Shown piece after piece: positions 1 to 64,000 of a DNA stretch of 64,000 nt. The notes below the pieces were generated by a model. The model was not told the origin of the DNA. It worked only from the letters and a program-made list of their open reading frames with translations, and ran no database searches. The stretch's first letter is position 1. Each line of letters opens with the position of its first letter. Source of the stretch: Rhizophagus irregularis (Eukaryota > Glomeromycota > Glomeromycetes > Glomerales > Glomeraceae); assembly GCF_026210795.1 (NCBI RefSeq), contig NC_089455.1:1-64000 (forward strand), in the 5' to 3' direction. The position numbers were made by a program, and so were the translations under genes.

Positions 1-1
1 C

Positions 2-1981
2 GGGGGTAATAGTATTATGGCGGGAGTTAGGTAATCGGGACATGTCTGCGTGATAAGACGGAGTTAGATCCAGAGCTGAGAAAAGGTCATCAGGAGAAGT
101 GTCCATAAGAGAAGGGGAAGTATGGGGAGGAAGATTGAATCCAGAATTCGTGTCTTGGGTTGGGGCATCATCCCATCCATTATCATAAGAATGATTATGA
201 GTGTCATGATCATCACGAGGTGGATACAAATCAGAGTCACCAGGGTTGCCATAATTCATCATTATTTCAAGCTCAGATAACCTATACTCGTGGGCCGTGA
301 TAGTATCATTCATCCAGGAGACAGTTTCCTCTAGAGTACTAAGAGTATGAGCAATCTTTTCAATCTGCGCCTTTAATTCATCAATGATATATTGAGGAAG
401 CGTACAATTAGTGTTGTTATTCGGAGAAGTAGATGTAGTATTGTAAGGATGAAGAGTGTCTGGAGGTTGAGTAGAGCCAGAAGAAATTGTATTGTTCCTA
501 GAGTTGGTATAATTGTTACTAGACTGATTATTGCGGTTAGGAACATTAGGACGAGAAGTATTATTATTATTATTATTATTATTGTTGGATCTGGATAAGG
601 ACGAATTATTACAGGATCTAGATGTAGATCTCGATCTTGAGCGGGAAGTGGTTTTATCACGTGATTGGCGTGAATCCTGATGACCACGTTGAGGGCCAGC
701 ATTAAAGCGTGAATATAGTTTGTTAAGGCGGTCATCCACTTTGCGGGTGGGACGAGGGTTACATACAGAAGGGGAGCAACCCGAACGTTCACACACATGA
801 CATAAAGTGTGAGCTTCATTAAGAGGGTGCCATGTTAAACCTTTGCCGCGGAAGGCCACAGATAACTCTTTCGCTGCCTCAAGGATATCAAACGAAGAGA
901 AGTTTAAATATACATAAGGTTTGGGTTTGTAAGAATTAATAGAAAGGGGAACATTAAGGGCTTTGGCGTTGACTTGAGTAGCAATTTCTAAAAGGTCAGC
1001 TTCTTTGATATTTTTTGGAATACCGGCAAGAATGGCGACATGCTCTCTTTGGCTATCGCGTTGGGATTTCGAGAAAGATGCCGGACAGACGCGTAAAAAA
1101 TTACCTAGGTAAATGATCGCCCAAATATCGTTAAATTGGGTAATTGCATCTGCGGAGAAAAATTGGATATGACCATTATAATAATGTTTCTTAGGGGTGA
1201 GTTTGCACTTGATCACAGTGCCATATCGGGAAAATGCCTAGCGGACTTGCGTCTCATTTAGGAAAAGTGGGATGTCGGTAACAAACAAAGACTTCGCTTC
1301 GTCACTGAGTTTGGCATCTGCAGGGGAATAGTGAGTGAAGACTAAATTGAGAAGATCAGCACGTGGGAAGCTGATACAATCGGTGAAATCATGCTGATCA
1401 TTAAAGAAGTCAAGGATCTTTTTGTTATCGCCTGATCCATTGCAGCGTGCGCGGGCTCCATAGGAGGAATAACGGGAGAGTGAACAATCCACTTCGTCAC
1501 ACATAGAGCGATTGGTGGTGAATTTAGCTTTGAATGCGTCAGGCACGTCACGTAAATAGGCCGCAGCATGATAATGAGATGGTGCGGATTTTATAGCAGC
1601 AGCATTACCATCGGAAGATAGTTGACATTTCGGGACTTCGAAGGCAACAGCTTTGCCTTTTCCATTGATATTAGAAGGAGCATGGATAGAAGCGTCAACA
1701 GTTTCAACAGGAGTAGTAGTACTATGAGGAGAGGTGATCACTTGGACTTTGTTGACAGGAAGACCAGAGGGAACGGTAGTAATAAGGGTGGGAGTAGGAG
1801 CAGAGAGCGAAGTTATATCAACATTCATAGCGTCATCAGAAGCAGTACGCGATCGTTTGTTTGGTGCGCCAGCGGTAGTGGTGGGAGATAAAGGTCGGTT
1901 TCCAGAGGGAGCAGAAGTAACAGGACGCGGTGGCGGCGGAATATCTGGGTTAATAACAGAAGGAGCTGGAGGTGTAGTCAT
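2..1981 (-). pseudogene. LINE ORF1 protein (RRM-like region, zinc knuckle), broken, runs off left edge
   Basis: Read on the minus strand from ATG at 1981, one frame stays open to base 2 except for a single TAG at 1238-1240. The order is a Pro/Ser/Thr-rich N-terminus, an RRM-like region (…LFVTDIPLFLNETQVR, stop, AFSRYGTVIKCK), a CCCC zinc knuckle (CHVCERSGCSPSVC, about 785-826), an Arg/Ser-rich stretch with nine Asn from an AAT run (about 565-590), and a probable coiled coil near 350. It aligns block by block with the plus-strand ORF1 at 2909-4869 but is clearly diverged, so it is a different LINE subfamily. ORF1 proteins of this sort bind the element RNA. The ORF2 partner would lie left of the window. 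Apart from the single stop it is well preserved, so it looks younger than its plus-strand relative. Confidence 0.85.
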
Positions 1982-2122
1982 AGTATAAAGCTCAGTAAAG
2001 AAAAAAGCAACTGAAGAAATATTAGTATTATTGAACGAGCACTTAGAAATTTTCGAACGAAAATTTCAAAATTAATTTTATTAGTATTTTCAAATTTTCA
2101 GGAAAGAGTTGTGATGATCCTT
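1982..2122 (-). promoter_or_regulatory. 5' untranslated region of the minus-strand LINE
   Basis: This stretch lies between the ORF1 start codon and the point where similarity to the MITE begins (2123). Its outer end reads, on the minus strand, aactctttcctg, recalling actctctcctg at the 5' end of the plus-strand LINE (about 2779). LINE promoters are internal and normally lie here. The exact 5' end and target duplication cannot be fixed because the other end is outside the window. Confidence 0.5.
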
Positions 2123-2755
2123 CATATTTGGTGATTATAAAGAGATGTGACTATATAAAAAATTTCTTATATTTGTATATCATAATTCCAGCCAAAAATT
2201 AACATAATTTTAGCCAGAATTATACTTAAAACTTTATTGTATCGTAACTTCACCAATATTAATCGATCATACCGCCATTCGATTCATCATGATGAGACGG
2301 TTCTAATGGTATAAAATACATCAAAATCCAATCACTATATTAATTTCCAAAATTTAAAAAATATTAATAGTTTTTGTGTAATAACTCTGCCAAAATTGAT
2401 CCTAGAAAGACGATCTTACTACCATTCGATTCGTCTTGATGAGACGAATCTAATGGTATAAGATACATCAAAATCCAATCACTAGATCAATTTCCAAAAT
2501 TAAAAAATATTAAATGGTTTTTAAGCAATAACTCCGTCAATATTGATCACAGAGAGATGAGCTTACCACCATTCGATTTGTCTCGATGAGGCGATTCCAA
2601 CGAGATACAAATCGTCTTTTTACAATCACTAGGTACTGAGAAATCTAGCAAAATGTTAAATGGCGCAGTAAACGTAAATCAAGAAATATTATAATGCCGA
2701 TGTTTAACATTTTGTTGAATAACTCATCAGCCAGTGATCGGAAAAGGATAAAACT
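2123..2755 (+). repeat. MITE1, left part (Tc1/mariner/pogo-like non-autonomous element)
   Basis: This stretch is collinear with 15767-16410 of the intact copy at 15729-16689, from catatttggtgattataaag onwards. The first 38 bases, including the terminal inverted repeat, are missing where the minus-strand LINE begins. At 2740-2755 the element breaks off at ggaaaaggataaaact, and the same word resumes at 10556-10571, so the plus-strand LINE sits inside the MITE. It contains imperfect direct repeats, each holding a short hairpin around ATTCGTCT-TGATG-AGACG. It has no coding capacity that I can support. Confidence 0.85.
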
Positions 2756-2908
2756 GAAAAAGGATAAAACTAAAAAAAACTCTCTCCTGTTGCCTTCACG
2801 ACAATATTGCGACAAAAAATAAAAAAGATTTTTTTGAAGTATTTTTATTATTTACTTCGCGTTACTACTAACTATTACATATTTTAGTTCTCCCTTCTAC
2901 TTTTAGCT

Positions 2909-4869
2909 ATGACTAACAGACGAAATAATAAAGCTTCTGGTACTTCTGCTCCAAAACGTCCTGCCCAGAGTCCTCCTTCTGGCAACGTTCAAGGTCAAGG
3001 TTCTTCTGCTTCTACACCTGGTCCTACTTCGCAACCTTCGACCGATAATTCTGCAAAACGCACACGGGTTTCTTCTGAACCCGTTATGGACCAAGACAAT
3101 ATTTTGACTCCTCCTGCTCCTCAGGATAATACTTCAACTTCTTCTCCCCTCCCGTTGATACCAACGCGTCCCCTTCAGCTCCTGACTCTGGTACCTCCCT
3201 TGATGACTCCCAACACTCCCCTTCTAACTCTGCAGACAAAGGAAAATCTGTAGAAATTTTGCCACCAGAACCTGAACGTGCTGCGTCTCCTGACGCGTCT
3301 ACTGCTGCTATACAATCTTCCCCCTTCGCTTTTATGTTGCGGCTGCGCCCTCTACTATCGAAGAATTTTGGACCCACTTCAAAACCAATCGCAAAGCTTG
3401 CGACGTGACTGACTGAGAATTCTCCTCCTTTTCCTCTTATGGTAGTAAAGCTACCACTCAAGGATCAGGCGATAATAAACTTATCATTGTCTACTTTCGT
3501 TCCAAACCCAATATGGAAAAAGCTATCGCTGCGCCTATCACCTCCCTGCATGATCTACAGTTTCACGAACATGACCCATCTGCTAAAAAAACAGATAAAC
3601 AACTTCGTACCCTTGTAGTTACCGACATCCCTCTCTTTGTCACTGATGCACAATTAAGGGGCATTTTCTCCCATTATGGTATTGTTACCTACTGCCGTAC
3701 GCGTCTTTCAAAACTTTATCGCACCGCGTATATAGTTTTTGATTCTGCCACCTCCATAGATCAATTTGAAAACACGTGGGCTGTACTTTGTACTGGACAC
3801 TGCTTACGCGTCTGCCCTGCTTCTCATTCACCTGATCAACGCGCTGTCAGACGCGTCCATGTAGCACTTCTTGCCAGCCTTCCTCGCGGTTCTGTTGCCG
3901 CCGACCTTTCTGAAATTGCTGAAGAAGTTTCCGCTAAAAGCGTCAACATCCCTTTCTCCTATAATTCCTACAACCCTAAACCTTACGCTTATATTCACTT
4001 TTCCTCTGCTGCTACTAAAGAATCGGCCATAAGGATTACTTGTGCTCTCAAATCAATTGGCCTTACCTGGCATGAACCTACCGAAGTCTCCTCTCTTTGT
4101 CATCGTTGTGGTCGCCCCGGTTGTAATCCAGACAAATGTGCTTCATCACGTGCTCCACAACGTCCTTCTCGCCCATGGTCTAGCAATGATAAATTGTGTG
4201 AATTATATAACAAACACCTACCTCCCTCCCATCCTGCTAAACGTCATAATCATTTTGCACGTCCTGCTCATTCTGAACGAAGATCTTATGCTGATGCTGC
4301 TGGTAGAAGAGTTCCTTCCCGATCATGATCTCACCCTAGATCTTCACGATCGCACTCTCGACCTAACAATCATCGTCGTCCTCATCATCCTTCCCAATCT
4401 GAAATGGATCATGACGTTGCTGCAATGGATGTTCCGCCTTTAATGGATTGGCAGTATATTACTGAACAAATCACTGCCATACTTGAAGAGATCACTCACC
4501 TTACCACTGAATTTGCTCAACTTCAAAATCGTGTTAAATGGTTAGAAGACCACTATTCTTTCCCTCCTATTTCAAGGTCCTCGCAATAAGGATGGGATAA
4601 TATTGAACCCTCTGATCCTAGACGTCTTAGTGACAACCTCATGGATTTTAGTTCTCCTGCTTCACCATCGAATGATCCAAATTTCACTGCTCATTCACAT
4701 ATTCCCCTTCCCCCCTGTATGAGTTTGATCCCTGGCCCTGCCACATCACCACAAGATCGCCTTTCCTCTCTTATTGCTACAGTCACTGAACTCACTAAAA
4801 CAGTACAACAAGGCATGGCTCAACAAAAACAATTCTTGGCTGCTCGCGATAATGCGAACTCCCAATAAT
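2909..4869 (+). pseudogene. LINE ORF1 protein, frameshifted (plus-strand element)
   Basis: It starts MTNRRNNKASGTSAPKRP at 2909. The reading then shifts frame near 3150 and again near 3335. An in-frame TGA falls near 3415, and further stops lie at 4326 and 4587; the likely native stop is the TAA at 4866-4869. The clearest block is 3513-4328: an RRM-like region (VTDIPLFVTDAQLRGIFSHY) followed by a CCCC zinc knuckle (CHRCGRPGCNPDKC, about 4100-4140). A Ser/Arg-rich stretch and a heptad-like segment (about 4440-4560) follow. The role in the family is RNA binding and ribonucleoprotein assembly for retrotransposition. It is the paralogue of the minus-strand ORF1 at 2-1981. Confidence 0.85.
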
Positions 4870-4922
4870 TTCTTCATTACTATTTTTCCCTTTACTACTT
4901 ACCCTTTTATCATAGTGTAGTA

Positions 4923-7900
4923 ATGATGGACAATAAACAACATAATTTTTCTCCTCACCCTTCTCCCCTTATTAAATTTGGTCAAATTAATGTTAATGGT
5001 TTATGTTCTCTGGTTCAACAATAACATTTGCTTAATTTCTTTCTTCACTCTTCTTTTGGTGCTTTGTCTTTAAATGATACCCGCCTTTCCCCTTCAAATG
5101 CTAAATTTATTTTCAATAATGAACATTCCCAGCATCATTTTAGGTCCTATTGGGCCTGTTCGACTTCTTCTTGTCTCCATAATGGTGTTGGCATTTTGCT
5201 TCGTAATTCCCTTCATAAACATGTTCAAACAATTGATTCTTGGAACAGTCGCCTTCTTAAATTAGATCTTTTTTTTCATCAAACAAAAATTTCTATTATC
5301 TCTTTATATTATCCTCCTTCTAGTTCCGTTCATCAATTTATTTGTAATGATCTTATTGCCAAACTTCTTTCTTGGCTCGATTATGCCCGTGCTAATAATT
5401 ATTTTGTAGTTATCCTTGGCGACTTCAATATTGATGAAGTCGCTCATTCCAACTATTCATCCAATCATTTCAAGCTTTTTCATTTACTTTCTTCTCGGTT
5501 TTTTACCGACCATCAAGCCCATTCTTCTATAGATGGACCTGATCCCACCTTTTATTATGCCAATGGTTCTTCTCGACTGGATTATATCTGGTCTTCACCT
5601 GGTTTTCCTGCCCCTAGTCTTTTTTCGCAAGTGGTCGCTTGTCCTAATCTTCTGGATCGTCCTTTCACGGACCACAAAGTTCTTACAACTATTTTTGATT
5701 TTAGTTCTTGTTTAGCTATTTTGGCTAAATCTCGACTTAAACAGAAAAAAGAAATGCGTACTGTTTTTTCTTACACTACCACTTCAGTTGAACAATGGAA
5801 TAATTTTACTACTGAAGTGGATGATTCTCTTGGAGTTTATCTGGATAGACAATATAACTCCCGTCTTGATTTCTCTACTCTTTCTTTTGATCGTATGTGG
5901 CATGCTTTGAAAGCTGCCATACTTAGTGCTGCAATTGACACATTACTTTTTCAAAAGGTATCCAATACGCACTGACATTCATATTCTCCTGAATTAACTA
6001 AACTTATTGCTATCAACAAGTTTTTAGATCGATTTTTATATCGCCTTACTACTCGTCGTTCCAATCGGCCTACTCAAATTGCGCAAATGACTGCTGCTTT
6101 ACCCTCCCATCTTAAGAATCTTGCATCCTTGCTTCCTGATTATTTAGTCCCTACCTATTCCACAACTCCTGTATCTGCATTTAAATCATTTTTACGATCG
6201 CAGAAGAATTTAGTTTCTGCCTTTTTATCTACTAAATTCGCCCAACATCTTACGGAATACTATACCGCATTACGTGATGAACACTTTTCGAGCTTGCTCA
6301 GCACCTTCATAGACTCTGCTCTATCGGTTGAAAAACGTTCGATTGTTCTTGACCGCGTCCTGGTTGTCCTGGACTCTGCTCCTACTCTTTTAACGGATCC
6401 TTCGAACATCAAACAAGCTGCTATTACTCATTTCCAATAATTGTTTCTTCTCCATTGGTTTGATATTCTTCCATTGCTTCATTTCCCGCCCGATGGCAAC
6501 AAGCTTACACTCCTCTTGCTAATGTGTCTGCTTCATTATATGATCCTGTTTTGGCACCTATTTCCTTACAAGAATGGTCTGCTGTGATCTCCTCCATGCC
6601 TAATAACAAAGCTTCTGGCCCTTCAAAAATTTCTTATGAGATGATTAAACATTTGTCCGGTGAAGCCTTAGATTTTTCTCTTTTACTTGCCAATACTTGC
6701 CTTTCTCGCGGTGATATTCCTGCTGATTGGCGAGAAGCCGTAGTTTATCCTATTCCTAAACCTCATGACTTTGATGCTCAACTCAAGAACATTCGACCTA
6801 TTACTCTTCAGGAAACGGTTCAAAAATGTGTAGTTAAGGTTGTCACTAACCGTCTCTCTAATATTCTTGCTGACAATAATGTCCTTTAAGGAGGAAACTT
6901 TGCGGGTCTGCCTGGTGGATCTACTGATGTCCCTATCAAAATGCTTGATGCGATTATCCATCAACAAAAACATGACTCTACTGATGATCAGGAACTATGG
7001 ATCGTTTCTCAAGATATCTCTAAAGCTTTTGATTCTATGGATCTGAACATGCTTAAATTCGCTTTAGCTAGATTACATATCCCTGCACTTTTAGTGCAAT
7101 TTATCTTGAATCTTTTTACATGACGAAATAACAAAATTATTACTTGTCATGGCGATACAGCTGCTTATCGAGTATGTGTTGGTATCGATCAAGGAGAAAT
7201 CATTTCCCCTTTACTTTGAGTTATTTATTTGGACCCTTTACTTACTGTTTTAAATCGAGATGCACAAGATCCTTTTGTTTTGAAATCTTCAGCTCTTTTA
7301 GATTATTCACCTCTTGAATTTGAACAACATTCTTTGCCAATTTCACATTTGACTTTCATGGATGATTCTACACTTGTAGCTTCTTCGAAAACTGGAATTG
7401 AAGATCGCCTTTCTATAACTGCTGAATTTTATACTCTAAATAATGTTCAAGCTAATTCAGCTAAATATGTTCTTCTTTCATCTTCTTCCCCTTCTTCGAA
7501 GATTGTTTTTGATCTTTCACCTTCTTCTTTAGTTTCCAATTTGTCTCTTTCCCTTTTCTCTTTATCTTTGAACACTTCGTTTCATTTTTTAGGTGTTTGG
7601 TTTTCTTTATCCGCCTTTCCTCAATTTGTCCTCAAACAAGCGTGCTCTATGGTTAAAGATATGGCTGCTCTTCTTGGTCCAAAGAAATTATTGGCGCAAC
7701 ATGTGGCCTATCTATACAATGCCGTCTTTCTTCCGAGATTGGAATTTCGTCTTCAAACTGCTCTTTTTTCAGAAAACACTGTTCAATCAATTGTTACACC
7801 TATGTTTTCAGTCCTTAAAAGAAAAGCTGGCCTTGCCGCTACTACTCCATTAGCTTTGCTCTTCTTGAAACTTCCTTTCTCTATTCAGAATGCCTTTTAT

Positions 7901-10300
7901 CGATTTCTTTCTTCTCATGTGGCTTCTTGGCAAAAGATTTTCACTCATCCAGATTTTCGAGTGTTTGCCAACTATGCTATTTCATATCTTCAAGGCTTTT
8001 TGGGCGCGGAGAGTTGCCCGACTGTTATCAACCTAGAGCCGTGGTCACAGATTGTTTCCTTACAGACGCATACTTTGTTTAATGCTCTTTTGTTTTCTTC
8101 ACGACTTAATATCACGTGATCTCTTTTTTTCCGACCTCCGAGGCGTGATCTACAACCGGCCTTGCCACTTCGATCTGTATTACCGCATTCTATTTTTCAA
8201 TCAAGTTGGAAACTTTGGAAAAACTTGAATATATTTATGCTTGCTCAGTTGGTTTCTCCCTGTGGACGTTATCTGATGAATTGGCCTGATCTTCAGTACC
8301 TTGGTATTGTTGGCCGTAAAGGACGAATCCCTGCTTGGTTTAATTTTATTAAAAATAATTTTCTTTCTTCCTTTTCTTCTTCTTTACTTTTGCCTTTGTA
8401 TTTTATTAATTCTTCTTTTACTTTAGCTTCTTCTTGTTTATTAGATCATACTGTTAAAGATTATCATTTTTATCCTCAATGGGCTATTAATCTTGATTCT
8501 GCTACTCAAACTTTATCTGTTAGCCGTATGTGTATCACCTACAAGAAACAAAACTTGGCTATTATGTCTCATTAGCTTCCTGTATCTACCTCGGCTGATG
8601 AACGAACCTATAATCCTTGTCCTGGTTGTGCTCTTAATATTCCAGCATTATCCAGAAAATCTGCCATTAAACAACGCTATAATAGCGAAAAATGCTTTTT
8701 CAATGTACTCCTATCGGAAACTGTGGGCTATCCTACTAAAAATGCCAAAGTATTTGCGGCTTACCTTCCCATTACCTTATCTACTTCATGGAGTTATGCT
8801 ACCTTTTTGGCTCTTGTTCATTTGACGAACTCGCCTTCAGCCGCTTCTTCCACCTTTTCTCCTCCCTTTATGGACAGGCTAGAAGATGATGTCTTGCCAC
8901 CTTCTGTGCAATCTTTGTATACCGATGGTTCTTTCCATCCTGCCAAGGAATCTTCACCTTCTTCCATGACTTCTGCTTGGATTGCTCTCGATGATGATGG
9001 ATTTATTCTTGAATCTTCATCCATGCATCTCCCTTCTTGTTTTCCTTCAGCTTTGTGTTCTAAAATTTTTGCTGTTTTATCAGGATTAAGCACCCTCTCC
9101 CATAACTCTTCAATCTCTGTTTATACTGATTGTAGTCAATTAGTTTCACTATGGACACGTTTTGTTGATGCTCCTTTCTCACCAAAGTTGCTTCAAGAAC
9201 CTAATCATCTTCTTTGGCTTTCTATTCGACAACTTATCATGGATCGTGATCTTAAAGTCGCTTTGATTAAAGTGCCTGCTTATGGTGATAACATCTACAA
9301 TATACAAGCAGATTCTCTGGCTAAAGATGCTCATTCGTCTTTACAACCTACCTTCACACCTTTGGCGTTTTGCCATGTTCCATGCCTTTTGACTTTTAAT
9401 TCTTTGCCCATTGACATGAATATTCATCATTTCCTACGCTCTATAGCAGACGCTCGTGCTTTTTTATCTTTCTGCTCAATGGCACGTTTTACTGCTCTTG
9501 GTTCTCCTTCACTTTTTGATTGGGCTGGAATATATTTTTGCCTTTCACAAATTAAAGGTTTTGCTTCGCATAAGAATGGTCATCCTGAATTCTGGATTTT
9601 CCGTATCAAACTCCTTTTGGATATGTTGCCTACCTTAACTACTCTTCAACAACGCAAACCTTATTTATATTCTCCAGATTGGCTTTATCCACAATGCAAT
9701 TCAGCTCCTGAAGATTTGAATCATCTTTGGACTTGTCCTTATATTCTTCTGGATTTAAATCCATGTTTGGCACATCGTTCTGAAATTATTAAATTCAGAG
9801 ATTCCTGTTTATCCTCGTTCTTATCTCTGAAGCCTTTGGATATTACCTTTCAGACTGGATTCTCTGCTTTAGATTGTTGGAATTATGATTTTCCTTCTCC
9901 GTCCTGTCTTTGGCTTACTAGAGGACTATTACCTGCACATTTAACGGCATTTTTGAACCAACACTTTCCTCTCTCTGTTATATACAAGCTTATTTCTCCT
10001 CTTCTTAATGACTTCCAAGTCGAACTCTATGGTGAGATTTGGTTATGTCGGAATGTTCTTTTCCATGCTTGGGAAGAGTCGCAGGGTATCTCGGCTGCTT
10101 CCAAATTACGTGGCCTATCTACAAATTTCTCTTCTATCGCTACTTCTTCACAAAACCACAACTCTTCTTTGGCGACAGTTTCTCAGGATTCCTGGATTTC
10201 TTGGATATCCTCTTCTATAATTCGAGATGGATCATGGATCTCGCACTTGGATTTTCTGCGCCGCTTAACAATTCAACCTCTTAGGATTTCTTTCTGGTAA
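4923..10300 (+). pseudogene. LINE ORF2: AP-endonuclease, reverse transcriptase, RNase H, broken
   Basis: The start is taken at the ATGATG at 4923, in frame with the endonuclease. Landmarks in order are: FGQINVNGL (about 4978), GDFNID (about 5419), DYIWSS (about 5580) and FTDHKVL (about 5665), all of the exonuclease-endonuclease-phosphatase fold; reverse-transcriptase blocks NNKASGPSKI (about 6604), VSQDISKAFDSMDLN (about 7005), GIDQGEIISPLL (about 7180) and FMDDS (about 7358), the YxDD-type catalytic box; RNase H blocks LYTDGSF (about 8917), VYTDCSQLV (about 9120) and ADSLAKDAH (about 9310); and a terminal Cys/His cluster CNSAPEDLNHLWTC (about 9690). Stops interrupt it at 5022, 5973, 6887, 7121, 7217, 8117 and 8573, and there is a frameshift between 6440 and 6520. 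The RNase H glutamate expected in an AEIxAx motif is Lys here (SKIFAV, about 9060). Confidence 0.9.
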
Positions 10301-10556
10301 CGGACTGGATTTTTGGATGTTGGATAGTTGACTCACACTGGCCTTCGGGTAAAGTTGGGGTATGCGATTCTGTAATAGTTTAGTTTTTCTTTGCTTTAAT
10401 TTTATTTCAGTTTAGATTTCTTTACTTGTATGAGTCGTGAAGCTACTCTTTTTATTTTTTATTAGTTTATTTTCTTATTCTTGTAATACTGTTCGATTAT
10501 ATTTTCAAAATTTAAAATATAAATAAAAGATAATGTCTTAAGACTGTTTGCACAGG
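10301..10556 (+). other. 3' UTR of the plus-strand LINE
   Basis: This is AT-rich DNA between the ORF2 stop and the right target-site copy, ending gactgtttgcacagg. There is no long poly(A) tail at the junction, only short A-rich patches (about 10505-10530). Confidence 0.6.
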
Positions 10557-10851
10557 GAAAAGGATAAAACTACCACCATTCGATTTGTCTCAGTGAGACG
10601 ATTCTAACAAGCTATGATACATCTTTGTACGATTATTAGATGCCAAGTTATTTAATATATTCTTTATATAACTGTGATTATAAACGGTTCTTTTTAATAT
10701 AAGATTTTTGAGGATAGGTGTGATAGTGACTATAGATAGATTGTGACTATATAGGATAGATTTTAATAATAAAGTGTTTTGAACATTCAACTGGTGTGAC
10801 TATATAGTAGAATGTGACTATAACGGGAGTGACTATAGAGGGAGTTGACTG
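10556..10851 (+). repeat. MITE1, right part with terminal inverted repeat
   Basis: This is collinear with 16395-16689 of the intact copy. It ends gggagttgactg at 10851 followed by TA (10852-10853), the inverse of the CAGTCAACTC terminus expected at its lost left end. Subterminal motifs gtgactat/gtgattat recur several times. A 66-codon open frame on the minus strand (10590-10790) is nearly identical in the other copy but simply reflects the shared DNA. Confidence 0.85.
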
Positions 10852-11124
10852 TAATAGGAAATTTGAAAAACAGATAAATATTTATGTACTATCCAAGATT
10901 GCGAGACACATTGGAATAGTTCCTATTTTGCATGGAAGAGATTATTACTTCTTCAAAATGCAATTAATATTCTTAATGCAAAATTGACAAGCAAAACAGA
11001 TAGCAACTCAAAGAAAAATTCTAAACAGCTAAAAGAAATAATGATAACTACTGAAGAGTGGGATTTATTGCAAAATTTAGTTGATGTATTGGAACAATTT
11101 GCAGAAGCAACTGATTATTTAGGA

Positions 11125-13635
11125 GTGGAGGTGTGCTCTGGTGAAATCCGTTCAATCTGTCATCCGATCCGATCAAAAAATGGATCATCTGGATTAAGAA
11201 TGAACGGATTGCGGATAATCCGGATGGATCTGTTGGATAACATCGGATTGATTGGATGTTACACGGATGACCGGATTGACCAGATTGATCAGATAATCTG
11301 GTCAAATTCATAACTTTTTTTTTTTTTTAACATAAATGTTTTTTTTTTAAAAAAAACACCTTTTTTTCTTTAGGACGGACTTGGACTTGGACTTCGGAAC
11401 GACTTGGACGGCTTGAATTTCGAAAAGTAAGTGTAAATTTCTTTTTCTTTTGTCTTGGGAACATCACTAAACGTTCCTTTACTTCATTTCTTTAGGGGAC
11501 GTCTGCCTGGAACTCAATTTTGGCTTGGGCTATAAAGGTAAGTTGGGGGAGGGTAATTTTGATTTTTTGTTTGTTTTTGGGAACGTCATTAACGTTCTTT
11601 TTGCTTTTTTTCTTTAGGGGACGCCCTCCCGGATTTGGATTTTATAAAGGTAAGTTGGGGAGGGTATTTTCAGGTTTTTTTTTGTCTTTGGGAACGTCAT
11701 TAACGTTCCTTTTGCTTTTTTTCTTTAGGAGACACCCTCCCGGATTTGAATTTCATAAAGGTAAGTTGGGGGAGGATATTTTCAGGTTTTTTTTTGTCTT
11801 TGGGAACGTCATTAACGTTCCTTTTGCTTTTTTTCTTTAGGTGACGCCCTTCCTAAACCTGGATTTCGGTTTGGGCTATTAAAGTAAGTTGGGGAAATTA
11901 ATTTTTGTTTTTTTTTTGTCTTTAGGAACGTCATTAACGTTCCTTTTGCTTCTTTTCTTTAGGTGATGCCCTTCCTAACCTGGATTTCGGCTTGGGCTAT
12001 TAAAGTAAGTTGGGGTTATTTTTGGGTTTTTTTTTGTCTTTGGGAACGTAATTAACGTTCCTTTTGCTTCTTTTCTTTAGGTGACGCCCTTCCTGGATCT
12101 GGATTTCGGCTTGGGCTATTAAAGTAAGTTGAGGAAGGGTGTTTTGCTTATTTTTTTTTAGGAACGTCATTAACGTTCCTTTTGCTTCTTTTCTTTAGGT
12201 GACGCCCTTCCTGGACCTGGATTTCGGCTTAGGCTATTAAAGTAAGTTGGGGAGGGTGTTTTATCTTTTTTTTTTGTCTTTAGGAACGTCATTAACGTTC
12301 CTTTTGCTTCTTTCCTTTAGGTGACGCCCTTCCTGGATCTGGATTTCGGCTTGGGCTATTAAAGTAAGTTGAGGGAGGGTGTTTTGCTTATTTTTTTTTT
12401 AGGAACGTCATTAACGTTCCTTTTGCTTCTTTTCTTTAGGTGACGCCATTCCTAACCTGGATTTCGGCTTGGACTATTAAAGTAAGTTGGGGAGGTTATT
12501 TTTGGGTTTTTTTTGTCTTTGAGAACGTAATTAACGTTCCTTTTGCTTCTTTTCTTTAGGTGACGCCCTTCCTGGATCTGGATTTCGGCTTGGGCTATTA
12601 AAGTAAGTTGAGGGAGGGTGTTTTGCTTATTTTTTTTAGGAACGTCATTAACGTTCCTTTTGCTTCTTTTCTTTAGGTGACGCCCTTCCTAACCTGGATT
12701 TCGGCTTGGGCTATTAAAGTAAGTTGGGGAGGTTATTTTTGAGTTTTTTTTTGTCTTTGGGAACGTAATTAACGTTCCTTTTGCTTCTTTTCTTTAGGTG
12801 ACGCCCTTCCTGGACCTGGATTTTGGCTTGGGCTATTAAAGTAAGTTGGGGAGGGTGTTTTATCTTTTTTTTTTGTCTTTAGGAACGTCATTAACGTTCC
12901 TTTTGCTTCTTTTCTTTAGGAGTCGCCCTCCCGGATTTGGATTTCATAAAGGTAAGTTGGGGAGGTTATTTTTGAGTTTTTTTGTCTTTGGGAACGTAAT
13001 TAACGTTCCTTTTGCTTCTTTTCTTTAGGTGACGCCCTTCCTGGACCTGGATTTCGGCTTGGGCTATTAAAGTAAGTTGGGGAAGGGTTTTTTCTCTTTT
13101 TTTTTGTCTTTAGGAACGTAACTAACGTTCCTTTTGCTTTTTCTTTAGGAGGACGCCTCTTGGACCTGGATTTCGGCATGGGTTATAAAGGTAAGTTGGG
13201 GGAAAGGTATTTTTGTTTTTTTGTTTTTAGGAACGTAATTAATGTTCCTTTTGCTTTTTTTTTTAGGGAGACATCTTCTTGGACCTCTAAATCTTAAACT
13301 TTTTATAAATATTGTATCAACTAATTTGTTAAAAATCATTTGTAATAACGTAAAAATAAATACTATGTTTATTATTATAAAATTTCTAATTGTTAATTAA
13401 TATTAATAAAAAGTATTAAGTAGAAAAAACTGAATTCGGATTCACCGGATTCACCAGATTGACCGGATTATTCAGATATCCGGTCAACCATCCGGTCAAA
13501 TTGGTGAGCAAGTATTGACCGGATATCCAATGATCCATCCGGTCAATCCAATGAATCATCCGGATCAATCCGAATCCGGTCAAATTTTAGATGGATGACC
13601 GGATATCCGGATTGATCGGATTCAGAGCATACCTC
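11125..13635. mobile_element. Non-autonomous TIR element carrying an intron-like tandem array
   Basis: The element lies between two copies of tatttagga (11116-11124 and 13636-13644). Its ends are inverted repeats: gaggtgtgctctg at 11128-11140 and, reading inward from the right end, gaggtatgctctg at 13623-13635 (12 of 13 equal). Three extra bases (gtg) precede the left repeat. Both subterminal regions (11150-11300 and 13435-13620) are packed with ATCCGGAT/GACCGGAT/ATCCGGTCA words in both orientations, as expected for transposase binding sites. No transposase is encoded. A 9-bp duplication suggests a Mutator-like origin; 8 bp (atttagga) plus a chance match would suit hAT. The middle is filled by the tandem array annotated separately. 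Confidence 0.82.
11380..13275 (+). repeat. Tandem array of about 16 exon/intron-like units (array 1)
   Basis: Each unit of about 110-123 bp contains GTAAGT(T), a T-rich stretch, the hairpin ggaacgtcattaacgttcc or a close variant, ttttgcttcttttctttAG, and then a 32-43 nt block such as gtgacgcccttcctgg…ggcttgggctattaaa. Hairpins start near 11457, 11579, 11691, 11803, 11925, 12043, 12161, 12282, 12400, 12521, 12638, 12758, 12880, 12990, 13110 and 13228. Intron-like segments measured are 69, 80, 79, 80, 79 and 76 nt (11427-11495, 11538-11617, 11650-11728, 11761-11840, 11884-11962, 12005-12080). The exon-like blocks between them are 42, 32, 32, 43, 42 and 43 nt. Block lengths are not held to multiples of three and the longer block has TAA in one frame, so coding is not supported. 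No known family name can be given. Confidence 0.85.
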
Positions 13636-14457
13636 TATTTAGGAAGCAGTACTTATTGTACATATAGTATTATAAATCCATTTATTGAGGAAATTAAAGA
13701 AGATTTATTAAATCCTTTCCTATCATCACTTTCTCTATCCTCTATACAATTTTCTCCACAATCTTTTTCACAATCTGTTTTACAAGAAACACAAGAAACA
13801 GATGAAGATATATTTATTGAAGAAAATATAGAGATTGAAACTAATTTAAATCAACCTGTAAATACGTCTGGCTTGTTAAAGATGGTTAGGACAAAACTTT
13901 ATAAAAATTTGTGTAAATATTGGAATTTTCAAGATTCCAATGCTCTTTTAGCTTCTCTATTAGATCCATGTACAAAAAATCTTAAACATGTATCTATTCA
14001 AATTAAAATTAAAACAGAAGATTTATTGCGTAGTAAAGTTGAAAAATTAAAACTAAAAGAAGTAGATAGTAGTAAATTAGCATCTTCTAATTCTTTTAAT
14101 TCAACATCAAAAAACTTGAAATATAAGAATTCAATTTTTTCTAGATTTCAAAAAGCTAAAACAAGAATTGTAAATGATGAACTTTTAGAATATTTGAGAT
14201 TGGACAAAATTGACTGGAAGGAAAATCCTTTTGCTTGGTGGGAATGTCAAGAAAAGCACTTTCACTATTTAAGTATATTAGCACGTAAATATTTACCTAT
14301 ACCTGCATCATCAACTGCATCAGAAAGAATATTTTCAGATGCTAGTAATATTATGGGACCAAAGAGAGTAAACATGAATCCTGAATTATTCAAAAAAATC
14401 ATTTTTTTAAAGCGTAACTCCAAAATGATACCTTCAATTCATCCACCTAAACAGTAA

Positions 14458-15254
14458 ACAATATTTTTTGGTGAACAATTTTATAGTTTTTAATGTTAAA
14501 TAATATTTTATTTTATATTTTTTAACGTTAAATTATTTTAAATAATTTTTTTACATTTACTTTTTTTGATGAACATTATTTTTCCGATAAACATTTTTTT
14601 TTTATAAATATTATTTTTTTTTGATAAAACATTTAAACATTAATATCATATTATAATAAAAACAATTTATATAAATACAGTATTGCATTTTCCATTTTTG
14701 TTTTTGTGAAATTTTAATTAAAAGGCTATATAGTAATCTATAAATAGATATGAAAGTGAGAACAAACAATACTGGAATGCAAAAAATTGAATTTGAATTT
14801 TTTTTCATTGAAGAACTTAAACTTTCTGAATTACATGCTCAAGTGCTCAACGTTGCATTTTTAAGTATTAACAGTGTTTCATGTTGATCATTATATCATC
14901 TAGAGAACCATAAAAAATATTGTTTTATTAAAAATAAACTTTATTCTCAAAAAACAAGTACAACCTCCCAAGATAACTGCACCTTCCACCCATAAGTTGA
15001 AACTTTACATTAAAGCATTATTCCATACAGATTTATTATACTATAGAGAAGTTATTTTACTTCAAATATTTGAATATACAAGACTGGTTTTCTGCTGTCT
15101 TTAAAAATCCCTTTTAAACCCTTTAGAGCTTTATGATCCTTCCAAACTATACTTCAAATAAAAATCCTATAAAAAAAGAAAAGTTGTTATTTTACTAAAA
15201 AATAACCTTCCTAAAATTAAAGGTACAAATCTCTGTTTTGACAAAGAGCTGGTC
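14458..15254. other. AT-rich spacer after the hAT relic
   Basis: It holds T-runs and A-runs and no supported gene. It probably includes the 3' end of the hAT element, but I could not find a terminal inverted repeat for it. Confidence 0.5.
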
Positions 15255-15468
15255 TAGAGTTTCGATCCGTAGCGGCTTTATCCGGTTTTTATCCGGATAC
15301 CGGCTCGGTTAATTTAGGCTGGGACCACCAAAATTAATAAAAATTTATGGAATAATATTATTTTAATTCTGGCCGAAATTATAGTCCACTTAAAGCCGAA
15401 ATTTGTAACCTTTTTTAATTATAATCCCACGTTAAAATATTTGAGGTTTTATCCGGATCGAAACACTA
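15255..15468. mobile_element. 214-bp hAT-type MITE with 8-bp target duplication
   Basis: The ends are tagagtttcgatccg (15255-15269) and, reading inward from the right, tagtgtttcgatccg (15454-15468), 14 of 15 equal. They are flanked by agctggtc at 15247-15254 and 15469-15476. TAGNG termini and 8-bp duplications are the hallmark of hAT elements. The interior contains further TATCCGG words near the left end and no open frame. It would need a hAT transposase in trans; the relic 800 bp to the left is of that superfamily, though a direct link is not shown. Confidence 0.85.
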
Positions 15469-15553
15469 AGCTGGTCACCAAAAAACCCGTTTTCACAAAA
15501 AAAATTATTTTTATAAAAAAAAAAATACTAAAAAAAAAATATTTATCTGAAAT

Positions 15554-15713
15554 GATTAGTAATACGATCCAAATGAATTCGTAATCTGATACATCCAGAT
15601 GTATCTGACAGATATCCAGATGGGTAACGGATGAATCCGCAGATCTATTACGGATATTCGAATCATTTTGAATCGAATTGACGGATCACAGATTTATCCA
15701 GATCGCAACACTA
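15554..15713. repeat. Degenerate hAT-like fragment rich in ATCCAGATG words
   Basis: It begins tagtaatacgatcc and ends gatcgcaacacta, which are inverse to one another only in part. In between are many ATCC(A/G)GAT-like words like those in the subterminal regions of the 11125-13635 element. No target duplication was found, so this is either old or not an element. Confidence 0.35.
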
Positions 15714-15728
15714 ATTGGGTCTTATATA

Positions 15729-16689
15729 CAGTCAACTCTCTTTATAGTCACACATTTGGGACAGTCCATATTTGGTGATTATAAAGAGATGTGACTATAT
15801 AAAAAATTTCTTATATTAGTATATCATAATTCCGGCCAAAAATTAATATAATTTTAGCCAAAATTATACTCAAAACTTTATTGTATCGTAGCTCCGCCAA
15901 TATTAATAGTAGAGAGATGATCTTACCGCCATTCGATTCGTCTTGATGAGACGGTTCTAATGGTATAAAATACATCAAAATCCAATCACTAGATTAATTT
16001 CCGAAATTAAAAAAATATTAATGGTTTTTGTGTAATAACTCTGCCAATATTGATCCTAGAGAGTCAATCTTACTACCATTCGATTCGTCTTAATGCGACG
16101 AATCTAATGGTATAAAATACATCGAAATCCAATCACTAGATCAATTTCCGAAATTAAAAAATATTAAATGGTTTTTAAGTAGTAACTCCGTCAATATTGA
16201 TCACAGAGAGATGAGCTTACCACCATTCGATTCGTCTCGATGAGGCGATTCCAACGAGCTATAAATCGTCTTTTTACAATCACTAGGTACCGAGAAATTT
16301 AGCAAAATGTTAAATGGCGCAGTAAACGTAAATCAAGAAATATAATAATGCCGATGCTTAACATTTTGTTTAATAACTCATCAGCCAGTGATCGCAAAAG
16401 GATAAAACTACCACCATTCGATTCATCTCAGTGAGACGATTCTAACAAGCTATGATACATCTTTGTACGATTATTAGATGCCAAGTTATTTAATATATTC
16501 TTTATATAACTGTGATTATAAACGGTTCTTTTTAATATAAGATTTTTGAGGATAGGTGTGATAGTGACTATAGATAGATTGTGACTATATAGGATAGTTT
16601 TTAATAATAAAGTGTTTTGAACATTCAACTGGTGTGACTATATAGTAGAATGTGACTATAACGGGAGTGACTATAGAGGGAGTTGACTG
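15729..16689. mobile_element. MITE2, intact 961-bp element with TA target duplication
   Basis: The ends are CAGTCAACTCTCTTTATAGT (15729) and its near inverse ACTATAGAGGGAGTTGACTG (to 16689), flanked by TA at 15727-15728 and 16690-16691. CAGT termini and a TA duplication are typical of the Tc1/mariner/pogo superfamily. Inside are four imperfect direct repeats (starting near 15927, 16073, 16219 and 16410), each with the box ACCATTCGATTCGTCT…AGACG that folds into a small hairpin, followed in the first three by a stretch ending CAATCACTAGAT or similar. Subterminal gtgactat repeats lie near both ends. No transposase is present. It is the reference for reading the broken copy at 2123-2755 plus 10556-10851. 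Confidence 0.88.
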
Positions 16690-16691
16690 TA

Positions 16692-17831
16692 GTTAATTTC
16701 TCTGAAATTTGAAATATAATTTTATTTAAAGCTAACTATTTAAATTTTATATTTATTTTTATTGTAATCACTCTGGTTGAAAAGTTATAAATTTACCATT
16801 AAGAAAAAAACCTTATATTATGTGATTTATAAATGTTAATATGAATTTTTTTATAATATTTATTCAAGAAATTGCTAATAAAGAATTTTTTTAAAAAAAA
16901 AACTTATATAAATAAGAATAAAATTTTATTTAATATAATCAAAAATAGAGTAGTCCTAAACTTTTTATATAGGAGTATGGAATTTGGATTTAAATCCAAA
17001 ATTTTGGATTTTATAATATTTTAAGCAGTACATAAAATCTGAAAAAAATTATGTGTACATATGTATATAAAGCATTTTTTTTTTGTGCACAATCAAAAAA
17101 TTTGTGCATAATAATATACATTTTTATTAATTTTATTAATATTTTCTTTTAAAAAATTTTATGCATAATAGTATACATTAAATTTTAAAATTATGTACAT
17201 AAAAATTAAAATGTACACATGTGTGATGTATACATTGTGAATTTTATACACTAATTTTAAAAAATAAATTTAATACTTTAAAAAAAAAATTACTTGTAAA
17301 AAAAAAACTTATAATTATCTTATTATCTGTTATATTAAATGTAATATGTTTCATTTAATAAGTACAAAATATAAAAATCATGCAGATTACAATAATACAA
17401 ATAACATAATGAAAAGATTTTCTTTAAATATAACAAATACTTTAATATATATAAATGTATATTACATGAATAAATATCATTGATCATCATTATAATGAAA
17501 GGCTGATTTGTAAAATAACCATTATATACTAATATCCTATATACTATTTGATAGTTTAAATAAATATCATCCATAAAAATATCAATAAGAAAAATCATGG
17601 ACAACTATTAGGAAAAGTAAAAATTTAACAATAAAATCATAAGTAACATTTGATATTTCATAAATTAATAAGACAAAAAACTTGATGATAGATATATAAT
17701 AACCAATTTTATATCTAAGGTATAAGAAATCACTTTAAAACTATAATTGTTGTAATTGAAAGAAAGACTTATGGTAAATAAAAATTTAAAATTTTTTAAT
17801 TTGTAATAAAAAAATAAGGAAAATGACAAAT
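16692..17831. other. AT-rich spacer without supported genes
   Basis: It contains alternating T and A runs and ATGTACATA/TATACAT words (about 17040-17240). An 89-codon open frame on the minus strand (17335-17604) has low-complexity Ile/Tyr/Leu composition expected by chance in such DNA. Confidence 0.55.
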
Positions 17832-20800
17832 TTAAGAAGCATTATTTTTAATTTTCATTAATTTTGTGAAGTTTACAAAAAGACTTAAGATTTTTATAAG
17901 AGATACTAAAGGAGTAAGAATAGATAAATAACTAAAATCAATCGCTCTACTCAAAAAGTAAATCTAATAGTTTTTTTTAAAAAAAATTAAATTAACTTGA
18001 TTAATATTTGGTTTAAAAAAAAAGGTGATGCAAAAAAAATTACATACCCTAATAACTAGTTCAGGTATATTTTTAATAATAATACCAATAATTTCTCCAA
18101 TAATAACCCTTTGTTGAAATTTTTCAGATAACTTAATGTTAAATTTATATCCACAAAATTGGAAATTAAATATTTCTAGAACTCCGACATCAGTTCCTGC
18201 TAGTGATATCAACATTACAAGAACTATTTTATGTTTTTTTGAATCTTCTAACCATTTCTTGATTGTAACTTTTTCTTTTGCTTTAACTTGTTGACCTTGT
18301 GAACCATCTTGTTGACCTTGCGAACCATCTTGTTGATCATTTAAATCTTCTGGATCACCTTTTTCTTCAGATTCATCAAGAAGTTGAACTGAATCTTCTG
18401 AATTTTCTTTTCTTACAAGTTCACTAAGGATAATGTAAACTACATATCCTAACTTGATAACATATGGAACTGTCACAAAAAAAACACTTAAAGAAAATTA
18501 TATTATTTTAGTCTTTTTTTAAAAATTTTTTTTTTTAGTTCAGAAGTTGATATTTACCTCACAAAAAAAATAATTTTGACACTGCCTGCCTCTACCTTAG
18601 CAAAAAGAATGTCCAACACAAATGACAAAACATTAAATCCATATAAATAAACTTTAAAGTGGTTGCTCTAAAATTAATAAACATAATGTTAGCATTTGAT
18701 TTTCAATTAAAATATAGAATGTGTACTTTACCTTAATCTCATCAACAACCCTCCTCTCATTAACCTCTCTCCCCTCATTACCCTCCCTCCCCTTACATAA
18801 ATTTACAGATTGGGTTAATTTATGTATATCCGATTTCATTATGTGAAAAAAAGCTTTCCTAACACTACTATTTGCACCACTTTTTACTTCAATTTTTGCA
18901 TCATAATGTATAGAAATGATGCAAAGTATGGTCAATATCAAAAAGAATGTAACTGTTAAAATAAGTTGGAATATATTGGCGAAATTCTCATACCACCTGG
19001 CTATTTTATTAAAAAGAAAGAAAGAAAAAAAAATTAATTAATTTGGTTAAATTTTCATCTGAAAAAATTAAAAATGAATACTTACGAATAGTTACATATC
19101 CATAAAGTGGTTCCAAATATTTCGAAGAACTTTCAGATGCAAGAACAGTGATGTTCATATTCCGGATCATAGCATCTAAATCTCTAGCGATTAATTTAGT
19201 CTCCCTATCTGATGCAGATTGTGGTTTATCAATCCTAATGGATAAAAGATATTGGTTTGAAGTACTTTCAATGTTAGAAGTGTCGATTACAAATCTATGA
19301 TTGGTGCTTATTCGTTTTGATATGACTGCATTGGCCAATTCTTGTGTTAAATTATTAAAGAATTCATTTATTTGATTGGGATCGAGAGTGTCAAAGTAAG
19401 CAGTTCCGGTTTTGGTCAATTTAACTTTTCCATAAATGCCATCAAAAAACATTTTAATTTTACTTCCTCCCCCTTTTTCTTTTTCTTCTTCTGGTACTAT
19501 TTGAAAAATAATTAATTATATATATAATATAAATTTTATGAGCATAATTATAAATCACTTACACGTTGTAAAAGACCAAACAATCTTATTAGATAAACCA
19601 GGGAGAGGTTCATTGTATAATAGACTTGAAACAAAATTATTCTCAATCATAACATAATATGTTGAACCAGGATTATTAAATGTACTTTCAATTATAACAA
19701 TACTAACGGTATCGTTATCAAACGTTACATAATTTTGGTTATTTAAGCCGTTAATGGTTTGACGTACGATCCCAGGATTAGAACTGCCATTACTTTGAAA
19801 AATTGTAATTGTGCCGTTTGATAAAACAATAGGAATCGTATATGTAATACTAAGGGGATTAGTATCACGTGCGGGAATAGTTTTATGAATGCCCGGAGTT
19901 GTATTTCTGATGAGTATATTATCATAACCATTATCTAGAGTATTTGTAAGAGTTAAAAAAAAAAAAAAAAAAAAAAAAAATTTCGCCATCACCTTACCTT
20001 TATGAATTTTATACAAATTAGTGGTGATTAAACTCCAATTTTGTCCTACTATTGGTTGAAGCATTGCAAGAGTGTTATTTGTTAAAATTTGGTGGGAAGC
20101 ATTAGAATCTGACAGGGTAGGATATGAAAGGTCCCATGGATTAAATTTGCCATTTTCATCCAAAACAAAGCCCCAAACATCACTACTCATATTGGTTGTT
20201 TGAACAACACTATAGAAATAACCTCCGAATGGTAATGGATTAATTATAAATTGAGGATCGGTAAGTTGGTTAATACCTATAATTGTGGGCAGTGTGGCAT
20301 ATACACGTTTTACATCAAATACAGATCCTAATGAAAGATAATTAACTTGAATATAAACAGGAATTGGAATTAGATCAGTGGAATTAGGTTGTATGGTTAT
20401 CAAACAAATTTGTCCAACTTCCGAGTGAGAGATAACACAATTAAGGCCAACAATATTTAATTCCAATATAGTTTCATAAAGAATAACTGGTTCTCGCACA
20501 ATATTACTTCCATATCCACAATACACGGAGTAAAGCCCTGTCCGTGAAGAAAAAGGATCCTGGGAGGTTGTTATATTAGGATAAATAAACATGTAACCTC
20601 CATCCACTGTTGAAACTACAGAAGGTGGTACTTGAAGAGCTAACACCATTTCTGCAATCTTGCTAAAAATTCCGTGTTCATTTCTTCATAAAAAGAGGAA
20701 AGGAATATAAGTTAAACCATAAATTAAATTAAAAATTAAAATTGAAAATTGAAATTTTTATCAATATGATAAATTACATTATCCATTGCGTCACGTTATA

Positions 20801-21472
20801 ATTACTATTGAGATCATTAAGACCACTCGATAATAATGCAAAGTAGAGAAATCCTTGCTCATTATTAACATTTGGATAAATAAAAGATTGTTGAGGCACC
20901 CACGTATTATTATTACTTGAGTCGATAAGAGAAGGCCCCATTAAAGTTTTACTAAAAGAAAAGTACATATATTACAAAAAAAGTACATATATTCTCCGAA
21001 AGGTTTTAAAAAAAAGATCAATTCATTCTAACCTGTAAATCTTTCCATTTAAATCAATCAACATTAAATAATCATTATACGTGAGAGGATTATTTACGTC
21101 CGCAGCTACAGTATAAGATACTATTATAAAATTGCCTTTTTTTGTTTCTATGGCTTTAAGAGTAATAGGGTTAAATCCATCAACGGTACAAAAATTGAAA
21201 GATTGTATCCCCAACTCTTCCATTAAAAGATCGATTGGTATAATATTACCATCGGGATAAATAACGCGAAATGATATTTTTGTTTCAGAACAATTTCCAC
21301 CACTTAAATTGCGAATTATTTGCAAAACTATCGTATTATCTCCATATTGCAAAATGTCTGCCACTTGAAATTCTGTAGTTTCTTCTTCTGTGAATGTTAT
21401 AACATTTGATTTTATTGGTAATGTTACAAATATAATTATTGATAAAAAAATTAAGAGATGTTTTAATTTCAT
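17832..21472 (-). CDS. Secreted/multi-pass membrane protein, 1003 residues, nine exons, function unknown
   Basis: Exons on the minus strand: 21033-21472, 20778-20951, 19998-20662, 19563-19934, 19086-19496, 18732-19000, 18558-18667, 18048-18486, 17832-17963. They sum to 3012 nt (1004 codons with stop), every junction keeps the frame, and all introns use GT-AG. The protein starts with a signal peptide (MKLKHLLIFLSIIIFVTLPI). A long extracellular part follows, rich in Asn-glycosylation sites and with recurring aromatic/Gly turns, perhaps a beta-propeller. At least three or four hydrophobic segments come near the C-terminus (ILTVTFFLILTILCIISIHY; IIFFVSVFFVTV…YVVYIILSEL; VLVMLISLAG), with an acidic cytosolic loop holding the QDGSQGQQ duplication between two of them. 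Intron 3 contains a run of about 24 A on the plus strand (19958-19980), a likely source of false frames. I recognise no domain; a receptor or sensor is possible but is inference only. Confidence 0.85.
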
Positions 21473-21488
21473 TTCGTAGAAATTATAA

Positions 21489-21508
21489 TTTTTTTTTTTT
21501 AAAAAAAA
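21489..21508 (-). promoter_or_regulatory. Poly(dT)-poly(dA) tract upstream of the 1003-residue protein
   Basis: On the plus strand 12 T are followed directly by 8 A, ending 17 bases before the start codon at 21472. Similar T-run/A-run junctions precede two other genes here (22191-22209, 31048-31074). Such tracts commonly keep promoters free of nucleosomes; that role is inferred. Confidence 0.45.
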
Positions 21509-21542
21509 TAAGGAAATTAAAATTTAAGTTGAAAGGAGCAGC

Positions 21543-21850
21543 GGTGGAGTCATAAATCCGTTAAATGAATGGGCTACATTTTTTTTTTCTTATTTTCTGA
21601 TGAATCTGATCTATTCAAATTTCAAATCAAATAATACAATAGGAATGTTTATGTTTATTTCTTGGCTGCATCTTGTATACATTCTTATTTTCTGATCTAT
21701 TCAAATCAAATAACATAATAGGAATGTTTATGCGGAGTCTTAAATCCGTTAAATGAATTGGCATACATTTTTTTTCAAATCAAATAATACAATAGGAATG
21801 TTAAATACTAATACGGGTGCAAACTGTTTTTGTTTTTTGAACAATGATAT
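21543..21850. repeat. Local duplication in the divergent intergenic region
   Basis: The block gtggagtcataaatccgtta (about 21544) returns as gcggagtcttaaatccgtta (about 21731), and aatacaataggaatgtt or a variant occurs near 21631, 21710, 21785 and 21850. This is a duplication of roughly 190 bp with internal repeats. It lies in the shared upstream region of the 1003-residue protein and the small secreted protein, so it may carry regulatory sites. Confidence 0.55.
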
Positions 21851-22139
21851 ACATAATAGGAAGGTTTGTGTAGATTTTTTGATTAGTCTAACTTGATTTA
21901 AATTAAACAAATGCAAGTGAACTCTTTATTTCTAAATATAGAATGATTAATTTCATTTAGTTACTTTATAAAAATTCATTTAGATTTTTTAAAAAAAAGT
22001 TATCGCATGTTACATGATAAGATTGAACTTACTGGGATTCATTTGATTCATTTATTTATGCAACATTGCGCAAAGTCCGACAATGCCCGACAAAGAGGTT
22101 CAAATTCCGGATACGAACAGTAAATAAATTCTTTGAGAA

Positions 22140-22209
22140 TATAAAAATATAAAAGCGCTCTTATTTTCATCATAAGACAGTTATATCATATTTTTTTTTA
22201 AAAAAAAAA
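22140..22209 (+). promoter_or_regulatory. Promoter region of the small secreted protein (TATA-like box, T/A tract)
   Basis: A TATA-like stretch tataaaaatataaaag lies at 22140-22155, and a run of 9 T followed by 10 A at 22191-22209, with the ATG at 22220. Spacing is reasonable for a fungal core promoter. No experimental start is known. Confidence 0.5.
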
Positions 22210-22219
22210 TTGAATAATT

Positions 22220-22714
22220 ATGAATAAATTAATCCTTTTGACCTTATTCCTTATTACTGTTTCAGCCGCTATGCCAGCTGATGATAAATTAGCTGACTTA
22301 TTTTACAAACGAACGAATTGTAAATGCGAAACCGCATTCTCAAGTTTTGATTCAAGTTCTTCTTCTGGCCCATTCAGGGGTTTCGTGGCTTTTGGTCAAG
22401 ATGAATCTGGTAGTACTACAATCTTTGGCGCTTTCAATCGAGGTTTTAACCCAGATTGCTTTTACGAATTTTTAATCGAAAATGAACACGGTAAAGTCTT
22501 ATATAATGTTACAAGAGGATTGAATGTTCAAGTAAAAAGCGATGGTAGTACAGAAGCTTTCACTCATAAGTTTAAGAATATCAATCTTGATTGTCATAGT
22601 AATGGTATTCTTCTTGGTGGTAGTAATATGCGTGATAGTGTAAGCTATTGCAGCAATAAAAAGTTTGTTGTTAAAACTGATAATCAACATGCTGCTAAAA
22701 AGATTTGTAAATAA
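22220..22714 (+). CDS. Small secreted cysteine-containing protein, 164 residues
   Basis: A clear signal peptide (MNKLILLTLFLITVSAAMPA) is followed by a mature chain of about 145 residues with seven cysteines (NCKC near 34-36, then singles near 78, 124, 143 and 163, by eye). There is no transmembrane segment, no GPI-like tail and no recognised domain. It ends with a basic tail (HAAKKICK). Single exon. Size, secretion signal and cysteines fit the broad class of fungal small secreted proteins, some of which act on the plant host; nothing here proves an effector role. The codon end and the flank just after the stop share a duplicated word (22644-22667 and 22720-22743). It lies divergent from the 1003-residue membrane protein, sharing an upstream region of about 750 bp. 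Confidence 0.85.
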   Translation: MNKLILLTLFLITVSAAMPADDKLADLFYKRTNCKCETAFSSFDSSSSSGPFRGFVAFGQDESGSTTIFGAFNRGFNPDCFYEFLIENEHGKVLYNVTRGLNVQVKSDGSTEAFTHKFKNINLDCHSNGILLGGSNMRDSVSYCSNKKFVVKTDNQHAAKKICK

Positions 22715-23190
22715 TGTGGGCTATTACAGCAATAATAAGTTTGCTTTAACATATCAATTTCTTTACAAGATGTAAATCAATATTTTTATTAAGTCATTTA
22801 TATAATTAGGTGGTAGTGTTTTTTTTGAACATTTCTTAACTAAAAATTTCTTCTAAAAAAGACTCTCATCATTTCAATCGTCTCAATAGTTTAATATTCT
22901 TATTAATGTACTGACGCAATTGCAATATGAATTAATAAAGCTAGTTCAATTATATAACAATTACAGTATTAATCCATAAATTTTATTGACGCAATATTCG
23001 CAATATTAATAAATAAAGTTTTTTATTTAATACTACAATTAATAATGATCTACGATTAGATTAATAGAACTAATATTTGATTTGCCGAATAATGGTAATT
23101 TTTGCAAGCCGGCTGATCACTGAAAAGTATATTTTTATTTTTTTTAAAAAAAAAAATTTTTTCACGAATGGCATTTTATTTGTTTCAGCT
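22715..23190. other. AT-rich spacer
   Basis: Apart from the 24-bp echo of the preceding gene at 22720-22743, I see only AT-rich DNA and short direct repeats around gacgcaatt (about 22913 and 22989). Confidence 0.5.
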
Positions 23191-23204
23191 TCGGTCTGTA
23201 AGTA

Positions 23205-24180
23205 TATAGATAAGCTCCTTTAGCTTCATTTCGGCTTTGGAAGGTGAGGGCTTTTTTTAAATTTAACTTTGTAGAAACGTTTTACTAACATTTCTTTTTT
23301 TTTGTAGGAATTGCAGGCCAGAACGAACCAGAGAAAGAGTTGGAACTTTTTTTTATCTTATTTTTTAATTTAAGAAACGTTTTAACGTTTCTTTTCGTTA
23401 TTTTTTTTTTGTAGAGTGACGGCTCGAACGAACCAGACTTTAAGGTAAGAGAGAGTTGGAACTTTATTTATTTATTTTTAATTTAAGAAATGTTTTTTCA
23501 TTATTATTTTTTTTTGTAGGGCGTCGGTTTGAACACGAAACCGGACTTTAAGGTAAGAAATGGGAAAGGGGAGGGGTGAGAAGGAGGAATTTTTTATTTT
23601 AATTTAAGAAACGAATTAACATTTCTTTTTTATTGCTTTTTTTTATAGGACGTTGGCTTGGACACAAACTGGACTTTAAGGTAAAAAATAGGGAAAGGAG
23701 GAAGAGGATTTTTATTTAAAATAGGAACGAACTAATGTTTCTTTTTGTATTTTTTTGTAGAACGCCAGCCTGGACTATAAGGAGGGAAATTCGGTAAGGA
23801 AGTTTTTGACTTTTCGTAAATAATACTTTCAACGAAACGTATAACATTCCGCTTTTCTTCTTCTTTTTGTAGGCTGCTGGTTCTTCAAGGTCTTCGAACG
23901 CATGGGCTCAATGGTTCAAAATTTTTTTTAAAAAAAATTTTTTTTTAATCTTTTTTTTTGTAGGTGTTAGTTTCTTCAGCTTTGGGGCTTGGATCTAGTA
24001 AGTATCAATTCGAAAATTTGAAACGTTTTTTTTAATTTATTTTTTTTAATCTCTCTTTTTTTTTGTAGGTATCAGTTCTTTTGGCTTTAAGACTTGGATA
24101 TGTTTAATTGTTTTTTTATTAAAAAATTTTATCTTTTTTTTGTAGGCACCTGGTCCTTTTGGTGATGGAAACTGAAAAAT
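23205..24180 (+). repeat. Diverged array of exon/intron-like units (array 2)
   Basis: Eight or so degenerate units share the design of the array at 11380-13275: GTAAG or GTGAG donors (23244, 23445, 23553, 23681, 23794), a hairpin of the gaaacgttttaacgtttc type (about 23271, 23363, 23485, 23608, 23722, 23831), and TTTTTTGTAG acceptors (23307, 23414, 23519, 23760, 23872 and later), plus TATAG at 23648. The exon-like blocks have a common core, gacg-c-g-ctygga…ggactttaAG. One hairpin contains TACTAAC, the classic branch-point word. Unit 1 has lost its donor (accagagaaagag). It is not flanked by any inverted repeat that I could find. Protein coding through the array is not supported. Confidence 0.72.
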
Positions 24181-24360
24181 TTGACGAACGATCCATTTGC
24201 AACTCAGCTCGTAAAAGGAAAATCTGCAACAGTGAAACCCAAAAAATCTTTCCTTGCAGTTAACCCGTAAAAGAAAGTCTACAGCAGTGGTAGAAGCTGA
24301 AAGACCCATTGAAGTTAAGAACCCATTAACTATTCATAAAACAACTCACAAAAAGAAATA
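24170..24360 (+). other. Possible terminal exon encoding a basic tail, downstream of array 2
   Basis: After the last GTAG (about 24146), two near copies of a 60-bp block (gctcgtaaaaggaaaatctg and acccgtaaaagaaagtctac) appear. The second one reads TRKRKSTAVVEAERPIEVKN and continues to a TAG at about 24360. Such a Lys-rich end is gene-like, but no upstream frame joins it convincingly. It may be a relic. Confidence 0.3.
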
Positions 24361-24576
24361 GAACCCTGGGGGAATTAATATTGATTAGCGATACTTAGTT
24401 ATTAAAATAATTTGCTGTTTAATGTATACTTTATGTATATTTTATAAACAAATTTAAGTATGTATTATGTACATTAATTAAACTTATAAATAAACAAATT
24501 TCTTTCAGTTTATAAACAAAATTTAAGCAAAATATGTTCAGATAACATTCAATTTGGGCTCATTTTTTTTTACATA

Positions 24577-26652
24577 TCATGTATATATCATGTGTAAAAT
24601 TATGTACAAATAACGAACAATTTTCAGTTTACAATTATTTTTGAAGACATAGGACCCAAAATCGCATATTGAAGTCTTCAAAATCTTGCCACAAGACATG
24701 AGATTTTTGGTCAATCCAAAATTGATCTGCTTTGAAGCCTTCATTGAGGTTATTATCCACACTCATATGTATGGCATGCGGACATAGACCATACCAGGTA
24801 AAGGAGGTATCATTTCCAAATTTATTATTCCTTTTGACGAGAGATCAATCAAAGAGAATTTTTTACCATCAATTTCAACTTCGTATTCCTCTTCCACAGA
24901 AGTGTTAAGGATTGCACGTGCAACTACTGATTTCATAATGGTTACAAACTTGTTAAACGGATATTTTTTTGAATGGTATTTTTGACAAGTTTAAAAACAT
25001 ATTCATAATCCACTTCATGTGTTTCCAATTTAATTTCACTTATTAATCTCTCATAGAAAAATTCCAAAGCTCGCCACCGATATCACTAATATAGCGATTG
25101 AAAGTTTTGTTATTACCGAGGTTATTGATATGGTCTTTCAGTTTATCTTGAATTTTATCATATGTGAGGAAATAGTACCCATTTCACTATCTGAAAGAAG
25201 ACGGAGAAGTAAACGCGTAAGATCATATAACGATTCTTTAACCATATCCTCAAGAGGACCTTGAATGGTACCAGCTAAGATTGGTACATAGAATATTTTT
25301 TCTTGACTACATTTTAATTTTCCAACAGCACGTACGATATCTTGAACTGGTTTTAAATTACCTTTTGCTAAATTGTGGAGACAATTCAACATCGATGCCA
25401 AGGAGGACAAAATTAATATCACTGCCAATATCTTTGATAACAACATCAAGTGCAGTTGAAATTGTGAACTTCTGCCAGTTTTTACACTTTCGAAGAAAAA
25501 TAATTTTGGAAATAATTATAGTATTGTCCAACTAGAAATAAAATGTTCATAAAGTATCCGAAGTGCAACTGATGCTGGACCAGCAGAAACATCATCTTCT
25601 GATGCACCAGTGTTAGTGTTAAAGGTGATATTAATAGATAACATTTTATTATTAAGCATTTCCAGAAGTTCATCGTCATCTATATAATTCTGAGCTTTGT
25701 TTTTTATTAAAGTTGGAAGATCTTGAAGAAATCGACTTTTGCCTGTGCCTGGCCCATTAGCCAGGATGGAATATGATGTCTCTGCCATGTTTGTTGTTTT
25801 TGATAAGTCTAAATCTTTGACGGATTCCATTTCGAAAATCAGTTTTATTACCATTAAGTAATATTTTGAGTGTTCATCTCGTCCTTCTAGAGGAAAATCG
25901 GCACCAAAGGAACTCACAAACTAGTATGATGTTAGTATGTGGCCAACAAACCAAAGGAAACAGGTATAAAACAAAATATACCTTAGGTCTCGGTTGCAGA
26001 CTCCCATTGAACTGTTTAATTCTAATATCCAGTTGTAAATCGAATTAACATCATTCAAATTAACCGCTTCTACATGTATCAATAGTGGCAAGTTATGATA
26101 TAGAATTAAAGACGATACTCAAGTATGAAAAAGGATATTATACATTGTGCAACAAGATGCTTTAACGCGAAAAATAAGAAATTATACCAAACTCGATATT
26201 TTGTTACTGCAAATTTCTTGTTCGAGAGGTAAAAAAAATTGAGAGACACTTACCAACGGGCACTTGTACGATGATGTGAATTGCCTCCTTCTCGATTTCA
26301 TTTTATCAAAATTTTTCTTAGTAAAATATTTGTTAAGTAAGTATCGACTCCATACACTCGCCTCCAAGATCATTTTTAATGTCATCTGTAGAAAATCCTT
26401 CAAGTTTATTTTCGTTAACTTCAACCTTTTTACCCAAAGTTCCAGACTGTCAGAATTAAGTGAATTAAGTTTGTCACTTTTTCTTTTAAAGACAATAGAC
26501 ATGAAATGTGAAACTAGAATATCATTATGTTTGACTATATAGGAATTATTATTATTATTATTATCAGGAACAGAGATTCCTTCGGCAATAATAACTGAGA
26601 TAGAATTTCTAGATTTCTCGCCTAGAAGTAAACAATTTAAGGAAAAGCACAT
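24577..26652 (-). pseudogene. Crinkler-type (CRN) protein with P-loop, decayed
   Basis: The N-terminus (ATG at 26652) reads MCFSLNCLLLGEKSRNSISV and later DSLELWVKRL, the signature of the Crinkler ubiquitin-like header domain. A Walker A motif, NGPGTGKSR, lies at about 25735-25760, preceded by SSFGADFPLEGRDEHSKYY, in an NTPase-like domain. Further recognisable pieces in shifting frames are HVEAVNLNDVNSIYNWILEL (about 26040), GNLKPVQDIVRAVGKLKCSQ (about 25330), GTIQGPLEDMVKESLYDLTR (about 25240), GELWNF/ALEFFYERLISEIKLE (about 25050) and FKADQFWIDQKSHVLWQDFE (about 24700). Introns may explain some breaks (GTAAGT donor near 26252), but several frame changes near 25130, 25060 and 25440 fall inside conserved blocks, so I call it a pseudogene. 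Crinklers are known from oomycetes and from Rhizophagus, where some act in the host nucleus. Confidence 0.75.
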
Positions 26653-28297
26653 GTTGAATATTGAAAGAAGTTTTGAGAAAACTTGAAAAAGCTTGAGGAT
26701 ATATATATACTTTTAAAAACCCTTCCGAATTCATCATGATTAATAATAAAATAGACTCTTGATCAGTGGCTTATAATGACGATATAGGTACTTCGAAAAA
26801 ATAGAATTTATCAATAAAAAATTCATGCGATGAGTATTTATCATGAGTATTTATGAAAAAGTGAAATAACTGTTACACAATTTTTCGGACCGTAAATGGA
26901 AAGGGACAATCAGTGTAATCAACACAAGTTAATTTACTAATTGTGAGTATTGTACTACCAACTTAATGTTCTTTGCGTTATAATTTCTTTTTTGTTTATT
27001 ATAACTAGTGTATAGGCTTCGGTATAATTTTCACTGAAGTATTATTAGCGGACTATCTTGTAAAAGAGAATACACCGAATAAATAACATCGCCATATAGC
27101 AGGCTACAACCTGTATTTTATATTTTTTTGCATATGATCAATAAGGCAATGTATTATTTTTTCTTTATTTTGTAGCTTGATAAATACATGCGCAGTAATA
27201 TTATGATAAGACGTCACATGTATTGCAGGTTGCGCGAAATAATTTATTCCCGCATATTCTCATTAAAAAAAAGCCCTTGATGATCTTTACATATGGATAG
27301 CGTTAAATTCTTTTTATTGTTAAATTAAGGAGAGGTGGTTGATCAGATTTTCGTAATGAGATCATTTCCCCTCACCCAAAAGCATATTCCAAATTGATCC
27401 TGCAAATTATATAGAAAGGAGATGCCCCGGTTAGTAAATCTTTTTATCCACCTTGTGCAAATATAAGCAATAATCAAGCGAAAAATCAAACGAAAATTCC
27501 AATAAAATTTAAACCTACCATTATTTTGATCATTATTAGCTTCTTGAAACATGTCATCACGATGTTAATCGATTTTCTCATCTCTTTAGATGTCATATGT
27601 TTCTCTCAACTCAATTCTAAAATTTAAAAATAATCAATAAAGTTGGGAACTGTTGATTTTCACGACGTGACCGCGAGGAATTACGACTATTATTATTAAA
27701 ATATTTACCCCCTATTGACAGTGTAAAGTGTAGACAATAAGAATTACATGTGAGAAGACAAATTTTGATCTAAACTTTTATGGAATTAATTATATAATAA
27801 TTATAAAAATATATATTGTCATACCGATAAGTATAGTAAGTTATGATACAAATTATTTGACTACTAGTAACGTAATTAATTATATTGAATATATTGAATA
27901 TACAGTATTAGCAAATCTTTTACCTTACCTGTTACATAAAAGTAATAAAATAAAAAAAAAAAAAGTACGACCAAAAAGAATGTAACCAAAAATAGAAATC
28001 AAAGATTGATGAATTTATAAAGACACCATAAAGTACATTAATATCGAAATTCTTTAATAATGCATAAATAAATAATATTGGACACGCAAAGTAATTCTTG
28101 ATATAGTATAAGGATTTTTTCCATTTTATTAAAGAATTTATCAATACTATTGGATTTGATTTTAAATCCATTTTAAAAATCCGATTAATTCCATTTTTTA
28201 TGTGCACTACAAAGATTTACATAGTTAGTTACAAGCAGATAATATTAAATATTTATCACAAAAACATTTTTCTACATTATTTTACCTATAAAATAAT
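26653..28297. other. Intergenic, no supported gene
   Basis: This is AT-rich DNA between the Crinkler relic and the 3' end of the beta-barrel gene. Short open frames on the minus strand (27343-27552, 27932-28207) have no recognisable features. Confidence 0.5.
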
Positions 28298-29737
28298 TTA
28301 ACATCCTTCCCATCTAATAAGTATACGACCTTGAGATTCATCACCGATCACCTAAACAATTTTTAAATTAGAGCTAATGTAAATCGGAAGCTATTGAAAG
28401 TAATTTCTTATTTCTTACATTAAAAGCAGCTGGTGATAGGTCAATGTCACCAAATTTACAAATAGGGCACTAATAATCAAGGATATAAACCAATAATTTA
28501 TTAAAAGTAGTCAATTAAAAAATAATTGAAATTTCTTTCATACCTTATCCATAATTTTGACTTTGACGATTCCTTTTGGACCAGTTATTTTAACGCACAT
28601 ACCACATATAGGCGCATTATTTGGATTAAGGTTCTCACCAAATTGTTGAGCGTTCTTAGGTTTTGTCATTTAGATTAAAAAAAGAATTTGATTTACGGAT
28701 TTCACTTACAGACGCTAGTAATACATGTTGAACAACAATACATACCATTGCTCCAACAAATTCGTCAGCTGTGTTTAGTTTACCACACGCTCCCACTCCT
28801 ATACCAGGATCTAATGATTAAATTTAAATAATTTAAAATTTCAAAGATCATATAAATAGAAAAAAAACGTAAATTTTCCTTAAGTTTTCTCACCATAATA
28901 TGTTCCGTCTCCTGTTCCATTCATTTGAAGTCCAGGCTTTCCTATATCTGGTGAGACGTTTCCATTCTTTGAACCGTTAGTATCAGTTGAATCGAGATTA
29001 TTGTTTCTAGAACCAAAATTTCCCGTGGCAGCAAGAATGATTATAATTAATATTATTACAAAAAATATTATTAAAGATATGATTATTGGTAATTTATATT
29101 TATTAATATATGGATATCTATTTTTTAACCATTGTTTAAATTTTACTAAAAGATTTTCTTTTTCAGGTAGTTGTTCCGGTAAATTTGGTAAAGCTTTATC
29201 TATTGTTAGTAACACATTCTTTCTTTGAGAATTTATGGATTTTCTTGGTGGTGGAGGACCATCACCTTCCCATTCTTCTTCAACAATTTCAATAAATTCA
29301 TCCTTCTCATCATCATAGATAGTATATCTATGTACTTTAAATTGTGAATGTGTTTTTTTTTCTTCTGAACGACTCAAGAATGAAAGTGATCTTTGTAATA
29401 TTGAATTTCTTTTATTCAATGAATTTGAAGATAATGAAGTTAAATCGTCCACATTTGTTATGGTAACTGAGGTCCTTTTTGGTATATCAGATGTTTCCTT
29501 TTTCGTCGTTGACTGTAATAAATCAATTAAAATTAAATTTGATTGTTCATCTTCATCTCCTTCACCATCATCCAACGGAGTCCCATTTACTGAAGAATTT
29601 GATAAATTTTTTGTAATAACTGAATTTGTAATAACTGAATTAGTGGGTAAGGTTTCTTTTAAATAAAAGGAACTTGGCGTTATGGCTACGTCAGGTTTTT
29701 TAATAGAACTTGACTTCCTTTTTTGCAAACTTTCCAT
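28298..29737 (-). CDS. Membrane-anchored double-psi beta-barrel (expansin/RlpA-like) protein
   Basis: Five exons on the minus strand (28894-29737, 28746-28810, 28544-28654, 28419-28469, 28298-28351) sum to 1125 nt, 374 residues, all junctions GT-AG and in frame. Residues 1-215 are disordered and cytosolic by prediction (Ser/Thr-rich, PPPPRK near 166). One transmembrane helix follows at about 216-239 (LPIIISLIIFFVIILIIIIL). The outer C-terminal part begins GDGTYYG (276-282) and carries the barrel hallmarks: GVGACG, ADEFVGAM, ICGMCVKITGPKG, VKVKIMDKCPIC, DLSPAAF and GRILIRWEGC, with the conserved cysteines. This domain occurs in expansins, barwin proteins and RlpA and typically binds or loosens cell-wall glycans. 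Only the short barrel is present, with no cellulose-binding partner, so catalysis is not claimed. Type II topology is inferred. Confidence 0.88.
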
Positions 29738-31106
29738 TTAACTTGTATATGAAGGGAAGAATCTATTGGCTGAAAGAAAAAAAAAAATAGTTGTTTTTTA
29801 ATGGAAAAGTTTTTTATTTTTTCAAAATTTTCGTTTTTCTTCAATTTAACGAATTCTAAAAACATTTAAAAAACATTACACCGTATTACCATGAATTTAT
29901 TTTACCAAATAAAATGAATTTCAACGTACATTAATTGTCACATTGTGGTTTATTAAGTAACACATTTTGGTAAATGTCGAACACCAATTGAACCAATCAA
30001 TCTCTTGTGTCGTATAAATGATCACTTAAAAAAATATGAAACCAAACTTTAAAGAAAAAGATCAACTATTGCTTGTATGATGATCGGCTAGAAACCTAGA
30101 ATAGAAAAATCGTCGTTTATCAAAACTAAATAAGTAAAATTTATATATTAGCATAATTCTTAGTTTTGTTCAGTTTAACAATATCATGTTTTACTTTTTT
30201 TTCATCTTTTTTCATATCCAATATATGTGTACATACAAAGTGCCGAGTAACTGTAACTGGTTGTACTAACATAAATCACCAATTAGTAAATGTCTGATAA
30301 ATTGAAATGCCTCTTAGTATTAACATACTTTCTTGATAAACTGTCTTCGCAAATTTTTTACGTTACGCCTAGAATCCTAGAGCATCCTGAGTAATAACTT
30401 CTCACTAGAAAAAATATGTATATTATATTAATATCCGATATTCCTAAAATTTTAAAATTTTTTGTAGTTAACGATAGTATCAAATATGATTGTCGATTTG
30501 TATGATTCATTAATATAAGTACAATTAATATATTTTGTGACATTTAATTTTTTATAATTTGGATTCTTAGATGAGAGATATAGTTTATTGGCTATAAGCG
30601 CGGCTGACACTCTCAACTGGGCATTTGTTCAACTTATGCAGCCAACTACATACGGTAATTACACGAAATTATGATTTAAGTATTGTTGAACATATGTATA
30701 ATAAGAGTTTATAGAAGTATGAGAAGCCATTTAAAGGAATAAATCGAAAATTGGTATGTATGTTAGTATCATATGATGACAAACCAAATTTTTTTTAAAA
30801 ATGTAATTTTATAATCATAACTTCTCATATACATGACGGTATAAATTTTATCACAAGTATCGTCCATAAAAACATATGAATATTTTCTGGCATTTCTCGG
30901 TAAATATAAATGATTAACCAATATAACACATTTGCAGTTTATCACACGCATTGGATGTTTATCATACATTTTTGTTTCATAATAAAATGTTTGTGCAACC
31001 TTAATAAGACAATTTATAAGTACGACGATTTTCTAACTATTTATTTATTTTTTTTTTAAAAAAAAAAAAAAAAATCTCGACGAAATTTTAGAAAAAAAGA
31101 AAAAAA
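29738..31106. other. Intergenic, with T/A tract before the F-box gene
   Basis: No gene is supported. At 31048-31074, 10 T are followed by 17 A, ending 32 bases before the F-box ATG, a likely part of its promoter. Small minus-strand open frames (30358-30543, 30769-30969) look like chance. Confidence 0.5.
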
Positions 31107-32525
31107 ATGCCACAACTTGACGCAGATAGTCTTAACGAAATATTTGAATATTTAGAAGATGATAAAGAAACTTTACGTTCATGTTTATTAGTAAATCGCT
31201 TTTGGGGAGAAATTTCCGTTAGAATTTTATGGAAAATTATACGAAATTATGAAACAATAATCGCATGTCTTCCAAATGAATCAAGAGAAGTTTTATATAA
31301 AAATGGAATTAATATTTTAACAACCAAATTTCCAATATATAATTATATAACATATATTAAAAATCTTTCAATTTATACAATTGATGAAATAATTAAAAAT
31401 ATTCTTAAAAATTATCAAACAGTTACACCACAAAGTTTAAATTATATAAAATTTATTATATTACAAGAATTATATAAATTATTTATGAAAAGAATTTCAT
31501 GCTTAAAAAAGTTACATTTTTATTCATATAGAATTATAGATATTCCAAATATAACATTTATTTTATATCCTGGTGCAATAAATTGTTTAAAAGATCTCAC
31601 AGAATTAAGTTGTCGTTCAGATATTTATCCAGAATTTTTTTATCAATTATCTCAAATATGTCATAATATACAACATTTGGATATAACATTTAAAGAAGTT
31701 ATATCAAATGGATTATCAGATTTAATTTCTGTTCAAAAAAATTTAAAATATTTGGATATAATGCAATATTATGAATGTAGAGATTTAACAAATATTATTC
31801 CTTCATTAAAAAAACTTCCTAATACTTTAATTAAATTTGAACTTTATGGTTATATTATACCATTATCATTTATTACTAAATTTACAAATTTACAAGAACT
31901 TGTATTATTATATTCTTGTGATTTTGATGAATCTAATGATCCTTTTGAAGATTTTAATGAATTACAACATGTTACATTTTCACAATTACAAATTTTAAGA
32001 TTTGAAGATGCTTCTCCTAAAACTGATTTATTAATTAAATTTTTAGAAAATAATGGAAAATTTTTAAAAGAATTTCATGTAGAAAGTGATAATTATTTAT
32101 TAAATTTGGCTATAGCTAAATATTGTTTTAATCTTAAAATTTTCTCTATATTAATTTTAAGTTATGAAAATTATGAATTAGAATCATTAAAAGAAATTTT
32201 TAATAATTGTCAAAATTTAGAAAGTATTAAAGTTAAATGTGAAGGTGAATATGAAAAAGAATTATTAGATGTTATTTCAGAATATTCTCCAAATAATTTT
32301 TCTGAATTAGGATTATATTATTCTTATGATGCAAAATCAAAATTACTTCCGGATACATTTGAAACTTTTTTCGTAAATTGGAAGAATCGTACTTCATTAA
32401 AATCAATTTCTTTAATTATAGATAGTTATTCTGGTAAAAATATTTTTGATAATTATGAAGAAATAATGAAAGTAATTGAAAAATATATTAAATTAGGTGT
32501 TATTAAAAAATTTATAATTGATTAG
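31107..32525 (+). CDS. F-box protein with LRR-like C-terminus, 472 residues
   Basis: The N-terminal F-box (about residues 1-45: LDADSLNEIFEYLEDDKETL, then LLVNRFWGEISVRILWK) is the part that binds Skp1 in SCF ubiquitin ligases. The rest is irregular leucine-rich repeats (for example IQHLDITFKE, LKYLDIMQ, LQELVLLYS, NLKIFSILIL) that would select substrates. It is a single exon of strongly AT-biased codons with much Asn/Ile/Leu/Lys. It is homologous along its length to the genes at 49420, 53070 and 55509 but on the opposite strand, and starts MPQLDADSL instead of MSQLPADCL. This family is greatly expanded in Rhizophagus genomes (established knowledge); the target is unknown. Confidence 0.9.
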   Translation: MPQLDADSLNEIFEYLEDDKETLRSCLLVNRFWGEISVRILWKIIRNYETIIACLPNESREVLYKNGINILTTKFPIYNYITYIKNLSIYTIDEIIKNILKNYQTVTPQSLNYIKFIILQELYKLFMKRISCLKKLHFYSYRIIDIPNITFILYPGAINCLKDLTELSCRSDIYPEFFYQLSQICHNIQHLDITFKEVISNGLSDLISVQKNLKYLDIMQYYECRDLTNIIPSLKKLPNTLIKFELYGYIIPLSFITKFTNLQELVLLYSCDFDESNDPFEDFNELQHVTFSQLQILRFEDASPKTDLLIKFLENNGKFLKEFHVESDNYLLNLAIAKYCFNLKIFSILILSYENYELESLKEIFNNCQNLESIKVKCEGEYEKELLDVISEYSPNNFSELGLYYSYDAKSKLLPDTFETFFVNWKNRTSLKSISLIIDSYSGKNIFDNYEEIMKVIEKYIKLGVIKKFIID

Positions 32526-33262
32526 TAAGTTGATATACAATAGTTTATTAATATTACCGTACAATAGGTGTCTATATTTTATCTATTTTTTTAATCTTTA
32601 AAAAGATAATCAACACAAATTCATTATAAATTCTAGATTCTAAGATCATGACTCATTTTTTGCGGAATGAAAATGTTTGGTACACAAAAAAATGAATTAG
32701 TATTTTCTGAATCAAAACAATGAAATTTGAATCATATACACATTTAACTTACACAAATAAACAAACTTTTTAGATCATACTTTATAGATATCTTTACTTC
32801 ATTAATAAGGCTAATAATAAAGTGCTAATGATTCTTTTATTTCAAAATAAATGACGAAATTTGATCTTTTAATTAACGCTTTCCGTCAATTAATTTTATT
32901 GGATTAATGCGGTTAATAACCTAATTCAAAAAGTTTATATAAATGCCTTTATATAAGTTCTGATGAGAGGTAAAACTGTCGGGGCCGCGAATACTACGCG
33001 AATTTATTAAGAATAAACTATGGATGATTATTGAATTGGTATAAAATATTTTTTTTATTAGGCTATTTTACAGCAAATTTTAATCTTGCATTCAATATAC
33101 ATAATAATGAGAAAAGTTTAGTATAGAAGTATAACATTTTCATTTGCTTATTATGCAGCCTGATTTTATCCCTCCTTATAACAATGGTTCCACGTCTGCT
33201 TTCTTAGCCTTCTGTTGTTCATCTACATTATTTTTTCCCTTCAACTTCCTTCCCCTGTTCAC
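32526..33262. other. Intergenic between convergent genes
   Basis: The F-box gene and the decarboxylase gene end towards each other here. I see AT-rich DNA and no gene; a 63-codon plus-strand frame (33144-33335) overlaps the decarboxylase coding tail and is rejected. Confidence 0.5.
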
Positions 33263-36200
33263 TCATGGATTTGGTTCCCCTTTTAAATCATTATTTTCTT
33301 CCTCATTCCCTGTTTTTATCTTCTTCATTTTCTGATCATCCACATTTTTTCTTTCCTCGGTCTTTGTCTTTTGCTCATCCGTAACATTAATCTCCGTTTT
33401 CTGTTCATCCACATTTTTAACGTCCGTTTCTTCCATATTTTTTCTTTCCTCGGTCTTCGTCTTTTGCTCATCCGTAACATTAATCTCCGTTTTCTGTTCA
33501 TCCGCATTTTCAATATCCGTTTCTTCTATATTTTTTCTTTCCTCGGTCTTCGTATTTTGCTCATCCGTAACATTAATCTCCGTATTCTGTTCATCCACAT
33601 TTTTAATGTCCGTTTCTTGTTCTTCTATATTTTTTTTCTTGGTCCTTTTTTCTTCGTACCAATGAGTTTCTGTCTTCTTTTCAAACTTGTCATAGTAATA
33701 TTTATCAAATGGTTTATCCAGTGGGCGTTCTCTGATTTCACCATCCTTAACTTTATATTTTGCTGTGGGATCCTTATTAATCGAATAAGAATCGATAAAT
33801 AAACATCCGGCCTCATCTTTACGCGGCAATCTGATTGTCCCTCTAGCAAATGGGGTATTACTATCAACATCATCTAAACCCGGCCCATTCTGGTTTGGAT
33901 CAAATACCGGATCTTTATAAAGTTCCACGTTAAATTCACGTCCTTCTTGAAAGAAGAATGAACTTCCATGTTTCTTGATTTCTGGAAATGGTTGCATTGT
34001 ATATTCATAATAATCAGTAATGTGAAGAATAGCTCCTTTTTCTCTCTGGCTTTGTGTTAAAATGCCTTGAGTGAGTTTTAGTTCAACACAATCGGCTGAA
34101 AGTTGAATAGATGGATATTTGAGGAGTATGTGGTCAATATGCAATTGTTGTTCTGTACCATAAATATAAAATGGCATACGATCTCTTGGATAGTTAGCAT
34201 CTTGGAATACTGTGGCCAGATGCCGCTTCTTTAGCACTTTAACGCCAGTTACTTTAAATTTTTCAATAAAGGAAATGGGTTGACTGGAAAACAAAGAAAT
34301 TTCAATTAAAAAAGTAATATTAAGAGAAAAACAAATATTGTATTTTAAGTTACACATACTCATTCGAATCAAATCCTTTGTAGATAACTCCTTCAAAAGA
34401 ATTTTCATTACATACAATTTCTTCTAGTGTCATTTTATTTTTATTACCAAGGAAGTACACACGTGATGGATGTTTTATGCGAGCTTTCTTATAATCCTCC
34501 TTTATATTTTGTGGCAGTTCTGCTGTGAATATCACCTGCTGACGGTGGTTTTCCATTTGGAACATTGGCAAATGCGTGAAATAAAGTTTATCGGTACCTT
34601 GTATCACAAACGCATGATAGTCTGGTTCAATCGTATTACGAAAAACTAAAAGCTATAGTGTATTTATTAGCGCATCATATGTATAAAAAATATAAAATAT
34701 CGTTATTTACAATTACATGCTAACCAAAAGTTTTATCTTATATTTAACGATGCTATTAAAAATGAACGTAATTGTATAAATATTAAAGGTCAAAATTACC
34801 TTAGCAAGATCCTGTAATGTGCTTTGAAACTTTTTCATTAGTTCATTGAGGAAATCAAATTCGGTGACCCAAGGTGACATAACAACGTTAATTAATACAT
34901 AGAGGTCCTGGTCGCCTTTTAGGCCAAGACGATTCTTGAAATTTTTCAGGCAATTACCATAATTTTCCTTCTTGAATTTTGTTGAAGTCAAAATTAAAAA
35001 TTTTTTCTCATTTGTGTCCTTGGAACTAGTAAGTGAAAATTCTTCATATAAACGTTGGTTGAGGTAATTTGCTTCATTAATATCTTCGTTCAATTTAAGG
35101 ACCTCCTCGCTGTTTTCTTTAACCTTCAACTTAAAGTTACATGCGAAGGTATTAACCATGAGATCAGATCCAAGTTTCTTTATAAGTTCCTTGGCAGGAT
35201 CACACTCTATAATCTCATGATTTGATTTCTCAACAATTAATGTACGGATAAGATGTTTTTCTTCTTTTATTTTTTCTAGATTTGGTAGAAAACAATTTTC
35301 AGTAGGTAGCATGTTAAATGGAGTAACAATAAAGTTATCATCATCGGTTGACATGGTGGCCCAATGACAATAAAGCTATATAATAAATAAGGGAAAAAAC
35401 TTTAATATATTCGATTTAATGTAAAAGCATTATAATATAATAGTCACCTTTATGCTAGAAAAAGTCGCCTGTCCCAACAATAATCCATAACCTTTCTGAT
35501 GGAGGCCAATTATATCATGAGAAAGCCAAGTAGCTACTGCAGCTGCAGCTGATTTGCTAAATAGATAGATTAAGAACATAAAGACATACATTATTATAAA
35601 AAAAAAAAGAGATAATAATCATGGTTTCGTCCTTAATACTCACCTCCCCTCCACACCGTAAATGCCAATACTTTCTTCTTCATTAGGCCGAACTATAACC
35701 GGACTCTTCCATGTGTTTAAATATCTCATATGTCGATTACGATAACATAAACTACCAGCTGGGTAAGGAACGTAACCGCTCTTGTGAGGGTCAACAGTGA
35801 CAGAGTCGCAATATTTCAAACTTTCTAGATGTTTTTCGGTATAAGGCTTAAGTGCCAGCATAGGTACGAATGAATCACGACTTTCTTCATGGCCCTCTAA
35901 ACGATCGCCAGATTTCGAGCCAATAGGTGGTTTTACAAGCATAGAACGGAAATATCCACCCCATGCAGCATCTGCATGAATGACGAAACTGAGTCCATAA
36001 CGTTCATACTTTTTTCGAAGCTTTATAATATCATCCAAAGGATCACAGGCACCATGTTCTGTTGATCCTATAATTGCTACAACAGCATAGATAGCTTGTT
36101 TATCTTTGACACATTTTTCAAGAAACTTTTCAAGTTTCTTCAAATTCATGCGTGCATCATTGTCTACAGGTACCGGTATCAGATTTCTTGAACCAATTCC

Positions 36201-37559
36201 TGTAATAGCTTTAAATAGATGTTAGTTTAGTAGATATTTTCTATTATAATCTATATTATATTTATCAAATTGCAATTTATTATTCGTTTTGAAAATAAAC
36301 AACTTTTGTAAATCAATGACTGTTAAATTGAATATATTGACAAGTTTTTTTTCCCTTCAAAAGAGTGATTTAAATTTTGATTCTAATCCCTAATTCTTAT
36401 AAACAATGTAGAAGAAATTGCAAATTTGTCCTGAAATAAAATAAATTAAATAATTTACTTACCACAACCTTTAGGCCATGAATAATGCATGGTCGCACTT
36501 GCAAAGTATAAAATAGGGTTTTCAATCCCAAACTTTTTCTCCAGGTATTCCTTGCCAATAGTTTGGATGATGTAGTCATTAAGCGCATTCTGCAAAAAGT
36601 CTGGTGACATTCCATATTCTTTACTTAAACGGTCAGGGATATCAAGTATCGTTGTTGGTTTGAGATTAAGCAATTCCCAGGTTGAACAATCTTTGAGGAG
36701 TTTTATTTTTCCGTCTGCTAATTCAACTTTGAAGCTTGGGCCAATGAAGGATAGAGAACCATCATCGATAGCCAGGCGGAGGGAGAGTGGGTAAAATTTG
36801 AGGTTACGTGCTGTTCATGTGATAAAAATATTGTAAGATTAAGCAACTGCAATATAGATTATTAGTTAATGATACTTTACCTGCCCTGTGGATAAACAGA
36901 CATGCAAAATATTTTTTATTTTTAGCATATGTTTGCCAATATAATAAATTTATTCATGATTTCAAAATGTATCAATACTGTATGTCATACCAAATAGATT
37001 CCAAATTTGCTACTGAACCGTCGCAGGTGATATGACCCCATCCTTGGATCTTGGGAAGGATTTTGGGCATTTTCTCTAAATCTGGATCCCAGTTTTCATC
37101 GTATCTTGGTTCCCATTGAACATTAAAACCAAGCATTTCACATAGCTGCTTCCCGGCAAATATTTCAAGCCATGTGGTCAACGGAGATGACTCAATAGCT
37201 ACGTTATTCTGGTTATATTGCAGAGCAGCTATATAGCCAAGGTGGCCAGGCATAGTTGGTTCCATGCTCATATGGCCCATATAACGTGGCGACCAGAATG
37301 GTGTCGTCTTCCGTGCTAGCTCTTTGGAAAGGAGAGTAAGTTGTTCCGAGAGGTTATTCATATTTTTCTCGTATTCGACCGACTTTTTCATTTGTTCCGT
37401 GATGAATTGGGGGTCAAGTGGGAAATAGCCTTGCCTTGCTTTCTTATGCTCATCGACTATCATATCATAAAATCTGCGAACCCAATGGTTATTTTCGGCA
37501 TGTGGGCCGTAGAACCAAGAAGCAACAGCATTGTTTTCATGGTTAAAGGGATCCGCCAT
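33263..37559 (-). CDS. PLP-dependent decarboxylase, tyrosine decarboxylase type, with repetitive tail
   Basis: Eight exons on the minus strand: 36991-37559, 36881-36885 (a 5-nt microexon), 36463-36810, 35644-36208, 35448-35556, 34800-35375, 34360-34652, 33263-34283. The total is 3486 nt, 1161 residues, in frame at every junction. It is a group II pyridoxal-phosphate decarboxylase: HMSMEPTMPGHLGYIAALQY and NNVAIESSPLTTW near the start, GWGHITCDGSVANLESIW across the microexon, FVIHADAAWGG (Asp about 387, cofactor pyridine) and TVDPHKSGYVP with the Schiff-base Lys at about 450. Similarity in order and spacing is closest to bacterial-type L-tyrosine decarboxylases of about 620 residues; the amine product would be tyramine or similar, but the substrate is not provable from sequence. 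The extra 500 residues include a beta-rich domain and a charged tail with three 31-residue repeats. No transmembrane segment or signal peptide. Confidence 0.9.
33345..33635 (-). repeat. Three 93-bp coding repeats in the decarboxylase C-terminal tail
   Basis: The word ctttcctcgg recurs at 33351, 33444 and 33537, a period of 93 bp (31 codons). The encoded unit contains VDEQxTEINVTDEQxTKTEE and ends RKN. The high DNA identity of units implies recent expansion or homogenisation. Being a multiple of three, it keeps the frame and can vary in number without breaking the protein. Confidence 0.9.
36881..36885 (-). other. 5-nt microexon (GGCAG) of the decarboxylase gene
   Basis: On the minus strand, tatccacAG precedes GGCAG and GTAAAG follows. 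Inclusion gives ESIW-AAR-NLKFYP across exons 1-2-3, matching the W-(Y/A)-A-R-N segment of tyrosine decarboxylases; skipping it breaks the frame (exon 1 is 569 nt, 348-nt exon 3 starts in another phase). Confidence 0.75.
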
Positions 37560-38007
37560 TGTTTTTGTGCATCATGATGAATAAGAAAAAAATTTTGGAC
37601 ATATTATATGGATTTTTGTTGTAACACAAGTTTTTTTACCGCAAAGATTGTTCATTTTTTGTACCATTTCTTCTTTCACCAAAATCAAAAATTTTGATCT
37701 AATCAGAAAATCTAGAATCTAATCTAATCATATCGGTATTGAAATTCCGCAATTCCGCATAACCCAAAAAGGAGCTTTATCAATGTCAAAATTGACAATC
37801 AAAATTAGCCAAATCCAGCCGATCAATTCCGTAAAAAGAAAGAACTGAAAGAAAAAGTTCACGATAAATGATTATGTAACAACTTTTCTTTGAATTTGTT
37901 TTGATACGGAATTTATTTCCGAGTTATATCAACAAATAGATTCTTTTTTATTTCTTTGAAAGATAAAATGGTACCTAATTTATATTCAAAATCTAATAAT
38001 ATTTTTC
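37560..38007. other. Upstream region of the decarboxylase gene
   Basis: AT-rich DNA with A-runs near 37588. I see no gene. Confidence 0.45.
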
Positions 38008-38262
38008 TCCTTTTAGTAATAATAAAAGAAAGTTATTTTTGTACAATCTTTCCATTCTTTTGGAAATATTTCTGGATGTGCAATCCTTTCGTGATTAAAT
38101 TCGTAATAATTTCTAATTAAATGTTTTAATATCATTTACAATACTTCTTTCATTTAGATACTCATTAACAACACTTTCTAAATATTTAGAAAACTGGGAA
38201 TTAAAGTTTAAAATTTGTAACAAATGTCTCTATCGGCAACTTAATTTGAGAGAATTTTTAGA
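38008..38262 (-). pseudogene. Relic of an F-box/LRR gene (3' part)
   Basis: On the plus strand, aataataaaagaaagt…tttttgt (38018), ttttggaaatatttctggatgtgc, then ttaaattcgtaataatttct and ttcatttagatactc…ctttctaaatattt follow in the same order as the C-terminal coding region of the F-box genes at 49420 and 53070. A final piece, caacttaatttgagag (about 38240), matches their middle. There is no open frame. It marks a former member of the family on the minus strand. Confidence 0.6.
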
Positions 38263-38709
38263 CGAACTTTCGTTCTGAAAGCTACATTTGGGATATTTAT
38301 TTATCTTTTTCTTACAAAGAAAAAAAATCAAACTTTCTTAAAAAAATTTAATTCGTAAGCAATTTAGATATTTCCTGCGCAAATTACTCCAAACTTCACG
38401 TGGCTTAGGCTGAAGCTTAAGAAAAGTTCGTGTTAACTTGAAAGTCAGTTCATAAGGAAATAAAAGTTTGTGTAGCGCCAATGATTTTAGTTCAATTCTA
38501 AAACACTTTCCACCAATTGCGTGCGATCCTAGGAACAGAATATATTCTTTTTATATTAGGTTTAGACTCGAACTTTGAATTTAAACAACCTGATGTGTAA
38601 CCAATGTTTAATATCCGGGGCAATAAAAAATTGTGTGCGACCGTTCCGTCACATCACTTATTACATCATCGCATTTTAATAAAAACGAAAGTTTACCGTA
38701 AAAAAAAAA
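38263..38709. other. Spacer before the methyltransferase-like gene
   Basis: Nothing recognised. An A-run (38700-38709) lies directly before the ATG at 38710. Confidence 0.45.
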
Positions 38710-39452
38710 ATGTTTTCAAAAATTATCGCATATTTACTTCTTTATTATCTTGTATATAAAACTTCATTACCGCCAAATCCGTCGCCGAAATTAACGAAAA
38801 TTAAAAAATTTTCTTTATCAGAAATACTATTAGTATACTTTCTTCCATATCCATTTATAATCCTTTGGTCATTATGTACATTATGTTATATTTACATTAT
38901 GTATCAACAAGAACATAATAATGTTGTTATTATAAATGTTCGATTTAGCGAATGGTCATTTTATGATATCGTATTTTATATATTGAACATTTTCGGGTGT
39001 TTTATAAGATTATGGTGTTTTCGCACATTGAAAGAATTTTTTACGTTTAATGTTACCATTCTCAAAAATCATAGACTAATCGATACAGGTCCTTATGCTT
39101 TAGTAATTCATCCTTCAGTAAGTTACATTTTTAAGTGGTTTAACAATAATGTAATTTTTACTAACATTTTTGTATATTGTTATTTATTTTTTAGTATACT
39201 GGAGTTATTTTAATGACACTTAACGTGCAGTATATGATTTATCAACTTCATTATTATATTCCAATTTATTCTCCGGTCGATTTTTCACCTTTCATATTTA
39301 ATTGGTATTATTATACTTTATTTATTTTCTTATATGTTTATCTAGGAACACAAAGAATTTTAAATGAAGAGAATTTGTTAAAACAAAAATTTGGAAGAGA
39401 ATGGGATTTATATTCAAAAAAAAGAAAAAGATTTATTCCTTATTTAATTTAA
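38710..39452 (+). CDS. Isoprenylcysteine carboxyl methyltransferase-like membrane protein
   Basis: Exons 38710-39117 and 39195-39452 (GTAAGT…TTTTTTAG intron of 77 nt) give 221 residues in frame. Four or so hydrophobic segments (IIAYLLLYYLVY; LLVYFLPYPFIILWSLCTLC; FYDIVFYILNIFGCFIRLWC; YYYTLFIFLYVYLG) surround the family signature: RLIDTGPYALVIHPSYTGVI and, at the end, NEENLLKQKFGREWDLYSKK…FIPYL. In the ICMT/PEMT superfamily these regions bind S-adenosylmethionine and the prenylated C-terminal cysteine of CaaX proteins at the ER membrane. At 221 residues it is near the usual size. An exact substrate assignment (prenyl-Cys or phospholipid) is not possible by eye. Confidence 0.82.
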
Positions 39453-39837
39453 CCTGTTAGTATATTTAAAACCGATGAAGGTTATGAAGGTGGTGATGAA
39501 GGTGGTAAAGATGGTGGTGAAGGTAGTTGAAAAGTGGTATTATAACCACAATCAAAAACCAGCGCGTTACCCATATCATGAAATGACAAATTTATCGAAC
39601 CCTTAAAACACAAAATTTCACTTTGTAAATTTAAAATGTTTCTTTTTATTTGTTAAATATACATATACTATTCTAGTACTATTCTAATAAAACATAAATA
39701 ATAAAATATACAAAAAAAATCCTATTTAATTTGTTAAAAATAAAAGAAATAGTTAAATCACAATATGATCTCTAATTGTCAATAATAACTAGAACTCTGA
39801 TTCTGCAAGGTACGTCCAAAATTTGTTCTTTTCTATA
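39453..39837. other. Intergenic between convergent genes, with a GGTGATGAAGGTGG-type run
   Basis: At 39475-39530 a short imperfect trinucleotide repeat gaaggtggtgatgaaggtgg… follows the methyltransferase stop codon. Otherwise AT-rich. Confidence 0.5.
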
Positions 39838-42800
39838 TCATTCTTTAGTATCTTCTGATTTGACATCGTTTATTTTAGAGGGATCTTCAAAAATATTTTG
39901 AATATATAATGATTTGATTTGATCTTGACGTCTAGTTTTCTTCCTTCTAATCGTTCCAGTAGTTTTTTCATGAGTATCATGAATATTATTATATTCATTT
40001 TGTGATAAAATAAAATCTAATTTATCACCAAATAGTTCAAAATCTGATTTTAGGTTATTTTTTTTCAAAATTCCGATCAATTTATATTTGAAATAAGTAT
40101 ATTTTTCAGATTTTGCTGGTTTATATTCATTTTTAAAATCACTCTTAATAAATTTAATCTTAATATCTAAAATATTTGTTAATGATTGATTCGTTTGATT
40201 AGAAAATCTACCGAAAGTTCTTAAATATTCCCCATCTAAAATTAATTTCAATTGCTTAATTCGAGATGCACTATTAATATTAATTAATGAATCATTGGAA
40301 TATTGTAATAAAATTTTTAATTTAGCAAAAACACTTATCATCCAATCAACTGAATTTGCTGATATATTAGTTTCTTTAGAATTTTTAATAAATTCACAAA
40401 AATTGGTAAATAATTCCATATGTGATAATAAAATATCCGAAGTAATGTCTTTATTCGTCTCTTTTGTTCCAGTTAATCCAATTACTTCTACTGTTAAATC
40501 AACTTCAATCAAATTCTTATATATCTCCAAAATTTCAGGATCTTTGTTTGTATCAAATAATTTTTGTAATTTTTCCAATTTTTTCGTAAATGAAACACAA
40601 GATAATAATCCAATCTTATTAGATTCATTATAATCAGTTATACTTTCAGAAAAACTATAATATAATAAATGTTGTTTAGTTCTACTGGCAGTTTTACATA
40701 ATATCACTTGATCACTAGATCTATCGTTACCCATCATTGATACGAGAACATAACGGTGTCCAGGATAATTTTTTTGTAAAGATTTTGATAATTTTTTTAA
40801 TTTCTTTTCTTTATAAGATTCTTCTGATCTAAACAAATTAAATGAACTAGGTCTTAATCGAGTTTGAACGTTTTCTATTTTTGCTGATTTTACAGGTTGT
40901 TTAACAACATCCCTCTCCATAACAGCCGCATGTTTAATAATACCTTTTTGTTGTACATAAGATTTGATTTTTGATACCATTGATGAACTTGGTTGATCAT
41001 TAGATATTTCCATCATTTCTTTTGGAATAAATAAATTTTCTACTCTTTTATCATCAATTATCGCTCCAGCGATAAAAAATTTAATATTAAAATTATTAAC
41101 CGCTTGATAGAAATGAAATGGATCCAAATAATCTAAAGTTTGTTTAATATCAATTCCTTCCTTTTCTTCTTCATCTTCATCTAATTCATCATTAAGTATA
41201 ACTATAGATTTTCCGGAAATATCTTCAATAACACCAGATTCAATTAAATCAAAATGTCCTTCCCTTTTAATATCCCATAATGACATTGTTAATTCAAGTT
41301 GTTGACATAAATTCTTCCAATTATCAACATTCTTCTTTTTCGTTTTAGGACTAACCACTAATAAAAAGTCTGCATCCTTATTTGTTTTATAACTTGGGGA
41401 AACTTCAATACATTTGTTTCGAATTTCAATATCTGATCCTTTATCAGGATTTTCAATAGATCCAAGGCAAAGTGTTATAGAAAAGTTTACCTCAATAATC
41501 GTTGGATCTTCACTTGATAAAGTTCTAACCAATTCACAATACATTTCCCTTGATTGATTAGCATTTAAAACCGTGATTTCTTCTTCAAAAGTTGTTAAAG
41601 TTTGTCCCGTTTTGAATTTTAGACTATTACTTGGTGTCATGTCGTTAATCTTAACTTGAACTTTAATAATCCTTTTCGAATCAGATTCCGACCCAAAATT
41701 AATTTTACTAATATTATTTATTTTCCAAGAAATTCTAGTAAGATCCTTATAAGGAAAATCTCGTATTTTAGTATTAGGACAAATTTGAATTGGATATTGA
41801 ATATTAAGTTGTTTTGGGAATGTAAAACTAGTTATTTCACGATTAATTCCAAACATGGTTGCTTTTAAATTTATCGTATCAAATAAATTTAAAGGTTTAT
41901 CCTTTGAAGCACTATCTTGTTGATTGATTTGAAATTCCAAACAATGTTCGTCCTCTTCTTTAATTGAATTTAATTCCACTTGTTTAGAATGTTCAATAGG
42001 TTTTGGTAATTTTAATTTATTATTATTAGGTAAAGAAATTAAAGTGGATTTTGAAAGATCAACGTTAACTTCAACATCATGACTTATTGGAGTTGGCATT
42101 CCACCAGTATTTTTAACTTTAATATTACGTATAATAATACGTGAACCGGGTTCATATATTTCACTATCATCTTCTGGAACACAATCAAAATCTATTAAAG
42201 TAAATTCATATATTTTATTATAATCTTTTGTTGTAGCAGGAGTTTCCGTATTATCAATCACTCTATATAATTGATCCTCACATGTTTGTAAAATAGATTT
42301 TTCTATTAAATAAAGTAAATGAGTATCTTCTTTTGCTATTTCAATATCAATCTTTCCAGAGGGATAATTTTTACCACTTGGATATAAATGTATCAAACCA
42401 GTTAAATCTAATGAGAATGTATCATTAATTTGAATTATCCAACCATTTGTGTATTGTAAGGTTCCTTTAATCGTAACATCACCAACTTTATTCGTTTCTG
42501 GAGTAGATAATAAAAGTTGAAAACTTCCAGGTTGAATAGAATCATTTGGTTGTATACCATCTAAAGTTAATCTTCCAACATTTAAATCAAATACCAAATC
42601 AAGATTTTTATATCCATCATCTGATGATAAAGGTAATAAATGAAAAGAATAAGATTGAATAGGTGAGAGTTTTCCCGGTGAATTCGTTGAACCCAAACGT
42701 AAATTTGAATGAAATTGGGTTTTTTCATTGATTACTACATTAGTATTTAATAATAAATAATTGTTTCCAGTTAAAGAATCTACTTCAGTCGTATATATAA

Positions 42801-45294
42801 TATCATTCGTATTATCATCATGTAAAGAAGTTTCAATTAAACGACCCACTTCAGAATTTTTTCCAAATTCTATATTACTAATATTCTTAATCTTCCAAAA
42901 TACACTATATTTCTCTTCATCTTCGGAAGGATGTCTAAAACTTAAATATTCACCAATTTGTATAGGATATTGAATCGTGATCCTTTGATTTTCAAAATTA
43001 TTAAAATCTGGTAAAACATGTTCAATAGAAGTAACAACAGCTTTAAATTTAAAACAATCACTAAGTTGTAAAGGAATCTTATTCTCAAAACCCCATTCAT
43101 TATTCTTTATGGAAAATTTAAAAGTGGAATTTTCCAATTCATAAGTTGAATTATAAGCTATTGATTTTGATATAATAAAAAAGATCTCATCATTTGGAAT
43201 AATATTTTCAGTAGGTAAAAGTTTGATTATTATATTATGATTATCAGGGGTTGGCATCTCTCCATCATTACGAATTCTTAATCCTTGAATGACACCTTTA
43301 CTATTAGGTTCAAAAATTTGCATATCATTTTCAATGATCGGAATATAATAATCAACCCTTGGTTTAAATATTGTAGAATACGTATTAACTCTATTATAAG
43401 TTTGATTAATTGTTTGAAATTTCCACTCAATTATATTTGTTGTATCATCATATGTGTTGTTCAATAAAGCGAATAAATAAGAATCTTGTTCGGTCGTAAC
43501 GATCGTTACTTCACACATTTTTTGAGGATCTTTTTGAGTAATAGTAATATAATTATCGATATCAAAATTATAATAATGATCTAATAATACAATATGACCA
43601 TTAGTAAATTTGATGTTACCATTTATATGAACTTTACCAATATTAGTCGTATTAACATTCGCGTTTGATAATTGTAAATATATTGAACCAGTAAGATCTT
43701 GATAATCTGAATGATGATTAATATTTATACACTCATTTTTCGTCACGTTAAGTAATAAATGTTTATCCTCTGATGGTATTGGATTAATTATAAAACTACG
43801 AGTTTGAATGGGTTTAAGAACAGTGGGATGATAATTATTACTACCAATTTGTAAAGTTACAGTAAATTGATGAGTTTCATAACTATCAAGTTTAACTCGA
43901 CTTGTAACTTGTAAAGTCACTCCCCCATTTAATAATTGAATTTCTTGACTATCGATTTCAATTCCATAAGATTCTCCTTTAGTTAATTTGGTCATGATCA
44001 TTCTTCTACAACTTGAGTTACGACCAAAAGGGATTTTACTAATATTAGTCACGAACCAAAAAACTTCATAATATAAATTATCAGGAGAACGTATGGCTAT
44101 CACTTCACTTATATTGATAGGTTGTTGAATTAATAAATTAAGTTGATCGTTAACATTTAATATTTCTATAGGTCTTTCAATTTGTGACATGATCGCTCTA
44201 AATCCTCTTAAAATTACTTGTTGATATAATGGACTACCATCATTAATGGTATTTAACTCATTGATACTTATGATGATCCTCTGACTATTATCTAAATATT
44301 TTACATCATTCGGTAAAATATCATATGGAGCATATAAATGAGTTATATTATTTATCCATTCATTATTAAAACTATCAAGTTCTATTCTAATAGGTGTATA
44401 TTTTGGTGTAGGACTCATTCCTATATTCCTAAATTTCATATTAATTATTTGAATTGTACTTCCAGGTTCGATAATTCCACTATCTCCTTGAGCTTCATAC
44501 ATAAATTCTGAAATTTCCAACCTAAAAGTATGATCAATTCTAGGTTCAAAAAAATTATTAAAATTTATAATACCATATTCTAATTTACCATTCCTTCCTT
44601 CATGTCCTCTATATAAATTTATATCCAATGTTTTTCCATCTTTACCATCTATTCCATCATTTCCTTGAAGAAATAATTCATTTCCTTTCCCTCCAAGTGC
44701 ACCTTTACCGCCCTTACCACCTTTACCGTGACTTCCAGGTAATCCTCCGTGTCCGCCTGTTAAATCACATTTACCAAGTAACATAAGTAAGTGAGCATCT
44801 TGTTCACTCGTAAGTACTTTAACATCTCCACCATTTCCACCGTCACCTCCATCACTTCCTCTTCCTCCATCACCCCCATTTCCTCCTGGTCCACCATCAG
44901 ACGGTTCAGAATATTCCGTTGCATCAACTCCAGGAAATCCATCTCCTCCATATTGTCCATCCCCACCCTTTGCTCCATTTCCTCCATTACCACCTCTAGA
45001 AACAAAATTTATTAATCCCGTTGTACCAAGAATAAATTCACTTCCAATCTTAACACTTGGACGATTTTCATAAGTTATTTCACCTTCAACATAAATATGA
45101 CCAGGTTCTCTTTGATTAGGTATACTTGATAATTTGATCATTATGTTACCACCTTTAAATCCTCTGCCTGCCGGTGTTGCATCTCTTCCTTTTGATCCAT
45201 TTTCACCCATTTGTGGTGGATATTGTGAGAAACTTTCCCCATCGATCGCGTCAATCCCATTATCCCCTATTGCCTCAAATATAGTATCAGACAT
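39838..45294 (-). CDS. Giant protein, 1818 residues, threefold repeat with collagen-like Gly-rich insert
   Basis: A single open frame of 5457 nt. Residues about 97-157 and 179-222 are Gly-rich with Asp/Asn/Lys (GGNGGNGAKGGDGQYGGDG), collagen-like but without strict GXY or proline. Three long repeats of roughly 400 residues follow one design: a beta-rich block (HIYVEGEITYENRP; VHINGNIKFTNGHI; VTIKGTLQYTNGWI), then D-x-x-LL-x-LL, then IIEPGSTIQIINMKFRNIGMSPTP-type (EPGS/EPNS…MPTP), then a VFW-NIS-(I/N)-FG block. The last about 480 residues differ: FLLVVSPKTKKKNVDNW…KSIVILND looks like an alternating beta/alpha sheet core, followed by a Lys-rich tail. There is no signal peptide or membrane segment, so it is probably cytosolic. 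From memory, related Rhizophagus proteins are labelled DUF7932; I cannot verify that. Function unknown. Confidence 0.88.
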   Translation of the reverse strand: MSDTIFEAIGDNGIDAIDGESFSQYPPQMGENGSKGRDATPAGRGFKGGNIMIKLSSIPNQREPGHIYVEGEITYENRPSVKIGSEFILGTTGLINFVSRGGNGGNGAKGGDGQYGGDGFPGVDATEYSEPSDGGPGGNGGDGGRGSDGGDGGNGGDVKVLTSEQDAHLLMLLGKCDLTGGHGGLPGSHGKGGKGGKGALGGKGNELFLQGNDGIDGKDGKTLDINLYRGHEGRNGKLEYGIINFNNFFEPRIDHTFRLEISEFMYEAQGDSGIIEPGSTIQIINMKFRNIGMSPTPKYTPIRIELDSFNNEWINNITHLYAPYDILPNDVKYLDNSQRIIISINELNTINDGSPLYQQVILRGFRAIMSQIERPIEILNVNDQLNLLIQQPINISEVIAIRSPDNLYYEVFWFVTNISKIPFGRNSSCRRMIMTKLTKGESYGIEIDSQEIQLLNGGVTLQVTSRVKLDSYETHQFTVTLQIGSNNYHPTVLKPIQTRSFIINPIPSEDKHLLLNVTKNECININHHSDYQDLTGSIYLQLSNANVNTTNIGKVHINGNIKFTNGHIVLLDHYYNFDIDNYITITQKDPQKMCEVTIVTTEQDSYLFALLNNTYDDTTNIIEWKFQTINQTYNRVNTYSTIFKPRVDYYIPIIENDMQIFEPNSKGVIQGLRIRNDGEMPTPDNHNIIIKLLPTENIIPNDEIFFIISKSIAYNSTYELENSTFKFSIKNNEWGFENKIPLQLSDCFKFKAVVTSIEHVLPDFNNFENQRITIQYPIQIGEYLSFRHPSEDEEKYSVFWKIKNISNIEFGKNSEVGRLIETSLHDDNTNDIIYTTEVDSLTGNNYLLLNTNVVINEKTQFHSNLRLGSTNSPGKLSPIQSYSFHLLPLSSDDGYKNLDLVFDLNVGRLTLDGIQPNDSIQPGSFQLLLSTPETNKVGDVTIKGTLQYTNGWIIQINDTFSLDLTGLIHLYPSGKNYPSGKIDIEIAKEDTHLLYLIEKSILQTCEDQLYRVIDNTETPATTKDYNKIYEFTLIDFDCVPEDDSEIYEPGSRIIIRNIKVKNTGGMPTPISHDVEVNVDLSKSTLISLPNNNKLKLPKPIEHSKQVELNSIKEEDEHCLEFQINQQDSASKDKPLNLFDTINLKATMFGINREITSFTFPKQLNIQYPIQICPNTKIRDFPYKDLTRISWKINNISKINFGSESDSKRIIKVQVKINDMTPSNSLKFKTGQTLTTFEEEITVLNANQSREMYCELVRTLSSEDPTIIEVNFSITLCLGSIENPDKGSDIEIRNKCIEVSPSYKTNKDADFLLVVSPKTKKKNVDNWKNLCQQLELTMSLWDIKREGHFDLIESGVIEDISGKSIVILNDELDEDEEEKEGIDIKQTLDYLDPFHFYQAVNNFNIKFFIAGAIIDDKRVENLFIPKEMMEISNDQPSSSMVSKIKSYVQQKGIIKHAAVMERDVVKQPVKSAKIENVQTRLRPSSFNLFRSEESYKEKKLKKLSKSLQKNYPGHRYVLVSMMGNDRSSDQVILCKTASRTKQHLLYYSFSESITDYNESNKIGLLSCVSFTKKLEKLQKLFDTNKDPEILEIYKNLIEVDLTVEVIGLTGTKETNKDITSDILLSHMELFTNFCEFIKNSKETNISANSVDWMISVFAKLKILLQYSNDSLININSASRIKQLKLILDGEYLRTFGRFSNQTNQSLTNILDIKIKFIKSDFKNEYKPAKSEKYTYFKYKLIGILKKNNLKSDFELFGDKLDFILSQNEYNNIHDTHEKTTGTIRRKKTRRQDQIKSLYIQNIFEDPSKINDVKSEDTKE

Positions 45295-47280
45295 TATGAA
45301 TTAACTTGCTTTTGTATTAAAAGGTTTTTTTTTTTCGGTTCGACTCTATTTCTTGGGTATTTTATTATTAATATACCGACGTTTATTTTTTATCTAATTA
45401 TCACATGTATTAAATATAATTATCTATTATAGTAGGTAGTTCTTTTAAAAAATATAAAAAAATATAAAAAAAAAATCGACAAATATTGCTGTTATTATTT
45501 TTTCAAAAAAAAATGAATGAAAAGAATGTATAAAATGTTGCAAAAAAATGATTATTGCATCTATTTATACCATTCATATCAATTATATACGGAATAAAGT
45601 TTTTTTGGTGATCATTTACCACAATTGTTATTATTGTGTAAAATTTTATTAAAATAAAAATTAATTATTATTCAATATATATACTTTTTAATATTAAATC
45701 AAAGAATTTTTTCATGTGCCAAAATTTAAAAATAGATTTTCAAAGAATATTCGGTTTGTACAAAATTGGAATTTCATTTGTAAGGAATTTGATTTAGTTG
45801 TTGCCAATTCAGCCAAGAAATTTGATTTGTTAATCGTGAAAAAAAAAAATCAAATATGGAAATATGAACAGAAAAAAGAAATAATTGTTTCCAAAAAGAA
45901 ATATCTCATACATTTTGTTAATACACTTTTAGTTTACAAAGCCTTGACCCCTTCCTAAAAAGAGAATAACTTTATATTCTAGTTTGTAAAAAATAAAATT
46001 TCCATAATAATCCGCCCAAAACCTGATTTGTCTTGGCAATATTTTGACTATTTACAAATTTGGTAAAACAATGATTGGATTATTAATCAATTAAAACCCA
46101 GCAAGTTTCACGGGTTGTAGATCCAATTTAAATTCGCATATTTTATTATTTTAGGTAACGCAGATACGACAAACAGCCCATCCACGTTCTATGGCGCATA
46201 CAAATTTTATTGTTTTGGCCAAAAGTATTTGAAATAAAAGGAATTAAAGAACCATTATCATATCAACCCAAATAAATTAAAAAATCATTATCACGAATAC
46301 AAGATGCCAAAATTGACTGAAAAGACTTCTTGAGGTGAATTGCCTTAACAATCAAAAATTTTGATGTTCACTAATTCCATGTAAATTATTCCACCGGTAT
46401 AAAAAAATGTATAAAAAAGTATAAAATCCCATCGGTGTATATGCCATACACAATGAGATAAACCTGTTATTCCATGGGTATCTGATAAATACCCGATGCT
46501 TTGGGGCACTCCCGGCATCGGTGAATATTTCAGTTATTCATTGATACCCATGAAATAACAAGTATAAATATAATAGAATTTTCCCAATAAGCTTTGTCTG
46601 TTATACATCTCAAAACTTATGATGAATACCTAGCAGCATATTATTAAATATTGTAGTGTAACTGGTGCTAGTGGTGAATATAATACTATTATACCTTCCC
46701 GCTGTTCTATACTAATTTTTTCGCTGTCTATATTATTATATATTTATGCTAATTTACGTTTACTTTATGGGAAGTGTTCGAATCGTATATAAAAATAGAT
46801 ATAATTATGTTTCGTTTAATAAAATCTTCATTACCCGAAATTTATCCACGGCTAAATTTTAAATTTATTGGTAATATCATTTAAATAATAAAGAGATTTT
46901 GTAAATAAAAATAAAATAAACATTCACCCAAAAGTTTTTTATGAATTATGCGAAAGGGTTGCACATTGGAAAATATTGATATAATTGTGGTACGTTCGTT
47001 ACCACTTTTGTTTTCATTTTATATACTTCAAAAAATCACTTGTCGGTTTGCACGACTCGGAAACAAATTTCCGATTGTTTTATTGTTTGTTTTACCGTTA
47101 GACAAATAAATGTTGTCACTCAATCATTAACTTTCAGTACATGCTTTTTACGAATTTTGGCTAATTTTTTAATTATTATGATTGTAAACATTGTCAAACT
47201 ATATTTCGATTTTAGATTTTATCTTGTGAAAGAGTGAGTAACATTAAAAAAAAAATATAATAATATGTTTAAATTTTTTC
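45295..47280. other. Intergenic, 2 kb, with a hairpin and possible decarboxylase relics
   Basis: No intact gene. The 80-codon frame at 45716-45958 has no recognised features. Around 46170-46200, ttctatggcgcatac recalls the decarboxylase N-terminus (W-F-Y-G-P-H) but is too short to call. The hairpin at 46464-46562 is listed separately. Confidence 0.5.
46464..46562. repeat. Imperfect palindrome of about 99 bp
   Basis: The left arm ctgttattccatgggtatc (46464) pairs with gatacccatgaaataacaag (ending 46562). An inner pair cgatgc (about 46494) / gcatcg (about 46515) pairs again around a G/C-rich tip (tttggggcactcccg). It could be a short MITE or a structured RNA. No target duplication was found. 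Confidence 0.5.
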
Positions 47281-47511
47281 ATGTTCATCACCGTGCATAA
47301 AACAATGACGGATCCTTATATGAAAGCGAGACAAGGATATGATCCTCAATTCACCGTGGACCAAATGAAAATATCGGTCAGGAAAATAAGAATAATTTTA
47401 AGGAGGAAATTGCTCTCTTTTCAGCCCGGGGGATGGGTCACATATCAAGGTCAAGATTCTCAGAGAATCTTAAAATCCAGCCCAAGAAGGATTCTAAATC
47501 AAGTAAAATAA
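47281..47511 (+). pseudogene. Relic of a tyrosine-decarboxylase-type gene (N-terminal part)
   Basis: The frame reads MTDPYMKARQGYDPQFTVDQ then MKISV, corresponding to KKARQGYFPLDPQFITEQMKKSV of the gene at 33263-37559. DNA identity is visible in gcgagacaaggatatgatcc and accaaatgaaaa. The frame then leaves similarity and no further exon is seen. It lies on the opposite strand and 10 kb away from the intact gene, so it is a decayed second copy or fragment. Confidence 0.65.
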
Positions 47512-47520
47512 AAAAAGGTT

Positions 47521-49419
47521 ATAAAAATGGAGCCAAGATTATAAGAACTGTCTATTAAAATGAATTAACAAAATAAAAAGTTTTGTTAAAATTAAATGAG
47601 TTCGCAAGGGCAGTAACATATTATTTTATTATAAGCGTTTACTCCAATATTCGTGATCACGTGCAACCAATCATTTTCTTTATTGTGTAACCTAAGATTT
47701 ACTACCCGTAAATATTAAGATTTTGTAACACGACTTTGATGAACTTTGAACAAGACTAGAATTATATAAAGAATTCAAATTAGTGAATCTTCAAAGTTTT
47801 CTTTTATTAGGAAATGATTTTTAAGGGATCTATATAATTTTAGAACACAAGCAGTTATTGCATGGAAACAACTATGTTAGTCCACTTTGGATACATTGGA
47901 CCGCTCTGCAAATAAATTCAGTGTTGGAAATTGGATCCGCGCAGTTGGCGCAGCGTACATCGCTTTAAATTTCCGCGCGTGTGATATTTATATATACAGT
48001 AAGAGCACATATAGCACAAACTTTTATGAATAATATGCGCTCTGCGCGTATAAAGATAATCTGAATTCCCAACAATATAACCGGAAGAATGTGGCTCCTT
48101 TGATTACCAGGTGAAATGCTTGGTTATGGAATCCAAGAGAAAACGACAAAAATAATGATATGAATTTACCCTCCCAAGATCCAAAGCTGGGGTCGTATCA
48201 CCTGAGTGGATGGTTCGATGGCAAAAATTAACAATTGCAGTTTTCTCGATCTCATGATTTTCTTATTATTGTACAAACTCTCAAACTTTACACATTTTTT
48301 TCCGCATGGCTATCGATGATGATTCTTGGTCCAATTTTTAAAGTTGAATATAAGTAAAACTCCTCAAAAATTGCTCAACTTAAGAATTGCTTAATCTCAA
48401 ACAAATAACAATACTTACAAAAATTCAAATATTTGCGGAACGAATTTGCAAGTTCCTTTATAATCATAAAAGTTCTTGAAGCTTTTACATTTATTGGTCA
48501 AATATTGCAGATTTGTATTTATTAAAAACTTCATCGGATTATAATAAAGAATCAATGGCTCAACCATTATGCAGTTCATAATAGCTAATTGAACTTGGGA
48601 AACCGAAATTATACAAAGTATACCAGGTGTACAAATAATGAAGAATTCTCAAATCTTGGCAAAGATTTGCTATGATATAAACCAAAAATTTCGTTTAAAA
48701 CAAAAAAATCAAGGTGTAGAAATTGATCCAAATTATTATGAATCTATTAATCCTTATACTGAAACAATTTTCATCTTTTAATAAGTTTAATGTTATATAA
48801 TCTGTTAATTTAACATTAAAAGAGATTACTTCTCCGGTTAATAATTATTATTACTATAAGGATTCATTTGAATACTCACCTTTTATAATATGAAAGTTAT
48901 GAAATCTCCATATATTTGTACTTGAAATTAATTCAAATGGGGCAGTTGGGCAGCAGGGAAAGATATTTGATTTGAGAGTCAATAAATGCTAGAACTGGGT
49001 CTAATGCTAATAAACTTATAATGAATCACAACATCTTTGGTATGATGCTTGGAATTGTACTTTGATAACTGGAAAAAATAATAATAATTAATTATTATTA
49101 ATATCTTTTATATGAAATATAAATTGTTATTTAGCTGAAAAGCTGAAATAAGTATTTTATTGTAAAATAACAAAAAGCAAAATTAATTCTATTATAACTC
49201 ACTCTTTAAATCTTAATATTATTTGCTTCAAATTTTATTAATATATTGTTTACCTTATCTACCTTATCAATCAGACTCTAATTCTAGATCAGGTTTATAA
49301 TTGGAGATAAAATGTTTAATAATAAATTTTCATATTTTAATAAATGTCCAAAAAAATTACACATTCATAAAATATCCTAATATCACATACTCATTTAAAT
49401 ATACCAAAATTATAAATCA
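47521..49419. other. Intergenic, 1.9 kb
   Basis: No supported gene. A 60-codon stretch without ATG at its start (about 48595-48780, plus; contains YDINQKFRLKQKNQGVEIDP) is gene-like in composition, but I do not recognise it. Confidence 0.45.
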
Positions 49420-50862
49420 CTATAATTTAAATTTTTTAATAATACCCAACTTTTTATACTTTTCAATTACTTCAATATTTTCCTTCATAAATTTTAAACA
49501 TTTTGATCCTTTGGTAATAATAAAAGAAAAAGATTTTTGTGGAATACGATTATTCCAATTTATAAAAAATTCCTCCAATTCTTCCGGAAGTATTTTTGGT
49601 TGCGCACCCCATATATAATAAATATTTAATTCATAAAAATTTCTAGGAGAATATTTTACAATTATATCTAATATTTCTTTATCATTTAAATATCTACCAC
49701 CACACCAAGCTTGAATACTTTCCAAATATTGACAATTATTAAAAATTACCTTTATAGTTTCTAATTCATCATTTCTAAATATAGTAAAAAGTTTTCTAAG
49801 ATTTGGACAAAATTTAGCTATTGCTAAATTTAATAAATAACCATTATTTTTTACATAAAATTCTTTTAAATTTTTTCCATTATTTTCTAAAAATTTTATT
49901 AATAATTCATATTTTGGACATGAATAATTAAATTTTAAAACTTGTAAATGTGGAAATGAAGCATATTGTAATTCTTTAAAGTATTCAAAATTATAATCAA
50001 ATGATAAAATAAGTTCTTGTAAATTTGTAAATTTGGTAATAAATGATAATTCCAAATGTTTATCTGTAATTGTTGGTAGAAAAATGAAATTTGATATATT
50101 ACGTAACCCATTATTATATAAAAAATCAAATTTAATTATAGTATTAGGAAGTTTTGATAATGAAGAAATTATATTCGTTATATCTTCTCCATTATAACAA
50201 CTTATTACCAAATGCTTTAAATTTTTTTGAACTGATATTAAATCTATTAATCCATTTGAAATAATATTTTCAAATGTTATACTTAATGATTGTAAATTTT
50301 CACATATTTTAGATAATTGATAAAAAAATTCTGGATAAATATCTGATCGACAACTTAATTTTGAGAGATATTTTAAACAATCTTTTGCTCCAGGATATGA
50401 AGTAAATGTTACATTTGGAACATTAATTATTGGATATGAATAAAAATATAATTCTCTTAAAGAAGATATTTTATTCATAAGAAATTTATATATCTCACGT
50501 GCAACTATATATTTTTTATAATTTAAATTTTGTGGTGTAATAGATTGATAATTTTGAAGAATATTTTTTATCATATCATGAACATTATAAATTGAAAGAC
50601 TTTTAATAAATGTTGTATAATCAAATAATGGAGTTTTAGAATTTAATGTTGTTGTAATAATTTTATTTTCATATAAAATTTCTTTTGATTCTTTAGGAAG
50701 ACAAGTAATTAAAGTTTTATAATTCCAAACATTCTTCCATAAAATTCTAACGGAAACCCCACACCAAAGGCGGTTGACTAATAAACATGAATGTAAAGTG
50801 AATTTGTCTTCTTCTAAATAATCAAAAATTTCGTTGAGACAATCAGCGGGAAGTTGAGACAT
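49420..50862 (-). CDS. F-box protein with LRR-like C-terminus, 480 residues
   Basis: The F-box (MSQLPADCLNEIFDYLEEDK…LLVNRLWCGVSVRILWKNVW) is followed by irregular leucine-rich repeats through the C-terminus (LKHLVISCYN, LQELILSFDY, LQVLKFNYSC, NLKEFYVKNN). Single exon. It is a homologue of the genes at 31107, 53070 and 55509, but carries a unique insert (about residues 246-270, FLYNNGLRNISNFIFLPTIT) between the KLPNT and LSFITKFTNLQEL blocks. A run of about 20 T/A pairs lies just upstream (50882-50902). SCF substrate-receptor role is by family, target unknown. Confidence 0.9.
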   Translation of the reverse strand: MSQLPADCLNEIFDYLEEDKFTLHSCLLVNRLWCGVSVRILWKNVWNYKTLITCLPKESKEILYENKIITTTLNSKTPLFDYTTFIKSLSIYNVHDMIKNILQNYQSITPQNLNYKKYIVAREIYKFLMNKISSLRELYFYSYPIINVPNVTFTSYPGAKDCLKYLSKLSCRSDIYPEFFYQLSKICENLQSLSITFENIISNGLIDLISVQKNLKHLVISCYNGEDITNIISSLSKLPNTIIKFDFLYNNGLRNISNFIFLPTITDKHLELSFITKFTNLQELILSFDYNFEYFKELQYASFPHLQVLKFNYSCPKYELLIKFLENNGKNLKEFYVKNNGYLLNLAIAKFCPNLRKLFTIFRNDELETIKVIFNNCQYLESIQAWCGGRYLNDKEILDIIVKYSPRNFYELNIYYIWGAQPKILPEELEEFFINWNNRIPQKSFSFIITKGSKCLKFMKENIEVIEKYKKLGIIKKFKL

Positions 50863-52139
50863 TTTAAATTATTAAAGGAATAATTTTTTTTTTTTTTTTT
50901 TTCATGTTCAAAAAAAGCAATTTTATTAGCGTTTCAGATATTGTGTCACATTCTACAATTCGGATAGTCATGTATTACAACTAACTATGTGAGTAAAATG
51001 TGAACGTAAGCGCCTACGCATACATGATAAATGATCGTCATTCCAACTCCGATGATGAATGAAAGACTATGAGAATCACATTGATTTACCGATTTTTTAT
51101 ATTATTTCGCGATATAACGTATACCGATACAATCCTTCTGTCCCCTTTATAGTAACGTATATATTATATAGTTTGGTAGTTTGTACTGAATTTTGTTTAG
51201 CATAATGTAGGTCGAAATTAGATAATTTGACCAGCATTACAATCTATTTTATACCGATAATTTGATATACCGATATTTTTTTCCAAAACAGCAACATCGG
51301 TATATAGTAATATGACTTTTAAAAACACTTAACAAGGCCCAGGTGTATAATATATATTTTAATAACAAGTATTTGTTTGTATACGGGTAAACCGTGATTT
51401 TCGTAAGTATAAATACTCACCGAATTTTTGTCCGTATGAATTCTAATATATTTAATTGGAAATATATAAATTATTTTTGTTTGATTTTGTTTGTAATTTA
51501 GGAAATGCAAAGAAAATTATTCGTCTTAATAACGCATCCTTAAAATAAAAAACATTATAATAATCAACAATTAATTAATCCACGTGTAACGAATTCGAAT
51601 CTGTGGATCCACTTCATATATTTCGCCACAGGATATTTGGAAAATGTCGGATCCAATTAATGAACCGACATAGATTTTTCCGTGGATCTTACTTTGAAAA
51701 AATTTCCTGATGTACAGTATCTCTGGTACGGTCATACATGTTATACCTTGAATTATTTCCTTCCTTCGGCTAACGTAGAAAATATAGATGGCCCTACCTT
51801 TAGCAAATATATTAAGATTTATGTAATAACACTCTTTATCGAGGCTTAATACTCTATAATATTGAATAAATTTACTAGTTAGAGATAAAATGTAACGGTT
51901 TGTCAGAATGCAGATTCTAGTCAATAAGTAGAATAACGGTTAAAAATAATTTTTATATGACATACACTGCTTCATGACGTATGTTCTGTAATTTTGATAT
52001 TTTCTGGACTATTTCTTTGAACTGTGCCTCATCTACTGCTTTTTATCCCGTCATTTTTTTCATTAGTTTCACGCGCGCAGCACTTCAGTCGATACTCTCC
52101 ACTTTTGTGAGCTTCATTTGCAAATAAGGTCTACCTGAT
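50863..52139. other. Intergenic, no supported gene
   Basis: A 117-codon minus-strand frame (51571-51924; MTRICILTNRYILSLTSKFI…) stands out for length but has no recognised motif; a relic is possible. Confidence 0.4.
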
Positions 52140-52400
52140 GCCAATTCTGACGTTGTTTATACCGAAACTATACATGTCAGTCTCGCACGTATATGGTTTA
52201 TTCAGGGGCAACGTAGGGTATAACTTCATATAATTAAGATGCTGGCCACTTATGTCGCATATATTTTTGTATCGAGTATTATATCGCTGTCAGGATGAAG
52301 ATCGCGGTGAGATAATCCTGCTTTATGAATGTCATTAATCATTTTAATATTACGGCGCCTGCGGCCATACGCAAGATCTGACAATCAATTGTGGATTTAT
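52140..52400 (-). pseudogene. Protein kinase relic (catalytic loop to subdomain IX)
   Basis: On the minus strand, INDIHKAGLSHRDLHPDSDI (about 52283-52340) is the catalytic loop HRDLHxxN with the Asn changed. EVIPYVAPE (about 52201-52227) is the activation-loop end, and after a frame change PYTCETDMYSFGI (about 52155-52193) is subdomain IX. Order and spacing match the serine/threonine or tyrosine-kinase-like proteins greatly expanded in Rhizophagus. Stops and frame changes lie between the blocks, so it is dead. Confidence 0.78.
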
Positions 52401-53069
52401 TGCACCCCGCAGCGAAATATTGCGACAAATTACACTATAATCCCTATTCCATTCGATAAGCAAGAAATTCGCGTTGATATCAGTTCGGTTTTAACTTTTA
52501 ATTACAAATTCGGCAATTACCATGACAGTAATTTTTATATACATTAAATAGAAAAACATCAAGTGAGTTGTTTATGATAGTTTGGACAATGCATATGGAA
52601 GTAGAGATTTACTGTTACTGTTATTTAATAAACTATCTTGAATAAGCGTTTGATTTAGACTCATTAATGATTGGTTATATGTTCAGGCCTGATGATCGGA
52701 CTTCGGGTCGACTGTAAATATTTATTGAGCACAATTCAATTTATTTTTTACAAACGTGACACTGATACAAATTTTTTAATTACATAGATATTACATAGAT
52801 AGATAAACGAAGACACACAAAAGAAAAAATGAAAGAAAATAAACGTGAAAATCTAAATAATTTCTTGATTTTGTGAAAATTTACAGAAAAACTTTATTTG
52901 TTAATAAAAAATTGAAATTTTAAGACCTTCATTTAAACTCATAAATATATAAATTTTAAATAAAAACACAAATTATGATGATAGAACTATGGCAGATGCA
53001 GTCGCTGCATGTTAGTAATGACATGCTTGCATGGCCACCTTTAAGTTCCACCAATTTTTTCTAATCTAA
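52401..53069. other. Spacer downstream of the F-box gene
   Basis: No gene seen. The plus-strand frame at 52329-52547 runs antisense through the kinase relic and is rejected. Confidence 0.45.
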
Positions 53070-54473
53070 TCAAAAAATTTCACATTCTTTGACAGTACCA
53101 AATTTTTTATATTTTTCAATCACTTTCTTAATTTCATTAGTCATCTCCAAATTATAACCTTCAATAATAAAAGAAAGTGATTTTTGAGATGTACGATTTT
53201 TCCAATTTATAAAAAATTTCTCCAATTCTTCTGAAAGAATTCCTGATTTTGTGTTAATGACGTAATATAATTTTAATTCATAAAAATTTCTAGGTGAATA
53301 ATATGCAACTACTTCCAATGCTTTTTTATCATTCAAATAATTATTGCCACACCAAATTTCAATACTTTCTAGATATTGACAGCTAACAAAAAACTCTTTT
53401 AATAATTCTAAATCATTATTTTCTATAGAAAAAAATTTTCTAAGATTTGGACAGAGCTTGGCTATAGCCAAACATAATGAATTATCAGAACAGCATATAT
53501 GAAATTCTTTTAAATTCTTTCCATTGTTTTCTAAAAATTTAATTAATACTTCAACACTTGGATGTCCAAATAGAAATTTTAAAATCTTTAATTGTGTAAA
53601 AGTAATATATTGTAATTTTTCAAAATATTTAAAATAATTATTATTATAAGTATAAATATGAAACGATAATACGAGTTCTTGTAAGTTTGTGAATTTTGTA
53701 ATAAATGATAATGGTATATAATGTCTTCCACCATAAAGTTCATATTTTATTAATGTATTAGGAAGTTTTGTTAATGATTGAATTATATTTGTTAAATCTT
53801 CATGATTAAAATTGTACATTATTAAGTATTTCAAGTTTTTTTGAACGGAGATTAAATCCGTTAATCCATTTGAAATAATTTTTTCAAAACTTATGGCTAG
53901 ATATTGTATATTATGACATAATTGAGATAATTGATAAAAAAATTCAGGATAAACATTTGAACGGCAATTTAAACTTGAGAGATGTTTTAAACAATCATTT
54001 GCTCCAGGATAAGAAATAAAAGTTATAATCGGAGTATCTATTATTTTATACGAATTAAAATATAATTCTTTCAAAGAAGTCTGATTCATGAGCAATTTAT
54101 ATATTTCCGTTGCTACTATATATTTCTTATGGTTTAAGCTTTGTAGAGTAATAGATTGAAAATTTTGAAGAATACATTTAATTATGTTATCAATATTATA
54201 AATTGAAAGATTTTTAATAAATGTTACATAATTAAATAAAGGAGGTTTTGAATTTGATGCTGAATTAATGATCTTATTCTTATTTAAGATTTCTTTAGAT
54301 TCATTAGGAAGACAAGCAATTATGGTTCTACAATTCTGAATATTTCTCCATAAAATTCTAACAGAAACTTTACACCAAAGGCGATTAACTAGTAAACATG
54401 AGTATAAAGCAATATTGTCTTCTTCCAAATATTCAATAATTTCATTAAGACAATCAACGGAAAGTTGAGACAT
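53070..54473 (-). CDS. F-box protein with LRR-like C-terminus, 467 residues (tandem copy A)
   Basis: The start is placed at MSQLSVDCLNEIIEYLEEDN (54473) by comparison with the other family members. An upstream in-frame ATG at 54659 would add 62 residues, but the DNA there resembles the untranslated leader of the tandem partner at 55509-56891. The F-box is at residues 1-45 and leucine-rich repeats follow (LKYLIMYNFN, LQELVLSFHI, LKILKFLFGH, NLKEFHICCS). It is highly similar to the neighbour 1 kb upstream, on the same strand. Single exon. By family it is an SCF substrate receptor. Confidence 0.88.
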   Translation of the reverse strand: MSQLSVDCLNEIIEYLEEDNIALYSCLLVNRLWCKVSVRILWRNIQNCRTIIACLPNESKEILNKNKIINSASNSKPPLFNYVTFIKNLSIYNIDNIIKCILQNFQSITLQSLNHKKYIVATEIYKLLMNQTSLKELYFNSYKIIDTPIITFISYPGANDCLKHLSSLNCRSNVYPEFFYQLSQLCHNIQYLAISFEKIISNGLTDLISVQKNLKYLIMYNFNHEDLTNIIQSLTKLPNTLIKYELYGGRHYIPLSFITKFTNLQELVLSFHIYTYNNNYFKYFEKLQYITFTQLKILKFLFGHPSVEVLIKFLENNGKNLKEFHICCSDNSLCLAIAKLCPNLRKFFSIENNDLELLKEFFVSCQYLESIEIWCGNNYLNDKKALEVVAYYSPRNFYELKLYYVINTKSGILSEELEKFFINWKNRTSQKSLSFIIEGYNLEMTNEIKKVIEKYKKFGTVKECEIF

Positions 54474-55508
54474 TTTGTTGATTTTGTTGGAATTATAAAA
54501 TGTCAAATTAGGGGGGAAAGGGTTAAAAAAATGTAAATCAATGGGTCGATGTTTAAATGCAAATTCATTTTGTAATCGTGTTACCGGACATTTCATTTTT
54601 GTAGGTGACACAAAACTATTGTACTTAACAGCGCAGTACTGTTTATCCAAATAATACATATAAGATTTTGCCTAAAATAAAAAATCTTTTTTCAAGTCCA
54701 GATTTACTTATACAGTATATATCAGTTAGTAATTTAACGTGATACGACGCATCAGTCGCATCATTGGAATTGTTATTAATTAATTTTCAAATGATATCAA
54801 AATAATTTTTGAGTTGAAACAATCTAAAATTAGCAATTGGCAAGTATAAACCAAAATTACTAAATAGTAAAGTACTAGTATTTTGTGTCGTTTTATATCA
54901 CTTGCCAACACTGTGCGATCATAAAGGATCCCAATTCGGACCTATATTTAAATTTGGCCAAGTTAACTCTATAATCAATTATGTAAATATGAGACATTTT
55001 AGTATCGAATAGCCTGACTGATAAGAAGTCATAATCATGTTAATGCTTACAAACTTCAACAAATGTCAAAAATTTTATTTCTTTTCATAAAGTAATCTTA
55101 AGATCTAAGATCACTCATAAAATATTTAAATAAGTAGACCCAAATTGTAAATCCCGAAAAAAATAATTATTAATTATCACAAGGTAAAATATTAAACGTT
55201 TCTAACTAATGTCACTTGGCGTGCGTTAACCCATTTATAATGATTGAGAAAAGACAAACGCCCATATACGTTAATGCGATAGTCAGCGATAGTCAGCGAT
55301 AAAACGGTCTGAGATTTTGATTTTTTTTTCTGAAATGAATTTTATTTGGCCATGCGGACGTCAGTTCATGACGCTAATTCGTTCATCAAACTTTTCATTT
55401 CACATATAAATTTCTTTGCGTAATCCATTTAATCACACTTTATATTTCATTTTTATTTATCATTAAAGATAGAAATTTACGTAAAACATATAATAAGAGA
55501 AAAGCCAT
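54474..55508. other. Spacer between tandem F-box genes
   Basis: The first about 120 bases (54474-54600) are conserved with the region before the partner gene (56892-57010): tgtcaaattagggggg, aatcaatg, tgtttaaatgcaaattcatt and gtaatcgtgt. The remainder shows nothing recognisable except a short direct repeat gcgatagtca (55277-55300). Confidence 0.55.
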
Positions 55509-56891
55509 CTAACAAATAATTTCAAATTCTTTGACAGTACCTAACTTTTTATGTTTATCAATCACTTTCATAATTTCATTAGTTGTCTTTAAATTATAAC
55601 TTTCAATAATAAAAGAAAGTGATTTTTGTGGTGTACGTTTTTTCCAATTTATACAAAATTTTTCTAATTCTCCTGAAAGAATTTCCGATTTTGTATTCGT
55701 AGCATAATATAATGTTAATTTATAAAAATTTCCAGGTGAATAATTTGCGATTATATCCCATACATCTTTACAATTATCATTGCACCAAATATTAATACTT
55801 TCTAAATATTGACAACCAATAAAAATCTTTTTCAATAATCCTAATTCAATATATCCCGTAGAAAAAAATTTTCTAAGATTTGGACAAAACTTAGCTACAG
55901 CTAAACATAATGAACTATCAGAACAGCATATATGAAATTCTTTTAAATTCTTTCCATTGTTTTCTAAAAATTTAGTTAATAATTCAACTTTTGGATATCC
56001 AAATGGAAATTTTAAAATCTCTAATTGTGTAAAAGTAATATATTGTAATTTTTCGAAATAATTAAAAGAAATACTATTATTGTTAAATGATAATACAAGT
56101 TTCCGTAAATTTGTATATTTAGCAATAAATGATAATGGTATATAATGTAATCCTCCATGAAGTTCATATTTGATTAATGTATTAGGAAGTTTTGTTAATG
56201 ATTGAATTATATTTGTTAAATCTTCACGAAAATAACCGTACATTTTTAAGTACTTCAAGTTTTTTTGAACGGAGATTAAATCTTTTAATCCATTTGAAAT
56301 GATTTTATCAAAACTTATGGTTAAATATTGTATATTATGACATAACTGAGATAATTGATAAAAAAATTCAGGATAAATATTTGAACAACAATATAAACTT
56401 GAGAGATGTTTTAGACAATCTTTTGCTCCAGGATAAGAAATAAAAGTTATAATTGAAGTATTTATCATACCATACAAGTTAAGATATAATTCTCTCAAAG
56501 TAGTTTGATTCATGAACAATTTATATATCTCAATCGCTACTATATATTTCTTATAATATAAGCTTTGTGGAGTAATAGATTGAAAATTTTGAAGAATATT
56601 TTTAATTAAGTTATTAATATTATAAATTGAAAGGTTTTTAATAAATGTTACATAATTAAATAATGGAGGTTTTGAAGTTGAAATAATAATTTTATTCTTA
56701 TGTAAGATATATTTAGATTCATTAGGAAGACAAGCAATTATAGTTCTACAATTCTGAATATTTCTCCATAAAATTCTAACAGAAACTTTACACCAAAGAC
56801 GATTGACTAATAAGCATGAATATAAAGTAATATTATCTTCTTCTAAATATTCAACAATTTCATTAAGACAATCAGCGGGAAGTTGAGACAT
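55509..56891 (-). CDS. F-box protein with LRR-like C-terminus, 460 residues (tandem copy B)
   Basis: It begins MSQLPADCLNEIVEYLEEDN; F-box then irregular leucine-rich repeats (LKYLKMYGYF, LRKLVLSFNN, LEILKFPFGY, NLKEFHICCS). It is nearly collinear with copy A over its whole length. Differences cluster in the repeat faces, as expected when substrate choice diverges, while the F-box is almost identical. It is seven residues shorter, including a gap in the segment following CQYLESI. Single exon, no signal or membrane segment. Confidence 0.9.
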   Translation of the reverse strand: MSQLPADCLNEIVEYLEEDNITLYSCLLVNRLWCKVSVRILWRNIQNCRTIIACLPNESKYILHKNKIIISTSKPPLFNYVTFIKNLSIYNINNLIKNILQNFQSITPQSLYYKKYIVAIEIYKLFMNQTTLRELYLNLYGMINTSIITFISYPGAKDCLKHLSSLYCCSNIYPEFFYQLSQLCHNIQYLTISFDKIISNGLKDLISVQKNLKYLKMYGYFREDLTNIIQSLTKLPNTLIKYELHGGLHYIPLSFIAKYTNLRKLVLSFNNNSISFNYFEKLQYITFTQLEILKFPFGYPKVELLTKFLENNGKNLKEFHICCSDSSLCLAVAKFCPNLRKFFSTGYIELGLLKKIFIGCQYLESINIWCNDNCKDVWDIIANYSPGNFYKLTLYYATNTKSEILSGELEKFCINWKKRTPQKSLSFIIESYNLKTTNEIMKVIDKHKKLGTVKEFEIIC

Positions 56892-58921
56892 ATTGTTGAT
56901 TTTTATTTAGAATTATTAAAATGTTGTCAAATTTAGGGGGAAAAAATGTTTGAAAAAAGAAGTTTACAATCAATGAATTGTTTAAATGCAAGTTCATTGT
57001 AATCGTGTCACCAACCATTCCCTATAAAAAAATTTCAGGGAAAAACTCCGATAAATGAACTAATTTGTATTCCAAGAAAACTCCGACATGTGATCTATAG
57101 GGATTCTTTTATAGGTGTCACAAGGCTATTATGTCACGGTAAATATCAGTGAGATTTTACCATCACCGGGCTTACGAAACATGAACCAGTGGCATAATAA
57201 TACTTATGATGAATTCTATAACAGATAATTTCATACTTATAAAAAAAAGTAAACGACATGGTATTAAAGGTACAGACCGGTATTAAATTAGGCCCGAGTT
57301 AACCATATTATTTATCGTGATTGTCGATAGATGACCGTGATGACCGTGATATTGTAAACTACGTGAGCACGTCATTCACGTGTCTATTTAAAGTAACCCA
57401 ACTTTTGCTCGACATCACATTTTCCCCATTTTCCCGAAATCACACGAATCACCATTTTTGCCGATAGCCACTTTACCGACAATGGTCAACATAAAAATTA
57501 AAAAGGTTTTTACCGAATAAAGTAATAATTATTTATCATGTGAAATCAGATTAATAATTTTTTTTTTTGGTAATTTTAAAAAATTATAGGCTCGAATTGT
57601 AATAATAAATTGAAATTAAGACGCTGAATTTATTTAAATGATTTTCAGAGTCGGGTAATTTCGTGTCGGTAAAATGCCATTTCATTTCGGTAAAATTGAA
57701 ATAATTTCATGTTGGTGAATGGCTGTCTGATAGTTGTAGCCAGTATGATATGCTGCTTTCCAATTTTTGATACTATATCGAAACATCTCAGTGATACAAT
57801 ATCCTCCCTACCCAATAAATATGTTATACTGTAAAAGCATCGAAAAAAAATTAAGCGCTCATGTATATCGAACTCCATCATTAATTACTTGTTAAACTGC
57901 TTGGAATTTTATAGAAATCTTGGATTTTAATATATTTAATTGCTCGTATTTTAAGTAATATGTTAATTTTCAATTAGAATTTACCTAAAGCACATGAAAA
58001 CGTGGATAATTTCAAAATCTTATCTCACATCTCGCCAATCATAGACCAAATTAATTATTTAGCGATCCGATCGTCAGCTAATAATTCACTGTTGTCGATC
58101 TAAAATATTTTCATATGTTATCACGCTTAGTTGTCTAAAATTTAGTTCCCAAATTGAACTCTCTTGAATAATTATAAACTCTATGCTACCCCGTTACTCA
58201 TTATTAAAAAATAAAGTATAGAAAATTTGCGTGCAAAATTTAATTATATAGAATCGGTTATTTCGTTTTTAATAGATCATTATGTTATCGTGACGATTAA
58301 AATTTTTAACGCTACTCGTGCTACAACGTTTTTATTTTGATATGTTTGCGATGATAAAAAAAATCACCCTGGGGTTACAATTACAACAGATGAACAAAAT
58401 GTTGCGTCACTCAAATTCGTCATACCCGTGTTATAAAGGTTTATAAACGGATATTCCATATGTTCATTTTATTACTATTTAAAACATACTTACTGTGCCT
58501 CAATTATACAATTCTTACTATTTTTGTAATTGATTTTATTATAATGTGTTACGTGGCTACGTAACTTTACGTCTTAAATTAATAATAACTGAATGTGGTG
58601 ACCAGGGGGGGTAATACAAATTCTCCTTTTTTGTCAACCATCCCCTTATGTACGTACATGCAGTATTTTAGTTTTTGAAGAAATAAAAATACTCAACTCA
58701 GTTTTTTACTTCTTCAACAGCTTTTTTGAACCGTGAGCTGTTGCATTCATTAACTAAAACGTATCTTGCATCTCAATCGTGCAGAAAAAATTATTCTAGT
58801 ATGATAATTACAATATTTTAATGTTTTATTAATAAAAAAAAAAAAAAATAAGAGACACAAGAAGCACAAATTCTTTCACACGATTAATTAATGTATTTAT
58901 TTTTAATATATGATATAAAAT
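56892..58921. other. Intergenic, 2 kb, between divergent genes
   Basis: The left 120 bases are the conserved leader of the F-box copy B. A 78-codon minus frame at 57645-57881 has no known motif. An A-run (58832-58846) lies about 75 bases before the next gene. Confidence 0.5.
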
Positions 58922-61900
58922 ATGGCAAATATACCTCCAAAAAAACCAGTTAATGATTTAATTAAATTCTGGGCTGAAAAACAAGAAGAAAAAAATAAAG
59001 AAAAAAAACCAGAACCAATTTCAAAGTCACCACGAAGACCTTCTTCACCACTTCCACGAAATGATGGTATTAACTCAAAATCAGCAATTAAAGATGTACC
59101 ACTCAATTCATCTCCTATGTCAACATCTGATAATGGTCTTTCTATAGTTAATATACAAACATTTTCAAAACCAAATGAACAAGGTAGAATGAATTGGAGT
59201 TCTTTATCACAAAGCAATGAAGTTCCTTCAAGTTCTTCACCTTTCTTAGCTCTTAAAACAATACCTCCTGTTCCTGCTAAAAATAGTTATATAACGCGAC
59301 CACGTGATCATAATCCTAATGCAAAAGACGCGTTTAGTAAGAGTGGTCCATTACCTCCGGCTAGAAAAGTAACTGATCTTGTAAATAAATTTGAAAAAGG
59401 TGCATCTCCAAAATTAGTTCCAATGAACCAAAGTCAACATTCTTCAACTTCTCCATTAGCATTGTCTCCAATAAAGCGTCAACCTAGTCCGGAACCTCTA
59501 TCATTATCTACTCCAACGTCTCATACTAAAAATTCAGATATCACATCGAAACAAATCACTGATGAACCAACCTCGCTGTCTTCAATTCAACAAGAATCGT
59601 TTCAAACAAAAATTCCAAAACAGAATTCAAATCCTTTCATAATACCTTCAATTAAACAACCTGATCCGGAACCCTTACAACAGATGAAACCTATATCACC
59701 AGTCCTGTCAAAAATTGTACAAACTCCTCAGATTGATCAAAAAAATCCACCAGAATATGTTCCAAGACAATCAAACGAACATGGATATCTCTTACCCGAA
59801 ATTACACCAATTTCTCCTTTTTGGAAACCAACTACTGAAAGTACACCAATATCACCACTTTGGAATCCAAAAAATGTAAACACTCCAGTTTCACCTCTTT
59901 GGAAACCAGCGACTTTAAAAAATTCTAATACTTCTCAAACTAAACAATTAAATACTAATAAAACATTCAAAAGTCGAAAAGTTTTATCTGAAACATCATC
60001 AAATTCACGTAATAATTCTAATCCGTTTGCATCTTCGAGTAATCACGAAATTCCTGATTTATTACCTCATCCTGAACCAATTTCGCCTATTCGACTCTCT
60101 TTCTCGGATTTCCTAAGATCACCAAATAGTTCTACAGCAAATTTGAATTCGAATCCGTCTCAGTCACATTTAGAGAATCATCTAATGGATAAGAAAGATA
60201 CGGATCAGTTTGATATGTATAAAGTTGTAGTTGGACCAAAATTCGGAGATAATAAAAGACAATCATTACCATCCGCAAAAGATACGAATGCTTATATATT
60301 GGAGATGCATGAAACTAACATACGACAATCTCGTTCCGCTCCAAAGAAAGATGAAAAATCTTCCACAACTAAACCTATATTTGCAAATCCTATTGTTGGA
60401 ACAATTCAACTTGTTGAAAATCTACGACGTTATTTACAACCAAATAAATATACGGATTCAAATGGTATTAGTGAGCCGGTACAAGAATCTACATCTCAAA
60501 ATATAAATAGCAAAGGAGAAAAATATGCTATGACAATCTCATTAAAAGAATCTGGAACTTTTCAAACTTATAATTCACAGAGTAGCACAAAGTTCTGGAA
60601 GCGTCCAAACTTTAAACCTGTTAAAATACCGAAATCTCCATATAGCACTACACGACCTGAACGAAATACACTTTCTCCTGATAATACTCTTAAAAAGAAT
60701 CCCTTCTTAATTAAAAAGAAATCGCTCAAGAATACAAAACATGATCTTCCTGAATACAGCACTTCAAAATCAAAAATGTCTATGCTCGTACCTCATAATC
60801 TTTCTTCAGTAGAATATGGAAAAACTAATCGTTCTTTACCAGATTTATCAGTAAGATATCGTCATCATAATTTTAATGATGTATTCCACAAAAATAATAT
60901 GACGGTACCTGATTTCACGCGAATCGATTCAATATACGAAGATGAGCCAAAAAAGCCAGATTTTGCCATGGCCATAATGACGGATGCAGAATCGGACCCT
61001 TCAAAGATTACAAAATTCAGTATCGATCCATTCGATGAATCTGAATCTAATGAACTTTTCAAACCTGGTGCTCCATGGATTCATTTACCTCATCTTGATG
61101 AATTTATTAAATCTCTTCCTCCAACTGAATTCTCTGAACCGAAGGATTTGATGACAACTAAAGAATATGAGAAATTTATTGGATATGGAAAACCTGATGA
61201 TAAATCTAGAGAAGCCATGTTTTCCCCAATGAATCAAATTCCTGAAGGAATTTGTTTAGAGGATTTAAAGCATAATATTTTAAAAAAAGATGGTTTTTTG
61301 AATCAAGAACAAAAAAATAATCTTTTTGATGCTGCAATTGATGGTATCTTAGCTGGCCAATCATCCACGGTTGGAATGAACATGACGAAGCTTGAAATTA
61401 TAAGAGACTTTATACAAATATTGGCTTTGGCCTTATCATTTGTAGCTTCAAACATATTTGGAGATTGGATAAAAACAATATTAGTTACAATACCGAACTT
61501 ACTGAGTTTGAATCTGGATCGCATATTTGGAAATGGAACTGCTTTTTTCCTCGCCTTCTGTACCATTGTATTCATAGGTTTATATTGGTTCAGAATAATG
61601 ACCAAATACGACCCAAATGCTGATATTGAGGTAATTTTTTAAGTTTATATATTATTTTCTTAAAAAATATTGAATGAGAAATTAAATTATTTTAATTAAT
61701 AGGGTCTCGAATCACATCCTTGGAATCTTCGTCCTGAATCAAAACGAAAGCATAATATCATTATAGTATTTATTCTTACTACGCTTTACCTTCCTCTATC
61801 CAAATTGTCTCTTAACGCGCTTGTATGGTCAGATTCATTTTGGCCTGTTACCAATCCTTACAATAATACAGACTTTCCAATTTTTGAAAAAAGTGGTTCG

Positions 61901-64000
61901 GATACGATGCGCGATCCGAGTGATTTCTGTTATGTCACCAGTATGAATAAAGAAGACTTAAACTTTTCTCCAGTGATAATTGCAGTTGCTTTAATAACAA
62001 TTTGCGTATTGACATTCTGGTTCCCCATTGCATTGAAACGCTTGGTTGATAAAAATTTGCCAAGAGTAGATAAATATAATGAGATGGGTGAAACTAGGCA
62101 CAATCGCGATGAAGAATACAAAAGATTATTGGGAAAAGACACTTGTCCTTATAATTTCTTGTATAATGGTGAGATTTTTTGTTTAAATTAAATCAGGTTA
62201 ATATATTATATCCATACCATTTCATTATTCTAAATTTTTTTTTTTTTTTTTTAGCATATAATGAAAAATGGGCAGCTTATAAAACATTCGTTATGGCTAA
62301 TAAGTTCTTCTTAATCTTTCTTGTGTGTGTAATCTCCAAAGATAACTGTCTCTTTAGATCCTTTTCAAGATCACGCATTGAAACTATAAATTATGGTCTT
62401 CAAGTTACATTTATGGTCATTTTGTTTGTACTTCATTGGAGAAATGAACCCTTCCTTTATAAGAGTCAGAATTTAAGTGAATATTGGTCAAGAGCTGGTT
62501 ATGTCATCACAACCGTATTGGGATTGTTGACCGTTCTTAAAGTGGGACCGGAACGAAAGATAACCATCGCGGTGATCGCTATAAACGTCTTTATATTGCT
62601 TATTGTTTTCTGGCATATAGTAATTCACACAGATCGTTACAAGAGTTTTGTTAAAGTTATGAAAAAACGATTAGATTTTTCCTTGAACATTTATTCTCCA
62701 AGATTAGATTTTGCCAAACACATCAAACGAAGAGTATGGCAAGAAACGTGGACCACATTATTACTTACATCTGAACAATTTAAAATGCACGAGAATAAAA
62801 CGGTAGCATTTTCTCAGAGTCCATTTAGACCTCCATACCTTTTAAATTTTTCTGGAACGGCTGCTGAGAGACATGTAGAAAACTTGAAAATTATTAGACA
62901 GATTGGAATTAAGAATTATACTTCAGCAATGGCACCTTTATCAACGTCTCTTATCAAATTAAGATCTATTATAGTTGATAATTTTGTTGGACCTGATATG
63001 TATTATGCACCGGAATTTTTTACACATAAAATTATTAAGACTTGTTTTGGAAAAGCTTATGTGGTGCCATTTCCATTTTCTGTTGTAATGGTTTATGATG
63101 AAGATGAAACGGTTTTAGTTCTAGCAGAAGAATGGGAAATTGAAAGATATGTTCAACAAAATGAGAATAAAGAAATTCAAAGGAGACGTCATGTTCGTCA
63201 AACGTTAAGAGCTTTAGAAGGAAAAGTAATTATTGGACCATCACGTGAAAAAAATGATACAGAAATTCAATATTATCGTGGAATATTATCAATACAAAGA
63301 CATAAGAGATCAAAATGGAGTAATAATTACAATATGAATCCAGGATTTAAAATTACAGTATCATATGTTGATATACAATCACCTAACGAACGTGTTGTTG
63401 GTCATGATGTACTTGGAATTACTGAAGATTTTCAAATGACATCACAATTGAAGAAACTTTTTTCAGATAATAAAGAGACAGTTCATATAGGATTAGCGGA
63501 AATTCAAAAATTGATGGAAGAATATCGACAATATTACCGAGATGAAACAAAATGGAAGGAAGAAACACTTTCATATGGATTTTTCATTAATGTATATGAT
63601 AATCCATCAATACCATTAGAATCACTTCCAGCATTATTAATTACAACCGAAGAAAATCAACTTATTCAATCATTACCTGAAAGTGAATATCCTAGTTTAA
63701 TATATCTTTATGAAAGGATGAGAGTTGTAAATTTATCAAGAGTTCATCAATGGTGGTATCTATTTTGGGAAGATTTATGGAGAAAAAATCATAATGAAAT
63801 GCCAGATTTAATAAAAAATCCGGAAAAGTTTTCACCAGCATATCGTACAAGTTTATGTTATTACCCAATGACGAGAATAGAATTGGAAGAATTTTTAGGG
63901 AAATGTGGAAGTTGGCAAGATGGAGGCAAAAAAGGATTTTTACATTCAGGTACTTTAAATAGGATATATTTATATTTAACCAATGTAGTATTTGGAGGAA
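58922..64000 (+). CDS. Large multi-pass membrane protein with disordered N-terminus (3' end outside window)
   Basis: Exons 58922-61630, 61703-62168 and 62255 to beyond 64000, with GT-AG introns and frame kept. Residues 1 to about 800 are Ser/Pro-rich and disordered, with short SPxWxP repeats (about 59804-59920) and many phosphorylation-like SP sites. A membrane part follows: two hydrophobic segments before the first intron (ILALALSFVASNIF; GTAFFLAFCTIVFIGLYWF), then about six more (IIIVFILTTLYLPL; VIIAVALITICVLTFWFPIA; FFLIFLVCVIS; LQVTFMVILFVLHW; VITTVLGLLTVL; IAVIAINVFILLIVFWHIVI), then a long soluble region. I do not recognise the family. A transporter or channel-like scaffold is conceivable; nothing in the sequence decides it. 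The open frame runs to the window edge. Confidence 0.85.

Follow-up and report, generated by a model that had tools for sequence, protein, structure and literature searches.

What kind of genetic unit places intron after intron side by side, each with complete-looking splice signals and with only a few dozen nucleotides between one and the next? Such an array lies in the window, by which we mean the whole stretch of DNA analysed here, 64,000 nucleotides of Rhizophagus irregularis (NCBI RefSeq assembly GCF_026210795.1, contig NC_089455.1, positions 1 to 64,000 of the forward strand). A sequence-only reading of the locus had described about 16 fungal introns with consensus signals and had proposed for them, among other things, a satellite of intron-exon cassettes or a multi-intron non-coding transcript. 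Here, we examine the array in the window, its copies elsewhere in the genome, its gene models and its longer relatives.

The array is the body of a transposon

We found 16 intron-like blocks of 69-80 nt, each of the form GTAAGT...TTTAG, that alternate with 17 exon-like blocks. The first exon opens the array at 11374, and the last acceptor closes it at 13266. The introns are present in the number expected, with blocks of 32-53 nt between them, and the junctions that had been predicted at 11537|11618, 11649|11729 and 11760|11841 are all exact. The features are, in window positions:

11118..11125, no strand: left copy of the target-site duplication, TTTAGGAG, with 7/8 bases as in the right copy
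11126..13637, + strand: whole non-autonomous hAT-type element, TGGAGGTGTGCTC...GAGCATACCTCTA, from end alignment with other copies and genome-wide relatives
11126..11314, no strand: left end and CCGGAT-rich subterminal region, from an alignment of 15 copies
11315..11373, + strand: T-rich tract closing in the first 3' splice site, TTTCTTTAG
11374..11426, + strand: exon 1, 53 nt
11427..13266, + strand: 16 introns and the 15 mini-exons between them
Introns 1-6, + strand: 11427-11495, 11538-11617, 11650-11728, 11761-11840, 11884-11962, 12005-12080
Introns 7-12, + strand: 12124-12198, 12242-12320, 12364-12439, 12482-12559, 12603-12676, 12719-12797
Introns 13-16, + strand: 12841-12919, 12952-13028, 13072-13148, 13191-13266
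12283..12301, + strand: example of the palindrome, GGAACGTCATTAACGTTCC, holding the branch-point word TTAAC (fold z -2.76 for its intron; variants in other introns)
13267..13433, + strand: terminal exon plus 3' region; AATAAA occurs at 13355 and 13405
13434..13637, no strand: right CCGGAT-rich subterminal region and right end
13638..13645, no strand: right copy of the target-site duplication, TTTAGGAA
13646..14457, + strand: 3' portion of the hAT transposase gene into which the element is inserted (frame 13591-14457 matches Pfam Dimer_Tnp_hAT, E=1e-14)

The exons measure 53, 42, 32, 32, 43, 42, 43, 43, 43, 42, 43, 42, 43, 32, 43 and 42 nt, followed by the terminal exon. The 16 GTAAGT words stand in register, with donor-to-donor distances (n=15) of 111-123 nt, and TRF describes the array as 15.5 copies of period 122. 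The spliceosomal layout of donor and acceptor is present in 16/16 window introns, branch words being counted across units; since copies of one array are not independent, the question whether the pattern exceeds chance was decided not on this 16/16 but on the constraint seen between loci and on the two other arrays described below. Inside the introns, a GGAACGT-CATTA-ACGTTCC palindrome, which may be perfect or altered, is followed by a T-rich tract and TTTAG, and the branch-point word TTAAC belongs to its 3' half. Acceptors (17) outnumber donors (16) by one: the opening acceptor ends at 11373, the closing one at 13266, and no donor was identified upstream of the first acceptor within the element. 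A further eight TTTAGG-type words lie in the array beyond the 17 used as acceptors. In R. irregularis, the enriched poly(A) signal is AAUAAA, found at 56.7% of sites according to the cited part of PMC10234402. When spliced, the window copy has stops in each of the three frames, and a protein-coding array is thereby ruled out for this copy; the idea of a multi-intron non-coding transcript fits it in this respect, while the transcript itself is one that we infer. Searches of the window returned no Rfam family at gathering thresholds and no tRNA.

Is such a layout common by chance? A scan for chains of at least four introns with short exons gave 22 chains in 265,803 bases, all of them in arrays of the family or in a second array (L053), and 0 chains on the same bases reversed. 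The scan recovered 15/16 window introns; it did not detect the arrays of L045, L046, L048, L050 and L051, nor, in L049, the third array.

The satellite of intron-exon cassettes gave way to a transposon: the array fills the body of a 2.5 kb hAT-type element with ends and target duplications, and satellite DNA, in the sense of a tandem array without transposon-end bounds, was rejected since such ends bound the array. The ends of the family have the form TAGAGG...CCTCTA, with CCGGAT-rich stretches just inside both of them and with short terminal inverted repeats TAGAGGTGTGCTC / GAGCATACCTCTA, which we take to be of hAT-like type. The window element is inserted inside another hAT gene, whose upstream part was identified by eye only. 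An 8-bp target duplication, with both ends compared by eye, is exact in 8/15 copies, agrees at 7 of 8 bases in 4/15 and is absent from 3/15 (L031, where the right end is cut, L035 and L043), so that 12/15 copies have a duplication of at least 7/8 bases. The array has many relatives in the genome. Among the best candidates scored, the genome has at least 41 matches to the left end and at least 58 to the right, partial and inverted pieces counted; paired by eye, these give at least about 25 sites close to the window's ends and about 10 more distant ones. Within the window's subfamily, the mean end divergence among 12 copies is 5.7% on the left and 4.3% on the right. Based on the ends, the target duplications and the family present in the sequence, the window element is almost certainly a non-autonomous hAT-type DNA transposon of Rhizophagus irregularis.

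Other repeats were seen along the way. A 147-bp tandem unit, in closely similar form, occupies window positions 2264-2594 and 15888-16251, 13.6 kb apart, and a 93-bp repeat (three copies, 93% matches) lies at 33339-33618 inside open frames of both strands. Arrays of the family also carry insertions of a further short inverted-repeat element, AAGGTTGCTTGCC...AAGCAACCTT, in L042 from 3048 (reverse complement) and in L052 from 4481.

Core splice bases are constrained across copies

We compared 291 units from 23 stretches, namely the subset of 330 profile hits in which the whole unit is covered, and counted changes by parsimony on a tree. L045/L046 and L047/L048 are probably two parts of one element each, which gives about 21 elements; further array places such as C4, C9, C17, C19, C22 and C24, as well as units decayed beyond the profile, lie outside the set, and script coordinates for L031, L035-L037, L041-L043 and L050 refer to the reverse complement. 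The donor GT is intact in 284/291 units, the branch TAA in 285/288 and the acceptor AG in 270/290; no other GT word of the unit is intact in more than 270/291, except the GT inside GTAAGT (281/291). Variant donor words are mostly GTAAAT, GTATGT or GTGAGT (20/29).

Splice words that mutate as often as their neighbours had been named as the pattern to look for against the intron interpretation, and the opposite was observed: across copies, they changed less than base-matched sites. The core positions (donor GT, branch A and acceptor AG) account for 16 changes, against a mean of 52.9 at base-matched sites outside CpG, and 0/20,000 random base-matched sets were as low. The deficit is found on internal branches (2 vs 22.3 matched) and on terminal branches (14 vs 30.6), with an internal:terminal ratio of 2:14 at core sites against 291:391 at other sites (p=0.012). 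Most of this signal comes from G sites: a single change was counted at the donor G, eight at the acceptor G (all on terminal branches) and eight at the donor +5 G, while comparison G sites outside CpG (n=21) changed 7-27 times each, with a mean of 15.8. The base that follows the branch A, a C within a CpG, changed 25 times, mostly to T.

As read from these copies, the pattern at the core is that of sites which matter during the spread of the element and less in fixed copies; the deficit on terminal branches exceeds what strict neutrality after insertion would produce. From this constraint, together with the gene models below, from which splicing is deduced, we consider it probable that the array introns are splice-competent and under constraint.

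Gene models join the predicted exons

Protein searches returned 18 annotated proteins, 17 from R. irregularis and 1 from R. diaphanus, and all 18 hold words that span joins of array exons, from 6 (P0007) to 30 (P0005) as counted with permissive splice rules and without a control. Exact spliced mapping was obtained for 5/18 proteins, from which P0002 was excluded for implausible far exons. In the four others (P0001, P0003, P0006 and P0011), 14/17 donors and 18/19 acceptors inside the element are those predicted, with zero-length exons merged, and several of the joins skip units. For P0001, P0006 and P0011, the model starts in sequence beyond the element and continues by joins into the array, P0006 and P0011 representing one locus, and P0004 holds a peptide read from the flank that adjoins the element in L051.

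These models are predictions, not RNA reads. We take the OCT59 tags to be those of the BRAKER/Nanopore annotation. As described in the cited sections, the BRAKER annotation was refined with Nanopore data and used RNA-seq hints (PMC10234402), and the RIR_jg models were made by AUGUSTUS with RNA-seq intron hints, those with expression, homology or motif support being submitted as standard genes (PMC6123716). A search with one junction word of the commonest join, at up to one mismatch, found no spliced retrocopy.

Longer relatives carry the array ahead of a transposase

L051 and L052 (about 6 kb) have ends in common with the window family and hAT transposase frames on one strand, which are broken in places and were analysed unrepaired. 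The transposase assignment of these end-sharing relatives comes from L052, with Dimer_Tnp_hAT at E=2.8e-10 and DUF659 at 1.5e-6, below the cut-off; in L051, the Dimer_Tnp_hAT match (0.002) is weak and below the curated cut-off. Their arrays lie at both ends and point inward, with 10 and 10 unit hits per strand in L051 and 9 and 3 in L052, and the right array lies ahead of the transposase, on the transposase strand. The window copy and L031-L050 (21 stretches) have units on one strand only, with 0 opposite hits. Across copies, the number of introns ranges from several to about two dozen.

Did the array ever encode protein? Seven exons of one array in L051, picked by pattern, measure 33, 42, 33, 42, 42, 41 and 43 nt. 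When these seven are joined, one of the frames has no stop in six of them. The view that the array is not protein-coding is right for the window copy; judged by this open frame, a coding ancestry of the array is possible. By eye, a stretch resembling a hAT C-terminus was also seen inside one array exon each of L042 and L044; perhaps it was left behind when a deletion gave rise to the non-autonomous form.

Two further arrays and the folding of introns

Counted by strand, the genome contains 425 matches to the palindrome pattern (246+179, with some sites matching on both strands), and the reversed control gives 0. Matches also lie outside the listed places of the family, including isolated ones, and IMG/VR gave 0 matches to the palindrome GGAACGTNATTAACGTTCC.

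Two other arrays were found. L053 1-881 (G000:C2:3660680-3661560) is a second array of intron-exon cassettes, with units of about 135 bp and exons unlike those of the window; it has 7 donors (6 GTAAGT, 1 GTAAAT) and the palindrome GGGAACGTAATTAACGTTCCC, plus TTTTTTTAG. Around the L053 donors, exon end and intron start can pair, as seen by eye. The third array belongs to a nested element at about 200-4000 of L049 (G000:C30), whose ends resemble CATCAGCAAGTTT (by eye) and whose introns have hairpins both at the donor and at the branch point. Among the L049 donor hairpins of equal length (4/7), 4/13 pairs change on both sides, and the covariation is 0.449 vs 0.236 when shuffled, with 0/500 shuffles as high. 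From 969 to about 2378, L049 contains an intron-like stretch of about 1.4 kb in which related palindromes follow each other with neither GTAAGT nor TTTAGG between them, which makes a DNA-binding role possible.

Both arrays share their design with the array in the window: GTAAGT, a branch point in a hairpin, a T-run and TAG. The mean fold z of introns, which were taken by pattern, is -4.5 in L053 (n=5), -3.0 in L049 (n=7, including two doubtful ones with z -1.34 and +1.77) and -1.76 in the window (n=16); with flank controls at a mean of -0.48 (sd 1.94, 40 pieces), the fold of the window introns is weak. In the palindrome of the window family, compensatory change was not found beyond chance.

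Discussion

Which account best joins a transposon, constrained splice bases and an array that opens with an acceptor? We favour, with a probability of roughly 0.6, a hAT-type transposon whose splice-competent multi-intron body derives from an inward-facing leader and acts acceptor-first. The ancestor would have had a multi-intron leader facing inward, like the right array ahead of the transposase in L051 and L052; an internal deletion would have removed the transposase, and unequal exchange would have let the array grow. RNA that enters on the left side, whether out of a host gene or at the edge of the element, would be spliced into the first acceptor, the 16 introns would be removed and polyadenylation would follow AATAAA, giving a multi-exon, mostly non-coding transcript that is sometimes joined to host exons. 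Taken together, the origin as an inward leader and the action as an acceptor-first multi-intron unit have, in our estimate, about even odds. The least certain step is what the element gains; we speculate that it could be intron-dependent expression or export of its RNA or, as a second guess, a softening of insertions into genes.

The nearest rival overlaps this account and differs from it in what is selected. The element, with acceptor first and AATAAA last, could be a 3' terminal-exon trap that captures host transcripts, as the 17 acceptors vs 16 donors, the models of P0001, P0006 and P0011 that start outside and join into the array, and the flank-derived peptide of P0004 at L051 would suggest. 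However, gene finders may invent start exons, two of the three models describe one locus and trapping may be a by-product, and we regard capture as the selected function as possible but distinctly less probable than the multi-intron account. The palindromes might instead be subterminal repeats that bind the hAT transposase or a host factor, with the symmetry supplied by inverted arrays and the splice words carried as passengers. Such binding is in line with the 425 strand matches against none in the control, the inversion of arrays at the two ends of L051 and L052, and the L049 stretch from 969 to about 2372 where palindromes repeat without GTAAGT or TTTAGG. Yet it leaves unexplained why the donor GT and the acceptor AG, which lie outside the palindrome, are constrained and why the order donor, palindrome, acceptor is kept in two other arrays, and the units of the window copy and L031-L050 all lie on one strand; we therefore hold it to be unlikely.

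Slightly more doubtful still is a relic, in which a captured piece of an intron-bearing gene was amplified as a minisatellite and its inherited splice signals no longer matter. The frame open through six of the seven exons picked in L051, the hAT C-terminus-like stretch (by eye) in one exon of L042 and of L044 and the mutated splice words of some units would all agree with it, but the changes at core splice bases amount to less than one third of those at matched bases, and this deficit is strongest on internal branches. That an ordinary T-rich satellite acquired splice-like words by chance is highly improbable: T-rich units do make TTTAGG-type words common, as the eight besides the 17 used attest, but the ends with their target duplications, the constraint, the other arrays and the control of the chain scan all speak against it.

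Beyond the multi-intron transposon itself, we propose more tentatively, and with less than even odds, a recurrent mobile module of structured introns and mini-exons in arbuscular-mycorrhizal fungi. It would occur in three or more repeat families within a single genome, with branch-point hairpins, joined in one family by donor hairpins, kept by compensatory change, and would be acceptor-first, poly(A)-last and spliced as a unit; through intron number, the element might gain expression of its RNA or capture of host transcripts. If spliced, the arrays offer natural experiments on intron number, on very short exons and on branch points bound in hairpins, and would give rise to chimeric transcripts in a plant symbiont of major importance. 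The arrays also account for a number of short 'hypothetical proteins' in Rhizophagus databases that resemble spliced transposon arrays rather than genes. Long-read RNA data for R. irregularis DAOM197198 already exist, as the cited part of PMC10234402 reports.

How does the element compare with known systems? With non-autonomous, MITE-like hAT elements it has in common the TAGAGG-type ends, the 8-bp target duplication and longer relatives with a hAT transposase, but it differs in its body, which is built from arrayed cassettes of an intron and a mini-exon. We know of no hAT element with such a body, and our literature searches, judged from their listings, found no intron-array element of this kind. 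Foldback-type elements (Drosophila FB, Galileo) carry tandem repeats in long inverted ends. L051 and L052, with their tandem arrays inverted at both ends, may be akin to them; here, however, the repeat unit is an intron plus an exon, and the window copy has one array and no unit on the opposite strand. Fungal introners, or introner-like elements, are near-identical introns in many copies, some with hairpins. The likeness to the present introns lies in exactly these properties, whereas here the introns stand side by side inside a transposon. Ds exonization and gene-fragment transposons such as Tgm-Express reportedly involve few splice sites or captured gene pieces, in contrast to the up to two dozen regular cassettes found here. 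What they share with the array, as far as the cited parts of these reports describe it (PMC5432752, PMC1947982), are splice sites that are borne by a transposon and join other transcripts.
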